Shown: piece by piece, positions 1-64,000 of the stretch
Numbering within the stretch: the first letter of the stretch is position 1
Layout of the letters: every line of letters starts with the position of its first letter
Source: Armillaria gallica
Lineage: Eukaryota > Basidiomycota > Agaricomycetes > Agaricales > Physalacriaceae
Assembly: GCA_037576215.1 (NCBI GenBank)
Contig: JBANDB010000013.1
Coordinates: 1,054,001 to 1,118,000 of the forward strand
Direction: 5' to 3'
DNA length: 64,000 bases
Position numbers and translations under genes: made by a program
Notes under the pieces: generated by a model
The model's input: only the letters and a program-made list of their open reading frames with translations
Databases searched by the model: none
Told to the model about the DNA's origin: nothing

Positions 1-615
1 AAGCTTGAGCTTGAACGTTGAACGTTGAACACCAAATCTTGTCTTGATAGATGTTGACCTTATACAAAGATCCATGTGTATTGTACTTGAGGACCATGGT
101 CCTTTCATTTATACAATCTTACTCAACACTACACAGTAACTCGTAGCGTCCATGCTCGGTGTCACGAGGAAGAATCGGCGAGTGCTAAAATTGGCTTCAG
201 AATGAGCTATACGGACGGAATATAACTCAACATCGGGTAGATGGGGCGTGTCCCTGCTTTCTTACAAATGCTGATGTCCTTTATGGTTTAAACTTGGTAT
301 CGCCGCCATACGTACGAAGGACAGAAATAAAATGTATCCGGTGCATCTAAAAATCATCAGTAGAGCAATGCCCAGTGTATAAACACTAACTGTGTGCCGC
401 TCTGAAATTTCTGTTTAACAGCCTATTCACCTCTATTATATACAACCTAAGAACAACCTAAAAGTTTTGAAAATAATCTTGAAATAATCTCTTCGTCGCG
501 ATCGCGGCGTTCGGCCCGTGGTCTGCGACGGTGAATGCCAAAAAGGGATTCGCTCGGAATAGCACAGCCACGCCGCATATATCTTGACTCTTTACTTCGA
601 CCTGCGACATCCGGA
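1..615. other. Upstream intergenic region
   Basis: I see no supported gene here. The window opens with a short imperfect repeat of TTGAACG units (about 9-30). The last 80 bases are probably the leader and promoter of the TCF25-like gene. An in-frame ATG at 535 would extend that protein by 27 residues, but the family's conserved N-terminus begins at the ATG at 616. Confidence 0.5.
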
Positions 616-3381
616 ATGCCTCCAAGGTTAAGCAAGCGGCAACAAAGGGAACTAGAGGAGCTCGAAGCTCTTGGGGGATCCTCAAACGTCAACGACATAG
701 ACCATAGTGAGGAGGAAGAGACAGCGAAGCCTGCTGTTGCTGGTTTTGCAGCAGTACGTCGATATCTTCCTCCCTTTCACAGTTAACTGAACTGATATAC
801 AGCTATTTGACCCTGTAGACGATGAAGGCGATAGTGATGACTTGGTAACGGCTTCAGCGAAATCGAAAAAGGTTTGTTTTCGAACTAGTACATTGCACTA
901 GTCGCTGACAATATTCGTAGTCCAAGAAGAAGAAAAGGTCTCCTGCAATAACTACCGCTACGGTGAACACACCGCCTAAGGTATCTCGCTCCAGCACCCC
1001 GACTGTAAGGAACGAGAAAAAGGCTGCCAAAAAGGCCAAAGCAAAGGCTCGGAAAGCGGACAAGGATGAGCTTGATGAGGTGCTTGCAGAACTCTCACTC
1101 AAGTGCGTATACAACTAGACCGTAATCCGCATTATCTCACATTGAGTCAGGTATTCCAATGCACCTTCGTTCTCCGGTACTGCCACTCAAGCTTCTGTGG
1201 ACGCGCTAGCCTCTCTGTTATCCGTGTCACTATCTCATCTCGACAGTGAGGCCGAGATGCGCAAATTCTTTGGCTCCAAGGTCGTCCAAGCGAGTAAAGC
1301 GGATACACCGGGGGCAACATCGTCTTCTCGCAGGCAACCTACCGCGCTGCGGTCCCATTTAACTCGGCCGCAACCCGCTTGGGCACAAGCACGGACACGC
1401 GAAGGCTTATCAATTCGGCCTCTTACTGACATTGAGTTAAGGCATCAAGGAGCCGGTTCCGTACCAGGAGAAAAGTGGTGGACTGTCGAATACAGCAAAA
1501 AATACAAAAGTATGACCAAGGTGTTCATACAGACCGTGCAAGCCGGTGGTATGTCTGAATATCCATGTGATGAAAAGCTTTCCTCATTTTCACCCCAGAC
1601 CCTCAGGGCCTGTTCGACATGTGCCGGAGTATGCCTTGGCATGCTGATACGTTATTGCAGATGGCCCAAGTATTCAGACATCGCGAGGAACATTCCCAGG
1701 CTGTCGACTTTATTGACAGGGCTTTGTTCGCCTATGAGCGGTCCTTCATCGGGGCCTTCACGTTCACAAGTGGTCTGAACCGCCTTGCGTTTAACTTTGT
1801 CGAGAATCGTCCCTTCTTTTTGGCTCTGCATCGCCAAGCTGCGTCAGTAATATCACGATCATGATTTTCTTCCTCTTCTGATATACGATAATCAGGGATC
1901 TTCAGCGCAGAGGATGTTTACGCACGGCTTTTGAGTTTGCGCGACTGATGTACTCGCTTGACCCGTGGAACGACCCACACGGGGCTCTTTATCATCTTGA
2001 CTATCTTGCTTTCAAAGGGAACATGACTGGATGGCTATTGGAGATGTTCGATCTCTTCAAGCAGAGACGTCAGGAGAAGGGGGTTCACATCAATCCTAGC
2101 ATACTACCAGGATGGATGTATGCAAGAGCTTTGGCACTGAGAGTCAGCCATGACGCCAAGGTACCTCGTTCACTTGATATTGATGACACTCTTACTAAGC
2201 ATCTCTGTCCAGCAACGGGAATCAAGTGCAGAAGCATTGATTGAGGCTGTCAAATCTTTTCCCTCCGTTGTTCCTGTTCTAGCAGACAAACTCGAAGTCT
2301 CGTTGCCGGCATCAATACGCGGTCACCGTGATTTCAGAATTGAAACCGATGGAAAGTGCGTGCACCAATTCCTACTGCAGGTCTTGCCATTCAACTCGGT
2401 CCGTTTAGTTCATTGAAAGAACCGGTCGCGATTCTTCATCTCTTGTCTCATCTGTATGTTCAACGGTCATTGCCAGTATGGAGAGATCACGCCGAGTGGT
2501 TCAACGAGACCGTAGCTACGCACTTCTCCAAGAAGGCCCTCCCGTCTTCTCTTCCCGTTACAGATGAACGCAAGACGTTTTTGGAACTGTTCGGTCATAA
2601 GAATCTGCAGTACGCAGCTTATCGACATGTCATGGTGCTAGAGTATCGCAACCTGTTCCGGTACATCCCCAGGGAGATTCTCGCCCGAAAGTCTTTGGAC
2701 TGTGATCCCCTTCCTCCCCCAACGGCTGTAACAGACTACGACGAGGCGTTCTTCGAGGGCGTTGACATTGATATGCACGAGCCTTTAACTAGGCGCCAAC
2801 GTCAAGCACAAGAGAGAAGACTAGCACAAATCATTCCCGATGCGAATACTAGGGCACAAATAGAGGTACGTATTACATTCATGTCCATGTGTTATATAAT
2901 ATTCATTCCATGGACTGCTCCAGGCTCTAATGGCTGCACCCCAAGTCGCTGCAATGTTTCCTGGTGGTGTCATGCAGTTCCTTCAGGCATTCCAGGATCT
3001 CCCTCAGGATATGCTGGATAACCTTCAGGACATCATGGTCCAAAATGAAGCAGGTATGGGTATGCCTGGTGGGATGCCTGGGGAGATTGAGTTGGACTGG
3101 GCAGATCAGGAACCTGAACCCGAACCTGAACCAGCAGCAGCTGAAAGTGAGGACGATGAGGATGAAGATGAAGATAGCGAGGAAGATATTGCTCCAATGG
3201 CTGGGGTAAGCCAAAGCGCGTTCCATCTTTGTTCTCTTCTGATTGTGTCATCCACTCTATGCAGCCCTTCCGCATGTTCAGCAATTGGGTAGGAAGCTTC
3301 TGGGGTGGGAACAATGCCGAGGCGTCAGACTCAGACTCCGACGAGGAGCAACGTAGGCAAGCCGAAGCAGACATAGATTAA
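616..3381 (+). CDS. TCF25: TCF25 / RQC1-like ribosome quality control factor
   Basis: Homologue of transcription factor 25, which in yeast is Rqc1, a subunit of the ribosome quality control complex that helps ubiquitinate and extract nascent chains on stalled 60S subunits. The N-terminus (MPPRLSKRQQRELEELEALG) is the family's usual opening. It is followed by an acidic patch and a basic Lys/Ala-rich stretch. The conserved core is around 1,600-1,850, with MPWHADTLLQMAQVFRHR followed by a block with FIDRALFAYER and FTSGLNRL. The C-terminus is acidic (poly-Glu/Asp around 3,140-3,200). The frame is carried through several short introns; one checked junction near 1,103/1,150 restores LSLKYSNAP. The gene is convergent with the kinase gene, which starts 85 bases beyond its stop. 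Family assignment is firm; the exact exon set in the C-terminal third is less certain. Confidence 0.9.
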
Positions 3382-3465
3382 TATGAGATGTTCCCCTCTA
3401 AATATAAGTGTATTCCTCCTTTTCGTGATGGTCATCAACCTGGCCAGTCTGGCCAACGGGCGTTA

Positions 3466-6294
3466 TCATGATGTTACACCGTTAACGTGCGAGTAATCCG
3501 CCAATGTGTCTGCATAGCTACCGTCGATGAATGAGTCTTCTTGCTCTTCCTCGATGGCATCGCCTCGGACACTGTCGAGCATGCCATTGAGTCCGATTTC
3601 GACTACCGTAAGACATCGACTGAGATCCTCGATGGTCCTGGCTAGCTCTGCACGCGTCTGGTCCGCTCCAACCAAGGCGGAATAGTCAAGAGGCCGCAGA
3701 GACGGCAGAACGAGCGACGACAAAGCAGTTGGGAGGTTGACTGAATGCGATTCAGACCGAGAATGTCCTGAAACAAGAGGTTCGGACCGCATATCCAAAG
3801 GCGGCGGAGAACTAGTTCGAGGGAGACCCAATATGAACGAAGACGACGTTGTTGGAGGTACAGCGTCTCTGAATGCGGAGTTCTGGGCGGAGAACGGGTA
3901 AGGTGTGTACGTCGTCGAAGAGTTGAGATGGCTAGGTGTCGGCGAGAAATTCCGTGTGGATGTACCTGCCGCCGACGGGGAAGGAGGAAGTAGGTCGGAC
4001 AGGCCAAGTTGGTGCTCGGAAGTGAGAGAAGGAATCTACGATATGTGAGTTTGTGTTTGTACGCAGGGTCAGCGGATAACAAACCTTCAAGACATCTTTC
4101 AGTCCCGGTGTGCCTAAACCATTTGTTCTGTAGGAACCACTTGAATCGCTGCCGCTGCGATCGCGACGTCCCGCAAATGGTTTTACGGGGGGCATTAGAG
4201 GCGGAGACGGGCTTCGTGGAGGAACCGGCCCTGCCTTATACACGACTGTCTCTGGGAGTGCGGTCGCTGACCGAGTTCGGGTTATCGGTGGAGATGACCG
4301 TGGACTTGACGCGGACGGTGCACGTCGTACAGTCCCCGATATGTCTAGAGAATACGTCGACTGGTGGGAAGACTGGGGACTCAGACTCTTCTTTATGGGT
4401 GCCTCTTTGCGTACTCGTGGTTGTAAAGGTAACGTGGGTTGTATTACAGACGATGCGGAATCCGATGATAATGAAGGGGGAAATTGGAACGCAGTAGGAG
4501 ATGCCAAGTCTACTTGGCGTCGACCTCTTTGAGGCTCGCCGTCCACCAGCATGGGAGAGCGTTTTAAGGGTGTTTGAGTTCTTGCTGCAAGTGTCGAATT
4601 CGGGGGATCAGATGTCGGGGCGGCATTGGGTGTCGTTGAGAGTTCAATGGGTTTGGTATCTTGGGAAGGAGGGGGTATCTCGATATCAGCGAGTCCACGT
4701 GTAGACCGAATGTCGCGATATGAGTGGGCAGCTCGAGCGGAGGGTGTGAAGTGTTGGGCAACCTCTACAGCTTTGTCAATGTCGATGGTTAAGGGATATC
4801 CGGCTCTTGGGAAGGTATACTTTCCCCTTTTGACGGGAACGGAAATGAAGGCTGCGACCGTTCATCATCAGAACCCGATATGCTGGATAGTCCGGATCTG
4901 GAACGAGCTGATTTGGGGAATACAAAACTTCGTGCGGTCTCAGCGACGTCGTGAGTAAGACCTTGAATGAAGCCTCCAAGAGGCGAAGTAGGCGCCTTTA
5001 TGGTGCGGTCGTAACTGGATGTTGATTTTGATGGAGGTGGGCTGGGAGTATTTCGTTGGGGAAGAGACAGTTGGTGGCTAAAGGGATCTGGGGCTGATTC
5101 GTCTTCGAATAGACCGCGAAGCGAAGAAGGAAGTGCAGGGCGCACGCTAGGCGGTGGAGGAGGTGGCATTTCTTCATAGTCGGCATCCAGTGGAATGAAG
5201 TCGTCTTCAATTGTGGCGAATGGGCGGCCGCGAACGGTATCGAATTCCCAAGGTCGCTCGTTGTCGCTGTTCTCATCGAGGCTACATAGGGTGGTTAATG
5301 ATGACGCTGAAGTAAACACTAGATGCAACGTACTCATCGACTTCCCAAGCTAGAGGTCCTGCTAAACTCGCCCTTGGTCCTGCTTGGTGCAGACGACGAA
5401 CTGCTTCTTGTAGAATGGAATTGGAAACTTTGGCATTGGATTTCATCCACTTCGCTTTGGACAGTTCGTCCGCTGAAGAACGCTACCCAGTCCGTAAGAT
5501 CAAGGCAGAGCAGAAAGAATTCCTTTACGTACCTCGCTGGGCAGCTCTCGGAGACACATTGCCATGAAGTCCCTCATGTCCTTTCCAGCTTCACTATCTT
5601 GCAGTCGAGGGGGCTTCATCTTCGAGATAGTGTCAACAATTGCTTCTGCGCTTGCAAGGTTGGAATGAGGAGGGGACCCCTTCGCCATCTCGTATATCAT
5701 GATACCCAGGCTCCATATGTCGATTTTTGCATCGTACGCGGGGTTCGTATGTAGCACCTCTGGCGCCATGAAGTGCAGCGTCCCAGTCATCGTGTTCCGT
5801 TTGCTCGATGTTGTTGCCAGCAGCGCCGAGACACCAAAATCACAGATCATGACCTTGCACGTCGCGCTGACGAGAACGTTGGCAGCTTTGAGGTCCCTGT
5901 GGATAACAGGAACCTTGTGGAGGTAACTCAAGCCAATGAGCACCTCGCGGACGATGACCGCCATGAATTTCTCCTCCAAACAGCCTCCCCGTGATGCCTT
6001 CATCAGGGACAGCACGCTGCCTCCGTCAGCGTACTCCATTGCAATCCACACCCTAGGACCGTCCATGTAGCAGCCGAAATACTGGGTAATGTTGGGGGCA
6101 TCGCGCAGCTGCGATAGTAATGCCACCTCGCGTTGGATGTCGCCGACGTCATCGTCGGCAGTGTCGAGGTCGATGATTTTCAGAGCGACGACGTTCCCGG
6201 TAGGTATATGGATGCCCTTAGAGACAGAACCGTAGGCGCCTCTGCCAATGGTCTCGAGACGCTTGTAGAGGGTGAGGACAGACGGCTGCGACAT
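3466..6294 (-). CDS. Ste20-like protein kinase of the GCK group (Nak1/Kic1-like)
   Basis: The N-terminal kinase domain begins at once after the start. The glycine loop is GRGAYGSV, the ATP lysine lies in VALKII, the catalytic loop is VIHRDLKAANVLV, the magnesium site is ICDFGVSA, and the APE segment is FMAPEVL. This order and the short N-terminus match germinal-centre kinases that drive polarity and morphogenesis in fungi (S. pombe Nak1, yeast Kic1), which is known for the family and inferred here. After the kinase domain (5,500-6,294) comes a long Ser/Pro-rich, probably disordered tail with several introns. It ends in a conserved-looking segment with LARTIEDLSRCLTVVEIGLNGML (as two shorter runs) near 3,550-3,680. 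The start faces eIF2B-gamma across only 77 bp, so the two genes probably share a bidirectional promoter. Confidence 0.88.
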
Positions 6295-6371
6295 CCGCGC
6301 ACATGGACGTTCGAAGCAAAGTCGCGCTCGTCGTGTGACTCGACTTTGAGCCTTGCTTCTGCACCACCATC

Positions 6372-8036
6372 ATGGATCTCGACATCTCAATATCGCCGCT
6401 CGTTACTCGCGAATTCACTGCCGTCGTCCTCGCTGGGTTTGGTGCCGAGTACGTACAACATTCTGATAGCATTTTTCCAGTACTGAGTCTGTCGCAGGCT
6501 GATACCTTTGACGAGCGATTACGGCGATGAACCGTGCCCCAAGGCTCTTCTACCTGTCGCGAATAAGCCCATGATAGACTATGTTTTCGCTTGGCTGGAG
6601 CTCTCAGGCATCAAGGGTGCGGTCGCCGCTACTATCGACCGCCTTCAGGGCTGATAATTCCATTATATAGACGTCGTACTCATTTGCCCGACGGTTCATC
6701 GCCATGCAATTTCCAACCATATTCACTCAGAAACGAACGTGTCGTTGCGCATCGACTTGCAGACGTACGACGAGATCATGGACGCCAGCGTCGGGACCTG
6801 CTCTTTATTGCGGCACTTTGCCCACCGCATACAGTCAGATTTTGTCGTCTTGCCTTGCGATTTCCTACCTCCGCCCTCTCTTTCCCTTACCACCATCTTG
6901 AACAAGTTTAGATCTGACCGAATATCTGACGGCGCCATTGCAACCACATACTGGTTTACATCGAATGAGACGGAGAAAGCAAGCGAGCCGGATGACTGGA
7001 GTCCTGCTTTTCCTCCTGTCGCCATAGTGTGGGATGATAAAAGTGGCACTTTACTTCATATCGACACTGCAGATGACAGGGATCTGAACGGTGAAGAGCT
7101 GGAGCTTAGGATGTCTCTCCTTACGTTGTAAGCACTATGCGGTCTCATTGCTGCTACTTGACAATTCTTTGCCTAGATATCCACGAACTAAAGTATCAAC
7201 AAAATACTGCGACTCGCATGTATATGTCTGCCGACGTACCGTCCTCGATCTGCTACAAGAAAAACCGCACGTTGACTCATTCCGAGAAGAATTCATTCCT
7301 TGGCTATGCAAGGTACCATACCAACGAACACGGAGAGAAAAGTACAGCCATGTACTGAACCCTATCACTAATGCCCCACTCAGAGCACTGCACTCCTCCA
7401 TTCTACTCTCTACGACGAACCACCGATTCCGTCTTCAAATCCCAAAGACTCTGCTAGCGACGAAGGTAGTGGATCTCCTACTACATCTAGTCTACGCGTG
7501 GGCATCATTCTTCACCGCGAAAAGGAGCCTGCTGCTCGGCTCAACACCCTTCATTCCTATTTTGAAATGAACCGCCGCCTCATCACTCCCGGTATCCCTG
7601 CAGACCGGTCGCTCATTGACCAGAAAGCTCAAATATCAGCAGACAGCATGGTCGGGCCTTCGACGCAAATAGGCGAGCGAACGTCTGTGAAAAAATCGGT
7701 GATTGGGAGTCACTGTGTCATCGGCAAGATGGTCAAAATAGTTGGATGCGTTCTTTTAGATCACTGTGTGGTTGCGGATGGCGCAAAGTTGGATGGGTGT
7801 ATCCTCGGGAAGAATACAAAAGTTGGCGCCAAGGTTGAGCTTTCACGGTGTGTAACCCAGGCTGGATACGAGGTTAACGCTGGAGGTGAGCTCGTGATGA
7901 TACAAATGCTATCGTACACTAAAGTCTGCTTTCAGAATCGGTGAAGAACGAGAGGCTTGAGATATCGGACTGGACCGGAGTCCTTGATGAGCAAGAGGAT
8001 TCGGAAGAGACAGAGTCTGAGAGTGAAGACGAGTAA
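6372..8036 (+). CDS. GCD1: Translation initiation factor eIF2B subunit gamma
   Basis: Gamma subunit of the eIF2B guanine nucleotide exchange factor, which recycles eIF2-GDP to eIF2-GTP in the cytosol. The N-terminal nucleotidyltransferase-like domain starts with REFTAVVLAGFGAE, then PCPKALLPVANKPMIDYVFAW after an intron. The C-terminal left-handed beta-helix is seen as hexapeptide repeats around 7,640-7,880 (GPSTQIGERTSVKKSVIGS, then IVGCVLLDHCVVADGAKL). The protein ends in an acidic tail, EDSEETESESEDE. Length and domain order fit the gamma rather than the epsilon subunit, because there is no long C-terminal HEAT/W2 domain. At least four introns are present. It is divergent from the kinase gene. 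Confidence 0.9.
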
Positions 8037-8763
8037 TCGCGCGCGCACCATCAATTTCTGAGGTATCTGCTGTTTGTGGTAATTGACATACTTACGCCGG
8101 AATGGTCATCAGAGTCGTCAACCGAGCTGGGGAGTGGCTCGAGTCTAATGATGACGTGCCTTTCCATTGCCCCTCCGTACAGTGCTGCAACTCTTGAAAA
8201 CAGAACGTCGTCACAATGGTACAGTATCTTAGAGCCTCGGAGGCACCTCTCCGGACACTCCAATAACCTGACACGATGCCCATTTCACTCTGCTTTGCTT
8301 TATGCCCAAGTGCAGATCACTTTGATTTGTGAGATACAACCGGATACGTCGTGGAGCGATGTCTATTGGAGTATGTCCGATTTCTGACTTGCGTTGTACA
8401 TATTGCTGATATTGGATTCCAGGTACGGATTCGTGGCACATGTGAACCATAAGCTCGAGGACAACCGCAAATAATCATGCAGTACATCCTTAGCTCAACA
8501 GCGCGCCGAAGAGATGCGGAAAATGGTGAGGAGCTGTAAGTATGTGACCTGATTGTCCGATAAGGAAATAGAGTACTAAGGAATTTTTGTCAGGCTAGAG
8601 AAACCAAAGCGGCCGCGAAGGTCACCTGCTTCCTAGCTCAACTTCACTTCCATTTCAAGTTCAACATACGGACAATAGTATTCATTGGTATATACGTAAG
8701 AAAATGTTAAAGCCACAAAGTTCTCAAACAAGTCATAATTGATTCTTTCCAATCTCGCCGGTT
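8037..8763. other. Unresolved stretch, possible small spliced gene or remnant
   Basis: No family recognised. On the plus strand two pieces look coding: around 8,360-8,475 a GT-AG junction would read RCLLEYGFVAHVNHKLEDNRK up to a stop, and around 8,500-8,640 another would read EEMRKMARETKAAAK. I could not join them into one frame, so this may be a decayed gene or chance. Confidence 0.2.
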
Positions 8764-9332
8764 TTACACATATACGTCTTCAGGTGCGACGCACAGGACC
8801 TAGACAAGGTTAGCTCTCTAACAATACTTCATAACCCAGACTCACCTCTCCTGGATAGATATTAGCGCAGGTCGAATCCACGTTGGGGTTGTTGGCTAGC
8901 AGAACGTCGTACGTGGTGCCCTCAGCAGCGGCAATAGCTTCGCAGTTATCGCCCGACACGATCACGTAGGTGTTCGTGCAATCTTGGCCAGTAATGCCTA
9001 GGCAAAGGACCTTCGACAACGGAAACTTAGTACGCACTCGCCAAAAATAAGGTGCGAGGAAAGGTACCTCTCCTAAAGCCAAGTTGGTACACCCTGTGTC
9101 GATGTTGGTATTCACCGTGGCGAGCTGATAGCTGCCCTCGACAGTCACTGAGTGAGTGAATCGGGCAACACTATACGAGGGACGCTTACGTGGAAGAGTT
9201 CTGTGTCGCCGATATTTCATCGCAGGTATCACCAAGATGAACAGTGTAGTTGCGAGCACAGTTATTCACTTGGGCTGCACTCAAGTGAAGCCCTGCGGTG
9301 AAGAGGAAAGCGAGACCAGTGAGGATGAACAT
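8764..9332 (-). CDS. Secreted LysM-domain protein (copy A)
   Basis: Small secreted protein with two LysM modules, which bind chitin or related glycans outside the cell. The first residues (MFILTGLAFLFTAGLHLSAA) form a clear signal peptide. LysM1 runs over an intron (NYTVHLGDTCDEISATQ, then YQLATVNTNIDTGCTNLALG). LysM2 contains VSGDNCEAIAAAEGTTYD and NNPNVDSTCANIYPGEV. The last exon is tiny and reads VLCVAPEDVYV, giving about 140 residues. Exon structure and ending are the same as in copy C at 51.4 kb, which confirms the start, introns and stop. LysM proteins of this size can act as effectors that hide chitin, or in cell-wall remodelling; the sequence does not say which. Its promoter is also duplicated at copy C. 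Confidence 0.88.
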
Positions 9333-9850
9333 ATTGGTAACTGTTTAGTATGAACTGGGAGGACCTGGTGAAAGACTGCGACGCGTCTCTCTCTTTATAC
9401 CCCGAAGGTCTGACTCACTATCCAGTGAGAAAAAACACTCGGCGGGATAGCATGGCCGCTTTACGGAATCCGTTGGCGGGGGCGCGTGTGCATCAGATGG
9501 TGCCGGGTGTAATGACGAAAAATATTACGTTCTCCCAAGCGTCTCACGAGGATGACTCGTAGATCAGAGCAACCAATGCTTGTCATCAGCTATGGTGACC
9601 TAGCAGTCGCAGGATCAGTGTCATCGAGTCACACAATCTCATGGTAAGGTACCAGGAGTAAGCCGCCGTTCCCGAATAACGCGAAATTTTACGCGTCAGA
9701 GTTTCTGATCCAAAATTAGAAGAGGACTCGTGATAATTTGGACGATGAACACCCTGACTCCTGCTAGCAACTATCGTTCGGGGTAACCGTCAAACGCGAA
9801 CGCAAGTGCCGGACTTCCACCTGACGATTGCCAGTCGTGACTCGTCAGCA
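9333..9850 (-). promoter_or_regulatory. Conserved promoter block of LysM copy A
   Basis: This upstream region aligns by eye with 50,950-51,427, upstream of LysM copy C. Shared pieces include a TATA box (TATAAAG on the minus strand, 9,393-9,399), a 9-bp palindrome CGGAATCCG (9,464-9,472), a GATGCACACGCG block and a TTTGACGGT block near the far edge. CGG-type palindromes are typical sites for Zn2Cys6 regulators, but no regulator is identified here. Confidence 0.6.
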
Positions 9851-10347
9851 GGCATGGGTAAGAGTTCCGACTTCTCTTGCCGTTCTTTTCATCTAAGGAT
9901 CGAAAGAGACTGAGTAGGTTGCCGTATAGAAACCTGGAAGCGGGGGAGTACTACTTATTCCTCGACGGGATTCCATGCGTTGTTCGGTAGAGTAGGGCTG
10001 TCTCCAGGCGTAAGAAAACTGGCGAGCCGCTAGTTTGTTATGACTGTGTGGTGCCGTACAGCCCGCGCGGCAAACTGGAAAAAGAAAATGCATCTTCACA
10101 TGGAGGACCACGGAGGAGATAATCACGATACCATTCGCTCTCTGTGTACCCCCAGAATCTATAATAAAACGAGGTGGACACTATCTTGCGGTTACTGAGT
10201 CATTAAAGACACGACAAATGTACCAGCTGCTTGCGGGTAGACTTTTTCCATTCGACAAAGTTATTGTGTAAGTGTTACATATTATCTTTGCGTGCCGTTC
10301 TGCTTGGATTCCAGCTGGTTACTCTATTTCTGTCTCACCCTTGCCGT
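9851..10347. other. Intergenic, no gene seen
   Basis: Only short open frames without family features or credible splice context. It separates the LysM promoter from the 3' end of the small gene at 10.3-10.9 kb. Confidence 0.5.
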
Positions 10348-10876
10348 TCACAACAATTTTTCATCAACCGGATCTGCAGCAATTGGAGGGTACAGTGTGT
10401 TGATCTCACCCACCCACTGCTGGGCGGCCTCCAGTTGATTCTGCGACACAGTGGCTGTCAAGGTTACTCTGAACACTGAGTAGCGTTCTATGATAGCGCG
10501 TATCCTCTCTTCCTGCACATTCAGGTCTATTGCGATCTTTCTGAGCTTGTAGTTGTCTGTAAAAGGAGGCCGGGGCTGAGCGGTAGAGTATAGTGCTTCT
10601 GCTTTTTGTTTCGACACAAGAAGCTGCCTTGATGTATCATTAATATATGCTTCTTAGACAATGTCCAATGACTTTTATTGGTGTACGTACTGAGTGATAG
10701 TTGATGAGCAAAGCTTAAATGCATCCGCCTCCTTGGTACCCAATTGAAAGGAGGTCCGCTGATCCTCTATATATGCGTTAAGTTTGAAGAACTGCAGTCT
10801 AATATGATCCTGTAAAAGCCATCGATGGTTATTCATACTTGACGCGATGGAAGCATACCTTGAGCAACTTTTCCAT
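10348..10876 (-). CDS. Small hypothetical protein, three exons
   Basis: I do not recognise the family. Two phase-correct GT-AG introns join three exons: MEKLLK, then DHIRLQFFKLNAYIEDQRTS and following residues to TITQ, then QLLVSKQKAEALYS to the stop after DPVDEKLL. The result is about 135 residues, with no signal peptide or membrane segment. The middle is helical and charged (KLRKIAIDLNVQEERIRAII), suggesting an alpha-helical protein. It lies between the LysM gene and the MFS block in an accessory region. Clean splicing supports a real gene, but no function can be assigned. Confidence 0.5.
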
Positions 10877-11267
10877 GGCGATATCTTTATCCCTTCCCCA
10901 TATTGGCAGCGTCCAGGTGAGGGCTATAAAAGCACCAAAAATGGATTCACAAGCGATGCGTTTTAGATCATTAACCCAAAGTAATAACGAGAGCACAAAA
11001 ACGAAATAAGCACGCCATCGGTACTTTGCGAAGATCTACATTGTGGCTCCTTAAGAAAGTGCGAATCGCTTATAAGTACCATGACATTACGACGACTTAC
11101 AAGGGTGACTGCCGATACCAGGTATATGTACGCCTTGAGCATCTTCATTAACATTGCGAGCATTGCCAAGGTAGCGTAACGATCCGTCGAAAAGTAGAAT
11201 CCAGAGTCGTTCGAGGAAAGAGACTGGAACAAGCAGTTCAAACTTCGAGGTGATGTCAGCGATCGGT

Positions 11268-11613
11268 GGTCGACCACGTTCGGTGCTTTCCGGGTGGGTC
11301 AAAATAAGCAGATTCTTATCAAAACATATGCGAGTCTGTCGTCATGAGACATTACAGTAAGCCAGACTGGAGACTTGAGGCCTTGAGGATCAGACTATCG
11401 GTGATATCTGGATAATATCAGTCGGTATGATTGGAAAACTCCGAGCTCGAATATCGGTCCCAGTACTTAGCGCGGTCAGTAGCTGAGCGCCGAGTCCTGG
11501 AGTCCCTGGAGTATGAGAGGGCATGAGGAAAATGGAAGGCATCCCCCTGGGAAATTCTGCCGATTGAACATGCTTTCCGTTGGGTCATTGTCACGAATCC
11601 GGAACAAAGTAAC
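11268..11613 (-). repeat. Promoter-only copy of the MFS upstream region
   Basis: By eye this aligns in the same orientation with 14,659-14,975, the region upstream of MFS copy 1. Shared landmarks are TCGGTGCTTTCC followed by GGGTCAAAATA, then GAGCTCGAATAT, then CGAATCCGGAACAAAG (against CGAATTCGGTACAAAAG). No MFS coding sequence follows it, so the repeat is an orphan promoter fragment. Confidence 0.6.
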
Positions 11614-11615
11614 AC

Positions 11616-11640
11616 GTAGGTTCGAATCCCGCTCTTATCA
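11616..11640 (+). repeat. tRNA 3'-half-like fragment
   Basis: The stretch contains a perfect B-box (GGTTCGAATCC) followed by an acceptor-like tail. I find no matching A-box or 5' acceptor strand upstream, so it is at most a fragment of a tRNA or of a tRNA-derived repeat. It touches the end of the orphan MFS promoter copy. Confidence 0.3.
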
Positions 11641-12508
11641 CTTCCTTTTGCCTTTTGCCTCTGAGTAACTACTATAAGCAGTTATTCAGTTATGCGCCTT
11701 GAGCATTGCAAGCTGTATCTATTATTGAGTTCGCCAGTTAAAAGTAGTTCCCTTTTTAATTGTACCATTATATGAGCAAGATAGAACAATTGGAACTTGT
11801 GTTGAACTTGCGCGGCAAATTAAACAAGTTATCCTCATAGTTGAGTCACTTTGAACTGGCAATCAGCTACCTTTCAAGTTGATCCAGTAAACAACTTGAA
11901 TCGCATCCTCACTGTATCTCGTGGGTCTTTACAGTTGCAGACTGTTGTCTACCTATCAACCACGCATTGACGATGATGGTGCGGTCGTGGACCTGGTATG
12001 TGGACCAGGCCTTGCTGCAAACTACGCTGCCTATTTTGTACGGGGTTTACCCACAAGATATCATCCGACGATGTCGAATTGTTCAGACCATTTGTGGGGA
12101 AGGATTACAGCTCCATATCGATATGCTTGACACTGCCTTGCACGGAGATTATGATCCTTACGTGTCTAAAGTGTGAAGTTTCAGTCTCTGGTTTTGACTT
12201 TGTATCTATTTCATCTTACCGGTCGATTACAGGTATATTGCTCTTGTAGAATGACTTCGCAACACAGTATAGCATAAATCGTTAAGATTTGGTATTCATG
12301 ATGTAGCAACAAAAACAGCTAGAGATACAAACGAAGCAAGTTGACTAGTGATATAGCTCTATATGACTCTATCGTGCGGGCAGGTTCTATCTGGTATATT
12401 CTAAGTGATCATAAGTTCTGGCCATTTGGTAAGCTTTCCTTCCTTTAGGGGCGCGAAGACAGCAGCGAAAGCTGATTAAAGTAGTAGTAGAAGGTGCCGA
12501 GTAGTCTT
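11641..12508. repeat. 3' flank of MFS copy 1, duplicated at 34.4-35.0 kb
   Basis: From about 11,930 to 12,508 the sequence aligns in inverted orientation with 34,433-35,000 downstream of MFS copy 2, for example GCTCTTGTAGAATGACTTCG against its complement, and TTACAGCTCCATATCGA against its complement. Short open frames here are not shared as frames between the copies, so I treat it as non-coding or decayed. 11,641-11,930 shows nothing I can name. Confidence 0.5.
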
Positions 12509-14475
12509 CTATGGGCTCGCCGCATATACAGAGCGCTTCCTCAAGACATGTCCCCATTTCCAGAGTGACTGTTTTAAAATGATCAGCGTACAGAATGACA
12601 GAGACTTGGATAAGACATACCCAAAACACCGGCATAAGCAGGAAAGAGATACCAGCGAGTAGGGCAGAACCCGGTCCTAGGCCGAGGTTGACGAAGAACG
12701 CACGTCCGAAGAGTGGGAAGACGCTGGCGATGGCGGAGCGGAAGAGGTCGTTGCCAGCGAGGACAGACGCAGCGTAAGTAGGGTACGCTGACGTTATATA
12801 TGTCAGGATGCTCTGGAAGGTGAGGTAGATGCCCGGGAGGTAGAGCGCAGCGCCGATGACGGGAACGATCCAGTGGATGCTCTCTTTCGAGGTGAATCCA
12901 AAGATAAGAACGCTCGTCGGGATGAAAATGCTTGCGATCAGACCAATTTCCAGGCGGATCTCAGGCGCAATGTCGATGCCCGCAGCAGCGGCTTTGGCAT
13001 ATCTAGGTGCGATGTGGTATTTCAGGTAGAAAACATATGCGGTGTACTAGAAGGATTGTCAGCCTTAGGAATCTGGAGAAAAAAGATAACACTTACGGTG
13101 ATGGCACCAGAGACAACGAATGCGAGGAAAGGCAGACCACTGAGACCAAGGTTGAAGTGGTAGATGTCGGTGAATACAAGCGGGAAGGCTTCAAACCATA
13201 GGTAAAAGATCGCGTCTGATGAAATATCGTCAATCAAGAATCCTACCAAGAGGTTGTGGAAAATTACTCACAGACAAACCCTAGGTAGACGTTGGCGAAC
13301 ATCAAAACAGGTTCCTTGGCAAGAATGAAGGGGCGAATCAGCGCCTCCTGCATTACTTGTCCAAGAGACTCTCCCTCCTTGTCTTTCTCGCCCTGAGACC
13401 TCAACTCCTGGTTTCCTGTCAGCTTCCTAAGTCGTTGTGCACGCTTCAGTAGGATCGTTGGCTCGTAAGTCTCCGGAAGAAGTAGGAGGAGGAAGATGAG
13501 CGCGAAACCGGCGATCCACAGGAGCTCGTATTGAGGCCACCTCCATCCGTTGGCCTGTGCTGCGAACCCCCCGATGACTGGGCCAGTGATGGGACCCGCG
13601 ACAGCTCCGAGTGCCCAGATTCCGAGCACGTATGCGAATTGGTGCATAGGATAGATGTCCGCCATGGATGCACCTCCCGTAGCCAGCGCAGGACTGCCCA
13701 CAAACCCGGTAACGAAGCGGAATGCTAGAACCGTACTCATGTTTCTGGCGACGGTGACGGGTACCTGGAAGACGACGAATAGGAATAGGGTGACCATATA
13801 CACCGGGTTGCGACCTATCCCCGGAAGTTCTTGTAGAGGTGCTAGAAACATGGGTCCGATACCGTACGCTGATTAAGAGTGTCAGGACTATGTGGGATCG
13901 GAGTGGGAGGCTGAAAACTCACCAAGAACGTACAGAGAGAGTCCGAGAGTGGCCGTGGTCTGAGAGACATCGAAGTCAGTCATCAGGCCGAGAATTGACG
14001 GCGTGTAGATGGCTGAGCCGATATACACGCTGAAGGTCAGGAAACTGATGCTGAACGCGACAAATGCGCGCTTCGCCGGAGACCAATTTCTGGAGATAAT
14101 ATTCAGAAAATATATCTGATTGAGTTGGAAATGAAACAAACCTTGGATTTTCTTGATCATCGTCCCCGTACCACCCTACAATGTACGGATCTGAGTTAAG
14201 AGCAGTGTCAATCTGCTTTTGCTTCTCCGCGTCAAGATCCAGAGTTAACGAGGACTCTCTCGTGAGCTGTACTTCCGTCTTTTCCAAGTCGCCGCATAGT
14301 GTTGTTGCATCAGAGTCCGGGGACACAATTGTCGATGGTCTTTGAGAAATGGAAGGAGGAAATGCGGAGGAACCGCAAATCCGGGCCGCTGGTCAGCATA
14401 GGGAAAGATACGACCATTTGATATGTAGTTGATGGCTTGGCCGATGGTCGAGTCGCGGAAAATGTCTTGGACCAT
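12509..14475 (-). pseudogene. MFS drug/polyamine-type transporter, copy 1, early frameshift
   Basis: DHA1-type major facilitator. The N-terminus (MVQDIFRDSTIGQAINYISN) and the loop LPETYEPTILLKRAQRLRK after helix 6 are typical of fungal TPO/FLU1-like exporters. Helices are clear, including GAVAGPITGPVIGGFAAQ in the motif C position. The ending reads PVFW, an intron, then SLWKWGHVLRKRSVYAASP. Compared with copy 2, one base is missing near 14,347, just after codons for FLLP. This shifts the frame and leads to a stop at about residue 76, although everything downstream is open. It is therefore a recent pseudogene, or functional only if the missing base is an assembly error. Five introns keep phase. 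The block is inverted relative to copy 2 at 32.4 kb. Confidence 0.8.
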
Positions 14476-14985
14476 GGTGGGAGAAAGGACAGCCTGAGGG
14501 GATTTGATGCATTCTCATTATCGTCGGCTGCTTTTATACACGCAAAAAAATCCTGACAATAATTCAACCGGTGCGGAAAACGAATTATTCATCCACCTCG
14601 AGTGGTTGGTGATCAAAGGTCGGCATTCCCCCTTTCAGCCAGTTCACATTCGTCATCATGTTCGGTGCTTTCCGTGTGGGTCAAAATAGACTCCTATTTG
14701 AGTCTGTCGCCAAGAGAACAGCACAGTAAGCTAGAGTAAGCCATTGCCAGGAGACTTTGACTGTCAGATTATCGATGCTATCAGTCAGTATGATTTGGAA
14801 ACTCTGAGCTCGAATATTGGCCCCAGTGCTTTTCGGCGCTAGCAAGCAACTGAGCACTGCGCTAGAGTCCTTGCGGTTACCCGTAAGGTGGAAGTAGGGG
14901 AGGGGGAATCGGTCCTGACTAAACATGCGAGGACGCGTCGCGAATTCGGTACAAAAGTGAGTCAAATTTGCAACAAATTTGTTAC
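14476..14985 (-). promoter_or_regulatory. Upstream region of MFS copy 1
   Basis: This upstream block recurs as an orphan at 11,268-11,613, in part upstream of copy 2 (32,138-32,453), and before the decayed copy at 38,270-38,600. Repeated retention suggests it always travelled with the transporter. I identified no specific operator. Confidence 0.5.
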
Positions 14986-15301
14986 ATTTTGCGTGAGTTG
15001 ATCCCACTGTTATCAATCATTTAGTCCTGACTATGGTTGTGTCGACTCGATATACTTTAGGGAACAAGTATATTCACGCTTAGATTGTGCCCAGCGTGAT
15101 ATTGTATCAAAGCGAAGGAGTTGTCTGATAGAAAACTGTCAGGGGAACCGCTTCGAGTCAATTTTGCCGGCACCGGCACCGGCGATTGCCGAGACGCGTT
15201 GTTTGCATAATTGTGGCTGTGTACAAAATTTCCTCCATTCACTTTCCCCTTCCTCGGTCGCGTCCAGGCTAGGAATTCGCCATTCTGCATGACCACTTTA
15301 C

Positions 15302-16912
15302 ATGATTAGAAGGGGCTTATATGTAGGACGATGGGCGCAGGAATCAATTTTCACCCGTACCTTTACCTCGACCATCGCGCAATGGAAGGGCGGCGAAGGG
15401 AGTCACCAGAGGCTTCTCGATTCCCTGAGCAACCTCTCTTCGTTACTCTCATCTTCTGAGCATGGCAACGATAATGTACAGAAATTTGTGCAGAGGAAAC
15501 TCAACCATCGCGATGCTTATACCTCGTCTCGGGATATCGTCTTCCAGAAGATCCTGACGCTGCTCGTTGAGCATCGGTCTTGGGACGTGGGGATATCTGT
15601 GTATAACCGAATGAACACGGAAGGACTGCAGGTGCCAGAACATCTGAAGGCTTGCTTCATAGTTGCAAAGTGGCTTGCGTTGCCGCTGTGGAAGCAGAAG
15701 AAGCAGTTATTGGCTTTGCATCGGAAGTTTGCAGCGTCTTCGTTCGAGGAAAAGCAGCTGTTAGATCTCTTGGATGCATTCGACTGGTCGTCATGTGCCG
15801 CCGAGGGGGTACAGCTCATAGAGATATTTATCAAGAGCAAGGGGGAGGGTTATATCCCATCTACCGTGGTTGTAAACAGGCTCGTCAATCTACAGACACT
15901 GGCCGGTGATTTGGATGGGGCATTCGAATTTTTGCGGAAGCTTAGGCCCGGCAGCGAAGAGGGGACTCTTCAGCCGTTCGTATCCGTCATTGCGCGTATG
16001 TCTGACACAGGAACAGACGACAAGACCACTCTCGAGGACCTCATGAATCTCATGAAGGAGCGTGACATTGGTGCCGATACCTCTGTCTTCAACGTCCTCA
16101 TTGCCCGCGAAATCAAACTCGGCACGTACAGGGTCTATCCACGCGTTCTATCATACTACGAGGTCCTTCGAAACTTGCATGCTGCCACAGGCATCGGCCC
16201 CGACGTATACACCTTCCAGCATCTCTGCACCACTATGGGACGTTATCACGAGCCTAAACGCAGGGGCTGGGTACCAGGAAAAGACCAGTTTACCCCTCGT
16301 CATCTCTTTCGCGACATGGTCGCCATCCATTTCAACACCGAAGAGTCCAAAACCTCATCCGTCGACATGAGCGAGCTTTACAAGGACCAAAAACTTCTCA
16401 ACTCGATGTTGCTCATGTTTCTCACTCTCGACGACCAAGTCGGGGCCCTCGTCTCCCTTCGCGGGTTCACAAAGTTCGGAATTCCCGTTAATGCCAAGAC
16501 GTTCGAGTACGTCGTCGAGCATCTCGCTCGGAAGATCCATCACAATAAACAAAAATGGATGCCGGTATTTTTGGGCAGATCGGAGCCGGTTGAGAATATG
16601 GAGTTGATGGATCCCCGGTTGCTGACTCTTCTACTCACCTCGATGAAGAGGAACAGGAGTGGCCTTGGACGCTGTGTCGTTCCTACGCTTGATATGATCA
16701 ACGAGAAGACGGAAGTTCCATCGAGCGCACGGCTTGACGTGACTCCCCTTGGAGATGCGTTGTTGCGGGCCGCGTACAACGCAAAGGGGAAGCGAACCGA
16801 GGACTCAGATCAGGTTATCAAGCGGGAGACATCAGAGGCAGCGACGCTAATGTTCCCAGAGGTCCCAACGAAAAACTATCAATGTGGACCTAGGCGTCCT
16901 CGCAGGAAGTGA
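15302..16912 (+). CDS. Mitochondrial pentatricopeptide-repeat protein
   Basis: An uninterrupted frame of 536 residues. The first 25 or so residues are basic with no acidic residues before a Glu (MIRRGLYVGRWAQ), consistent with mitochondrial import. Helix-turn-helix units with PPR spacing follow, such as SVYNRMNTEGLQVPEHLKACF, written here in part as WDVGISVYNRMN, then VVVNRLVNLQTLAGDLDGAF and TSVFNVLIAREIKLGTYRVY. The C-terminus is basic (GPRRPRRK). Such proteins bind mitochondrial transcripts or the mitoribosome (PTCD3/Pet309-like); which of these applies cannot be said. Lack of introns stands out in this intron-rich window but is common for PPR genes. Confidence 0.75.
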   Translation: MIRRGLYVGRWAQESIFTRTFTSTIAQWKGGEGSHQRLLDSLSNLSSLLSSSEHGNDNVQKFVQRKLNHRDAYTSSRDIVFQKILTLLVEHRSWDVGISVYNRMNTEGLQVPEHLKACFIVAKWLALPLWKQKKQLLALHRKFAASSFEEKQLLDLLDAFDWSSCAAEGVQLIEIFIKSKGEGYIPSTVVVNRLVNLQTLAGDLDGAFEFLRKLRPGSEEGTLQPFVSVIARMSDTGTDDKTTLEDLMNLMKERDIGADTSVFNVLIAREIKLGTYRVYPRVLSYYEVLRNLHAATGIGPDVYTFQHLCTTMGRYHEPKRRGWVPGKDQFTPRHLFRDMVAIHFNTEESKTSSVDMSELYKDQKLLNSMLLMFLTLDDQVGALVSLRGFTKFGIPVNAKTFEYVVEHLARKIHHNKQKWMPVFLGRSEPVENMELMDPRLLTLLLTSMKRNRSGLGRCVVPTLDMINEKTEVPSSARLDVTPLGDALLRAAYNAKGKRTEDSDQVIKRETSEAATLMFPEVPTKNYQCGPRRPRRK

Positions 16913-17952
16913 TTTCTACGTGCTCACAGTTACCGGTCGACATCTCGAAAGCTCTTTGGTGTACTTGAAACCTCGGGACGATGAGGTGCGTCTCCCATCC
17001 TGATGCGGTTCTCTTGCTGACCGTTACATAGAGTTTGGATGATGCGCGTTGCAGCTTGAGTTTTTAGTAGTCGGTATCTACCTGCAGCATCCTATCTTGG
17101 CCACACTACCGGACCAGTGATATAAATTCCACATGCCTTTCTACCTGTAATTTACCTGGATATCCACCGCCACTCATCTCTCTCTTCGAGACTACGTCGT
17201 CGGGAACAAAAGAGTTGAGCTCTCTGGCTTGAGCCTTCAGCTTCAGAACCCATATGTACGCTGATCCGTCTTGGATCCAAACTTGACTGATATGCGCTAC
17301 ATGTAGCTGTCCTCTTGTAAGAGATCTTGGAGTATTAATTCCGTTGCGAAACATTGGGATGTCAATCACACAGTCAAATGATCAATGTACCCGCGACGAA
17401 GAGACAAGATCTTTTCAGGATGGCGAAGTAGAATATACAATGACCATACTTAATTTCTTGAATATGGCGAAGACTACATGGTTGAGCCGGACGCTTCGGT
17501 AGTCGTTGAACAGAAAGCAAGCACGAGGGTTTCGCTTGTGAAGCGAGACCGACTGCAGATGCTTTTCGTAGGGATGCCGACACTCGCACACCGGGGAAAT
17601 GACATCCGCTCGTGGCAAAGCCCCACGACGTGTAAAATTCCTGGGATACCGTGTATTATCAAAAACAATTGGTGAACATCGTGATTCAGAGAATTCGCAC
17701 TCTAATGCAACTCAGTATCAAACACTCGGATTAATTAAGATCGTGTGGCTGCCGTCCACGATCCTCAGTGTGCCCGCTTCTTTATCCCAGATGGTTCGAA
17801 CAATTTGCATCTCTCTTACAGCTAAGATTTTTCCCATTCATGGTAGCCGGCGTGAGAAGAAGAATGTGAGAGAAAGGCACCAAAAATATGTGGAAATTGC
17901 GAAACAGAAGTCCAAAACAGAACAAAACATAGTACAGGGTGGGTAAAGAATA
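16913..17952. other. Intergenic with an uncertain minus-strand gene
   Basis: Between about 17,106 and 17,668 on the minus strand there are three overlapping moderate frames, for example one containing GQLHVAHISQVWIQDGSAYI. I could not connect them by credible introns or recognise a family. The rest shows nothing. Confidence 0.25.
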
Positions 17953-20111
17953 TCATTGTTCAACGGAAGCTGCCTTGCTCCGCGCTCGTAGCTGAGGACC
18001 ATATCTGTAGAAAATAAAAGGTGCCGGGCAGCCAATAACCAAGCAGATCAAAGCCAGGATGGAGTTACCCCAGCCTAGAGAATATGAGACTGACGTTCAT
18101 TGGTCCAGCGGGAAAGCCACTTACCGTCGCCAAGTCTCTCATACATCTTGTCAGCGAAAAGAGGAAATCCAAACCCAGCGAAGGCTCTGAATGAGGAAAC
18201 CCCTGCAATCGCACTGGCCGCATGGAGCGCGTAATTATCCACCTGTGAAGGGGTGTGAATTCTTACCTCTCAAACTATCGTTGATTATTCACCAGATAGG
18301 TCTGTATACACGTCCAATTCCCACCTGTTACGTCGCGTTGACTTAGTAGTACAGTGAAAACTTGCGAGAAACGCACCAATTCCGATAGAATATATGAACA
18401 CGCCGATGTCTATCAGTGAGCCTCAGTCGAGTTGGAAAGCATTGCAAGGACAAGACACACCAGGAAGAAGCCAAAGGGTGCGCGCATTAGCGGTCCATCC
18501 ATATATCAACAATCCAATTGGGAGCGTAGTCGCGGAAACCATTAGAAGCGGTAATCTGAATGATGGGTCAAGCTCTTCTCAAGTTTTAGCACAAGACTGC
18601 AACGCTACCTCATTTCAGGGGTACCGATCCCACCATTTCTGGCTTTTAGTCGAACATAAACCTTATTCAAAACTCTTGCACCGACTTGTCCTCCGACTAG
18701 TGAGGGAGATCAGATCAACCGTAAGGTCTATAAAAAGGCTGAATAATCCCACCTGTGGATCCCAAGGCGATTGCGAGATAGTGTAAGCCGGCAATTCCAG
18801 TGTTTTCATGGTATTGATCAGTGTATACCTTGACGAAGGCTGCTTGACTGGTCAAAAGTCGGGTTCAAAAAAGACAAGAGTAGTACCCACTTGAAAGACT
18901 AAGATACAGTATGCCGTAGAGAACCGCCATATACAAGGCAAAAACTTGTACAATAGGCTCCGTGGCCAGAAACTTCAGCGGCTTGATCATGCCTTGGGTC
19001 ATGACACTAGCCCAATGTCGGTCAGGTTGCTCGAACCGCGAGCGTATCATGACATTGCCGGTAGACTTCCTGAGAGCGCGAGCCCTGCGCTTCTGTAGCT
19101 CCGGAACATAGGTCTCTTCTAGAAAGATCTTATTACGAAGACGGTGAGCGGATTGAAATTTATTCAAGTCGAAAGAAATGTACTCACGAAGCCTGCAATT
19201 TGTAGAACGGCATCAGCAATGCTGACGCTCCAAAAGACCCACTCCCATCGGACCCGTGAGGCTATCCATCCACCGACTAAGGGACCGGTAGAAGGCCCGA
19301 CTAATGGAGCAAGGGAATACAAGCTCATCGCCATTCCCCTCTCCTCCGGCGACCAAAGATCACCAACAACGCCCCCACCGACGGACTGAGGGGCAGCGCC
19401 ACCAAACCCAGCCAGGAATCTGAAAATTAGCATTTGTGTGGGTGTCTTGGCGATAGAGCACGTGGTATTAAATACTAAAGATGGCAAATCAAATCGTCAG
19501 CAAAGGAAAAAGGAGCATTTAAGAGCGAATACCTAAAAACCAGATATTAGATACCTGTAGAACTATCAGACGACCACAGAGCTCGGACATCGGTCCCCAT
19601 ATTAAAGGCTTCTCAAGCTTGAGCGGTGTGTCATAGTATAAGAGAGAGCGAGACTTACCCCGCATGCATATGCCAGGACGAAAATGGAGAGCGACATATT
19701 TTGCAAAATCGAATCGTGCGGGATATCCAATGCATCAGAAATAATCGGCAACGCAGGAGACGATATCGATGAAGCTACCGGGCTTTTATATGACAGAGTC
19801 CATCGGTATTACCGTTCTGTTGGACGTGGGAATGCATACCTTATGAACGTAAAAAGACTGACAACCAATGTAACGGTCCAGCGTCTTCGGTTACTCCAGT
19901 TACGAGGATTACCTGGATCGTTGGGTCCATCCCGGTCCAGTTCCTTGGTACTCGCGTTTTCCGAATGCTGGTAAGTTTCATCAATAGACGGTGACGTTGT
20001 CAGGCTTGAGTCGGAGCCGGATTCTACCATGGGGTCAAAGGATTCGTTATACGAGGATAATATGATAGATTTGAGGAGAAGCAAAGTACCGCGGTCTTCA
20101 GACAGTGACAT
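17953..20111 (-). CDS. DHA1-type MFS multidrug/polyamine transporter
   Basis: Plasma-membrane proton-coupled exporter of the DHA1 group, of the 12-helix kind. After a Ser/Asp-rich cytosolic N-terminus come the boundary NPRNWSNRRRW and helix 1. The next exon reads SPVASSISSPALPIISDAL through LSIFVLAYACG. Then come motif A (GPMSELCGR), the FLAGFGGAAPQSVGGGVVGD segment, motif C (APLVGPSTGPLVGG), and the central loop with FLEETYVPELQKRRARALRK. The end is CLVIGCPAPFIFYRYGPQLR and a short polar tail. Many short introns are needed; I checked several but not all. The start could instead lie at the Met at about 20,030. It belongs to the same superfamily as the duplicated MFS genes but is not a close copy of them. 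Confidence 0.75.
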
Positions 20112-21739
20112 GTGTATCCAAAGCAAAGCACAGAAGGGCGGCTTTATGTGAAATGAGGCGAACACAGAAAGGCAAATATTTCCAGAGGTTTTAAGGGTGA
20201 GCAAGAGCCGAGGCAAAGGAGACTATTAAGTGGGCTGCATGGTACTCCTCGCTCCAATTTTCCTTGTAGAGGGAGCCAAGCCATCGCCTAATTTCATGCT
20301 TGGAAGACCCGGAGCACTGGGTATGAGAAAAATTTGTTTAGCCTGTATCTCTGTGGAAAGACGTAAAATTCAGCTGACAGCTCCCAAAGGCATCAGTATC
20401 CGTGCGAAATTTAGCACTAGGACTTTCCGGATTCCTCACCGGCTATTCCTCGGCTGAAAAACCTGCCTAGTGAGCAAGACATGAGAAGAAACGTCTCTCC
20501 ACCACATTTCCGACACATACATATGGTCCCGCGAAGCGGACGAGTCATGGTGGCGTGAGAAAGACTACGAGCTTTTTAGGCAGTTGCCGTCCTGACTTTG
20601 ACTTCAATCATAAGTTACAACCATCTCAAGCTGCAGATAAACTGTGTCGTCTGGTTGCATCCTGAAATTTATAAGTACGTAGGGAATTGCCTCCAACTAC
20701 AACTTATCAGGTACTTTCCCTCGATTTTTTTTTTGCTTTCCTTGGACCAAAGTTTTGTTTACATGGTTTAATTAGACATGAACCGGCGACACGGAGAACT
20801 CTGCTTACGGGCAAGCCTCCAATGAACTCAAATTTGAGCCAAAGACACTTTATGGTTACCCAATCCAGCTTTGTCTTTACAGTCTATTGTTGTGTTATCT
20901 TGGCACCGTCGTATTCCGTACGTAATTCATACCACCACTTCTTATCGTCATCGTTAGTGGAATCCCACCATCCCCAGTATTTTCCACCGATTTAGGAAGC
21001 ACGGTCTCAGCTGCATGTATTCTACCCATTAGCATTCACTGCGTCCGAAACTGCGAAAAGGACTGGGCGTCGTCAATTCTACCCTTCTAATGATGTTAAA
21101 CTTTCTCTCTTCTGTATTACTACAATTGAAGGTGAGTCGTCGTTCCGGTCCAATGCGAGTGGCGTTCTAACGTAATTACGCGAACAGGAATAAATATAGC
21201 CGGCTCTTCAAATACAATCACAGACAGAAATACATATGCCTCGGGATCTTCTGGCCAAGCTAAGAATGACCATAAATGTGTATTTTTGAAATAACTCTGG
21301 GATATGTTCCTCATCGGTGACTTCGGTCTTGGCATTTCCTGATCGCGTACCCAGAATTGTGTAAAACGAATGTGAGGGTGTCCTTTGCTGAGAAATGTCT
21401 ATTCAATTCCAGCTCATATCCCACGACTTTCAGGCATGGAGTACATCTTCATAACCTCCGAACTCAATGCTCCAAGGGGTATCATCTGCAGTTGTCAGGC
21501 TGTTGTCCATTGCAGAAGGGAATTTTCTACACTCCATAAGCCCATCGACCACGCAAATTTGGCTTTTTTTCACAAGAGGATGGAGCGCAGAAACCACGTT
21601 AGCCAATGCCAGTGGTTATGTACTCCCAAGCCAAGACAAAACCATTTTCGTACCAAGTGCTGTTAAGCTATTTAATCCTGGTATTCACTGGGACGCGTCA
21701 CCTTCAACCTGTTTTCCTCTTTGTATAAGCCCGTTTCCA
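20112..21739. other. Intergenic region of 1.6 kb, no gene seen
   Basis: Contains only short frames without recognisable features, including a poly-T run at 20,722-20,732. The right part should hold the promoter of the 2-isopropylmalate synthase gene. A C6-type or Leu3-type site was looked for but not convincingly found. Confidence 0.5.
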
Positions 21740-24033
21740 ATGCCTATGTTGTACGTTCACGTGGTACCCAACCACTCCATGCTTCCCATTGACTTCTTTG
21801 TCCAGGCCTAATCCTGCCAAGAAATACTTACCGTATCCTGCAGTCAATTTTCCGCCCAACTACGTTCGCCAATGGCCAGCCAGAAGAACCACCGTTTCTC
21901 CAACTTGGCTCTCAACAGACTTACGTGACGGAAACCAAGCACTAGTCAATCCTATGAGTAATACGACTAAACTTGAGCTCTTCCGGTCAGTTTCTCTCTT
22001 CTTAGTAACATCAGCTCGCCTGACTGCAATTCGCTAGATTATTGGTCGATATCGGGTTTAAAGAGATCGAAGTCGCATATCCATCTGCTGCCGACCTAGA
22101 GTATCAATTCGTCAGATCTCTGATCGAAAATGCTGAAATCCCGGACGACGTTGCTATTCAAGTAGGTTTCGTTTCTCTGGATATAGCAACGCAGTAAATC
22201 TTATTTCTTCGCAGATCATCACTCCCGCCCGTTCGGATCTGATAACAAAGTCAATCTCATCTTTATCTGGTGCGAAGCACGCGATCATCCATCTCTACAA
22301 TGCCGTGTCTCCTGTCTTCCGGGAAGTCGTGTTCAGGAACACGAAAGAACAGACAATCGATTTGACTCTCAACGCTGTTCGTTTGGTCAAAAAGTTGACT
22401 GAAGAGGAGACCGCTCGTTCTGGTACGTAGTATATATGGTATGAAGCGTTGACCAGACGTCTAATAGTACATCGATTAGGCACACGCTTCACGCTGAATT
22501 ATTGCCTCGAGACGTTTTCCCAGACGGAACCCGAATTCACGGTCGAACTCGGCAACAGAGTTCTGGCGGAATGGGGGAAGGCCAGCCCGGACGATAAGGT
22601 TATTTTTAACTTAGCTGCTACTGTCGAGTGTGCACCGAGCAACCATTACGCTGATATGGTAAGAGACATCATACTTTAGTCTTCTCTAACCGCTCGCTGA
22701 TCTGTTTTATCAGGTGGAGTACTTCTCCAACCATATTAATCAGCGAGACAGCGTTATCCTGAGTATTCATCCTCATAACGATAGAGGTAAGCATCCACAA
22801 CTTGTTCAGCTGCAAGTCCTAACCTTCCTCAATCCAGGAACCGCTGTCGCTGCAGCAGAACTGGGCCTTCTCGCTGGAGGCACCCGCGTTGAAGGTTGCC
22901 TCCTCGGGAACGGCGAACGCACCGGAAACGTCGACCTAATCTCCCTCGCTCTGAACCTGTACTCTCAAGGCAACTCTCCTCGCCTCGACTTCTCTAATCT
23001 CCCAGAGATCGTCGAGACTGTCTGTCGTTGCAATGAGATGTCCATCCCCGTTCGTTACCCCTACGCCGGGAACCTCGTGTTCTCCGCTTTCGCTGGGACG
23101 CACCAAGATGCCATTAAAAAGGGTCTTGACTCTCAAGCGAAGCGATGGGCAGAAGTTGATCGTTCCGCGACGGGCATCAAGTTCTGGGCTGTGCCGTATA
23201 TCCCTCTAGATCCCAAGGACATCGGGTATGGCTATGAGAACCTCATCAGGGTCAGCAGCCAGAGCGGGAAGGCCGGAACTGCATATGTTATCAAACAAAA
23301 GATGCAACTCGACCTGCCTCGTCGAATGCAAATGGCATTCTACGGTGTCGTCCAGAAGGAAAGTGAACGCTCTGGCAAAGAAATGACGACCACCCTTATC
23401 ACAGACGCCTTCAAACGAACGTACTCCATCCACCATCAGCCTATTAATCGACTTTTTCTCCAGTCCTATAGTCTCTTGCCATTGTCGCCCTCGTCTAAAA
23501 CGCCGTCTTCGCCTGCCTCGGACTATTCTGATGACCTCTTCACCTTGTCTTCCGCTGAAGATAACGAAGCCCATGTCAGGTTTGAAGGCCACGTCGTCGT
23601 GGATGGCGCTTTGCGCATTATCCAGGGCGACGGCGGCAATACAGTCCAGGCAGTCTTGAACGCCATGCAGTCGTTCCTCGACCTGGAACTCACCACGGGT
23701 GAGTACGCTGCGCAGACGATCAATACCGACAACGCCCCCAAAGCAGCAACGTTCCTCGAGATGCGTGGACCGTGTGGCGAAAGTGCATGGGGCGTCGGTA
23801 TTTCTGATGGCGTGACGGCCTCCAAATGTCGCGCGGTCATCAGCGCCGCCAACGGACTCATTGGCGATCGACCCATTCCCCGAAAGATGATATTCACCCC
23901 TCGCCCTCTCCCCGCTCAGAGTCAGCTAGCAGACAACTGGCTTCGAGATGTCAAGCTGAGGACAGGACACGCCCTCTTGCCTACACCCGAGCAGGAGAGG
24001 GCCGAGTTTGTCAAGATGGAGACGTCGGTCTGA
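21740..24033 (+). CDS. LEU4: 2-isopropylmalate synthase
   Basis: Condenses acetyl-CoA with 2-ketoisovalerate, the first committed step of leucine synthesis, in mitochondria and cytosol. Exon 1 is only 11 bases; joined across a 66-bp intron it gives MPMLPNPAKKY, the usual start of fungal Leu4. Catalytic landmarks are [15 protein letters not shown] (metal and substrate binding), [28 protein letters not shown], and the zinc-site motif SIHPHNDRG. The large last exon, 22,714-24,033, carries the C-terminal LeuA regulatory domain (feedback by leucine) with [19 protein letters not shown]. Length is about 620 residues, as expected, and no lesions are seen. Confidence 0.93.
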
Positions 24034-24178
24034 ACCGGGGTAGAAGACCATATCTTTAGACTTTTCTGAGTGTACCTATGATAAGCGATATTTTGTATTT
24101 TATGTATGTATTGTGTAACAGGTATAATTTGTTACTAGCAAGCATATCAAAGCAGTTGTGATTAGTTATATTTCATCA

Positions 24179-27126
24179 TCAGTACCTTCTTCCTCCTCTC
24201 GATCCTCCACCCGGTCCTTGGTATGGGCTATAATCTGGTGGTGGACGACCTCCTGAAAAATCTTCGTCAGTACCTCGTACAGGGTCAGCGCCATGAAGCG
24301 AACTTACCTCCTCGAGGAGGGACAGGCGGCGGCGGAGGAGACCTTGCCCTTGACGAACTCGAGCTCGGAATAACAGCATTACGGAAAAGATTCATCAAGT
24401 CCTCAGTACGGAAAACCGGTCCATCAAACTCGGAAGCAGAGGGAAGTGAGCCTAGGAAATACGATATTACCGGGGGTAGGGTGACCGGTTTCTCTTCCTC
24501 TTTGTCCTTTTCTTTTTCTTGTCTTCGTGGTGGCGGCAATGGTGGTCGTTCGCGATCTTTGCTCGAAGGCGGGGGCGGGCTATATCGTCGTCCTCTTGAG
24601 GACGAAGGACCATCCCGAGAACTTTCCCATCGATCTCTTTCGGATGACCGTGGTGGTGGCGAATTCGGGCGCGCGCGCTTGTGCGACGGACCATAGTCAC
24701 CGCTTCTATCATCCCGAAGTTTGCGGTGCTCAGGCGATGGCGGTCTCTTGGTGCCACCAGTCACCGGAGTGGAAGGCGGGGCAAGGAGACTCTGGATCGT
24801 ATCGCTTCGGCCTAAGGCCGACGTACTCTTTTTGGCTATAGCTACTCCTAGGTCTCGGGCAGCGATAGCATCGACGCCCAAATAGACGTGCCGTTGCGCA
24901 AACCTCTTCAGTGGTGGATCTACGCGGAGGGTTAGAAAGGAATGACAACACCAAAGGGTAGCGTACCGTTCGGATAAACATCAGCCATCCTTTTCTCAAG
25001 TTTGAGCGCAGCTTCGAGATCAGCGTACTGATACTCATATCGAGCCCAGCGTTCCCACAGTGGTCGGGCCTTTTCAGGAGGGAAGGTATTGATGACGCGC
25101 TCAAACAACGCTCGTGCGTCTATTACGATTTAATATAACGTAGGAGACAATCACAGAAGTGCAGCCACTTACTGTTCTCATCGTTGATCGAGATAAGGAA
25201 TGCCAGATAACGGATAACAAACTCTATCTCAGTGGCGAAGGTGTTAAGACCTTTTTCAAAGATCCGGCTGGCAATGTTTTTATCATTTGTGCAGTGAAAC
25301 TCCATGAGCGCTATAAAACAGCTTTAGTGGTGAGAAAGCGCTGACAGTAATGATCTCACCTGCCGCTTCGTATACTTCCCAGGGGCACCAGCGATCCTTC
25401 CTCGCCGTCGAAAACACCAGCCGAGACTTCATTACACCTTCCGTACGTCGCATGAAACGCATATAACAAATATACACTAAACCGTACTCTGCCCGCTTCT
25501 CGGCAAGTTCACTCGATTTTGGGGGCGTCTCATCAGATGACTGGCTGTTGAAGGAATAATTGTTTGATTGACTGCCTATTTCGTTGGCCGGGGGCTGTAC
25601 ACCAGGGATATCCCCATTGGCGCTACTGAAGGATGAATTGGCGGACTTGACTTTCTGCTCAACTGCTTCAAGATCGACTCTCAAATTCGCAAGGAAGGTG
25701 TCGAAGGTGGTCTTGACCTCATCATACTTCTTGTTGGCTTCGAGGGCTTCAGCGTAGGCAAACGTGAGGAGGAAGCTACAGCAACGGTGAGCATGTGTCT
25801 GATGAGAGGGGACGACGAGACAGATAACCTCAATGGATTTGCTTCGCGCCCGTTCTTGAGGATAGACATTGCTTCCTCATTTTTGCCGATGCTCTTGGTC
25901 CACATGTATGCCATGTACCTACCCAAATCCCAAGTCAAACGTCGACGTATGTACACAGCTCGATCATCACAAACCAGATTTCAGGAAAGTATCGCATTCT
26001 AATGACCGCCTTCCGATACACAGTCTGTACGCGTAGAATCAACAGGGGCTTGTCCTTGTCCTCGATTTCAAGAGGGTTGCTTTCTTCCCATTTCAAGTAC
26101 CCTTTCCACTTGCCGACTGTAGAACGTTCTGCGGGATCGAACGAGGGCAAAGAGGGCAAAAAGAGTTCTGGGCGGCCTGTTGAAGGAGGATACAAGGTCG
26201 ATACATAGTTATTCAACTGGCGATACACTGTTCGCGCTTGCATATGTGCCGGCGAAAGGTCGGCCATGAATTTCTTCGCAGTGATCTTGTTCAGCTTCAT
26301 TTCGAAGGCTTCAAGGTCTTGCCAAAGCTTCTCTACGTTGTCGAGTGGTATCTGAACAGCACGGTGGTAGACCTTGCGTAGCGCATCCATGTTTTGCTGT
26401 TGGTCCCAGGTGGTCGTCGCCGTAGCCTGGTAGCGTTCAACGGATGCCCCAGATGATGACGATAAGAACCTACCTCACTCTCACTCAAAAACTGGATATA
26501 ATCGTGCCAAATGTCGCCTGCGTCCTTGTCCTGGCCGACTCCATGGGGCGGATTTAGCGCAAATTCGTACGCCTTTCTGACAACTTCTCGTTTAGCGGGA
26601 TCCCGCTTGGTGGGATCTGAATGCACACGTCTGTCGACAATGTCAGATAGGACCTAAGCAATGCCACGTTGAAATGACTTACCTGACATAAGTTAAATAA
26701 AATCGAAATAGGTCCACGGAAGGAGAATGCTTCAAGAACGTCGTGAACAGTGCCTCAGCTTCGCCAAAAGTCTTGGGATTGTCAAGGTAATGGCTAATAT
26801 ACGAAATTTGAGCCGCAGACTGCAAGAAATGAGCTAGATAAACTGGATTCTGACAGTTCACGCACCGTGTTTGGATATTGCTTTAGCAATGAATCGAAAG
26901 CTACTTTTATCTTCTCCGTTTCTCCACTTTGCTCAGCAATCTCGACAAGTCGCTTCCAAAGAGCAGGACTGTGTGGTTTTTCTGTCAATTGAGTGCGCAA
27001 GGAATCGAATTCGGACAGCGGTGGTAGGCTCTGCGACGACGGCTCTGTCTTGACTGGACTGTTCAGAGCCGCGATAATTTCTTCGCTCGGTTGTGTCTTG
27101 TCACCAGCAAATTCATCTTGAGACAT
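24179..27126 (-). CDS. RNA14: mRNA 3'-end processing factor RNA14 / CstF77
   Basis: Scaffold of cleavage factor IA (CstF-77 in animals), which acts in the nucleus on poly(A) site selection. The protein is built of HAT repeats: [20 protein letters not shown], then [49 protein letters not shown], and further repeats with [17 protein letters not shown]. The C-terminal third is Pro/Ser/Arg-rich and unstructured (several runs of five or more Pro). It ends across a final intron in [20 protein letters not shown]. There are about nine introns. It is convergent with LEU4. Confidence 0.88.
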
Positions 27127-27401
27127 CCAGAAGAAATTTCAGTTGTACACGCAAGGAAAATCAGGGAAATCAGGAAAAGAAAAAAGCAGGATGAAGGTAA
27201 GAGACAGGATTGTTGATTGTTGACTGCAACCCTAACCCTACAACAATTTTTCCACGAGGCCCGGATATTTCCGGTGGCTGTGCGAACAAAGATCGTGCCG
27301 AAGGCGAGGTTACAGCCTGCCACCTCCTGCCACCCTTTATTCTTCGAGTATATTTGGCACTACAATGGCCTTTCACTCTTCTTGCTATCAGGGCACCCAG
27401 A

Positions 27402-27851
27402 ATGCGTTTCTTTCTCCTTCATTCCCTCGTTGCCTCTTTTCAATCCGGTTCCGGAGACCTCCAACTTAGCGACCTCTCGATCACCAGTTTCACATCCAAA
27501 ATTTGGCCTATATTGTGGTACACATGGAGAGCCACACTAGGATTTCACCGGCGGAAAATTTTGCATGGTACATATGCAAATAAGGGGGAAGAGCAGGCAT
27601 ACTGGGATTCAGCGATGCGATGGAACCTATACCTGCAGACATCTGGTGCTATGAAAGACTGGTCAATCCCAGCCATAACATCGTATACACCCGCCCCCCC
27701 AGCATCAGCATCCCACGAAGATGAAACAGAAGCAACAGAATACTATCTTCCGTCAAAAGCATTCTGCAAGTGGTATCGAATGGTTTTCCCCGAAAGCCTA
27801 GTACGTCGCGTCGAGTCTGCACTTTTGTATATCTCTGACTCGATAACTTAG
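27402..27851 (+). CDS. Hypothetical protein, single exon
   Basis: A 149-residue frame opened by an ATG (MRFFLLHSLVASFQSGSG). It is rich in Trp in the middle (FTSKIWPILWYTWRATLGF, YWDSAMRWNLYLQTSG) and carries a Pro/Ala/Glu linker. I do not recognise a family. The hydrophobic start is too weak to call a signal peptide with confidence. It sits tail-to-tail with the GRC3-like gene and head-to-head with RNA14 at a distance of 275 bp. It could be a real small gene or a chance frame. Confidence 0.35.
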   Translation: MRFFLLHSLVASFQSGSGDLQLSDLSITSFTSKIWPILWYTWRATLGFHRRKILHGTYANKGEEQAYWDSAMRWNLYLQTSGAMKDWSIPAITSYTPAPPASASHEDETEATEYYLPSKAFCKWYRMVFPESLVRRVESALLYISDSIT

Positions 27852-28156
27852 CATCATCCTACACTCAGCCAAGCCCGAAGGCTGAAGACACGCTTCAGCA
27901 GCCTCGATCGTCGAGAGATGCATCGGATATCCCGGATGTTATCTGATGAGGTTGTCTTTGGCACCCACAGACGTTGGGGCTCGGAATATAGAACAATGTG
28001 GAAGTTGTGGATGAAGAAGAAGGGCGCTGACGTGGCCATTGTCTTTGTGGACCAAAGCCAATGAACCAATAAGTACTCCATGAAATATAGCATATCCCTG
28101 GTACATCCTATTAATCGTTAGCGACGGTATCGTAGTAGTAAAAGAAAAAAAGTACT

Positions 28157-30470
28157 TCACATCTGCCCTTTCCTCATTAGATTCCTCCTTACCCTCCTCT
28201 TCTCCGCACCAAGTCCCTCCCTCTTACCCCACTGCAAGAACGGCACCTTGCCTTTCTCCACGCCCGCAACCTCATCGTTATCTGTCCTAAAGTCCAAAAG
28301 TCCCCAAACCGGCAGCTCCATCTCGCCTTTGACAAGGACACGCGCCTTGTGTAGTGAAGCCGGCGGGGAGGGTGTTAATATATGCAAGACCGAGGGCGAT
28401 AATGACCGAATAAGCGCGAGCCCATAGCACGACGACGATTGCGTAGAAGGGGGCAGGGCGCCTTGCGTATATGGTATACCATCAAGAGGTGCATCCAGGC
28501 TCCCCGGCTCGCAGCTCACTAGTCCCACCAACGCGCCATTAAGCACGCATTGTACCTCCGAAGGTCGAACATCCTCCGTACCCGCTCCGGTGAGAATGAC
28601 CTGATCCACAGCAGCCGAGAAGGTCACCTCGTACGGTCGCTTAGCACACAACGGGAGGGACGTGTTCCACTTCATGGCTGTGATTTGCCGGAATGAATCA
28701 GGGTTTATAGCTGAAGGGAACACGGCATGGAAGTAGGACATTATCGATAGCGTTCGTGTGTCAACAGCAGAATACAAGTTCGATGAGGGTATGGGTTTGA
28801 TCAGGCGATGAGCCGGAGTCCGAGCGGGCCAAGCATTATCGATTATCGGGGCCTCAAACTTGAATATCTGCGTAGGCTCGACCATGGCGTGGATCTTTTG
28901 TAAGATATCTGCACCTAGACCTTTCGTCCAACCCATCGTGTTGACAACGAGCGGGATGCGGTCCCAGGTGCGGTCATCATCGCCTTCAATACCTATGTCG
29001 GTAGGTGTTTGGATATCTAGGCGGTACGTTTGGACTAGAGACTGGATGGCCGATAAATAATGTGACGGGGATGACTTGGGTGTTGTTGCGCCAATGTAGT
29101 GAGCCTGAATGGGGAGCGTTGGATGAGTAAATGGCGGACCTAAACTTTGGAATGAGTACAAGTACATGTGACAATTTGTTTTCCTTACCAAACAATGGGG
29201 ACTCTATTATGTTCAGAGCGACCATACCTCCGGGAGTAAACTCGGACTGGCCTACATCACATTCTAAATATGCGACCCGTTGATATCTGAGGTACTTTGA
29301 TGAGGATTGTAAACGATGAATGAAATTGCCAAATTACCTGGCCAGAAGCTGGTTCACCAAGGTCCTAGCAAAAGTGCTTTTACCCGTCTTCTTGGGTCCC
29401 TCCACGACGTATACCTCGGAAGCATCCGCCTCTATTGGGGAAGCAGAGGACAGGGCAGAAGACCACGACAGCGGCAGGCAAAATGGTTCGCAGTGTTTAG
29501 TCTTCCGACTAACCTAGCCAGTTTCATGAGCTGTATGTATCACTGGAGAAAGAAATAATGCTTACCATATGAACGCCTGGTACACAAAAATCAAAGGCAT
29601 CTTCATCCTTTCGCCGATAAGGACTGAAGACACCGTCAAATGCTCTGCACACGACTTCAAGGCCGGAGACATTTGTCTGCAGCTCTTGAATGACGACCAA
29701 GGCATCAGTAGTCCCCGAGAAACGTTGAAAGCGAGGGGCAAGAGACACGGTTTGTGACGGCCCCCCTTGACTCTCGGATTCCACTGAGATAACAGGTAGA
29801 GGGGAAGAACGTGGGGCGAACACAATATGTGCGCGGGTCGATGAATGAAGAGTGGTACCGCAAATCTTGATTGACCCGTGGAGAACAGATAGTTTGTAAG
29901 CCCCCAAGAAACAGACTGTGTCTGACGAGTTCAGAGCAAGGAGGGCAGCTGCACCTCGCCCAATCCAAAGAAGCAGAGCTCTTCGGGAGTCAGAATAAAG
30001 GTATTCTGACCGAGTATGGGATGGAATGTCGAGAGCGTGTCGGTTTCCTCAGGAATAATCGGTAGCGGTGGTGGCTGCGGAACCGAGATCGGCGTCGGTC
30101 CTTCATCCTCATCTTCGGAAGAATCGTTCAGTGGTGCACTCGGAGACCATCCCCGCTGGACAGGCTCAGGCTGTTCGATGTCCCCTTCATCAGACGTATC
30201 TGAATCAATGGCAATGATGTCCTCTTGTATCTGGAACGGGTCAGGCTCCTCAAAGTACCGCGATGGCTCCGGCCGCTTGTCATTATTTTTCTTCTTCTTC
30301 TTTCGAGAAGAAGGAGCACTCTGCGACGACGGTTTCCGTTTCGAGACAGACCGCGAACGCGACGACTCTACTGGAACCGGTGCTGGTTCTTCCTGGAGCG
30401 CGGGAGGAGTTTGTGCTGGCTTCGGGTTCGCTGCTTGTGCTGCTTTACGAGCGGCGACAGCGCTCAGCAT
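28157..30470 (-). CDS. GRC3: Polynucleotide 5'-hydroxyl kinase GRC3 / NOL9
   Basis: Nucleolar RNA kinase that phosphorylates the 5' end made by Las1 cleavage in ITS2 during 25S/28S rRNA maturation (family knowledge). The N-terminal 170 residues are disordered, with a lysine run (nuclear or nucleolar signal) and acidic Ser patches. A conserved N-terminal domain follows (NTFILTPEELCFFGLG, CFLGAYKLSVLHGSIKICG). The P-loop is VVEGPKKTGKSTFARTLVN, split from YLECDVGQSEFTPGGMVALN (Walker B-like) by an intron. The C-terminal part has VVNTMGWTKGLGADILQKI, a hallmark of the family. The stop follows RRNLMRKGQM. No defects are seen. Confidence 0.9.
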
Positions 30471-31165
30471 TGTACGCTCGCGAGATGAGATGAGAGCGGG
30501 AAAACGAAAAAAATATTATTTCCAAATGCAGACATGAACGTCAGAATCGGGCCGCAATGCCGGTCGCACTTGTTTTCCTCCCACCACTTCCCGCTCAAAA
30601 CTTTCTGTTAACCGAGGTCTCGAGTATCCATGTAATTGGCTCCATCCAGACTTACCCACGACTTATTTTGTACCGTGGAAAGTGCAAGACCTCCCCACTT
30701 CACGTTATCACACAAGTTACTTATCCTCCAGGCTCTCGGAGTTGTTACTCAACGTGAATCACATTATCCGAGGGCCGATGCCCACATCCTGAATAGGTTA
30801 TCCCGAAAAATCGATATAATATGTAGGTCCCACCTCAGATATGACAATTATTCTTGGAGCTCAATGAAGGGACGTGGGGGTTGGGTCGAAGAATCAAATC
30901 CAACGACGGTATTTCAACTAGACAATCTCACTCCAGCCAAACATGTGAAATGCCCTCATACGTGAAAGATACTGAAGTGGCCGCTTCTCTTTGTGCTGAT
31001 GGGCATTGTGATATCGTGTAGCAGCCTGTTCTTATCCCCGGTATCGATGGATGTTCTTATACTGTCTTTGGGTTCCTACTATCACATATCAAGATCTTGG
31101 GCCTCATGTCTTCCATCCCACCTCTAACGCGCTCAGATAGCTTCTCCTCCTTCGTTACAGCAATT
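30471..31165. other. Intergenic, no gene seen
   Basis: No recognisable coding sequence. An upstream ATG at 31,109 is in frame with the lectin and would add 19 Ser-rich residues; the beta-trefoil itself starts at the ATG at 31,166. Confidence 0.45.
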
Positions 31166-31940
31166 ATGGACGACCTGAAACCTGGTATATATGGGATCCA
31201 ACTCGCAGATTCTTTGGAAAATGGCAATACCTACGTTGACCTCTCAGGGCAAGACTTGAAAACTCTCATTGGTACGAGAGTACATCCGTATCTCTTGTGC
31301 GATCATCTCAATGCAGCTCCACAGGCTTTACTGGTCATGGTGGCGACAATCAACGGGTATGACTGAGCCATTCCCTGCGGCTTTGCCATCTAATAATTGC
31401 CAGTGGGAATTTGCGACGTTGGGCGCGGGATACTCCATTCGGAGTGTCTACAACGGATCATACTTGTCTGTGGATTTCAAAACTCTGCGTGAGCTTCGGC
31501 CGCACGTCGTCGCTTCGTCATTTCCCGTCAGCTGGGACGTTAAGATGTACGACGCAGAAAATGGAGTCTACAGGTTTGGTTTTATCCCTCTGTCCTACTG
31601 CACATCCTGATTCCCGCGATCGAAAGAATCCGGTGGCCTGATAGCGAATATGTGTTTAGCATGGGTACCCAAGTTGACGGTCTTCCTCCTGTATGTCGCC
31701 TTAACGAGCACTGAAATTTTGGACTCAACATCAAACCAGATCTTCCTTTCCAAACAGCGCTCAAATGCTGATTCCTCGCAACTGTGGTGCCTCTGTGAAT
31801 GCGAAGGTGTTCCACTGTCATCATCATTGACCCAGCCGTCATCGAATACAGTAGTGAACTTTGGTAACGGCGCTGAAGGAGATATTGTAATTACGACAAC
31901 GACCACAACGCTGACGAAGGTCAAGAGAGTTGTCGGTTAA
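31166..31940 (+). CDS. Ricin-B-like beta-trefoil lectin
   Basis: Single-domain beta-trefoil protein of about 175 residues, of the type basidiomycetes use as carbohydrate-binding proteins, often against grazers. The first lobe is LKPGIYGIQLADSLENGN, then TYVDLSGQDLKTLIG. Four phase-correct introns are needed. Across the first two the protein reads FTGHGGDNQRWEF, the classic Q-x-W-type end of the first lobe. The second lobe has GYSIRSVYNGSYLSV and SWDVKMYD; the third has VYRIRWPDSEYVFSMG and SSQLWCL. A Ser/Thr/Gly-rich tail follows and ends TTLTKVKRVVG. No signal peptide is seen, as is common for these cytosolic lectins. Whether it is toxic to nematodes or insects cannot be judged. Confidence 0.7.
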
Positions 31941-32024
31941 TCTAAGTACCTCAGTCTATGATATTGTCAACGGGGCACATCTACCTCAGCTTTAGAGTAG
32001 GATCCACAATGGAACGTTTCGATC

Positions 32025-32109
32025 AGTGAGAGTAGGATTCGAACCCATGCCATATTAGGTGCTGTACACCAAGAGCCTGGCATATCCAAGCTCTCTCAAC
32101 TATCTCTCC
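32025..32109 (-). tRNA. tRNA-like sequence, probably degenerate
   Basis: On the minus strand GGAGAGA (5') can pair with TCTCACT (3') with one mismatch. The A-box-like TAGTTGAGAGAG and a perfect B-box GGTTCGAATCC are present. The middle can form a TGCCA/TGGCA stem with a long loop, but the variable arm is missing and the T-stem pairs poorly. I regard it as a tRNA pseudogene or a tRNA-derived repeat head, not a working tRNA. It lies next to the edge of the right MFS duplication. Confidence 0.25.
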
Positions 32110-32137
32110 GTGTCAAGCCTCCGACATGTACTTATTT

Positions 32138-35000
32138 GAATATCAAATTTGACCCACTTTTGTTCCGAGCTCGGGTAGCGAAATTTCCCAGCCTCCAGGA
32201 GTCCCCTCCGCAGATCTTTTGGTTGGAGGTCTATTTCTGTCTATGTTCGTTTTTGTCCGACCCACACGGAAAGTGCCGATATGACGAATGTGAACTGGCT
32301 GAAAGGGGGAATGCCGACCTTTGATCACCAACCCGGATGAATAATTCGTCTTCCATGCCGTTTGAATTATTGTCAGGATTTTTTTGCGTGTATAAAAGCA
32401 AGCGACGACAATGAGAAGGCATCAATCCCCCCCAGGTTGTCCTTTCTCTCACCATGGTCCAAGATATCTTCCGCGACTCGACCATTGGCCAAGCCATCAA
32501 CTACATCTCAAACGGCCGTATCTTTCCCTATGCCGACCAGCGGCCCGACTTTGCGGTTCCCCCGCATTTCCTCCTTCCATCTTTTCAAAGACCATCTACA
32601 ATTGTGTCCCCAGACTCCGACGCGACAACACTATGCGGCGACCTAGAAAAGTCTGGAGGCACGGGAGTACAGCTCACGAGAGAGTCCACGTTGACTGGGG
32701 ATCTTGACACGGAGAAGCAAAAACAGATCGATGTGGCTCTTAACTCAGATCCATACATTGTAGGATGGTATGGTGACGATGATCAAGAGAATCCAAGGTT
32801 TGCTTCATTTCTACCTCGATCGGATTTATTTTCTGAATTCTATTTCAAGAAATTGGTCTCCGGCAAAGCGCGCATTTGTCGCGTTCAGCATCAGTTTCCT
32901 GACCTTCAGCGTGTATATTGGCTCGGCCATCTACACGCCGTCGATTCCCGGCCTGATGACTGACTTCAGTGTCTCTCAGACCACGGCCACTCTCGGTCTC
33001 TCTCTGTACGTTCTCGGTAAGCTCCTCTGCCTCCCATTCCGTTTTGCACAGTACTGATACTCTTAATCAGCGTACGGTATCGGACCCATGTTTCTAGCAC
33101 CTCTGCAAGAACTTCCAGGGATAGGTCGTAACCCAGTGTATATGGTCACCCTATTCCTATTCGTCGTCTTCCAAGTTCCAGTCACCGTCGCCAGAAACAT
33201 GAGCACGGTTCTAGCATTCCGCTTCCTCACCGGGTTTGTCGGCAGTCCTGCGCTCGCTACGGGAGGTGCATCCATGGCGGACATCTATCCTATGCACCAG
33301 TTCCCATACGTGTTGGGAATCTGGGCACTCGGAGCTGTTGCTGGCCCCATCACTGGTCCAGTCATCGGAGGGTTCGCAGCACAGGCCAACGGATGGAGGT
33401 GGCCTCAGTACGAGCTCCTCTGGATCGCCGGTTTCGCACTCATCATCCTCCTCCTACTTCTTCCGGAGACTTACGAGCCAACGATCCTACTGAAGCGTGC
33501 ACAGCGACTCAGGAAACTGACAGGAAACCAGGAGTTGAGGTCTCATGGTGAGAAGGACAAGGAGGGCGAGTCTCTTGGAGAGGTAATGCAGGAGGCGCTG
33601 ATCCGTCCCTTCGTTCTTGCCAAGGAGCCTGTTTTGATGTTCGCCAACGTCTACCTAGGATTCGCCTGTGAGTAATTCCCCACATCGTCTTGGTAGGATT
33701 CTTAATTGACGATACTTTATCAGACGCGATCTTTTACCTGTGGTTTGAAGCCTTCCCGCTTGTATTCACCGACATCTACCACTTCAACCTTGGTCTGAGT
33801 GACCTGCCCTTCCTCGCATTCGCTGTTTCTGGTGCTATCACCGTAAGTGTCGTCATTCTTCTCTATATTCCTTAGGTTGACAGTCGTCCTCCAGTACACC
33901 GCATATGTTTTCTACCTGAAATACCACATCGCACCTAGATATGCCAACGCCGCTGCTGCGGGAATTGACATTGCGCCTGAGATGCGCCTCGAGATCGGTC
34001 TGATCGCAAGCATCTTCATCCCGACGAGCGTTCTCATCTTTGGATTCACCTCGAAAGAGAGCATCCACTAGATCGTTCCCGTCGTCGGGGCTGCGCTCTA
34101 CCTCCCGGGCATTTACCTCACCTTCCAGAGTATCCTGACATATATAACGTCAGCGTACCCTACTTACGCCGCGTCTGTCCTCGCTGGCAACGACCTCTTC
34201 CGCTCCGCCATCGCCAGTGTTTTCCCACTCTTCGGGCGGGCGTTCTTTGTCAACCTCGGTCTAGGACCGGGCTCTGCCCTACTCGCTGGTATCTCTTTCC
34301 TGCTCATGCCGGTGTTTTGGGTATGTCACATTCATGTCTCTTTCATTCTGTACGCTGATCATTCTGAAACAGTCACTGTGGAAATGGGGACATGTCTTGA
34401 GGAAGCACTCTGTATATGCGGCGAGCCTATAGAAGACTGCTTGACATCTTCGACTACGACTTTAATCAGCTTTTGCTGCTGCCTTCGCGCGCCTAAAGGA
34501 AAGAAACCTTGGCAAATGACATGAACTTATGACGACTTAGAATATACCAGATAGAACGTGCTTGCACGGTAGAGTCACATAGAGCTATATCACTAGTTAA
34601 CTTGCTTCGTTTGTATTTCTAGCTGTTTTTGTTGCTACATCATGAATACCAAATTATTATGATTTAATATGCTATACTTTATTGCGAAGTCATTCTACAA
34701 GAGCAATAGTATATATGTACTCGACCGGTAAGCTCACCCGCACGAAATAGATACAAAGTCAAAACCTGAGACCGCAACTTCACACTTCAGACGCGTATAA
34801 TCTACGAGCAAGGCAGTGTCAAGCATGTCGATATGGAGCTGTAATCATTCCCCACGAATTTATTTCAACATTCCAACATCATCGGATGACGCCTCGTTTG
34901 TACAACCCACACAAAATAGGCAGCGTAGTTTTCAGGCGGCAAGTCCTTGGTTAACATACCACCTCGATCGCACCATTATTGTGAATGCATGGTTGGGGTA
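32138..35000 (+). repeat. Right arm of inverted MFS duplication
   Basis: This block matches 11,930-14,985 in inverted orientation over upstream flank, gene and downstream flank. The edge near 32,138 is marked by AAATTTGACCCACTTTTGT against the complement of 14,940-14,975. Most of the promoter part is deleted here relative to the left arm. The two arms enclose about 17 kb of mainly conserved genes. Confidence 0.75.
32454..34432 (+). pseudogene. MFS drug/polyamine-type transporter, copy 2, late stop codon
   Basis: Close copy of the gene at 12.5-14.5 kb. The N-terminus is intact here (MVQDIFRDSTIGQAINYISN through TIVSPDSDATTLCGDLEK) and joins NWSPAKRAFVAFSISFLTF across intron 1. Helices, GAVAGPITGPVIGGFAAQ, and the loop LPETYEPTILLKRAQRLRK follow. 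At 34,069-34,071 a TAG replaces the TGG of copy 1, right after the codons for KESIH, which removes roughly the last three helices. Beyond it the frame is open to the family ending near 34,432 (GNDLFRSAIASVFPLFGRAF is preserved). The gene is thus a recent loss, a truncated protein, or a stop read through; truncation most likely inactivates transport. Confidence 0.8.
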
Positions 35001-35297
35001 CTAGCGCATCGGAGATGGGCTTGGTAGCTTCTGGATATGTGAGGGACTGGCAGCTACGCCATCAACCCGATGTTGGTAGCTTTCTGTGCATCAGACCTGT
35101 GAAAGTCTTCACGACGCAATGAAGAACGACGTTGATATTGGTATGGACTACATTAACTCAACATCGACAAAAGGACGGAGGGGGATAATCAATGCTAAGC
35201 AGATACACGTTAGCATCGCCAAAATTAACATAACAAATCAAACCTACCCAAAACGCGTCGAGCACAATCAAAAACCCTCTCCATGCGCGTAACACAT
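34433..35297. other. Downstream flank of MFS copy 2 and intergenic DNA
   Basis: 34,433-35,000 belongs to the inverted duplication. 35,000-35,297 shows no gene. Confidence 0.5.
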
Positions 35298-35544
35298 CTA
35301 CTCACTGTCCACCAGTCAGCCTTCCGACACGCAAGCACAAACGCCACACTTACAGGAGGGACAAAGTGATATCACCATTGACCTTGGCCTGGATGGCGAT
35401 CTCCACCTCGAGGTTGAGGTCAAGGCGGAGCTTCACGGACGCGGGGGGTGCAGCGGCACGCTGGGAGCGGCCGACGATCTGTCCGCCGAGGACGGAAGAG
35501 GACTGGGTGGGTGCGAATTTGGTAGCTGTTTCTGGGGCAGACAT
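35298..35544 (-). CDS. Small conserved protein, 65-residue twin A
   Basis: The protein reads MSAPETATKFAPTQSSSVLG, then GQIVGRSQR, a Pro/Ala stretch, and the core KLRLDLNLEVEIAIQAKVNG followed by DITLSLLE. An unspliced reading would stop after SLL. A GT-AG intron with the acceptor just before 35,304 adds one Glu and a stop, and exactly the same intron occurs in twin B, so the splice is real. There is no signal peptide or membrane segment; the C-terminal half alternates charged and aliphatic residues, suggesting a beta-strand or amphipathic helix. I do not know a function, though similar short proteins seem widespread in Agaricomycetes (recollection, not checked). It is divergent from twin B over a 600-bp shared promoter. 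Confidence 0.7.
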
Positions 35545-36143
35545 TGTGGTGTTGAGGAGGGAGGGATGGTAGGGAGGGGGGTTTTATACGAGGAGAGGGA
35601 CCAGGGCGAGAGCGACGTTATGATTGCGCCATGGTGCATTTAGCAACTCGGGTGCCTCGTCGTCGCATATTAGATGAGAAGACAAGAGTTAAATTCAATA
35701 GGTTGTCATTGTAAAACGCGTACGAAGTTCGAACACCCGAGTACTTCTTGGGTTGCCTGGTGATTACTTGGTCTCGGACGGGGACGATGCGCAAGGGCAA
35801 GTTCTTTTTCTCCATTTGGAGGTGGAGCGACAAACGCGAACTGGCCTTGTCGTAACAGCCTAGAAGTGGGGCGTCTTCGAGAAAGAAAAAAAACTTGAAC
35901 TACTCGTGCACCATGGCAGTAGAAAGAGGCTCGACTCTTGGGTTCCCACGGCTGTATTCCGATTAGAGTCCCACCACATCAGAAAACTTCTCGTCAACGA
36001 GGCAAAGTTGGCTTCCTTGTATATTCAAATGAAATACCAATGGTTACACGAGCATTCCCGGGTGGTAACCGAGAACCCTGCAACGGGAGCCCAGTTAGTT
36101 ATAAAAAGACCCAGCTCGTCGAGTGTTTTTCTTCAGCATTACA
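35545..36143. promoter_or_regulatory. Shared divergent promoter of the 65-residue twins
   Basis: TATA-like boxes lie close to each start: TATAAA on the minus strand (35,582-35,587) and TATAAAA on the plus strand (36,100-36,106), each about 40 bp before its ATG. The leaders are therefore short, and the strong boxes suggest high or regulated expression. Confidence 0.55.
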
Positions 36144-36390
36144 ATGTCTGCCCCACAAACCCAGTACGCACCTACCCAATCTTCCTCTGTCCTCGGTGGA
36201 CAAATCGTCGGCCGCTCTGAGCGCCAGGCTGTTGCACCCCCCGCAGCTTTGAAGCTGCGCCTTGACCTGAACCTCGAAGTCGAGATCGCCATCCAGGCCA
36301 AGGTCAACGGCGACATCACCTTGTCCCTCCTGTAAGTGGATTGCTTGTGTTGGCGTGTCGTCGGGCTGACTCGTGGTTTACAGTGAGTAA
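36144..36390 (+). CDS. Small conserved protein, 65-residue twin B
   Basis: Nearly the same protein as twin A: MSAPQTQYAPTQSSSVLG, then GQIVGRSERQAVAPPAAL, and a C-terminal half identical to twin A over KLRLDLNLEVEIAIQAKVNG and DITLSLLE. The coding sequence is split by the same last intron, which adds Glu before the stop. DNA differs at many third positions while the C-terminal peptide is unchanged, which points to purifying selection on both copies. Function unknown. Confidence 0.72.
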
Positions 36391-37236
36391 ATGCGCTATG
36401 CGCGTAGGAAGATGGAACCGGCGCGTAATCGTCCGTTCGAGGTGAGCTTTGTCTGTCAACGTGCTCGTCGATTTCGTGCTGACAATTTGTTAGGGCAGTC
36501 GTGTACCGGTTACATTCATCCCGTCGTCCTAGGTCGACAGTGTATTAGTGTCTGTACATCTATTAGATACTAATGTCAGTGTTATTCTGGGATCATGCAT
36601 TGAGGTTTTACTGGCAAACAATGCGTATTTCCAATTTTCGAGACGGCAAGTTCGTCCAATGGAGCTGTCGGATTTCTACCGTGATTGACAGCATTGCAGT
36701 GTAAGATTGACTTCGGGCGGCATTTCCCGATGTATTTTGCCACGTTCCAACTCGTTCTACTATGCGAGGACTACTCTCGCTTCTCCCTCTGGAATCTGCA
36801 TTAGGGGGTCAGAATTCGCTCATTTTGGAACCTCTAGAGGGTCAGGCCTGATTTGAGTCTCTCGCTTGACCTGCCACTGGTCAATGTCGTCTGCAGTGCT
36901 CTGCACGTGGATCTGATGCGACCGTGACACTACGCGCTGACATCGTCAGACCCCACTCTCTATCAGCTACCACCACGTCGCTCCTGCTTGCTCGTCGACA
37001 CCTCGCCTCAGCGACGACGCTTGACACTGCCACCACCACCACCACGTTTCCAACGCCTCGCTCCCTGTCACGCTCACTCACTAGAGTCGACATCTCGCCA
37101 CCACCACGTCGCTCCTGACCTCTCTCTGTCACCTACCACGACCACGCTTCCGACGCCTCACTCTCTTGACACCACCGCTTCGACCACCACGACCGCGCTC
37201 ACTCACTAGAGTTGTCGACGCCTCGCCTCGCCAGCC
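36391..37236. other. Intergenic with CAC/CGTCGC-rich imperfect repeats
   Basis: No gene is seen. From about 36,920 to 37,215 the sequence is C-rich. It holds imperfect tandem units built from ACCACCACGTCGCTCCTG and CTCACTCACTAGAGT (the latter at about 37,072 and 37,197). These give spurious open frames. Confidence 0.5.
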
Positions 37237-38220
37237 ATGACGACCGTCTGCTACGTCGGAGAATCTCCTGACGACGACAACTGCCCATCATGTGGCCAAG
37301 AATGCACGTACGTGAATAGCCCCTTTCTGTATTCCCTCCATCTATCTCCATCACCAGGCCCGAAAATATGAAAACCGGCATCGGAAAGTATATCCATAGA
37401 TGCGCCGCATCGCTCAAGCACAGCCAAGCTCAACTCTCCACAAACAAAGCTTTCGAACGTTAACCCCCTCGCATTGCCTCTGGCATGGTTGCTCCAAAGC
37501 ATCCACCATCTGGGAAACCTGAGACACTCATCTCATGCACATCGAAAACCACCTCACTTGGCTCGCTTCCGTCTCTACCAGCGGCGAAAGCAGGCATTGC
37601 AACTGGGAGCCCGTTCACACCGACTGGTATCTCTCCGACTGGGCTTTTCACTTTGCCGTAGCTCACGACCTAACAAGGCCGTCATAGTCGACCACTGCGC
37701 TCTCTGCGGCGAATGGGTCGAGGACCAGAAAGGAGACCGCTCAGCTTGGAACGCCCACTGCAAAACCCATTACATGACCATGTTCTCTCCCTTCGAACAT
37801 CCCTTACAAGGACACGTCTCATCACGACCGTGAACCCAAAATCACAAACGATATCACAGAATACAAACCCAATGCGCCCTTTGACAAGAAAGACCGCTCC
37901 TTCACGGCCATATCCAGCAGTCCATCGCTCTCCGCCCCCTTTTCTGTCCCCAACGACTTGCTCATGTATATGCGCATGAAACAGTGAGTATATGCACCAT
38001 ATTTGCAGCTTTCACACTTACCCGGCTCAGATACAGGGACAATATGGTATACACTCACCACGTCTTTCATCAACACCTCCAAAAACTGGTCCACAGTATC
38101 AAAACCGATGTCATGTGCCCTGTCTCCTTTTGCGGAACGCACGCCTTTGCTCTCTTTGATCTCGTAACTCACCTCGTCCTCTTTCACCGTCTTCCGCTCT
38201 TGGGTACAGCCCCATCAAGA
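37237..38220 (+). pseudogene. Decayed zinc-finger half of the recombinase-like gene
   Basis: Homologous to the C-terminal zinc-finger region of the gene at 41.1-44.9 kb. Matching landmarks in order are CYVGESPDDDNCPSCGQEC (against CYPNESPDHANKCPVCGTLC), GIGKYIHRCAAS, HCLWHGCSKAS, VDHCALCGEWVEDQKGDRSA (against IDHCTICGQWFEDDMGDGAS), HYMTMFSPF, and CPVSFCGTHAFALFDLVTHL followed by VLFHRLPLLGT. The frame is broken by an in-frame stop after TIWET and by at least two shifts, and the recombinase half is absent. The 3' end runs into the decayed MFS upstream region at about 38,270. It is a relic of a second copy of the element family. Confidence 0.7.
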
Positions 38221-38608
38221 AAGAAAAGAAGGCTCAGAATTCTCGTTAAGCCTGACTCAAGAATTCCTTCTGACTTACATTTTCCTCGTGTCTCAAGGAC
38301 TCTAGGACTCAGTACTCAGCCCTCAGTTGCTAACCGCGCTAAGTACTGGGACCGACATCTCATGCTACCGGTGGCGAGGAAAGTTCGGAACGCATGCTGG
38401 TATTGGTGTTTCCAGCCTGAGAGTGGTCACGGAAAAGGCCGAACATGACCACCCTTGTTCACTAACCATTATCTTGTTCGATACACTTTCTCTTTTTTAT
38501 TTATTTTAGCAATGGGCTAGAGAGCGCGGAAGAAGCCTCTCTATAAAAGCGGTGAATGATGGGGGACAAGGCGTCAACTACCCCGCCGCTGCCCTTTTCC
38601 TCGTAGGG

Positions 38609-39430
38609 ATGGTCCAGGATATTTTTCGCGACTCGACCATTGGCCAAGCTATCAATTACATATCGAATGGCTGTATCTTCACCTACGCTGACCTGCGACC
38701 CGTCTTTCGAATTCCTTTACATTTTCGACCGAAACGACCTTCGCCCATATCGTCGCCCTACGGCAACATTATTCTTGTTCATCCTCTTCCAGATACCAAA
38801 ACATGAGCACGGTTCTGGCATTCCGCTTCCTCAACCAGGTTCGTTGGCAGCCATGCACTCGCCATCGAAGGCGCGTCCATGGCAGATCTACTGCATCAAT
38901 CATGTCGTGTACATATTTGGAATATGGTCGCTCGGGGGAGTCGTTAGTCCCATCATGACCAGTTTTCGGAGGGTTTGCAGCTCAGGCGAACGGACGGCGA
39001 TGGCCCCAGTAATCTGGATAGTTGGCCCTTCCCTGGTTTTCCTCCCTGAGACTTACGGTCCCACGATTTTCTTAAAACGGTCACGACAGCTGAAGAAGCT
39101 GACGGGAAATGGGCAATTGCGATCCCAGTGAGAGAATCGTTTTCGGCAGCGATGCACTGATCCGATCCTTCATTCTTGCCAAAGAGCTGTCTTGATGTTT
39201 GCGAACCTAGTTTCAATATCATCTCCTCTGTTACCATTGACGATGTTTTATTCAACAAATGCAATATTTTACTTGTGGATTGAGACTTTCCCGCTAGTAT
39301 TTACAGATATCCGCTACTTTCGTCTTGATGTCGGTTTCTTCCTGGTAAATTACCGTTTGTCTCTGGAAGACTATATAGCAGACTCAGAAATTTACTGTAA
39401 GAGGCTGCGAGACTTGACGTACCGCCGTCA
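38609..39430 (+). pseudogene. MFS transporter, copy 3, heavily decayed
   Basis: Starts as in the other copies (MVQDIFRDSTIGQAINYISN) but loses the frame after about 60 residues. Recognisable pieces then appear out of frame or after deletions: MSTVLAFRFL near 38,800, LPETYGPTIFLKRSRQLKKL near 39,030-39,100, and ETFPLVFTDI near 39,280-39,310. Sequence upstream (38,270-38,600) matches the MFS promoter block, including GCGCTAAGTACTGGGACCGA. It is much older than the other two copies. Confidence 0.7.
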
Positions 39431-39499
39431 ATAAGTAGTTGAGTCTAGATACATTTCTAAGTTGTTACTGATACACTTTAATAACTGGATCACTGATAT

Positions 39500-39770
39500 A
39501 CAACAAAAAAATTGTCTGGACTGCATTCAAGCAAAAGCATTGATGAGAGTGGGATACTCAATCACCCGAACAAATGAAATCAAGTTACCAGGAAAAGACG
39601 CAATGTGTACTTCGACATTCGGGCGAAGGCAGAGCTCGTGTGCAACGGAGAGAACAATGTTGGCTTGTGTAAGAGGAGAAGCTTCCAAATCAAGGACAAG
39701 GACAAGGCGCACAAAGCTCGCATGGTATTCGTGAAGCGACGATGCAGGCGTCGGCTGAGCGGTTAATTTG
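39500..39770 (-). pseudogene. Possible glycosyltransferase N-terminal fragment
   Basis: The minus strand reads LTQANIVLSVAHELCLRPNV then EVHIASFPG, which resembles the start of the N-terminal domain of fungal UDP-glucosyltransferases (a nucleotide-sugar family where this is followed by the rest of a Rossmann fold). Nothing else of such an enzyme follows. The assignment rests on this one segment and memory of the family. Confidence 0.25.
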
Positions 39771-39823
39771 TCTTGCCATAACGCGTAGATCACGTGTGCC
39801 GCTTTCTGCGCAACACCACCACC

Positions 39824-40999
39824 ATGTCCATGACCTTGGATGAATTCGACGAATTCACAGAGAAGCTTCGCACTTTTGAGCCTCCTGCCGTACTCTCGCC
39901 TAAAAGCTATGATCGATACACCAGAAATTGGCGCTCTATCCTCTTCTTCGCTGACAAGAACCTCACTGCTGCCAAGACACACAACGAGGAAGCTGCTTCG
40001 TCTACTCTAGTTTGTGTACAGCCATATATATGCTGCCCTTTGGCTGACGTCCTTTCCCCCAGAACAATGTTGGACAGCTGGAAGATCCTGTCAACGAAAT
40101 CATGGCTCACGTCGAGGACGATCTCATTACTCTGGAATTGCTGATGGTCAATCTTTGCCCTGGGAAACGGCCAAAATACAAGAAACGGGAGATGGAGTCT
40201 TTCATTCGGTTGGTAACGGGTTACGCATATGCCAGTGTGGACCAGATCGTGCGTGGACCTGTTCGTCTTTGTTGCGCCTTCTCATCTTGCTCCCAGAAAG
40301 TCATGTTCGCTTCCGACAGTCGTCCTGGAAAGTACACCTGGACCGCCGCTTGCAAGACTCTAGCCGATATCAACAAAAACAAAGATCTCAATGAACGTCT
40401 CCTGGAGCGTGATCGCCATCTCCTCAACCAGGCTGAGGCAGAAGGACTTGCCGATTGGATACGCTACGTGGTCTACATGACCACATCTATACTCTTTGCT
40501 CATGACTACGCTCTTCTGAACGACGACGACAAGGAGGCTTATGTTTTGCAACTCTGTGGTACTATCAGAGGGTCGGCACTTGTCGGAGACGAAGAATCGA
40601 GGACCGCCGTCCGAAACCAATTCTACAACGAGCACAGAAGAACTGTCACAGTGAGAAATCACTACCTGTCCCTCTTTCACTTGGTGCGTTGTTTGGACAA
40701 GCAAGAGACATTCACTAACATCGTTACAGTTTGGCGCTTCTGTTTTGCTTGATCCCACTATCGATATCAGAACCCGCACTGGCATACCCACCCTCAGCGC
40801 CACATTTCCAAAAACTTTTGGTCGTCTCCGAAAAGAGCTCAAGCCGGAAGACATTCGCCTGACCCGCCTCCATAATGATAATTCGGCATTGTTACTAAAC
40901 ATGGTACAGGTCCTAGGTTCTGAGGACGTCTTCAAGCTCGTACGAGACTTTTTAGATACCTTTGATGAAGATGCTGAAGACGAGAGTCATGTACTGTAA
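39824..40999 (+). CDS. Unrecognised 358-residue protein, companion A of the recombinase module
   Basis: Three exons (39,824-40,009; 40,063-40,683; 40,730-40,999) join in phase to 358 residues. It begins MSMTLDEFDEFTEKLRTF. A basic, Cys-containing middle (PVRLCCAFSSCSQKVMF, KYTWTAACKTLADINKN) precedes a helical part. The last intron sits directly before FGASVLLDP. The tail is acidic (DTFDEDAEDESHVL). No signal peptide or membrane segment is seen and I cannot name a family. Companion B at 45.6 kb has almost the same length, the same intron position and the related motif FGAAVFMDR, so the two are probably distant paralogues. The gene is convergent with the recombinase gene at a distance of 138 bp. 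All frames are open, so it looks functional. Confidence 0.7.
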
Positions 41000-41137
41000 T
41001 TGTTCAACAACGCACCATCTCATTGCAACTCACCAGTCAGCAATTTTTCGAGTGATAGTATTACATTGGTGGTGGTTTGTTTGGCTCGCGTTCTGACACG
41101 GAGCGTGCATGGCTAGCAAATACACATTTACAAGTAA

Positions 41138-44100
41138 CTACAACAAAGGTGGTGCAGTGAGAACCCATTCCGCAAATACGTACTCAACGCCGTCTCGCCC
41201 ACGACGATGCTTCTTTGGTTCCTTGATCTTGAATTTCTTTGAAGAGCAATGGTCTGGTAGGTGTGTACGTATGTCAACAAACAGCTCATCACATGATGGG
41301 CAATAATGGTGCCGGCCCCTCTTGGTAGACGTGCCAGCGAGCGAGGTATCCTGATGATTAAAATGAGAACAAGAGTCAAAACCGGTAAAAGACCACGCAC
41401 GGTTGGCAGCTCAAAAGTGAATGGGCCTATTTTTCTCCCATCGTCCGAAAGCTGAAAGAATGCATGTCGCTTCCGGCATAATGAAGCAAGAGCCGACGTG
41501 ATAAAATGCTTCGTGATATCCTTGACAGGCTGGCGACATCCAGTGCAATGATACTTTTTGATGGAGGGAGTAATTCCAGGGCGCTCATGGTTGGTGTCAA
41601 TCTGAGGCTTCTTGGATGGTCCGGCTTGGTCGTCATCATCAGATGTGCTGCGCTTCGAGGGAACTGCTGACCCCCCGTTATGGACGAGCATCAAGTCAAG
41701 GCCACCGTCCTTATCGAGAGTCGGGAGTCGAAGCGTATTAGTCTCCACAGAACGCAAAGTACCAACAACTGGGAGGCGGTGAAAGAGAACCAGATGGGTG
41801 GCAAGCTCGTAAGGTGAAAACTTGTGCATTCCACATGACGGCACAGGGCACAAGGTGGTATCGCTGTCAAGTAGATGTTGTTGGGAAAGATGCCGTTGGA
41901 AAGTTGAGACATCGCGGTATCTACACATTGATGGTAAATTATCATTCAGAGAATAGATAGCAACTTACTGCATCATTCTCCTCGCGATAGGGAGATCTGC
42001 ATTGAAAACACAAAAAGGACAGAAGTACGGGCGGAGAGCGATTCCTCTTTTGATGTGCCCGTGTAGCAATGGGCCACTGACAGAATCACGAGGGTCATAG
42101 CTGATAGCACCTCCGAGATCCACAATACCGGTTGGTTGCAAATCGATGAGCCCATCTTGCCGTTCTTGAAAAGGAGAGAACATATCATCATAGTGCCCCA
42201 TGCAATGGCCCGCCCAACTAGCACCATCACCCATATCATCCTCAAACCACTGCCCACAGATTGTGCAATGATCAATGGTGATAGTGGCATTGACATTGAG
42301 ATAATGCTCAGTCGCAAAGTGGTTGGCCCAATCGGGGACTATCCAACCACCGTCGCCCTCCTCTGCACAAATTTCGCCCTCCTCACGCCACTTGCACATC
42401 TGATTCCCACGGAGCGACAGCTTGGTCAACGATGTGAGATGGGTGTGTATATGAGCAATGAAATCAGGACGTGATTCGTAAACTTTAGTTGAGCAGCCAT
42501 CCCAGGCACAAGTGGTGCGATCAAAGTTATCTGTGGCCCTCTGCTGGGCATCTGCATGCGTACGGGCCATGATGCAATTATGGATGTGTTTACCAATTCC
42601 CTTGGGCATCGTGCTGGAACTGGGATAGCGGGATGAGATACATAAAGATGGACAAAAGTAATGCCTACCTGCATAATGTTCCGCAGACAGGACATTTATT
42701 GGCATGATCGGGCGACTCATTCGGATAGCAGATGTTCAGACGCTGGTGAGGTAAAGAATTGATCGCCTTGATATAAGCAATAATGGAGTCGTTGTCGGTA
42801 TCAAAGGCAGTAGCGGCATCGAAGAAGGTTGCAATAAACTCGTCCATAGATGAAGTCGACTTGGAAAGTATGGGGACACTCGAAGGGGGACGATTTTCTT
42901 TTCCTTTAGCCGAGGTCTTCCCCTTCTTGTCGACAGGATCCTAAAGGAAAGTTGAGGTGAGAATATCAACGACAAGCATCAGACATACGATGCCTTTCAA
43001 CTGGCGTGCTGATGCACCAGCAAAATATTCCTCTCGGGCCTTCTTCACACGAACCCGCTTCTCCCTTGCGACAATGTTCTTGTATTCTTTATCGTGCTCC
43101 TCAAGTTGTGCTTTGAGGGCAGCTATCTGAGATGTGGTCGAAATCTGGGATGCTTCGTCGTCTTCAGCAGATTTAATGTCCTTGGACAGCGTCGCCACCT
43201 GTTTGGCAAGCTGTACATCTTCAGTACTTGAGAGAAAGAAAAGAAGGCAAGGTTTACCTTTTCACGTGTTTCTCTCATTGCTACTAACTCCTCTTCTGCC
43301 AACAGCTCAGCGGTTTCCTCAATAGAGAGCCGTTGCGGCGCATTCGCATCCATACGAGCTGACATGTTTGAGGCGGTCTGTCGAGCATTCAGTGAAACAA
43401 TTGGAGAAAAAATTGGGAACATACACCACCGATCCGTACATTGGATTCATTGATCGGTCGGTCATGTAAAACGGCGCCAAGATCTATATCAATGAGTTTG
43501 GATTTGTAAGAGGTCTATAGACAGGTTGAGGTGACGACGACAACAACAAAGGAAAATGGAGACTAACGTCAAACATGTCCGACTTTTTCGTATGTCCCAT
43601 AAGCGTCCGCAGTTTTTCATCGGATATCTGTCCAGAGAGTCTGTTTGATGCACCGCGTCGTGCACAGTAGCCAGTCACCGCAGCTGATCAAATGAATAAG
43701 AAAATGAAAGATATAAGAGATGGACACTCACAAACAAATCCCTTATTTAAGCTGGTGCGACGGAGATGGCCGTTATATACATCATAGGTCATAGCACGAG
43801 ACGGAGAGGTTTCCCAAACGTTGTCGTTGAGAATCTCACCACGGACAGTGCACAGTGTAGAAACAGAAGGACGCTGCGAGAGAATGTGGTGGTCCGTTGG
43901 AGGTATAGCAGGGTGGAAGATCTCTTCGGCAGTGGTGACGTCCGCAAAGATACCATCCTCCAGTGCCATGGCTGTGGCCATTGAAAACGGGCAGTACGCT
44001 CGGTTACTGTTCGGCTCAGGATAAAGGATGAACTCCTTGTAGGCAGACTGGTCGCTGCCAAGGCCTTTGAGTCGGTGGATAAGGGCGCGGATATAGACAT

Positions 44101-44852
44101 GAGGATGGCGAGGATCATCCGGATTGGGTACAACATGCCATTGATGCTCGGTCCAACGGAGAGCACGGTCCGTGTTTCGGTATTTGCTACCTTCGACAAG
44201 AGCACCGGGACGTTCAGTCATGAGGGACTGAATGCTAATGAGGTAGGCCATTTGGACAGCCATGCGTGTGGTCCTAAACCCGGGGTCTTGAAAGAATGCG
44301 CGAACAAGGATCTCAAAGTCGACGCCTGTGAGGGTGTACTTTGGTCGTGATTCGGTGGAGAGTGGTGCGATATTGTGGAGTTCTTCTGAGTCGATGTATG
44401 CGAGGATTTGTTGGTAGTAATGGGGAGGAAGAGCCTGTAACGCTTCTCGTCTCCAAAGCGACATCAGTGAATGCATCTGGGTCTTGATAGTGCCCTTCAC
44501 TGCATACTCGCTGATACGACCACGGGTGGAAAGGGCCTGATACTGAACAAATCTGAGGAATATAGCTATGAGAGATGTTAGCATATATGCGCCTGCAAGG
44601 TGTTGAAGACGCACGAAGAGCCGGGAGTTTTGAACCTGGGTTAATTTCTCTTGGAACCTCTCCTTCAGGACGGCTATCAGCATACTGTAACCACCAGCGT
44701 TTCAGGCGAATGTGAAAATCTATAGTCGCGCCAGCCAGGATCTTGACGAAAACCCGGTCCAGGGGGTCTGCGATCTTCTCTGCGGTGGCGGGAACAGCTG
44801 AACGCTGCTTCAAAAGTTCAGACCGAGGGATGATCTTGGACTGGAGAGGCAT
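41138..44852 (-). CDS. Captain/DUF3435-like tyrosine recombinase with zinc-finger array
   Basis: Large spliced gene without visible lesions. After MPLQSKIIPRSELLKQRS a helical domain spans an intron (EINPAIFLRFVQYQALSTRG). The catalytic region carries the likely tyrosine-recombinase residues: Arg in MTERPGALVEGSKYRNTD, Lys in ALIHRLKGLG, Arg in YCARRGASNRLSG, His in LRTLMGHTKKSDMF, and Tyr in TSYKSKLIDIDLGAVLHD. A coiled coil follows (LSIEETAELLAEEELVAMRE). A chain of zinc-binding modules is then seen: CPVCGTLC, CAWDGC...HIHTH, CTICGQW...HCMGH, CPFC...HLSQQH, CPVPSC...HLVLFH, CTGC, and CPSCDELFVDIRTHLPDHC. The last intron was phase-checked; the stop follows VLTAPPLL. DUF3435 proteins include the Captains that move Starship elements in ascomycetes. 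That this one mobilises DNA is inference. An in-frame upstream Met at 44,951 is possible. Confidence 0.72.
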
Positions 44853-45595
44853 GGGGGGCGACAATGATAGAGGGAGAAGGCAGGGAGAGGGATAATGGGG
44901 CGACAAGGATGGAAGGGAAGAAAGGGAGGCGGGGGGAAGGATAGAGCGCACGTCGGGCCTTTATACATGCGCTGCAATGACGCGCATGCGCTGTCCCGAC
45001 ACATCCATGACGCAATGGCGCGAGATGAGTGCTCTGGAATGAACCAGTGACCTCCCCTACAGCCAAGAACCGTCTTCCACACTCCCACCACCCACCATCC
45101 CTTCTTCCTCCTCTCCGAAAGCAGATACATCGACTCAGAAAGGACAAGAGCGTCGTGCCCTAGAGTAGTTAGAGAGATTGAGGTCGCCGTTCATGGTCGA
45201 TCATGTGGAGGAGGCAAATTTTTCCGTGAACAAGAATTGCTGCAGCGGGTGCATCGAGAGATTTTGGCAGTAGGGAAGAGAGAGGCAGGAACGTTGGAGA
45301 GCTTGCGCGTGGTAGCGTTGAGGAATGGCGCGTAGTGATAGTTTGCAGAATCCGACGGCGCGTGGTGGGTGTTTGCAGAATCCGACTCTGCAAAGTGACT
45401 GTAACACGACCTGGTCTGTCACGTCACATGTCGCCACCCTTAGTTAATCTCATCGTAGGCCGTTGGCTTGAAATTTATGGCGAGCCAATCACTCAATGCG
45501 ACGACAGCGATGTCAATACGTGGGGGTCACCCACAAAATGCGGGTGAGTCGCTTTCGTGTAATAAATAATTTTTTAATCACATGCCAATTACTAC
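44853..45595. promoter_or_regulatory. Divergent promoter between recombinase and companion B
   Basis: A 743-bp region that must drive both genes. It contains the 30-bp tandem repeat listed separately, and a TGCGCTGCAATGACGCG / CATGCGCTGTCCCG pair near 44,970-45,000. Confidence 0.5.
45327..45386. repeat. Two tandem copies of a 30-bp unit
   Basis: Each unit starts GGCGCGT and ends GTTTGCAGAATCCGAC. The last 16 bases are identical in both copies (45,341-45,356 and 45,371-45,386), while the front half differs at four positions. The location between the recombinase and its divergent partner suggests a protein-binding site. Confidence 0.8.
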
Positions 45596-46797
45596 ATGGA
45601 CTCTCCCCACCAACGCATTCGGGCCAAAATCAAGGACCTCGATGCCGAAATTGCTGCCCTGGCTGTGCTGAATCCCGAATCGACGCCTCGAACGATCAGC
45701 AAGCGCAGAGAGCTGTATGAATACCTTGACGAGAGGGTCGTTGCGCTTGCCGAGACGATTGAGCAGAGCCGTCCTACAGTGGAGGAGCCTGCTGAAGTCG
45801 AGGAACCTGAGAAGGACGCGGAAAAAGAGACGGGGCTGGAGAAGAGGTTTTCAGAGATTGCCGAGGCTTTTGGCGCTGACGCGTTTAGCGCGCATCGGTT
45901 CCGAGCTGTTCTCTTGGAGCATCCTGGTAGTGGGAGCACTGCTGAAATCGAGGATCGCGCGTTTCGACGGATTATCCGAGGCTGGAAGGATGAGGAAGAA
46001 TCTTGGGTGAGTGCATATATGGCCAAAATACGCTTGCTGACCTTGGCAGGCCACAACGCTCCAACCTCTTGTCGATAAACGTGCAGACTGGGACGCGTTC
46101 TGTGACCGCGGAACAACCAATGTGGGTATTGGGGACGTAAGCAAGCAGCTCACTGCAATCAACAAGGTGGGTGTCGTTGTGATTGTCATTCCTGGCTGAC
46201 GGGCTGTTCAGTTACTAGTAGCACAGGAAAATGACGCACGCGGAAAAGCTTGGGTTGCGATGGTTATTCAGATGGTGGAGATGATACGATTCACCAAGAT
46301 TTGGAAGAAGCACGATAATGGAGCCGGGGGTCGGAAATGGAAGACGCAGTATTGGGAAGATGGATGTCGAGAGGAGAACAAGAGGCTGTATCGAAACCGG
46401 GACAACGCGATAGGTTCGCATAAGGAAGTTTTGACAAAGAAAGTCAAAAAGCAGTACCAAGCGTATAGGCGGCAGCAACAGCATATTTTGAAGACGCGGG
46501 AGTCGTTGGTTGCGCTGTATGACCGCGTGAGTGGTGCTTTTTCTGTTTTTCTGTTGCTGATGATCGTAGTTTGGTGCTGCCGTATTCATGGATCGAGTCT
46601 GGTATCCGCGAGACCAACGACGCAGCGGAGGATATGTAAAGCTTCTCCAGAAGGTCTGTAAAGAGCGGAGAGAGGATGCGGCGGAAACGAGGACTGCGAG
46701 CACGACATCGTTCTTGCTGGCGCTAAAGGTGTTGGCAACGGACAAGGTCGTCAGATATGTTACGGCATTCCTGACAGAGTACAAGGTCGTCACGTGA
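45596..46797 (+). CDS. Unrecognised 356-residue protein, companion B of the recombinase module
   Basis: Four exons (45,596-46,006; 46,050-46,166; 46,212-46,526; 46,570-46,797) join in phase to 356 residues. The first third is acidic and helical (MDSPHQRIRAKIKDLDAEIA, then a Glu/Val-rich stretch). The next exon has ATTLQPLVDKRADWDAFCDR. The middle is helical with many basic residues (MVEMIRFTKIWKKHDNGAGG, HKEVLTKKVKKQYQAYRRQQ). The last intron lies directly before FGAAVFMDRVWYPRDQRRSG. The end is VLATDKVVRYVTAFLTEYK. No family is recognised. It is divergent from the recombinase gene, and related in layout to companion A (similar length, FGA motif, same intron site, and a final helix with similar spacing). 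Confidence 0.7.
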
Positions 46798-47424
46798 TTA
46801 CGAAACAATAATTGTATCTGCGCATTCTGTCTTTGCGTCTTGTACTGTGCCCTCGGTCTCGTGTCTTGCATCGAGGCGATTGACCGCTGCCCTCGTCCTC
46901 TTGTCGCCCCCCTGTCCTCTCGCCGCTCACCTCCGGCTCGGGGCTCGGTTCGTGGCTCTCGCCTCTGGCTCGCTCTGGCTCGGTACTCTCGCTTATGCTC
47001 GAGGGTTCGCCAATGCTCACGAGCAGATCTTGCTCGCCTATGCTCGCAGATCTGCTCCGATCTGGTGCCTTAACCGCTCGGCCATACCATTAAACTGTGG
47101 ATATCCCTGGACCTTGATTACGATACTTAAACCTTTCTCGTTAGATTACTGACCGTATTGATCCTGAAGCTAATCTCATGCGATATTGACTCTTTGAACA
47201 TCACTACTAGTGATACGCAACCAAAGTTTACGCTAATTCAAGCGAAGTCCAGGCCCCCTAGAATCCCCTCCTTCGCCCCTGTTGTCCGACGATGAGAATG
47301 TAACTGAAAGAAAACACGTTACTTCAGTGTTCATTTCAAGCTATCCATACGTGAATGTACAAATGGGTCTGCATTTACAGTCCAAAGTCCCGAAGAGACT
47401 CGCTTTCTTGACCAGCCCTGTCCC
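46798..47424. other. Intergenic with CTCG-rich simple repeats and a tRNA-like piece
   Basis: 46,900-47,060 is built of overlapping GCTCG, TATGCTCG and CAGATCT units that can form hairpins, for example GAGCAGATCTTGCTC. On the minus strand 47,064-47,086 reads like the start of a tRNA-Ser or tRNA-Leu (TATGGCCGAGCGGTTAAGGC), but I find no complete tRNA around it. Confidence 0.45.
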
Positions 47425-47990
47425 TCATGTATATGGAATAATTCCGGCAGCTACACACAAAACCTATTCAAGTTCAGTTCGACGTCAAATCATTCGACGA
47501 CGCGTTTCTCACAGTGCCAATTAAGAGGTTCGAACAAGCGCTATTGACATTCCTGTTGTTGACTAGAAGAGTTGCAAGGTCAATGTCATTCGCGAGGGCG
47601 ATAGCACCACAAGAATCTCCAGACACGACGATATCGGTCGCGTTACAATCTTGACCGATAATCCCCAGACAAAGCACCTTTGTAGAATCAATCATTAGCC
47701 ATGGACGCAAAGGCAATCAAAGATGTACACGTACTTCACCAATTTGCAGATTGTCGCACGCTGCATCAATGACTGTATTCACATGAGCAAGCTGGAAGCT
47801 ATAAACCGCGGTAAGCATGATTAAAGTAGGCAATGGGAAGAAAACCGTACGTAGAAACATTGAACGCAGCGGAAATGCCATTGCAAGTGTCTCCAGAGAC
47901 AACTGTATGTTCACGAGCACAGTCGCTCTGGGCAGCGCCAAGATTGAGAATGGCAGTAAAGAGGAGAGCAAGAATGGGGGCGAACAACAT
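47425..47990 (-). CDS. Secreted LysM-domain protein (copy B)
   Basis: Signal peptide (MLFAPILALLFTAILNLGAA), then LysM1 (HTVVSGDTCNGISAAFNVST and YQLAHVNTVIDAACDNLQIG across an intron). LysM2 follows (IVVSGDSCGAIALANDIDLA, NNRNVNSACSNLLIGTV). An intron with GT at the GTGAG after IGT leads to a last exon VLCVAAGIIPYT, so the ending parallels copies A and C. Cysteine positions match. LysM2 is less like the consensus (several changes around NDIDLATLL), so this copy has diverged. Likely a secreted chitin-binding protein of about 140 residues. Confidence 0.8.
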
Positions 47991-49044
47991 TTCTTGGAAC
48001 TAGCGAAAGACACTTCAGAAGGGTCCGTCCATTTATACGCAGGAAGCTAGCAAGTGTGGGTAGACAATGTGCCGGAGGCAGATTCATGAAGCTACCGAAT
48101 GATCATATTACGGATACTAGTACATGTCGCGGGGTCAATTGCCCGCACATTGCAAGATCACGATGCCCAGCTGTCCAGTACGAAGATGGCTATTCTGAGC
48201 TCAAAGGACACGATCATTAACATAGAGGCATAAGTTCGCCGCCGGGGTCTTCTTCCTACTCCATACTCCCATCCCGTGTGAGCACTCTCGATTATCCTTA
48301 GTCATGAAAGTATGGCCCACCAGCACGAGTTCCAGATATGTTGATGGATGGATTGTTTTATGACCGGTTCATGAGAGAAAATCGGAGTATATTCACAGAA
48401 GTACTTGACAGCACAGCGGCGCGAACGCAAATGCAAGTGACTCCGAGTCTGATGCCGAAAGGTCGCAGGACCGATTCTGAGAAGACGACAAGACAGAAAC
48501 AATTTTAAAATCACTGCCGTTCTAGTGGTATTTGAAGTGTTCAAGCAATTCGTCAGAGCCCCAGTTGTTAGTGGTCTGTTGACGGAAGGAAGTTTTGAAA
48601 GAAACTGATGCGCGATGGCAACTCGGCCCAAATGTGCTTTAAATTACGTAATCGCTTGAAAACTACCCACGGATCCCACCTGCGACTGACGACGCGCTGC
48701 AAAGTTGACAACCGATCGGCCTATCCGAGGCGCCTGCTAACGTTGATTGCTGTGATACTTTCTACAAAAAAAAACAGCAATTTCGCAGCAAGAACACAGG
48801 AACACGAGTAAGCCACGAGGCTTGGTACAGCATCCAGGCGCCTTTTGATGTATCTCTCCACTGCTCCACCACTTGAAAACGACGGCCATCTTCTCTAACT
48901 TGGAATGTCGAGCAGAAAGAGCACTTCTCATTGTATCCGAGACCGCTCTAGCTCCGAAGATCTCCTCATAAAGCCATCTGGCACTCGCGCCTCATGGACC
49001 GTGCAAGAGACATCTCTCACTAGAACAGCCGTAGAATTGTTTCT
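47991..49044. other. Intergenic, no convincing gene
   Basis: Contains a 109-codon minus-strand frame (48,302-48,631) with no recognisable features, and a run of A at 48,767-48,775. The promoter of LysM copy B should lie at the left edge, but it does not resemble the blocks upstream of copies A and C. Confidence 0.4.
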
Positions 49045-49402
49045 ATGGAGTGCGTTTTTATTCCTGACTCAGGGAATCCTGCTTTGCTGACATCAATCGC
49101 GATAGCGGATTCGTGGCTACATGTAAACGATAAGATGGAAGGCCACGATAAATTTGCCTTCTCTCTCCGCCAGGCCATCACTGTTCCGATATCTGTGGCT
49201 TGGATAGACTTTATCTCTGTGGTTCCTATGCAATACATCCCTCAGCTGAAGAGCTCGCCAAAAAATTGGAAAAAGATGAAGAGTGGTATGTGGCGTGATT
49301 CTGTAATAATCGCAGAATGATACTAAGATGCTCTTACTAGTTCTAGAGGAACTGAAGCGCACGTTCAATATCCATGGGCTGTTGCAAGAAGAAAATCTGT
49401 AA
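49045..49402 (+). CDS. Hypothetical protein or gene remnant with one intron
   Basis: From MECVFIPDSGNPALL the frame reads SIAIADSWLHVNDKMEGHDK and PISVAWIDFISVVPMQYIPQ, up to KKMKS. A clean GT-AG intron then joins VLEELKRTFNIHGLLQEENL and a stop. Roughly 100 residues result. The neat splice and charged helical ending argue for a real gene or the 3' end of one; an upstream exon from 48,905 is possible but could not be joined in frame. No family recognised. Confidence 0.35.
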
Positions 49403-50181
49403 ACTGTGGTGCTGTAATGATACTAGGGCGCAGACATTTTCATGACATACGACATACTTATACGGGTTAAGAAGAGGAATGCTAATGAGGACACGGTGCC
49501 TCCACTGCATATGTAACACCAACTTTTTTCCCGAGAGTGAAGTGCCTTGCTAAGACGCGGCAATCTGACGGTATCTATTATCCTGGACAATCAGAGTGAC
49601 CTCCAGAACGGCGGAAATGCGGGTGCGTTTCTCGCATGCTCTCAGTGTCAAACGAGATTTACCCAGAAGCGAGCCGGAAGTCAGGAACATTGATCATTTA
49701 TTTTTTATTTTTCATTCAGTGACGCGTCACCGTTATCATCGGAACTATGAGTAGTTCTCTCGACATCACAACTCTGCACTGGTTTAGGACCGCATTGAAC
49801 ATAAAGGCTCAAGGCAGGCTATCGATGATGGCCTCGGATTTTCAAGCGCACGCAACACATCCAGACCTTCTAGTATATGTCAGCTTTTCAGCCCTCCTTC
49901 ATATGAAGGTTAGGCGCTCTCATCCATGCTTCTGTCAGAAAACTTCGTTCTTAGCGCTGTATACATTTTGTGGCAAGCATTCTGATAGGCTGATTGCACC
50001 TTTCGTGATCAACGAGCTTCTTGGATGATATCCCAATATCCGGTATAGCACTAGTAGGTGCTTTCCAGCTAGCGATGCATCAAAATATCATTCACTGACA
50101 GACAGCCCGAACACACCTAGTCCTAACATCATGTTATAAAGGAACTCGCGCCATGAACAAACGGTACCCGCATCGACTAAC
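49403..50181. other. Intergenic, no convincing gene
   Basis: A 93-codon plus-strand frame (49,747-50,028) has no recognisable feature. A short AT-rich run (TTTATTTTTTATTTTTCATT) lies at about 49,697-49,716. The right end is the promoter of the small secreted protein. Confidence 0.4.
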
Positions 50182-50617
50182 ATGCACTTCAATTCCAAAT
50201 CCGCTGCTGCCTTCATCCTCTCTACCCTCGCCTTCGCCTATGCAGCAGTATGTAGTCGCCATTCCGCTTAGTTATACGCACCTCATCCCTCACTCCAGCC
50301 TGCCGGTGTATATTTCTGCGTCGATCCTAGCTTCCAAGGGTCTTGCGCCTACGTCTCTGCTGAAGCAGGTACCTGCATCTCCTTCGCGGCCGGAGATTCC
50401 TGGAACAAAGCCATTTCCTCTATCCTTCCGGATGTTTCGACTGTGTGCACATTCTACAGGTAAGTCCACTGTCAGTAACTCGTACTGGGAGCTCAATACT
50501 AAGATGATGGCCAGTGCCGTGAACTGCACCGGGACGACCTCCAAGGTTACTAAGGAATATGCCACCCTCGTGGGGACAGGTTTCAACGAACAGGCCAGCT
50601 CTTTTGCATGCTCCTAG
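50182..50617 (+). CDS. Small secreted cysteine-rich protein, beta/gamma-crystallin-like
   Basis: Three exons. Exon 1 encodes a signal peptide (MHFNSKSAAAFILSTLAFAY). Exon 2 reads PAGVYFCVDPSFQGSCAYVS, then GTCISFAAGDSWNKAISSIL. The last exon, joined inside the Ser of FYS, reads AVNCTGTTSKVTKEYATLV and ends in SSFACS. About 105 residues with seven Cys. The pattern (V-Y-F-C-x-D-P-x-F-Q-G-x-C, then an Ile/Leu-Pro-Asp segment, then C-x-F-Y) resembles fungal small secreted proteins with a beta/gamma-crystallin fold; this is pattern recognition without a search. It sits among LysM genes in a region of secreted proteins. Confidence 0.7.
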
Positions 50618-50949
50618 GTATGCGAATCAGTCTCTATCCATCTTCCTCCTTTTCATTGACCGAGGTAGTTTCGGTCTCTTCGACGACCGTATAACGCTAG
50701 AGCTCGGATGGTAAAACTGGTGGAAAATTCCTCTGTAGCTCTGACTCATTAGTCTATATATCAGTGAATACACGACTTGCTCATATCCAGCGTTGTTCTC
50801 CCTTTAGGCTTCCCACCCAAACCGGGACGCTTTGGCGCCTGCTCCCAGAAAGACTTGTCTTGACTCATTTCGCAAAATCTCACCAGACGGGACCAATACC
50901 CTAAAACAGACACAATATGCTCGTGTCAGGGACATCATTGACAATCATC

Positions 50950-51427
50950 AGCCAGCAGCCTGGAGCCTGCATTCGTGTTTGACGGTGACCCCGCACGTTG
51001 CTGGCAGCAGAACCTTCGTTATCCAAACTATCACGAGTCCCCCTCCGTTCTGATCAGAAATTCGGACGCGTAAAATTTTGCGTTTTTCGGGAATGGCGGC
51101 TACTCCTTGTACCTCACCATGAGAATTTTTCAATTTTGTGACTCGGTAGATCACCGGGGCTGGTCTAGTTGCTCTGATGAACCAGTCACCTTCTCGCGAG
51201 GCGCGATTCATACACTGGCAGAACGTTGATTTTTGTCACTGCACTCGGAACCGTCTGATGCACACGCGTCTCCCGCGAACGGATTCCGTAAAGCGGTCAC
51301 ACTATCCCGCTGAGTTTTTTTATACCGCCGAGTAGCGAGTCAGACCTTTGGGATATAAAAGGAGGGATGCGACACCACCTTTCACCAGGTTCTCCCCCGG
51401 TTCCTACTAAACAACTCCTTCGCTGAT
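50950..51427 (+). promoter_or_regulatory. Conserved promoter block of LysM copy C
   Basis: Aligns in inverted orientation with 9,333-9,850. It holds a TATA box (TATAAAA, 51,354-51,360; about 70 bp before the ATG), the palindrome CGGATTCCG (51,280-51,288), GATGCACACGCG just before it, and a GTTTGACGGTGACCCCG segment near the left edge. 50,618-50,949 shows no gene. Confidence 0.6.
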
Positions 51428-51999
51428 ATGTTCGTCCTCTCTGGTCTCGCTCTCGTCATCAGCGCTGGGTTCCACTTTAGCGCTGCCCAAGTGGCTAACT
51501 GTGCTCGCAATTACACCGTTCATCTCGGTGACACCTGCGACGCGATTTCGGCTGCACATAATTCTTCTACGTGAGCATCTCTCAATTATTATTCTGGCCC
51601 ACTGAGCAACATGGCTTGTTGATTTCAGCTATCAGCTCGCTTCGGTGAATACCAAGATCGACGTGGGATGTACCAACTTGGCTTTGGGAGAGGTAAAATT
51701 CCTTCCTTCCTTTTCTTCGCGAGAGCGTACTGAAGTTTCCGTAATCCAAGGTCCTTTGCCTAGGCATTACTGGTCAAGATTGCACAGACACATACGTAGT
51801 TGCTTCGGGGGATAACTGCGTAGCCATTGCCGCCGCAGAGGGTACGACGTACGACATTTTGTTGGCAAACAACCCCAACGTGGATGCGACCTGCGCTAAT
51901 ATCTATCCGGGAGAGGTGAGTATAGGTTATGGGGATATTTATTACCGAGCTAACCCTGTCTAGGTCCTGTGCGTTGCACCTGCAGAGGTGTACGTGTAA
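51428..51999 (+). CDS. Secreted LysM-domain protein (copy C)
   Basis: Signal peptide MFVLSGLALVISAGFHFSAA, LysM1 (NYTVHLGDTCDAISAAHNSS, then YQLASVNTKIDVGCTNLALG) and LysM2 (VASGDNCVAIAAAEGTTYD, NNPNVDATCANIYPGE). The last exon is VLCVAPAEVYV. All introns occupy the same sites as in copy A, and the two proteins differ at only a modest number of positions, so they are recent duplicates, together with about 450 bp of promoter. Copies A and C lie in opposite orientation about 42 kb apart, mirroring the MFS copies. Confidence 0.88.
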
Positions 52000-52562
52000 G
52001 GCCAGCGAGATTTGAAAGAATGAGCTCCGAGCTGTCTCGAGAGTCCGCGTGCCTAGTTGGTTATACGTATACCGAATTTGAATGAATACTGCTATCGTTT
52101 GAGGACTTCATGGCTATATCTCCTACTAAGTCAAAGCGATGTTGTTGGTCTTAAGCTTGAGCAGTATTCCTAAGTTCTAACAGCGTTGTGTTCAGGTGAG
52201 CATCCGTAGAGAAGATTATCAAGAAGGAATAGATATTATACCACACTTCGTGGATTACTCATGTTATGTTCATGGCGAGACTGTTGCCACTACTTTTGTG
52301 CGGCATCCCGAATTCAACCCTCAACGTAGTTTCCGAGATGTCTAGATTTTCCCAAAATTTGTACCAGGTTTCGGGTTTTTCATGGAGTAGACAGTTAGTT
52401 GCTGTTTGTTCTTGTACAGATCTACTTATGTGTGTGCCTATTTCGGCGGGTATTTCATAGTGGGTATTTTGTAGTTAGCCCCCATGTCGCGTTTAACAAA
52501 TGCAGCCTATTTATCACTCTCTTTGTTGGGAAACGGCCTCGTGATCTAACAAAATTGTTGCT

Positions 52563-52826
52563 ATGAAAGTCTTCCAGTTCAGTTTGAAGTGTTCACCGAT
52601 GGCCGAGACCCATCTCGTCGTTAATAGAGATATCTGCTATAGTATCACCGAAGCGGAGGGCATAGGATTTGGCGTTTTTATGTGCAACAACAGGAATATT
52701 CATCCTGACTGCGGTAATTTCGATACTGACTACGTGAGTTATAAGTCATTAAATTATGTCCATGTCGAAAGTATTGAATTTGAATAGGTTGTATGTATTG
52801 CTGCTGAGGACCGGCGTGGGTTATGA
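52563..52826 (+). pseudogene. Degenerate LysM-domain copy
   Basis: The frame VVNRDICYSITEAEGIGFGV, then NNRNIHPDCGNFDTDYV, and after a gap VVCIAAEDRRGL with a stop parallels LysM2 and the last exon of copies A-C (VSGDNCEAIAAAEGTTYD, NNPNVDSTCANIYPGEV, VLCVAP). The binding-site Gly-Asp is lost, and no LysM1 or clear signal peptide is found upstream. A hydrophobic start at 52,266 (MFMARLLPLLLCG) may be its decayed N-terminus. It lies 0.6 kb downstream of copy C in the same orientation. Confidence 0.55.
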
Positions 52827-53382
52827 TCCTCCATGCCAGACCGTTTGAACAAGGAACGTTTGTACAATATCTTTCTGTACGACTGTAGCAAGAATGAACA
52901 TAAGGTGATTGACTCGGAGCACCTTTGTATCCTTGGATACAAGTTTTTATGCTTCAGAGATACTGGTTCGCCGCGACACCGCCCACATGCACATCAGATT
53001 GATTTGGCAAGAACCAGAGGGCGGACCCACCATCTCGGTTTTGCTGAGTCAAGACGTAATGCTGATGAAGAGTCGATGTCAACTGCTGCTGATGCTTCAC
53101 GACGGAATTCTCCCGTCTCCTTCCTTTCGACCTCCTTCATTACCAGCCGAAGACCCCCTGCCGCCGAAGGAGCACTCCTCCGTTGTTTACTGGTTCTCTT
53201 GTACTACCTGTTGACTGCCTGCCCTCTTCCCGCTAGTCTGGTGGTTGTCGCGCCCCAAGTTATGGACGATCGGGTCTATTACAAATTTTACATAATCTGG
53301 CAATTATGTCACAGCGCAAGAATTTACCGGCTTGCCTTTATTCTTCGACAACGTCCTGCAACGTGCTCAATATATTGACATT

Positions 53383-53631
53383 ATGTCCCCTACGCATGCA
53401 TGTAAGACACCCCAAGGCTTAGAAGCACTTAAACGTGTTGTAGCACGTCGCATTCCGCAGTTGAAGGACAGTCTCCATGATCACCAGCAAGAGTGCATCC
53501 CTCATATCCGACTTGATGACAACAACCTCCTTGTTTGCACAGCTACCGGCGACGGAAAATCGGCATATTTTACAGCTCCCATTCTGGCTTACATTGACGT
53601 ACGCGATGATCCGGATATGGAATCCCGCTGA
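53383..53631 (+). pseudogene. RecQ-like helicase N-terminal fragment
   Basis: The frame contains QLKDSLHDHQQECIPHIRLD, then a P-loop in CTATGDGKSAYFTAPILAYI, matching the Q-motif and Walker A region of a RecQ-type DEAD/DEAH helicase family that is abundant and often fragmentary in Agaricomycetes. A stop follows only 25 or so residues after the P-loop, and no DEAD box or helicase C domain is present downstream, so this cannot be an active helicase. It is likely a relic of an expanded, repeat-like gene family. Confidence 0.55.
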
Positions 53632-54546
53632 TGATGGAACTGGAAGTGCTGAAGAAGTTGATGTAGATTCGGCAGTGTGCTCAGGTGTGGGGAGAGGCTG
53701 GAGCGAAGATGAACAATCCGATAAGATAGAATTTGATGGTGTTGTGTCGCTAGCAGAGGGGAGAGAGTACTAAGATTCGTCGCCATAGTTATGTGGTGTT
53801 ATGACAGGTATAGTGAGTTTGTCCGTTCCTTGATTGTTGTATTTTCGCATATGGGATGCCATGAGAAAAATAGAATAGGCAGTAATGCAAAATAATGCTT
53901 GAAACGCGTCAAATGAGGAAACGTCAGGTCAAACGAGAGAGAGAGAAGGAGCGAAGCGCATGGAATTAATGACGCGTCATGGTCACGTTTTTGCTAAATT
54001 ACATAATAGGGTCAGTTGTCCATAACTCAGAGTCAGTGATAATATTTAATAACTCGATCGACTTAGACAACAGACTACATACACACCGTCTCTCCCTTCC
54101 TCAATAGGTGTATCGTCCGTCTGTCTAGGGGAGACTATCTTCCCGCCGCGGCAGTACCAACTTCGCGGCGTAGCACGTGCTTTTGACATGATCACCCTCC
54201 GACCCTCATCGCGGCCCGGACAATGCTGTGACCACACACCACACGCACTTTTTTCTTCGACACAACGTGTCTACATCTCCAGGAGATGCTTTTGTTCTGT
54301 TCGATGGCCTTGTACTATCATGGGATCCTCGTTCCATGTTGTATAACAAATCACTCATAGTTTCTTGTTCTTCGATCTTTTGTTTCAGCATTGACCTCTA
54401 GCTATTGTACTACCTTAGCGCTGAGAAGAAACAAAACCTGCCACGGCTTTTAATCTGTCCAAATCACCTACGGCTCATCCTTTGGATCTACTCTCGTCTT
54501 GTGGCGACTTGAACTTTACTATCGAACACACATATCTTCATTGACG
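53632..54546. other. Intergenic, no gene seen
   Basis: Only short frames. The right end is the leader of the DUF6699-like gene. Confidence 0.45.
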
Positions 54547-55612
54547 ATGGCTCAACGTGTCAACTATGGAGGTCATCCGGGAATGGGTCATCCCAGAGAA
54601 CGCAGACGTACCCGTATATATGACATGCCACAACCCAATAGTAACGTCATATCCAACGCTTCATCACAATCTTCTAGGTCAAGCTCTCGGTCAAGTCATA
54701 GTAGTGGCTCAAGTAGCGACTGGATCGACAGTGGCTATGGCTCCGCCTCTTCTTCTTCATCCGCTCCACATCGTCGGAGTATTCATCATCACTTGCATGT
54801 TCACCCTCGTGATGGTCAAGGACTTGGTCTTCCAGAGCTAATACCTTATACGCCTTCATCAGGCAACGAAACACCGGTGATCTCCGATTCTTCAGCGTCT
54901 TCACCTGTAATTCCACATGTTGGGTCCGAAAACCCAGATTCCTTTTTACCTCAAGGGCGCATCATCGTATATATTATGAGCATACTATTCCTGTCAGTCC
55001 CTATCCAACGCCAGAACTTAATGGCCCCCGTCCGGACGATATAATCGATTCGTTTCATCCACATCTGCAGCAGTTCTACCACCCTAATCCTACGGATACT
55101 AGCGGCTTCATCCACGTACCCTCTTTACAGTGGGACATTATCTATCCACCGTCCAGGGCGAGATACTTACCAGGAAGAGGCCTTATACAGCTCCCTCATT
55201 ACATGGGAGCCGCATGTGCACCTCCAACAGTGCGTCGGATCCACTTCACGTCGACACACGAATGCCTCAGTTTCTGGATGTCGCCTGACCGCTGGGGTCC
55301 CATCATCATAGACGACCCCCACCCGCCCACTGTTCACAGGATACTCGAAAAGATACATGATTATCTTCGGCAGCCACTTAACCAATGGGATATTGCTATG
55401 GTTCTTTCGACGCCATCAATCGAACGAGAATTGATGAAGCGCGGCGTTCCAGGCTGCGCGACACTGCGGATATGCAGCCGTATGGAGGATATGTGAGGTC
55501 GGACGTATTGGGCGGTCATAGACGGTTCTTCGGCTGCAGAATGTCGATCCAAGATGGAATTTGGAGAGCTTCAGTGGATTTCATTCCTGGTCCCGTCCTA
55601 AGACTCTGGTGA
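54547..55612 (+). pseudogene. DUF6699-like protein gene with two frame changes
   Basis: The N-terminus is Ser-rich and disordered (MAQRVNYGGHPGMGHPRERR, then many Ser). After a first frame change near 54,955 the text reads YPTPELNGPRPDDIIDSFHP, then SLQWDIIYPPSRARYLPG (the WD-x-x-x-PPS signature of the family) and VHRILEKIHDYLRQPLN. After a second frame change near 55,390 it reads FDAINRTRIDEARRSRL, then YVRSDVLGGHRRFFGC and WRASVDFIPG, the C-terminal part of the domain. I found no GT-AG intron that repairs either change, so the gene is probably broken by two small indels, unless splicing is unusual. DUF6699 proteins are basidiomycete-specific and of unknown function. Confidence 0.55.
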
Positions 55613-55762
55613 TTTAGACTGGAGCGTATTTATTTACTTCGTTAAACATCGCAGATGATTCATATTAGACATCAAGTTAATACAGAAAAGTACGAGACCT
55701 TCCCAGTTAAGCTGGAAGGCCGGTCCATACATACAACAACGCGCCAATCATAAGAAATAATG

Positions 55763-58700
55763 CTAGAATTCACCGACACCCTGAAAGGCATGATTAAGAT
55801 GGATCAATCTTTCATGAAGCTAAGTCACTTACAGGCCCGAAGTGCTCCCCTTCTGCAAGGGTATAATACGTACATGAATCAGAGTCGCAGCCCGCATAAG
55901 GAATCGTGTTTGGCCCCTACATAAAATTTGAGAAACAAAGATGAAGAACTGGAATGGGAATACTCACCCAATTAATCTCTGCCCCAACATATTGTACAGC
56001 GAAGAACTGGATGACAGCCGAAAGGGCAATCGCACTGTAACGCGAAGTTACATATATTGGAAGCGTTCACCGATGATATTACTCACCACGTAAAAGCTGA
56101 CGCCAAGATACTACGAACAAGATTGATGTCAGATACATGCAGACAACATAAGGATATAGACGTACTAGTTATATTTCGACCACCATGAGAGGAATCGTTT
56201 CTTGATGAATATATTGAAGACATAAGCAATGGGAACAGCTGGCCATGTATTCGACAAATTGTAAGGTGCCCTAGAATACCCCGTGAGCATCAAGTCATTC
56301 CCAACGCTGAACACGGCATACCAGATAAGTGTTCCGACTAAAAACACCGGGAGGTGGAAGTACTTGAATATCGGTATTCTGGGCGTCAAGAAGTACACGA
56401 TGATGGGTAATACGAAGCCGATCAAGAAACACCATATCAGAGGATTATAGATAGCCCCCGATCCGAACATCCTGGAAGGCCCAAGGGTTCCCCAGAGAAC
56501 CGATGCAGTGAAGAAAGTGTTGGCGCCTGGACAGGTGAACCTATCTTTCTGCGTAGATGAACAAACATCGGGAATTTGGGTCATCTGGAAGTTTAAAATT
56601 CCAACACAGACAAAGGTCGACGCCAAGGTTGCGAACATTTGGACCCAGAAAGTAATCTTTGGCGGGATGTGAGTGTAATGTGCAAGTTTTAGATCCTGAG
56701 CAAATGCCAAGGTGTGTGCAGTAGTGACATAGCCGTAAGACTTGAAGAAGTTCATGGCGTTGGCATTGCCAGGGAACCACAGACCACCGAAGAACTCGGC
56801 CAAAACGTTAAGCGTCACTTGGACATTCGTGATGGAAGCGATGATACCGATGGGAATACAGAATATGATCTGACATTACGCTGTCAGATGATTTGTATGT
56901 CAGGCACAGATATACATACTGCGAGGAGGATGCCGTAGAGAACAACAGCCGGGGTTGTTGAGGTCGGATAAGCACCTACACCGACAGCACCGAGGGCCAC
57001 AGAAACCGCTAGAACACTAGATATAGTAAAGTATGTAAAGACATATACCCAAGTCAAAAAATAATACGAACCACAGATAGTGCCATTCGGGAACCTCATC
57101 GTACGCCCCCATCAGCTTGCTGTGTATATCAAATTTGTCATCTTTCAAGGGTTTTCTCTTCCACAGACTCTTGAAGCCCATAGCGATTTCCCTCCGGTGG
57201 TAGAGGAGTGTGTGAGAGATAGTTGCCGCATATGTCGCAACTGGTTCGACATCATCAGCTGCGGTGACTTCGAGATAGGTGCACGGAACAACGTACAGAA
57301 GAAACCGTACAGCAAGATATTACCGGCGGCAAGGTATGCAGGGGAGTAAGCTTTATACGACGCCTCATCGAAAAGCGAATGTTCGTCCACAGCCAAGGAC
57401 ACGTTGTATCGAGCGCCTGTGTTGTCAAATACACCATTGGAGTTGATCGGCAGGTCTATATAGCTTGTCAGCCAGTTAAGGGGGAGAACTCGAAGACGGA
57501 CATACATCCAGTGTACCAAACGTTGTTCACCCAAATCGCTATTATCTACCAACAGGGGACGTTAGTAAACTTGGGGAAAGTAAGAAAGTAAGAGCTCGGA
57601 ACATACAACCGGGAGTGTGACAATGGCACCAAGGAAAAAATTGGCAATCGTGAAGAACGGATTAATGAGAGGGTCACCAGCGACTGAGAGAACATTGTAA
57701 TCGAACGTAGGGATCGGATTTAAGCCAAGGCCTCCGATACTACCTGAGCAGGTTCGTCAGCACGTCACATTAGGTTTGTTCACGGCGGACCAACCGGTGA
57801 CTGCGCCGAGCAGGACGTTATCCGGAGCAATCCAGGTCATCCAATTGAAATATGACAACGCTTGGAAGATGTAACTGGTATATCTCACATTAGATGCCAA
57901 GAATTCATCAACGGAAGTAGTGAATGCATACTTGGGGAACCCTGGGATGGACATGCGCTAGTCAGTCATCTGCCCCGACACCAAGATAAAGAACGCACAG
58001 AAATACACGAACATCCCTCCAAAAGCGTACAGGAAGAATCTCATCTGAAAGCGCTTGTGAACGATGTTTCCCGTTGTAACTACATAGGTAACTTACTCGA
58101 GAAACTTTCCAGCCATTAGCAATCTGGTTTGTTTCAGAGTGGAAGGCACGCTAATGATACCGTGAAATCAGAACACCGGTAGACGGACTAGAACCCAACG
58201 CACATTCAGAGCGATAGTGGCTAGATTCGTCGGCCATATTGCGTACGATGGGTAAACAAGGAAGCGTCGCGTAATTCCAGCCAGACCATAGCCTTTGGTT
58301 TCAAGTCATCAAACTTGTCACTCGAGGCCCAGCCATTCTGGACTTACCGATGAAGTTCGTAGATAGGGAAACTACGGGAATTTAATAAGATAACCGGGGC
58401 TTACGATGAGTGAAAGAACGTACTAAGGATCTGGTATCCGAAGTTTGAGGCCCAAGACTGCGAAACATGATCAATCGAAGTGGTGTGATATATATAATCA
58501 TGAAAGGAAAATAACCTCGTTGAAGAACCTCTCAGCAAATTGTACCCATATCACGTATGCCGTGTATCTAGCAATGGATTCATTAGAGAAGGGGCTATTA
58601 GAGAGAGACAAGAAGGACCTACGGTGTGTTGAAACCAACGTTAGCCATGATGGTAGCGACCATGTGTTCTTTCATATTGAAAGGACCGCTAGAATTGTGT

Positions 58701-59672
58701 CAATGTCTTCTTCCGAAGATAATAGAACCTAAACTGACGGATTAAATGACCACTCATAACCAAAGGTATTGTATTTCGTTGTAGGTAGCACCTGTTCAAA
58801 GAGTTTTCCTGCAGGGAATGCCCTGATAATAATATCTGATTGAGCTGGCTTTTGTTTAGTTGGATTAAAGTGCTTACAACAGCTGCGCAACGTTGGACGT
58901 GATCGTAATTCCCGGCTGCCGGATTGAAAAGAACTGGTTGAGGAATGCACCGATAACGACATAGATGAGCCCAATGACACCAGCCCGGAAGGTCAAGGCC
59001 GGCATATTAGGATCATCGTGGTTATCAACAACCGCGCGGACTTCGGCGTAGGGAGAATTCTGTATATCTTTCAATGACTTGTAATATAGTAAGAGCACAG
59101 CACAACACACAACGATGACCATAGCGGCTTCAATCTTGACTTCATCGTAGAGCTTCTGAAAAGCCACGGGATCGTCCCTAATGTCCTCGTCGAAGAGATA
59201 TCGCCTAGGATAGTCTATATGAGACAACATTTGACTCTTAAACTCGTGATTATACTTGCCGGCTGAGCTCCAGTGCCCGAGCAGGAAAATTCTAGAACGA
59301 ATTAGTCGAATGGTTAAACCCATACGGCGGCGAAACTTACGGGATCCTTGCCATGCTATAGGTGGGCGTCAATTGACGTCAAATGCGCCAAAAGCCTTCG
59401 AGTACTTACCACATCAACGATGTGCCTCAAGCATTCCTCAACTTCCTCGGTCGACATAGTATCAGCAACAACGGCGGCTTCCTCCACATCACTGCTGAGA
59501 GCTTGGATATCCAAACCGACACCATCCTACCAGTGTCGCGTCAGTATCGGGTACTTCGAAGCAACAGTAATGAACAAACGATATCGGGAACGATAGCCTT
59601 CTCATCGAAGGAGCCCTCCGACTCCTTCTCGATGGTGTCGGCGTAGTCTTTTCTCTTCTCAACCGCAGACAT
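55763..59672 (-). CDS. OPT-family oligopeptide transporter
   Basis: Plasma-membrane, proton-coupled importer of small peptides (OPT family). The cytosolic N-terminus starts MSAVEKRKDYADTIEKESEG. Family landmarks in order are GAFLNQFFSIRQPGITITSN, then NMKEHMVATIMANVG (the NPG-x-F-N-x-K-E-H region), WPTNLATIALN, FFTIANFFLGAIVTLPV, and NVLAEFFGGLWFPGNANAMN, followed by FFKSYGYVTTAHTLAFAQDL. The protein continues to WPAVPIAYVFNIFIKKRFLS and, after more introns, ends across a last intron in FGPGVGEF. At least 15 short introns break the gene. I saw no internal stop in the exons checked, but did not verify every junction. Confidence 0.85.
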
Positions 59673-62600
59673 GAAGGGCAGTCAACGAAGATATGGATCC
59701 CGAAGAACGAGCAAGCGAAGCATTGCTCCTGATATACGAGCCACTTATCTGCATAGGGACACCCTAACAGGCAGTATGCACATGGTGAATGGCTCGATAC
59801 CGGTCGAATGGTACCACGAGTGCGGTCGCATTGGTGCAATTCTTGCAGGAGAATGGCCATTGATGTAGAGAGATAAGGCACGCCAAGTCTCTAAGATAGC
59901 AGATCAGAGCGAAGCATGTGGGTATTATATGGATTCCGGGATTGTTCCTTTCAAGCATTCGATGTCCACGCCGTAATCTCTCTCCAGCCGACTCTCACCC
60001 ATGTCTTCCCTGTGCGCACACGTCGACAAGTCCGCCGAGAAAGCCGATTGAACATGCTTCGTGGGACTAGATGAGAAAGATGTTTTTGTGATGCGTATTC
60101 AAACGCTGTCAAAACTTGCTATGCCCATTAGTTCTCGTTATCCCGCTCATCGATCGAGAACGAAAATTCCGCTGGTCCAGAGCGACAACGTACACTCCGC
60201 AACTGTCAGAAATGGATGTCGAATACGCCGACGATTCGCTGGGAACCAACGACTCAATTTTGGCTTGCAGTAAGTCTTCTTTACCGCGGAAGATGTATTA
60301 AAGGTCACAAGGTGCGAAATCCACTCCGAAACCAGGACCCAGAGCCTAGGAAAGCCGTAAGTCGAAGTTGGCCCCTGTCCCCGATTGGGACTACCGGCCA
60401 GTACTATGCTTAGGAAGGGCGATAGCACAACTGACGGTGGGCGCCACACTGCCCTGAAGAAAGACCGCGTGAGACAAAGACTGCGAGTGAGAGGTGGCCC
60501 ACATGCTTTGGACTGATCGCAAGTTCACTTTGATATCTTCGGGGACTTAATCGAGTCTTGGCCAAAACGTTACTAGTGAGACAGACGATAAGGAAGGTGA
60601 CCCTACCTTGACGAGGTGGTTCTCAAACTAGTCAAGTCAGTCACCATGCCTCTTCATATGGGCTCTTCAAGTCTGGAGTCTTCAAATTTCCTGGGCAAAA
60701 TATGACGCTATACTTGAACAGTCGTTAATAATATGGCGCCTTTTATGGCTCCGAACATTGACGATAAGTACATACAGTAGCATGAGCTGGGCCCCGTGCG
60801 TACAGTTTGAGAGAATGCCTCCGAGAGGACACGGCCATCATTTGTCTGTGTACGTCCTTGACGCCTGATAAGATATACGTTATAATATTATGAAGTGATC
60901 CGACCTATGCGAAAACCGAGCCCCAAGGACAGGTAAGTAGTAGAACCAAAATAGATGATATGTAACTTACAGAAAACGAGTTCCGACTGATCTGTCACTC
61001 TTGAGAAGTGAAGACGGTTTCTCGGAATACAGCGGACTGCAGTGATTTTTGGTACCATCCATATGGAATTGGGTAGCGTTCTAATGTCGCTACCAGACAA
61101 TCAACGGCACTGTACATTCATCTTGTCAGACGACATTTTGAAGACTTTGGTGAATTCGTCTCGGCGGCTGAAGTATGTTTATTGCCCATTACTGCGGCTT
61201 AACGCGTGGCTGAGGTCAAGCGGCTAGTTAAAATTAGCACTGTAAAATTTGGGGCACAAGCGACGGCGAACTCGGTAAGATGTAAGCGTTATTGAACTGG
61301 CGATAGCGCACCATCCTTTGCCTCATATGACACATCTGGCGGCATGTTCGCCATTCTGGAACAGAAATTTTAAAGTTATCTATTTGGTGCCGAAGTCATA
61401 CGATCCTTGAGCATCTCGATTTCAAAACGGAGATACCCGGGAGGTGAGCACCAAATTGGGAGTTGAATACATTTAACGATTCGTCGACCTTCGGGTTCGG
61501 GGCAGTATCTGTTGTCTTCCTCGCTGTCAAACCCGCCAAGAGACATTAAGATGTCGGAAAAACTTACCAATAGAGAACTCAGTTCAAGACTGGTACGAGT
61601 CACGACTATTGAGCTGTTAGATCGACATAATTACCTTCTGAAAACATGATACGACTAGTGAAGATCCGTCCAGCAGAACAATGCCGTCTTGACTATTGAA
61701 TAATATCGAGAATATATTACTGAAAGGAAGATGGCAACAAGATCTGCTCATTGTATGCATACGACGCACCGGAGCGCAGTCGAGGCGCAGCACCAGCTCG
61801 ATATCGATCTCTTTATGGTCCGAGCTATTTCACATCCCATCTACAAAAAGACAAAGTCAATTTCACGCTAACAAAATTCAAGGCGGGTACTCGCATGGCT
61901 ACGAGGCTTACGGCGCTTGTGCCCACGCGTCGACGGTGACTAGCCAAGCATACAAGCTCGTGATGATGACACCGCCTCCTAATCAGCGTGTGCCGTGCTT
62001 TGCTGGTGACCTTTAAGCGTACGTCCTCTCCCCAATATTTGGGGAAAGAGCAAGTTCGGGACAGCTTGAAAGTCTAGACCATAAGCGTTTTGGTCACACG
62101 GCCAAGTGACGTTTTTACAACTTAGTCCGCGACTCCGCGTGGGAACTCCCTTTAAGTTTGAACTACAAATGTCATTTAGCGTACCATCTTTACCCAAACC
62201 AATGGCTCGGAGATCCATGGGCGGGAGTCATCCATGCTGGTGCCGGGTTTTGGGTCGATGAACACCGACTAGCAAGCGGATTCTTACCTCTAAGCGTAAA
62301 AGCTGCAGTTCAGAAGAGGCAAACCGCTTCCACACCTACCTGTACCGTGTTTCAAGTCTATTAGGATGAACCACGAAGAAGACACCTAATACCTTGGGGT
62401 GCAAGTGCCGTTGTCCGCCCTAGAATGTACGTCGGGACCTGGGGGACCGCGTGGTTCCCCTTGGTACAGGGCTAATGTTGTGTAATAGCTGGATCAGTTG
62501 AAGAACCTTCAGAAGTCAGGGTCCGTGATTTACCTCAGTTAGGCTTCTTCTGGCTCTTGCGGTCGCCCTGTGACTCTTTCGGCGGTAAATACGTCCTAAC

Positions 62601-63198
62601 GTCTTGTCCCGGTATCCTTTGGAACGAAAAACAATCAGCAAACGACCATGTACAAGAGACACGTCGTACGCACCCCAAAGAAAGAAGATCGGCGACGCAA
62701 ATCCCATTGATAAACGATATCTGATAGACCCAGACATGTGGCGCTGTATCATTCATTAACATCGGACCATCGCTTTCCGCATGGAGTATGCGGTAGCGTG
62801 AAACGCCACACGGAGACGAGCTGTAACCCTGATTCCGTTTTCACTGAGGCGCTGAGAATTTGAAGGTCAGTACGATTGATTCAGGGTTGGTACTTGCTCG
62901 TCTTCGAATAAAGCTTGTGTGAATAAACGACTGACAGGGAAACACGTGTATGCACTTACCCGTTGACTGCTCTATTACACAGCCGTGGCATCACACCATA
63001 TTGTGCACAAATGCTGTAATGCATCTTTGAAGATTTGGGGAAGTCCCTGCAGTTGACGAGAAATTCAGAAGACAACCGTGGAATCTAAAACATCTATTCA
63101 AAACATCGTAAATCTACAGTTTCTATTCTTTCTGTATAACAGCGGTATCAGCACAGCTCAAGAATCAAGGTACACCAATCTTACCATCTCAATTCAGT
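59673..63198. other. Gene-poor stretch of 3.5 kb
   Basis: No gene is recognised on either strand. Short frames (for example 60,116-60,301 plus; 61,696-62,016 plus; 62,516-62,762 minus) lack family features and splice support. An AATATTTGGGGAAAG hairpin-like spot lies near 62,034. The stretch could hold decayed or RNA-only sequence, but I can support nothing specific. Confidence 0.4.
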
Positions 63199-64000
63199 TC
63201 AGTTGTTCACCGCTGAAATACTCAGGAGGACGTAAACCAGCTTCTTGCGATGCTCGGGATCCTGTTTCTCTGATCGCGGCATAATTGAGAAACTCATAGA
63301 GCCAACTTGTTCCAAGAGGAAATTTTCCCCACTAACGCTGATGGCAGCATGTAGCTCATCCAACATGGTCGCAGCCACTAGCCGTGACGTGTCTGCGTTG
63401 GCTTTGAGTGTCTTAAACACTTCAGCGGCAGTGACTGTATCCGAATGAGGACGCCATGCATCGTAGTCGGTGGCCGTAGCGATCAACACGTAGCTACAAC
63501 GCCTTGGCCTCAGTAAATAATCTTACGCAACAACGGAACACGAACCTAAGCTCTGCCTCGCGAGCCAACTTGGCTTCAGGAAGCACACTCATGTTGATCA
63601 AGTCCCCTCCCCATTGACGGTACATAATGCTCTCTGCACGAATGGAGAACTGTGGTCCTTCCATGCAGACAATACATTTGTCGGTAAAAAGCTTCACGCC
63701 TCGTCCCTCCTGATCCAAGGCTTTGCGTACTCTTTCTTCCAGCCATGATACCAGCTTTCCGCTGAATGGGTCGCCGAAGCTGGCATGGGCGACGATGGAA
63801 GTACCCTCGAAAAAGGACGCCGGACGTATCCCTTTGATTCGATCGATGATCTGAGTAGGCAGAGCGAAAGATCCAGGCGATATCTCTTCTCGAAGAGATC
63901 CAACGGCGGAGAAGGCAATGATTTCCAGGGGTTTCAGAGCTGCAATGTTGGCCCATGCAGGAACTGCAGATGGAGAGATGTTATGTCCTGTTCCATGCCG
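63199..64000 (-). CDS. MEU1: S-methyl-5'-thioadenosine phosphorylase, 5' end outside the window
   Basis: Cleaves methylthioadenosine, made by polyamine synthesis, with phosphate to adenine and 5-methylthioribose-1-phosphate, opening the methionine salvage pathway. Visible family motifs are [62 protein letters not shown] and [20 protein letters not shown] (phosphate and base-binding region). An intron joins AEL to [14 protein letters not shown]. The C-terminus is [19 protein letters not shown]. On the minus strand the gene enters from beyond base 64,000, so the N-terminus is missing from this window. No defects are seen. Confidence 0.9.

Follow-up and report, generated by a model that had tools for sequence, protein, structure and literature searches.

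The captains of the Starships of Pezizomycotina are DUF3435 tyrosine recombinases, and in prokaryotes, islands and phages classically integrate into tRNA genes by means of tyrosine recombinases. Eukaryotic elements that use tRNA genes as targets include the Dada DNA transposons of fish, which have a DDE-type transposase and duplicate their target, and the retrotransposons of Dictyostelium and yeast, which land near, not inside, tRNA genes. Starships range from 15 to 700 kb, carry variable cargo, and have other transposable elements and 5S rDNA named among their targets (PMC12134995). Cryptons are DNA elements with a tyrosine recombinase that were first found in fungi (PMC12134995, PMC8869645), and Captain and Crypton recombinases are reported to be very distantly related (PMC12134995). 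Among prokaryotes, tRNA and tmRNA islands (Islander) and archaeal integrases such as SSV1 Int combine a tDNA and its displaced fragment with a crossover in the anticodon loop and a tyrosine recombinase (PMC4383910, PMC8371274). Some Dada elements insert around the anticodon loop (PMC8869645), and tRNA genes are presumed safe sites for the Dictyostelium and yeast retrotransposons (PMC5006619). A table in the A. borealis genome paper gives Ngaro retrotransposons as the only tyrosine-recombinase class (PMC7487993). Our literature search, with most subscription papers and preprints outside its scope, returned neither a description of tRNA-gene integration by a fungal tyrosine recombinase nor a paper combining DUF3435 with Agaricomycetes. 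Still, the wording "little-described mobile system", used in a sequence-only reading of the locus presented here, was too strong for basidiomycetes generally, because Starships with a captain have already been reported in Tremella fuciformis (PMC13066641).

The window is a stretch of 64,000 nucleotides of Armillaria gallica DNA, C13:1054001-1118000 in the 86-Mb, 28-contig genome, of which C1, C2, C8 and so on are contigs; its features are collected in Table 1. The gene that we call rec runs from a minus-strand ATG at 44852 to a stop codon ending at 41138, and its nine introns (47-55 nt, all GT-AG) leave a single open frame free of internal stops and frameshifts, so that the sequence-only reading was right in calling it intact and lesion-free. 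The Pfam family DUF3435 (PF11917) covers residues 175-559 at E=2.5e-36, scoring 126 bits against a curated cut-off of 25.8 bits, and the ordered R, K, R, H, Y set behind the earlier assignment to DUF3435-type tyrosine recombinases is found at R198 (TERPGAL), K246 (RLKGLG), Y363-x2-R366 (YCARRG), H388 (MGHT) and Y399 (SYKSK), with Y363 as a further member; both assignment and residue set stand. A coiled-coil stretch follows the recombinase core (a weak FlxA match in Pfam, residues 457-526), and long helices fill this part in a structure model of the relative P0002. The zinc array has Cx2-5C pairs at C623, C666, C747, C829, C870, C971 and C1036 and an eighth Cys/His module, one CxnC pair, that was found by eye; coiled coil and array had both been foreseen, the number of modules being eight and not about seven. 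A profile and sequence search of solved structures with rec gave seven matches at E≤1, with no recombinase or integrase among them. The motif set and the architecture are far beyond chance.

At least seven relatives of rec were among the matches listed from a collection of 5.8 billion proteins, a lower bound because only candidates sharing most words were scored. Two come from Desarmillaria tabescens (47% over 85% of the query and 42% over 99%), one from Armillaria borealis (38% over 91%), one from A. ostoyae (39% over 42%) and three from Mycena species (30-31% over 96-99%), and a profile search added at least three further Mycena proteins. The best of them belong to Armillaria and Desarmillaria (Agaricales), in agreement with the basidiomycete host supposed earlier, and the architecture of rec is common to the relatives in Desarmillaria, Armillaria and Mycena. 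All catalytic columns are invariant in an alignment of rec with six relatives, at identities to the first sequence down to 31%. Among nine relatives without rec, R, K, Y, R and Y are kept in 9/9, the H column holds H in six and Q in three, and 20 of the 25 listed Cys/His columns of the zinc array are invariant in all nine. Because catalytic and Cys/His columns are kept across Desarmillaria and Mycena, which are two families of Agaricales, comparison of the proteins indicates that the fusion of recombinase and zinc array is ancient and has been conserved, rather than having arisen by chance in this genome.

Related multi-copy loci, which had been made part of the case for a mobile system, are present in the same genome according to own-genome protein searches. 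Among the matches listed, relatives of rec lie at C1:5242k, C1:1879k, C2:3191-3196k, C2:3202-3203k, C4:4242k and in the window at 37.2-38.3 kb; C18:823k and C20:1218k carry DUF3435 genes that are more distant. In a subfamily closer to the Desarmillaria protein P0001, the C1 copies, which are truncated, are 87-94% alike in DNA to those on C2, and the two C2 copies are 78-81% alike; the window fragment near 37 kb reaches 74-81% to the C2 copies. In DNA, rec itself is most similar (81-85%) to a decayed 3′ part on C4, and the match continues into the tail of the adjacent gene; short stretches of rec match C1 at 65-69%. As a separate observation, an inverted duplication of ~16 kb, still running on, links C18:817.8-833.9k with C20 at 93-96% and holds another DUF3435 fragment; ARAGORN found no tRNA in either of the two 20-kb pieces searched there, which cover one duplication boundary. 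An all-against-all comparison of the window with 20-30 kb around six own-genome DUF3435 loci did not support a giant element. The inverted pair 11957-14682 / 32259-34995 (88.6%), considered as a sign of one, is a repeated gene, presumably transporter-like from its motifs, and lies wholly to the left of rec.

Table 1 Features of the window discussed in the text
Feature	Position	Strand	Remarks
rec, DUF3435 tyrosine recombinase with coiled coil and eight zinc modules	41138..44852	-	1089 aa, 10 exons
Catalytic segment of rec, R198 to Y399 (R, K, YxxR, H, Y)	43506..44212	-	
C-terminal zinc array of rec from C623 on, eight Cys/His modules	41138..42694	-	
Decayed C-terminal fragment of second recombinase subfamily (A)	37246..38259	+	own-genome comparison
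n1, partner gene	39824-40999	+	345 aa, 3 exons; tail-to-tail with rec
n2, partner gene	45596-46797	+	356 aa, 4 exons; head-to-head with rec
Putative element n1, rec, n2	39777..47057	.	~7.3 kb; right end by identical copy, left end inferred
tRNA-Leu/Ser-type 5′ half, D arm to anticodon stem	47058..47088	-	directly at element right end
Right subterminal repeats CTCGCYWATGCTCG	46988..47046	+	three; five in C8 relative, up to 2 mismatches
Presumed glycosyltransferase-like gene fragment left of element	39567..39750	-	95-97% to C2 tRNA-insertion flank

Two genes flank rec, and neither n1 nor n2 has a Pfam family above cut-off. Both recur in the genome, n1 at C8, C3:1696k, C18:766k, C4 and C5:2029k, n2 at C8, C2:721k, C1:3722k and C3:3818k. 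In the protein collection, n2 is matched by three proteins, one each from A. gallica (93%), A. borealis (86%) and D. tabescens (58%). The structure model of n2 has a mean pLDDT of 43, and a blastp match between n1 and n2 (E 0.046, against four sequences) is suggestive only of homology between the two.

The right end of the unit is fixed by an independent copy. Window positions 46340-47085 match C2 at 99.5%, and within them 46340-47057 is identical to C2:720754-721471 (718/718); the sole differences are four, at 47058-47060 and 47066. From 47058 on, both sequences are the anticodon stem and D arm of a tRNA, and their acceptor stems differ. At C2:721k, the right-end copy lies inside a split tRNA gene, whose matching 3′ half is present, twice in tandem, beyond the far side of the 0.72-kb piece. 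ARAGORN folds both halves as one tRNA across a gap of 835 bp under the label 'Asp(atc)' and, with the flanks joined, picks the second tandem 3′ half; judged by eye, its long variable arm, its discriminator A and its D arm mark it as a Leu-type tRNA. This identical right-end copy inside another tRNA gene makes the earlier case for a mobile unit stronger. A 24-base pattern cut from the C2 tRNA (one taken from the window site itself would be circular) matched the window once with up to three mismatches, at 47061-47084, and 0 times in 100 shuffles. A search of the whole window with ARAGORN without introns and with Rfam found no tRNA, as expected if only a tRNA half is present.

The right end also carries a repeated motif, CTCGCYWATGCTCGAG, with five exact matches in the 86 Mb (three at C8 and one each at C2 and the window end), and seven matches with one mismatch, six of them dispersed and the seventh again at C8; read backwards as a control, it matched once in the genome. 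In the window alone, a shorter version with two mismatches occurs four times against 1.03 expected, and 3 of 100 shuffles reach four, which is hardly significant, and it is the genome-wide exact count that carries weight. The left end is placed near 39777 only because homology to the unit with the n1 relic at C3:1696k starts at 39781. A D-arm-like string there was dropped as evidence, and no flanking direct repeats were found for the window unit itself. The gene fragment beside the left end, which we take from its motifs to be glycosyltransferase-like, resembles the flank of the C2 tRNA insertion (Table 1); recombination between two inserted units would give such mixed flanks.

Ten n-type loci are known in the genome, and a tRNA gene or half stands at the boundary in five of the seven whose flanks were read, C4 and C2:3203k being the two without one. 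At C8, a tRNA-Pro gene (C8:1674321-1674416, called by ARAGORN and unseen by Rfam at E≤5) is followed by the n1-like gene, a gene resembling a tyrosine recombinase (YR-like), n2 and then a second, displaced tRNA-Pro 3′ half at 1684019 (39 bp, 92%), so that the bracketed locus measures 9.6 kb. At C3:1696k, a tRNA-Tyr 5′ half (22 bp at 95% by BLAST, reaching by eye the anticodon GTA plus one base) lies directly left of an n1 relic, and an intact, intron-bearing tRNA-Tyr(GTA), confirmed by Rfam, lies on the right side. At C3:3818k, which was chosen since a tRNA scan (63 of 4691 candidates scored, 54 tRNAs listed) had already placed a tRNA there, beyond the n2 relative lies an intact tRNA-Leu(CAA), which Rfam detected as well, together with an extra 3′ half recognised by eye. 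Placed by eye and by the repeats, the crossover falls in the anticodon region at C2, C3:1696k, C8 and the window; a tDNA and its displaced fragment bracket the unit at C8 and C3:1696k, and the window has the right half only. The copies at C3:1696k and C2:721k are both truncated, and no recombinase was found in them. As a control, ARAGORN with introns was applied to 786 kb of Markov-random DNA matched in composition, where it called nothing, and to 214 kb of genomic DNA, where it made two calls, one of them doubtful. A tRNA-Lys with a 127-bp intron that it reported on C4 was set aside as doubtful since Rfam did not find it.

We consider it probable, at roughly 0.6, that rec is the site-specific tyrosine recombinase of a ~7.3-kb element n1-rec-n2, which belongs to a family integrating at the anticodon stem-loops of tRNA genes. 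Integration into tRNA genes is inferred because a displaced tRNA half on one side with an intact or complementary half on the other, breakpoints at the anticodon region and the use of several tRNAs form the signature of prokaryotic islands. In the proposed mechanism, rec would presumably still be active, its recombinase core cutting and joining DNA through Y399, its coiled coil holding the synapse and its zinc array reading the element ends, perhaps through the repeated motif of the right end, and n1 and n2 may have roles of their own. Elements of the n1/n2 family would enter the anticodon stem-loop in either orientation and leave a displaced tRNA half on one side; those that bring the matching half with them would regenerate an intact tRNA on the opposite side. 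Since the right end was copied unchanged over 718 bp, the comparison points to a recent movement of the element, so that comparison with other strains should readily reveal empty sites.

The n1/n2 unit might instead be moved by another recombinase of the type found at C8, with the zinc-array recombinase gene (rec-Zn) as a passenger or a separate nested element. The C8 locus has n1 and n2 5.5 kb apart with the different YR-like gene between them, for which two weak signals (DUF3435, E 0.039, below the Pfam cut-off; catalytic R-H-Y stretch, E 0.087) lie on one strand and in the right order, and a region similar to it occurs on C2 (best E 7e-12); we tentatively regard its product as a recombinase that differs from rec. 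In A. borealis and D. tabescens, the relatives of n2 also lie on other contigs than those of rec-Zn, and ARAGORN, applied to 20-30 kb around the C1 (C1b) and C2 rec loci of subfamily A, gave no tRNA. Against this, the searches run gave no other recombinase-like match between 39777 and 47057, and rec-Zn stands tail-to-tail with an n-type gene also at C4 and in both C2:319x-320xk copies, of which one n-type gene has an E of 0.0044 only. This linkage is old, since the C4 copy has diverged by 15-19%, and we judge a C8-type mover unlikely.

A further alternative, that rec is a domesticated or relic solo DUF3435 gene and that the tRNA junctions stem from ectopic recombination at tRNA loci or from segmental duplication, would fit the truncated or decayed state of several DUF3435 copies in this genome, the capacity of tRNA loci, as repeats, to mispair, and the report that DUF3435 genes more often stand alone than serve as captains in elements (PMC12134995). 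It is rather improbable given that three different tRNA genes (a Leu-type, a Pro and a Tyr gene) are broken, partly as judged by eye, at the anticodon region, that the 718-bp identity ends where the tRNA begins and that exact end motifs occur only at element ends. A true Starship captain in a giant element reaching beyond the window, for which the DUF3435 domain, the occurrence of Starships in one basidiomycete (PMC13066641) and inverted repeats elsewhere in the window might speak, is most improbable with the right end fixed 2.2 kb from the 5′ end of rec, rec not being the terminal 5′ gene and the partner genes recurring in small loci.

Compared with the described systems, the n1-rec-n2 unit is not a Starship as defined in PMC12134995, because it is too small, has its recombinase inside and was not seen to carry cargo beyond n1 and n2. 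The suggestion of a captain is not supported in the Starship sense, with a unit of ~7 kb and no large cargo found. A Starship is led by its captain as the 5′ gene and spans 15-700 kb, whereas rec sits between n1 and n2 in ~7.3 kb if the proposed left end holds; flanking direct repeats, sometimes with terminal inverted repeats, mark the Starship, and among the fungal units studied here tRNA halves are repeated at C8 and C3. Starship captains and rec share the Pfam domain, presumably the chemistry, and many solo or decayed copies. The rec protein carries a C-terminal zinc array, and its unit differs in having two partner genes and, on the proposed reading, tRNA genes as targets. Cryptons, which have a single gene, resemble the unit as eukaryotic DNA elements with a tyrosine recombinase. 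Dada elements insert in tRNA genes, as n1/n2 elements are proposed to do, but, unlike rec, do not use a tyrosine recombinase, and the tRNA-targeting elements of Dictyostelium and yeast differ in being retrotransposons. Islander-type islands share the bracketing by tDNA and displaced fragment, seen here at C8 and C3:1696k. Their crossover lies in the anticodon loop, the T loop or the 3′ end, the first of which agrees with the anticodon region found here, and they carry a tyrosine recombinase, which is present in the window and tentative at C8. Unlike them, the fungal units belong to a eukaryote, sit mostly in tRNA genes that have introns and, in the window, have a DUF3435-zinc recombinase.

New here is rec between n1 and n2 with the unit end at a tRNA, which we read as a ~7.3-kb tRNA-anticodon-loop element. 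More broadly, and at even odds, compact nuclear elements of Physalacriaceae would be the eukaryotic counterpart of bacterial tRNA islands, with a DUF3435-zinc-array (or interchangeable) tyrosine recombinase for which the anticodon stem-loops of many tRNA genes serve as attB in either orientation, the tRNA often being regenerated from an element-borne half, and they would possibly reshape tRNA introns and shuffle chromosome arms. If this is true, the occurrence of a full tRNA-island signature together with a DUF3435 enzyme of a fungus would tie Starship-type recombinases to a prokaryotic mechanism, would explain how the element inserts without killing its host and would give a ready test of what DUF3435 recombinases recognise.

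Between the recombinase gene and its partner gene n2, the proposed element contains a dispersed repeat (see table below) that recurs at seven other places on contigs C17, C1 and C4 of the source genome with 75-93% identity, three C17 loci representing a separate, longer repeat family. A 25-bp piece of this repeat is also present at the left end of C8, the n1/n2 unit lying between a tRNA-Pro gene and its displaced 3' half. Left of the element, window 39209-39330 aligns with C18:661025-661148 (87%), a site located ~1.1 kb from a tRNA listed at C18:659857-659962.

Repeats, gene fragments and tRNA gene in the window and at other loci of the source genome (G000)
Feature	Position	Identity	Remark
Glycosyltransferase-like gene fragment	window 39567-39750		without ~208 bp that the C2 copy has
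Inverted pair, transporter-like gene	window 11957-14682 and 32259-34995	88.6%	
Third fragment of transporter-like gene	window 38609-39206		fragments
Second inverted repeat pair	window 8742-9833 and 50939-52021	75%	
Dispersed repeat, ~115 bp	window 45320-45434		between recombinase gene and n2
Direct repeat, 77 bp	C8x 231-307 and 1476-1552 (C8:1674530-1675851)	98.7%	near left end of C8 unit
Inverted duplication	C18:817845-833878 and C20:1208000-1225158 (pieces L038-L041)	93-96%	
Intact tRNA-Leu(TAG) with intron	L029:7677-7805 = C1:5239676-5239804		

The window itself harbors two inverted pairs, the first of which involves a gene that we take to be transporter-like; strings resembling tRNA 3' halves were noticed near this pair at window 11619 (+) and 32032 (-). 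The arms of the second pair, spaced ~41 kb apart, flank the element, one on each side. The inverted duplication on C18 and C20 spans at least ~16 kb, continues past the compared stretch and carries a distant DUF3435 fragment together with later insertions; it could be a larger element.

The intact tRNA-Leu(TAG) gene lies 1.7 kb from a truncated recombinase gene of the second subfamily, A. Additional tRNA 3' halves were found at both C2:721.5-721.6k and C3:3817.8k, a few tens of bases 3' of the tRNA or tRNA half; integration and loss, occurring repeatedly, may have left them behind as scars.
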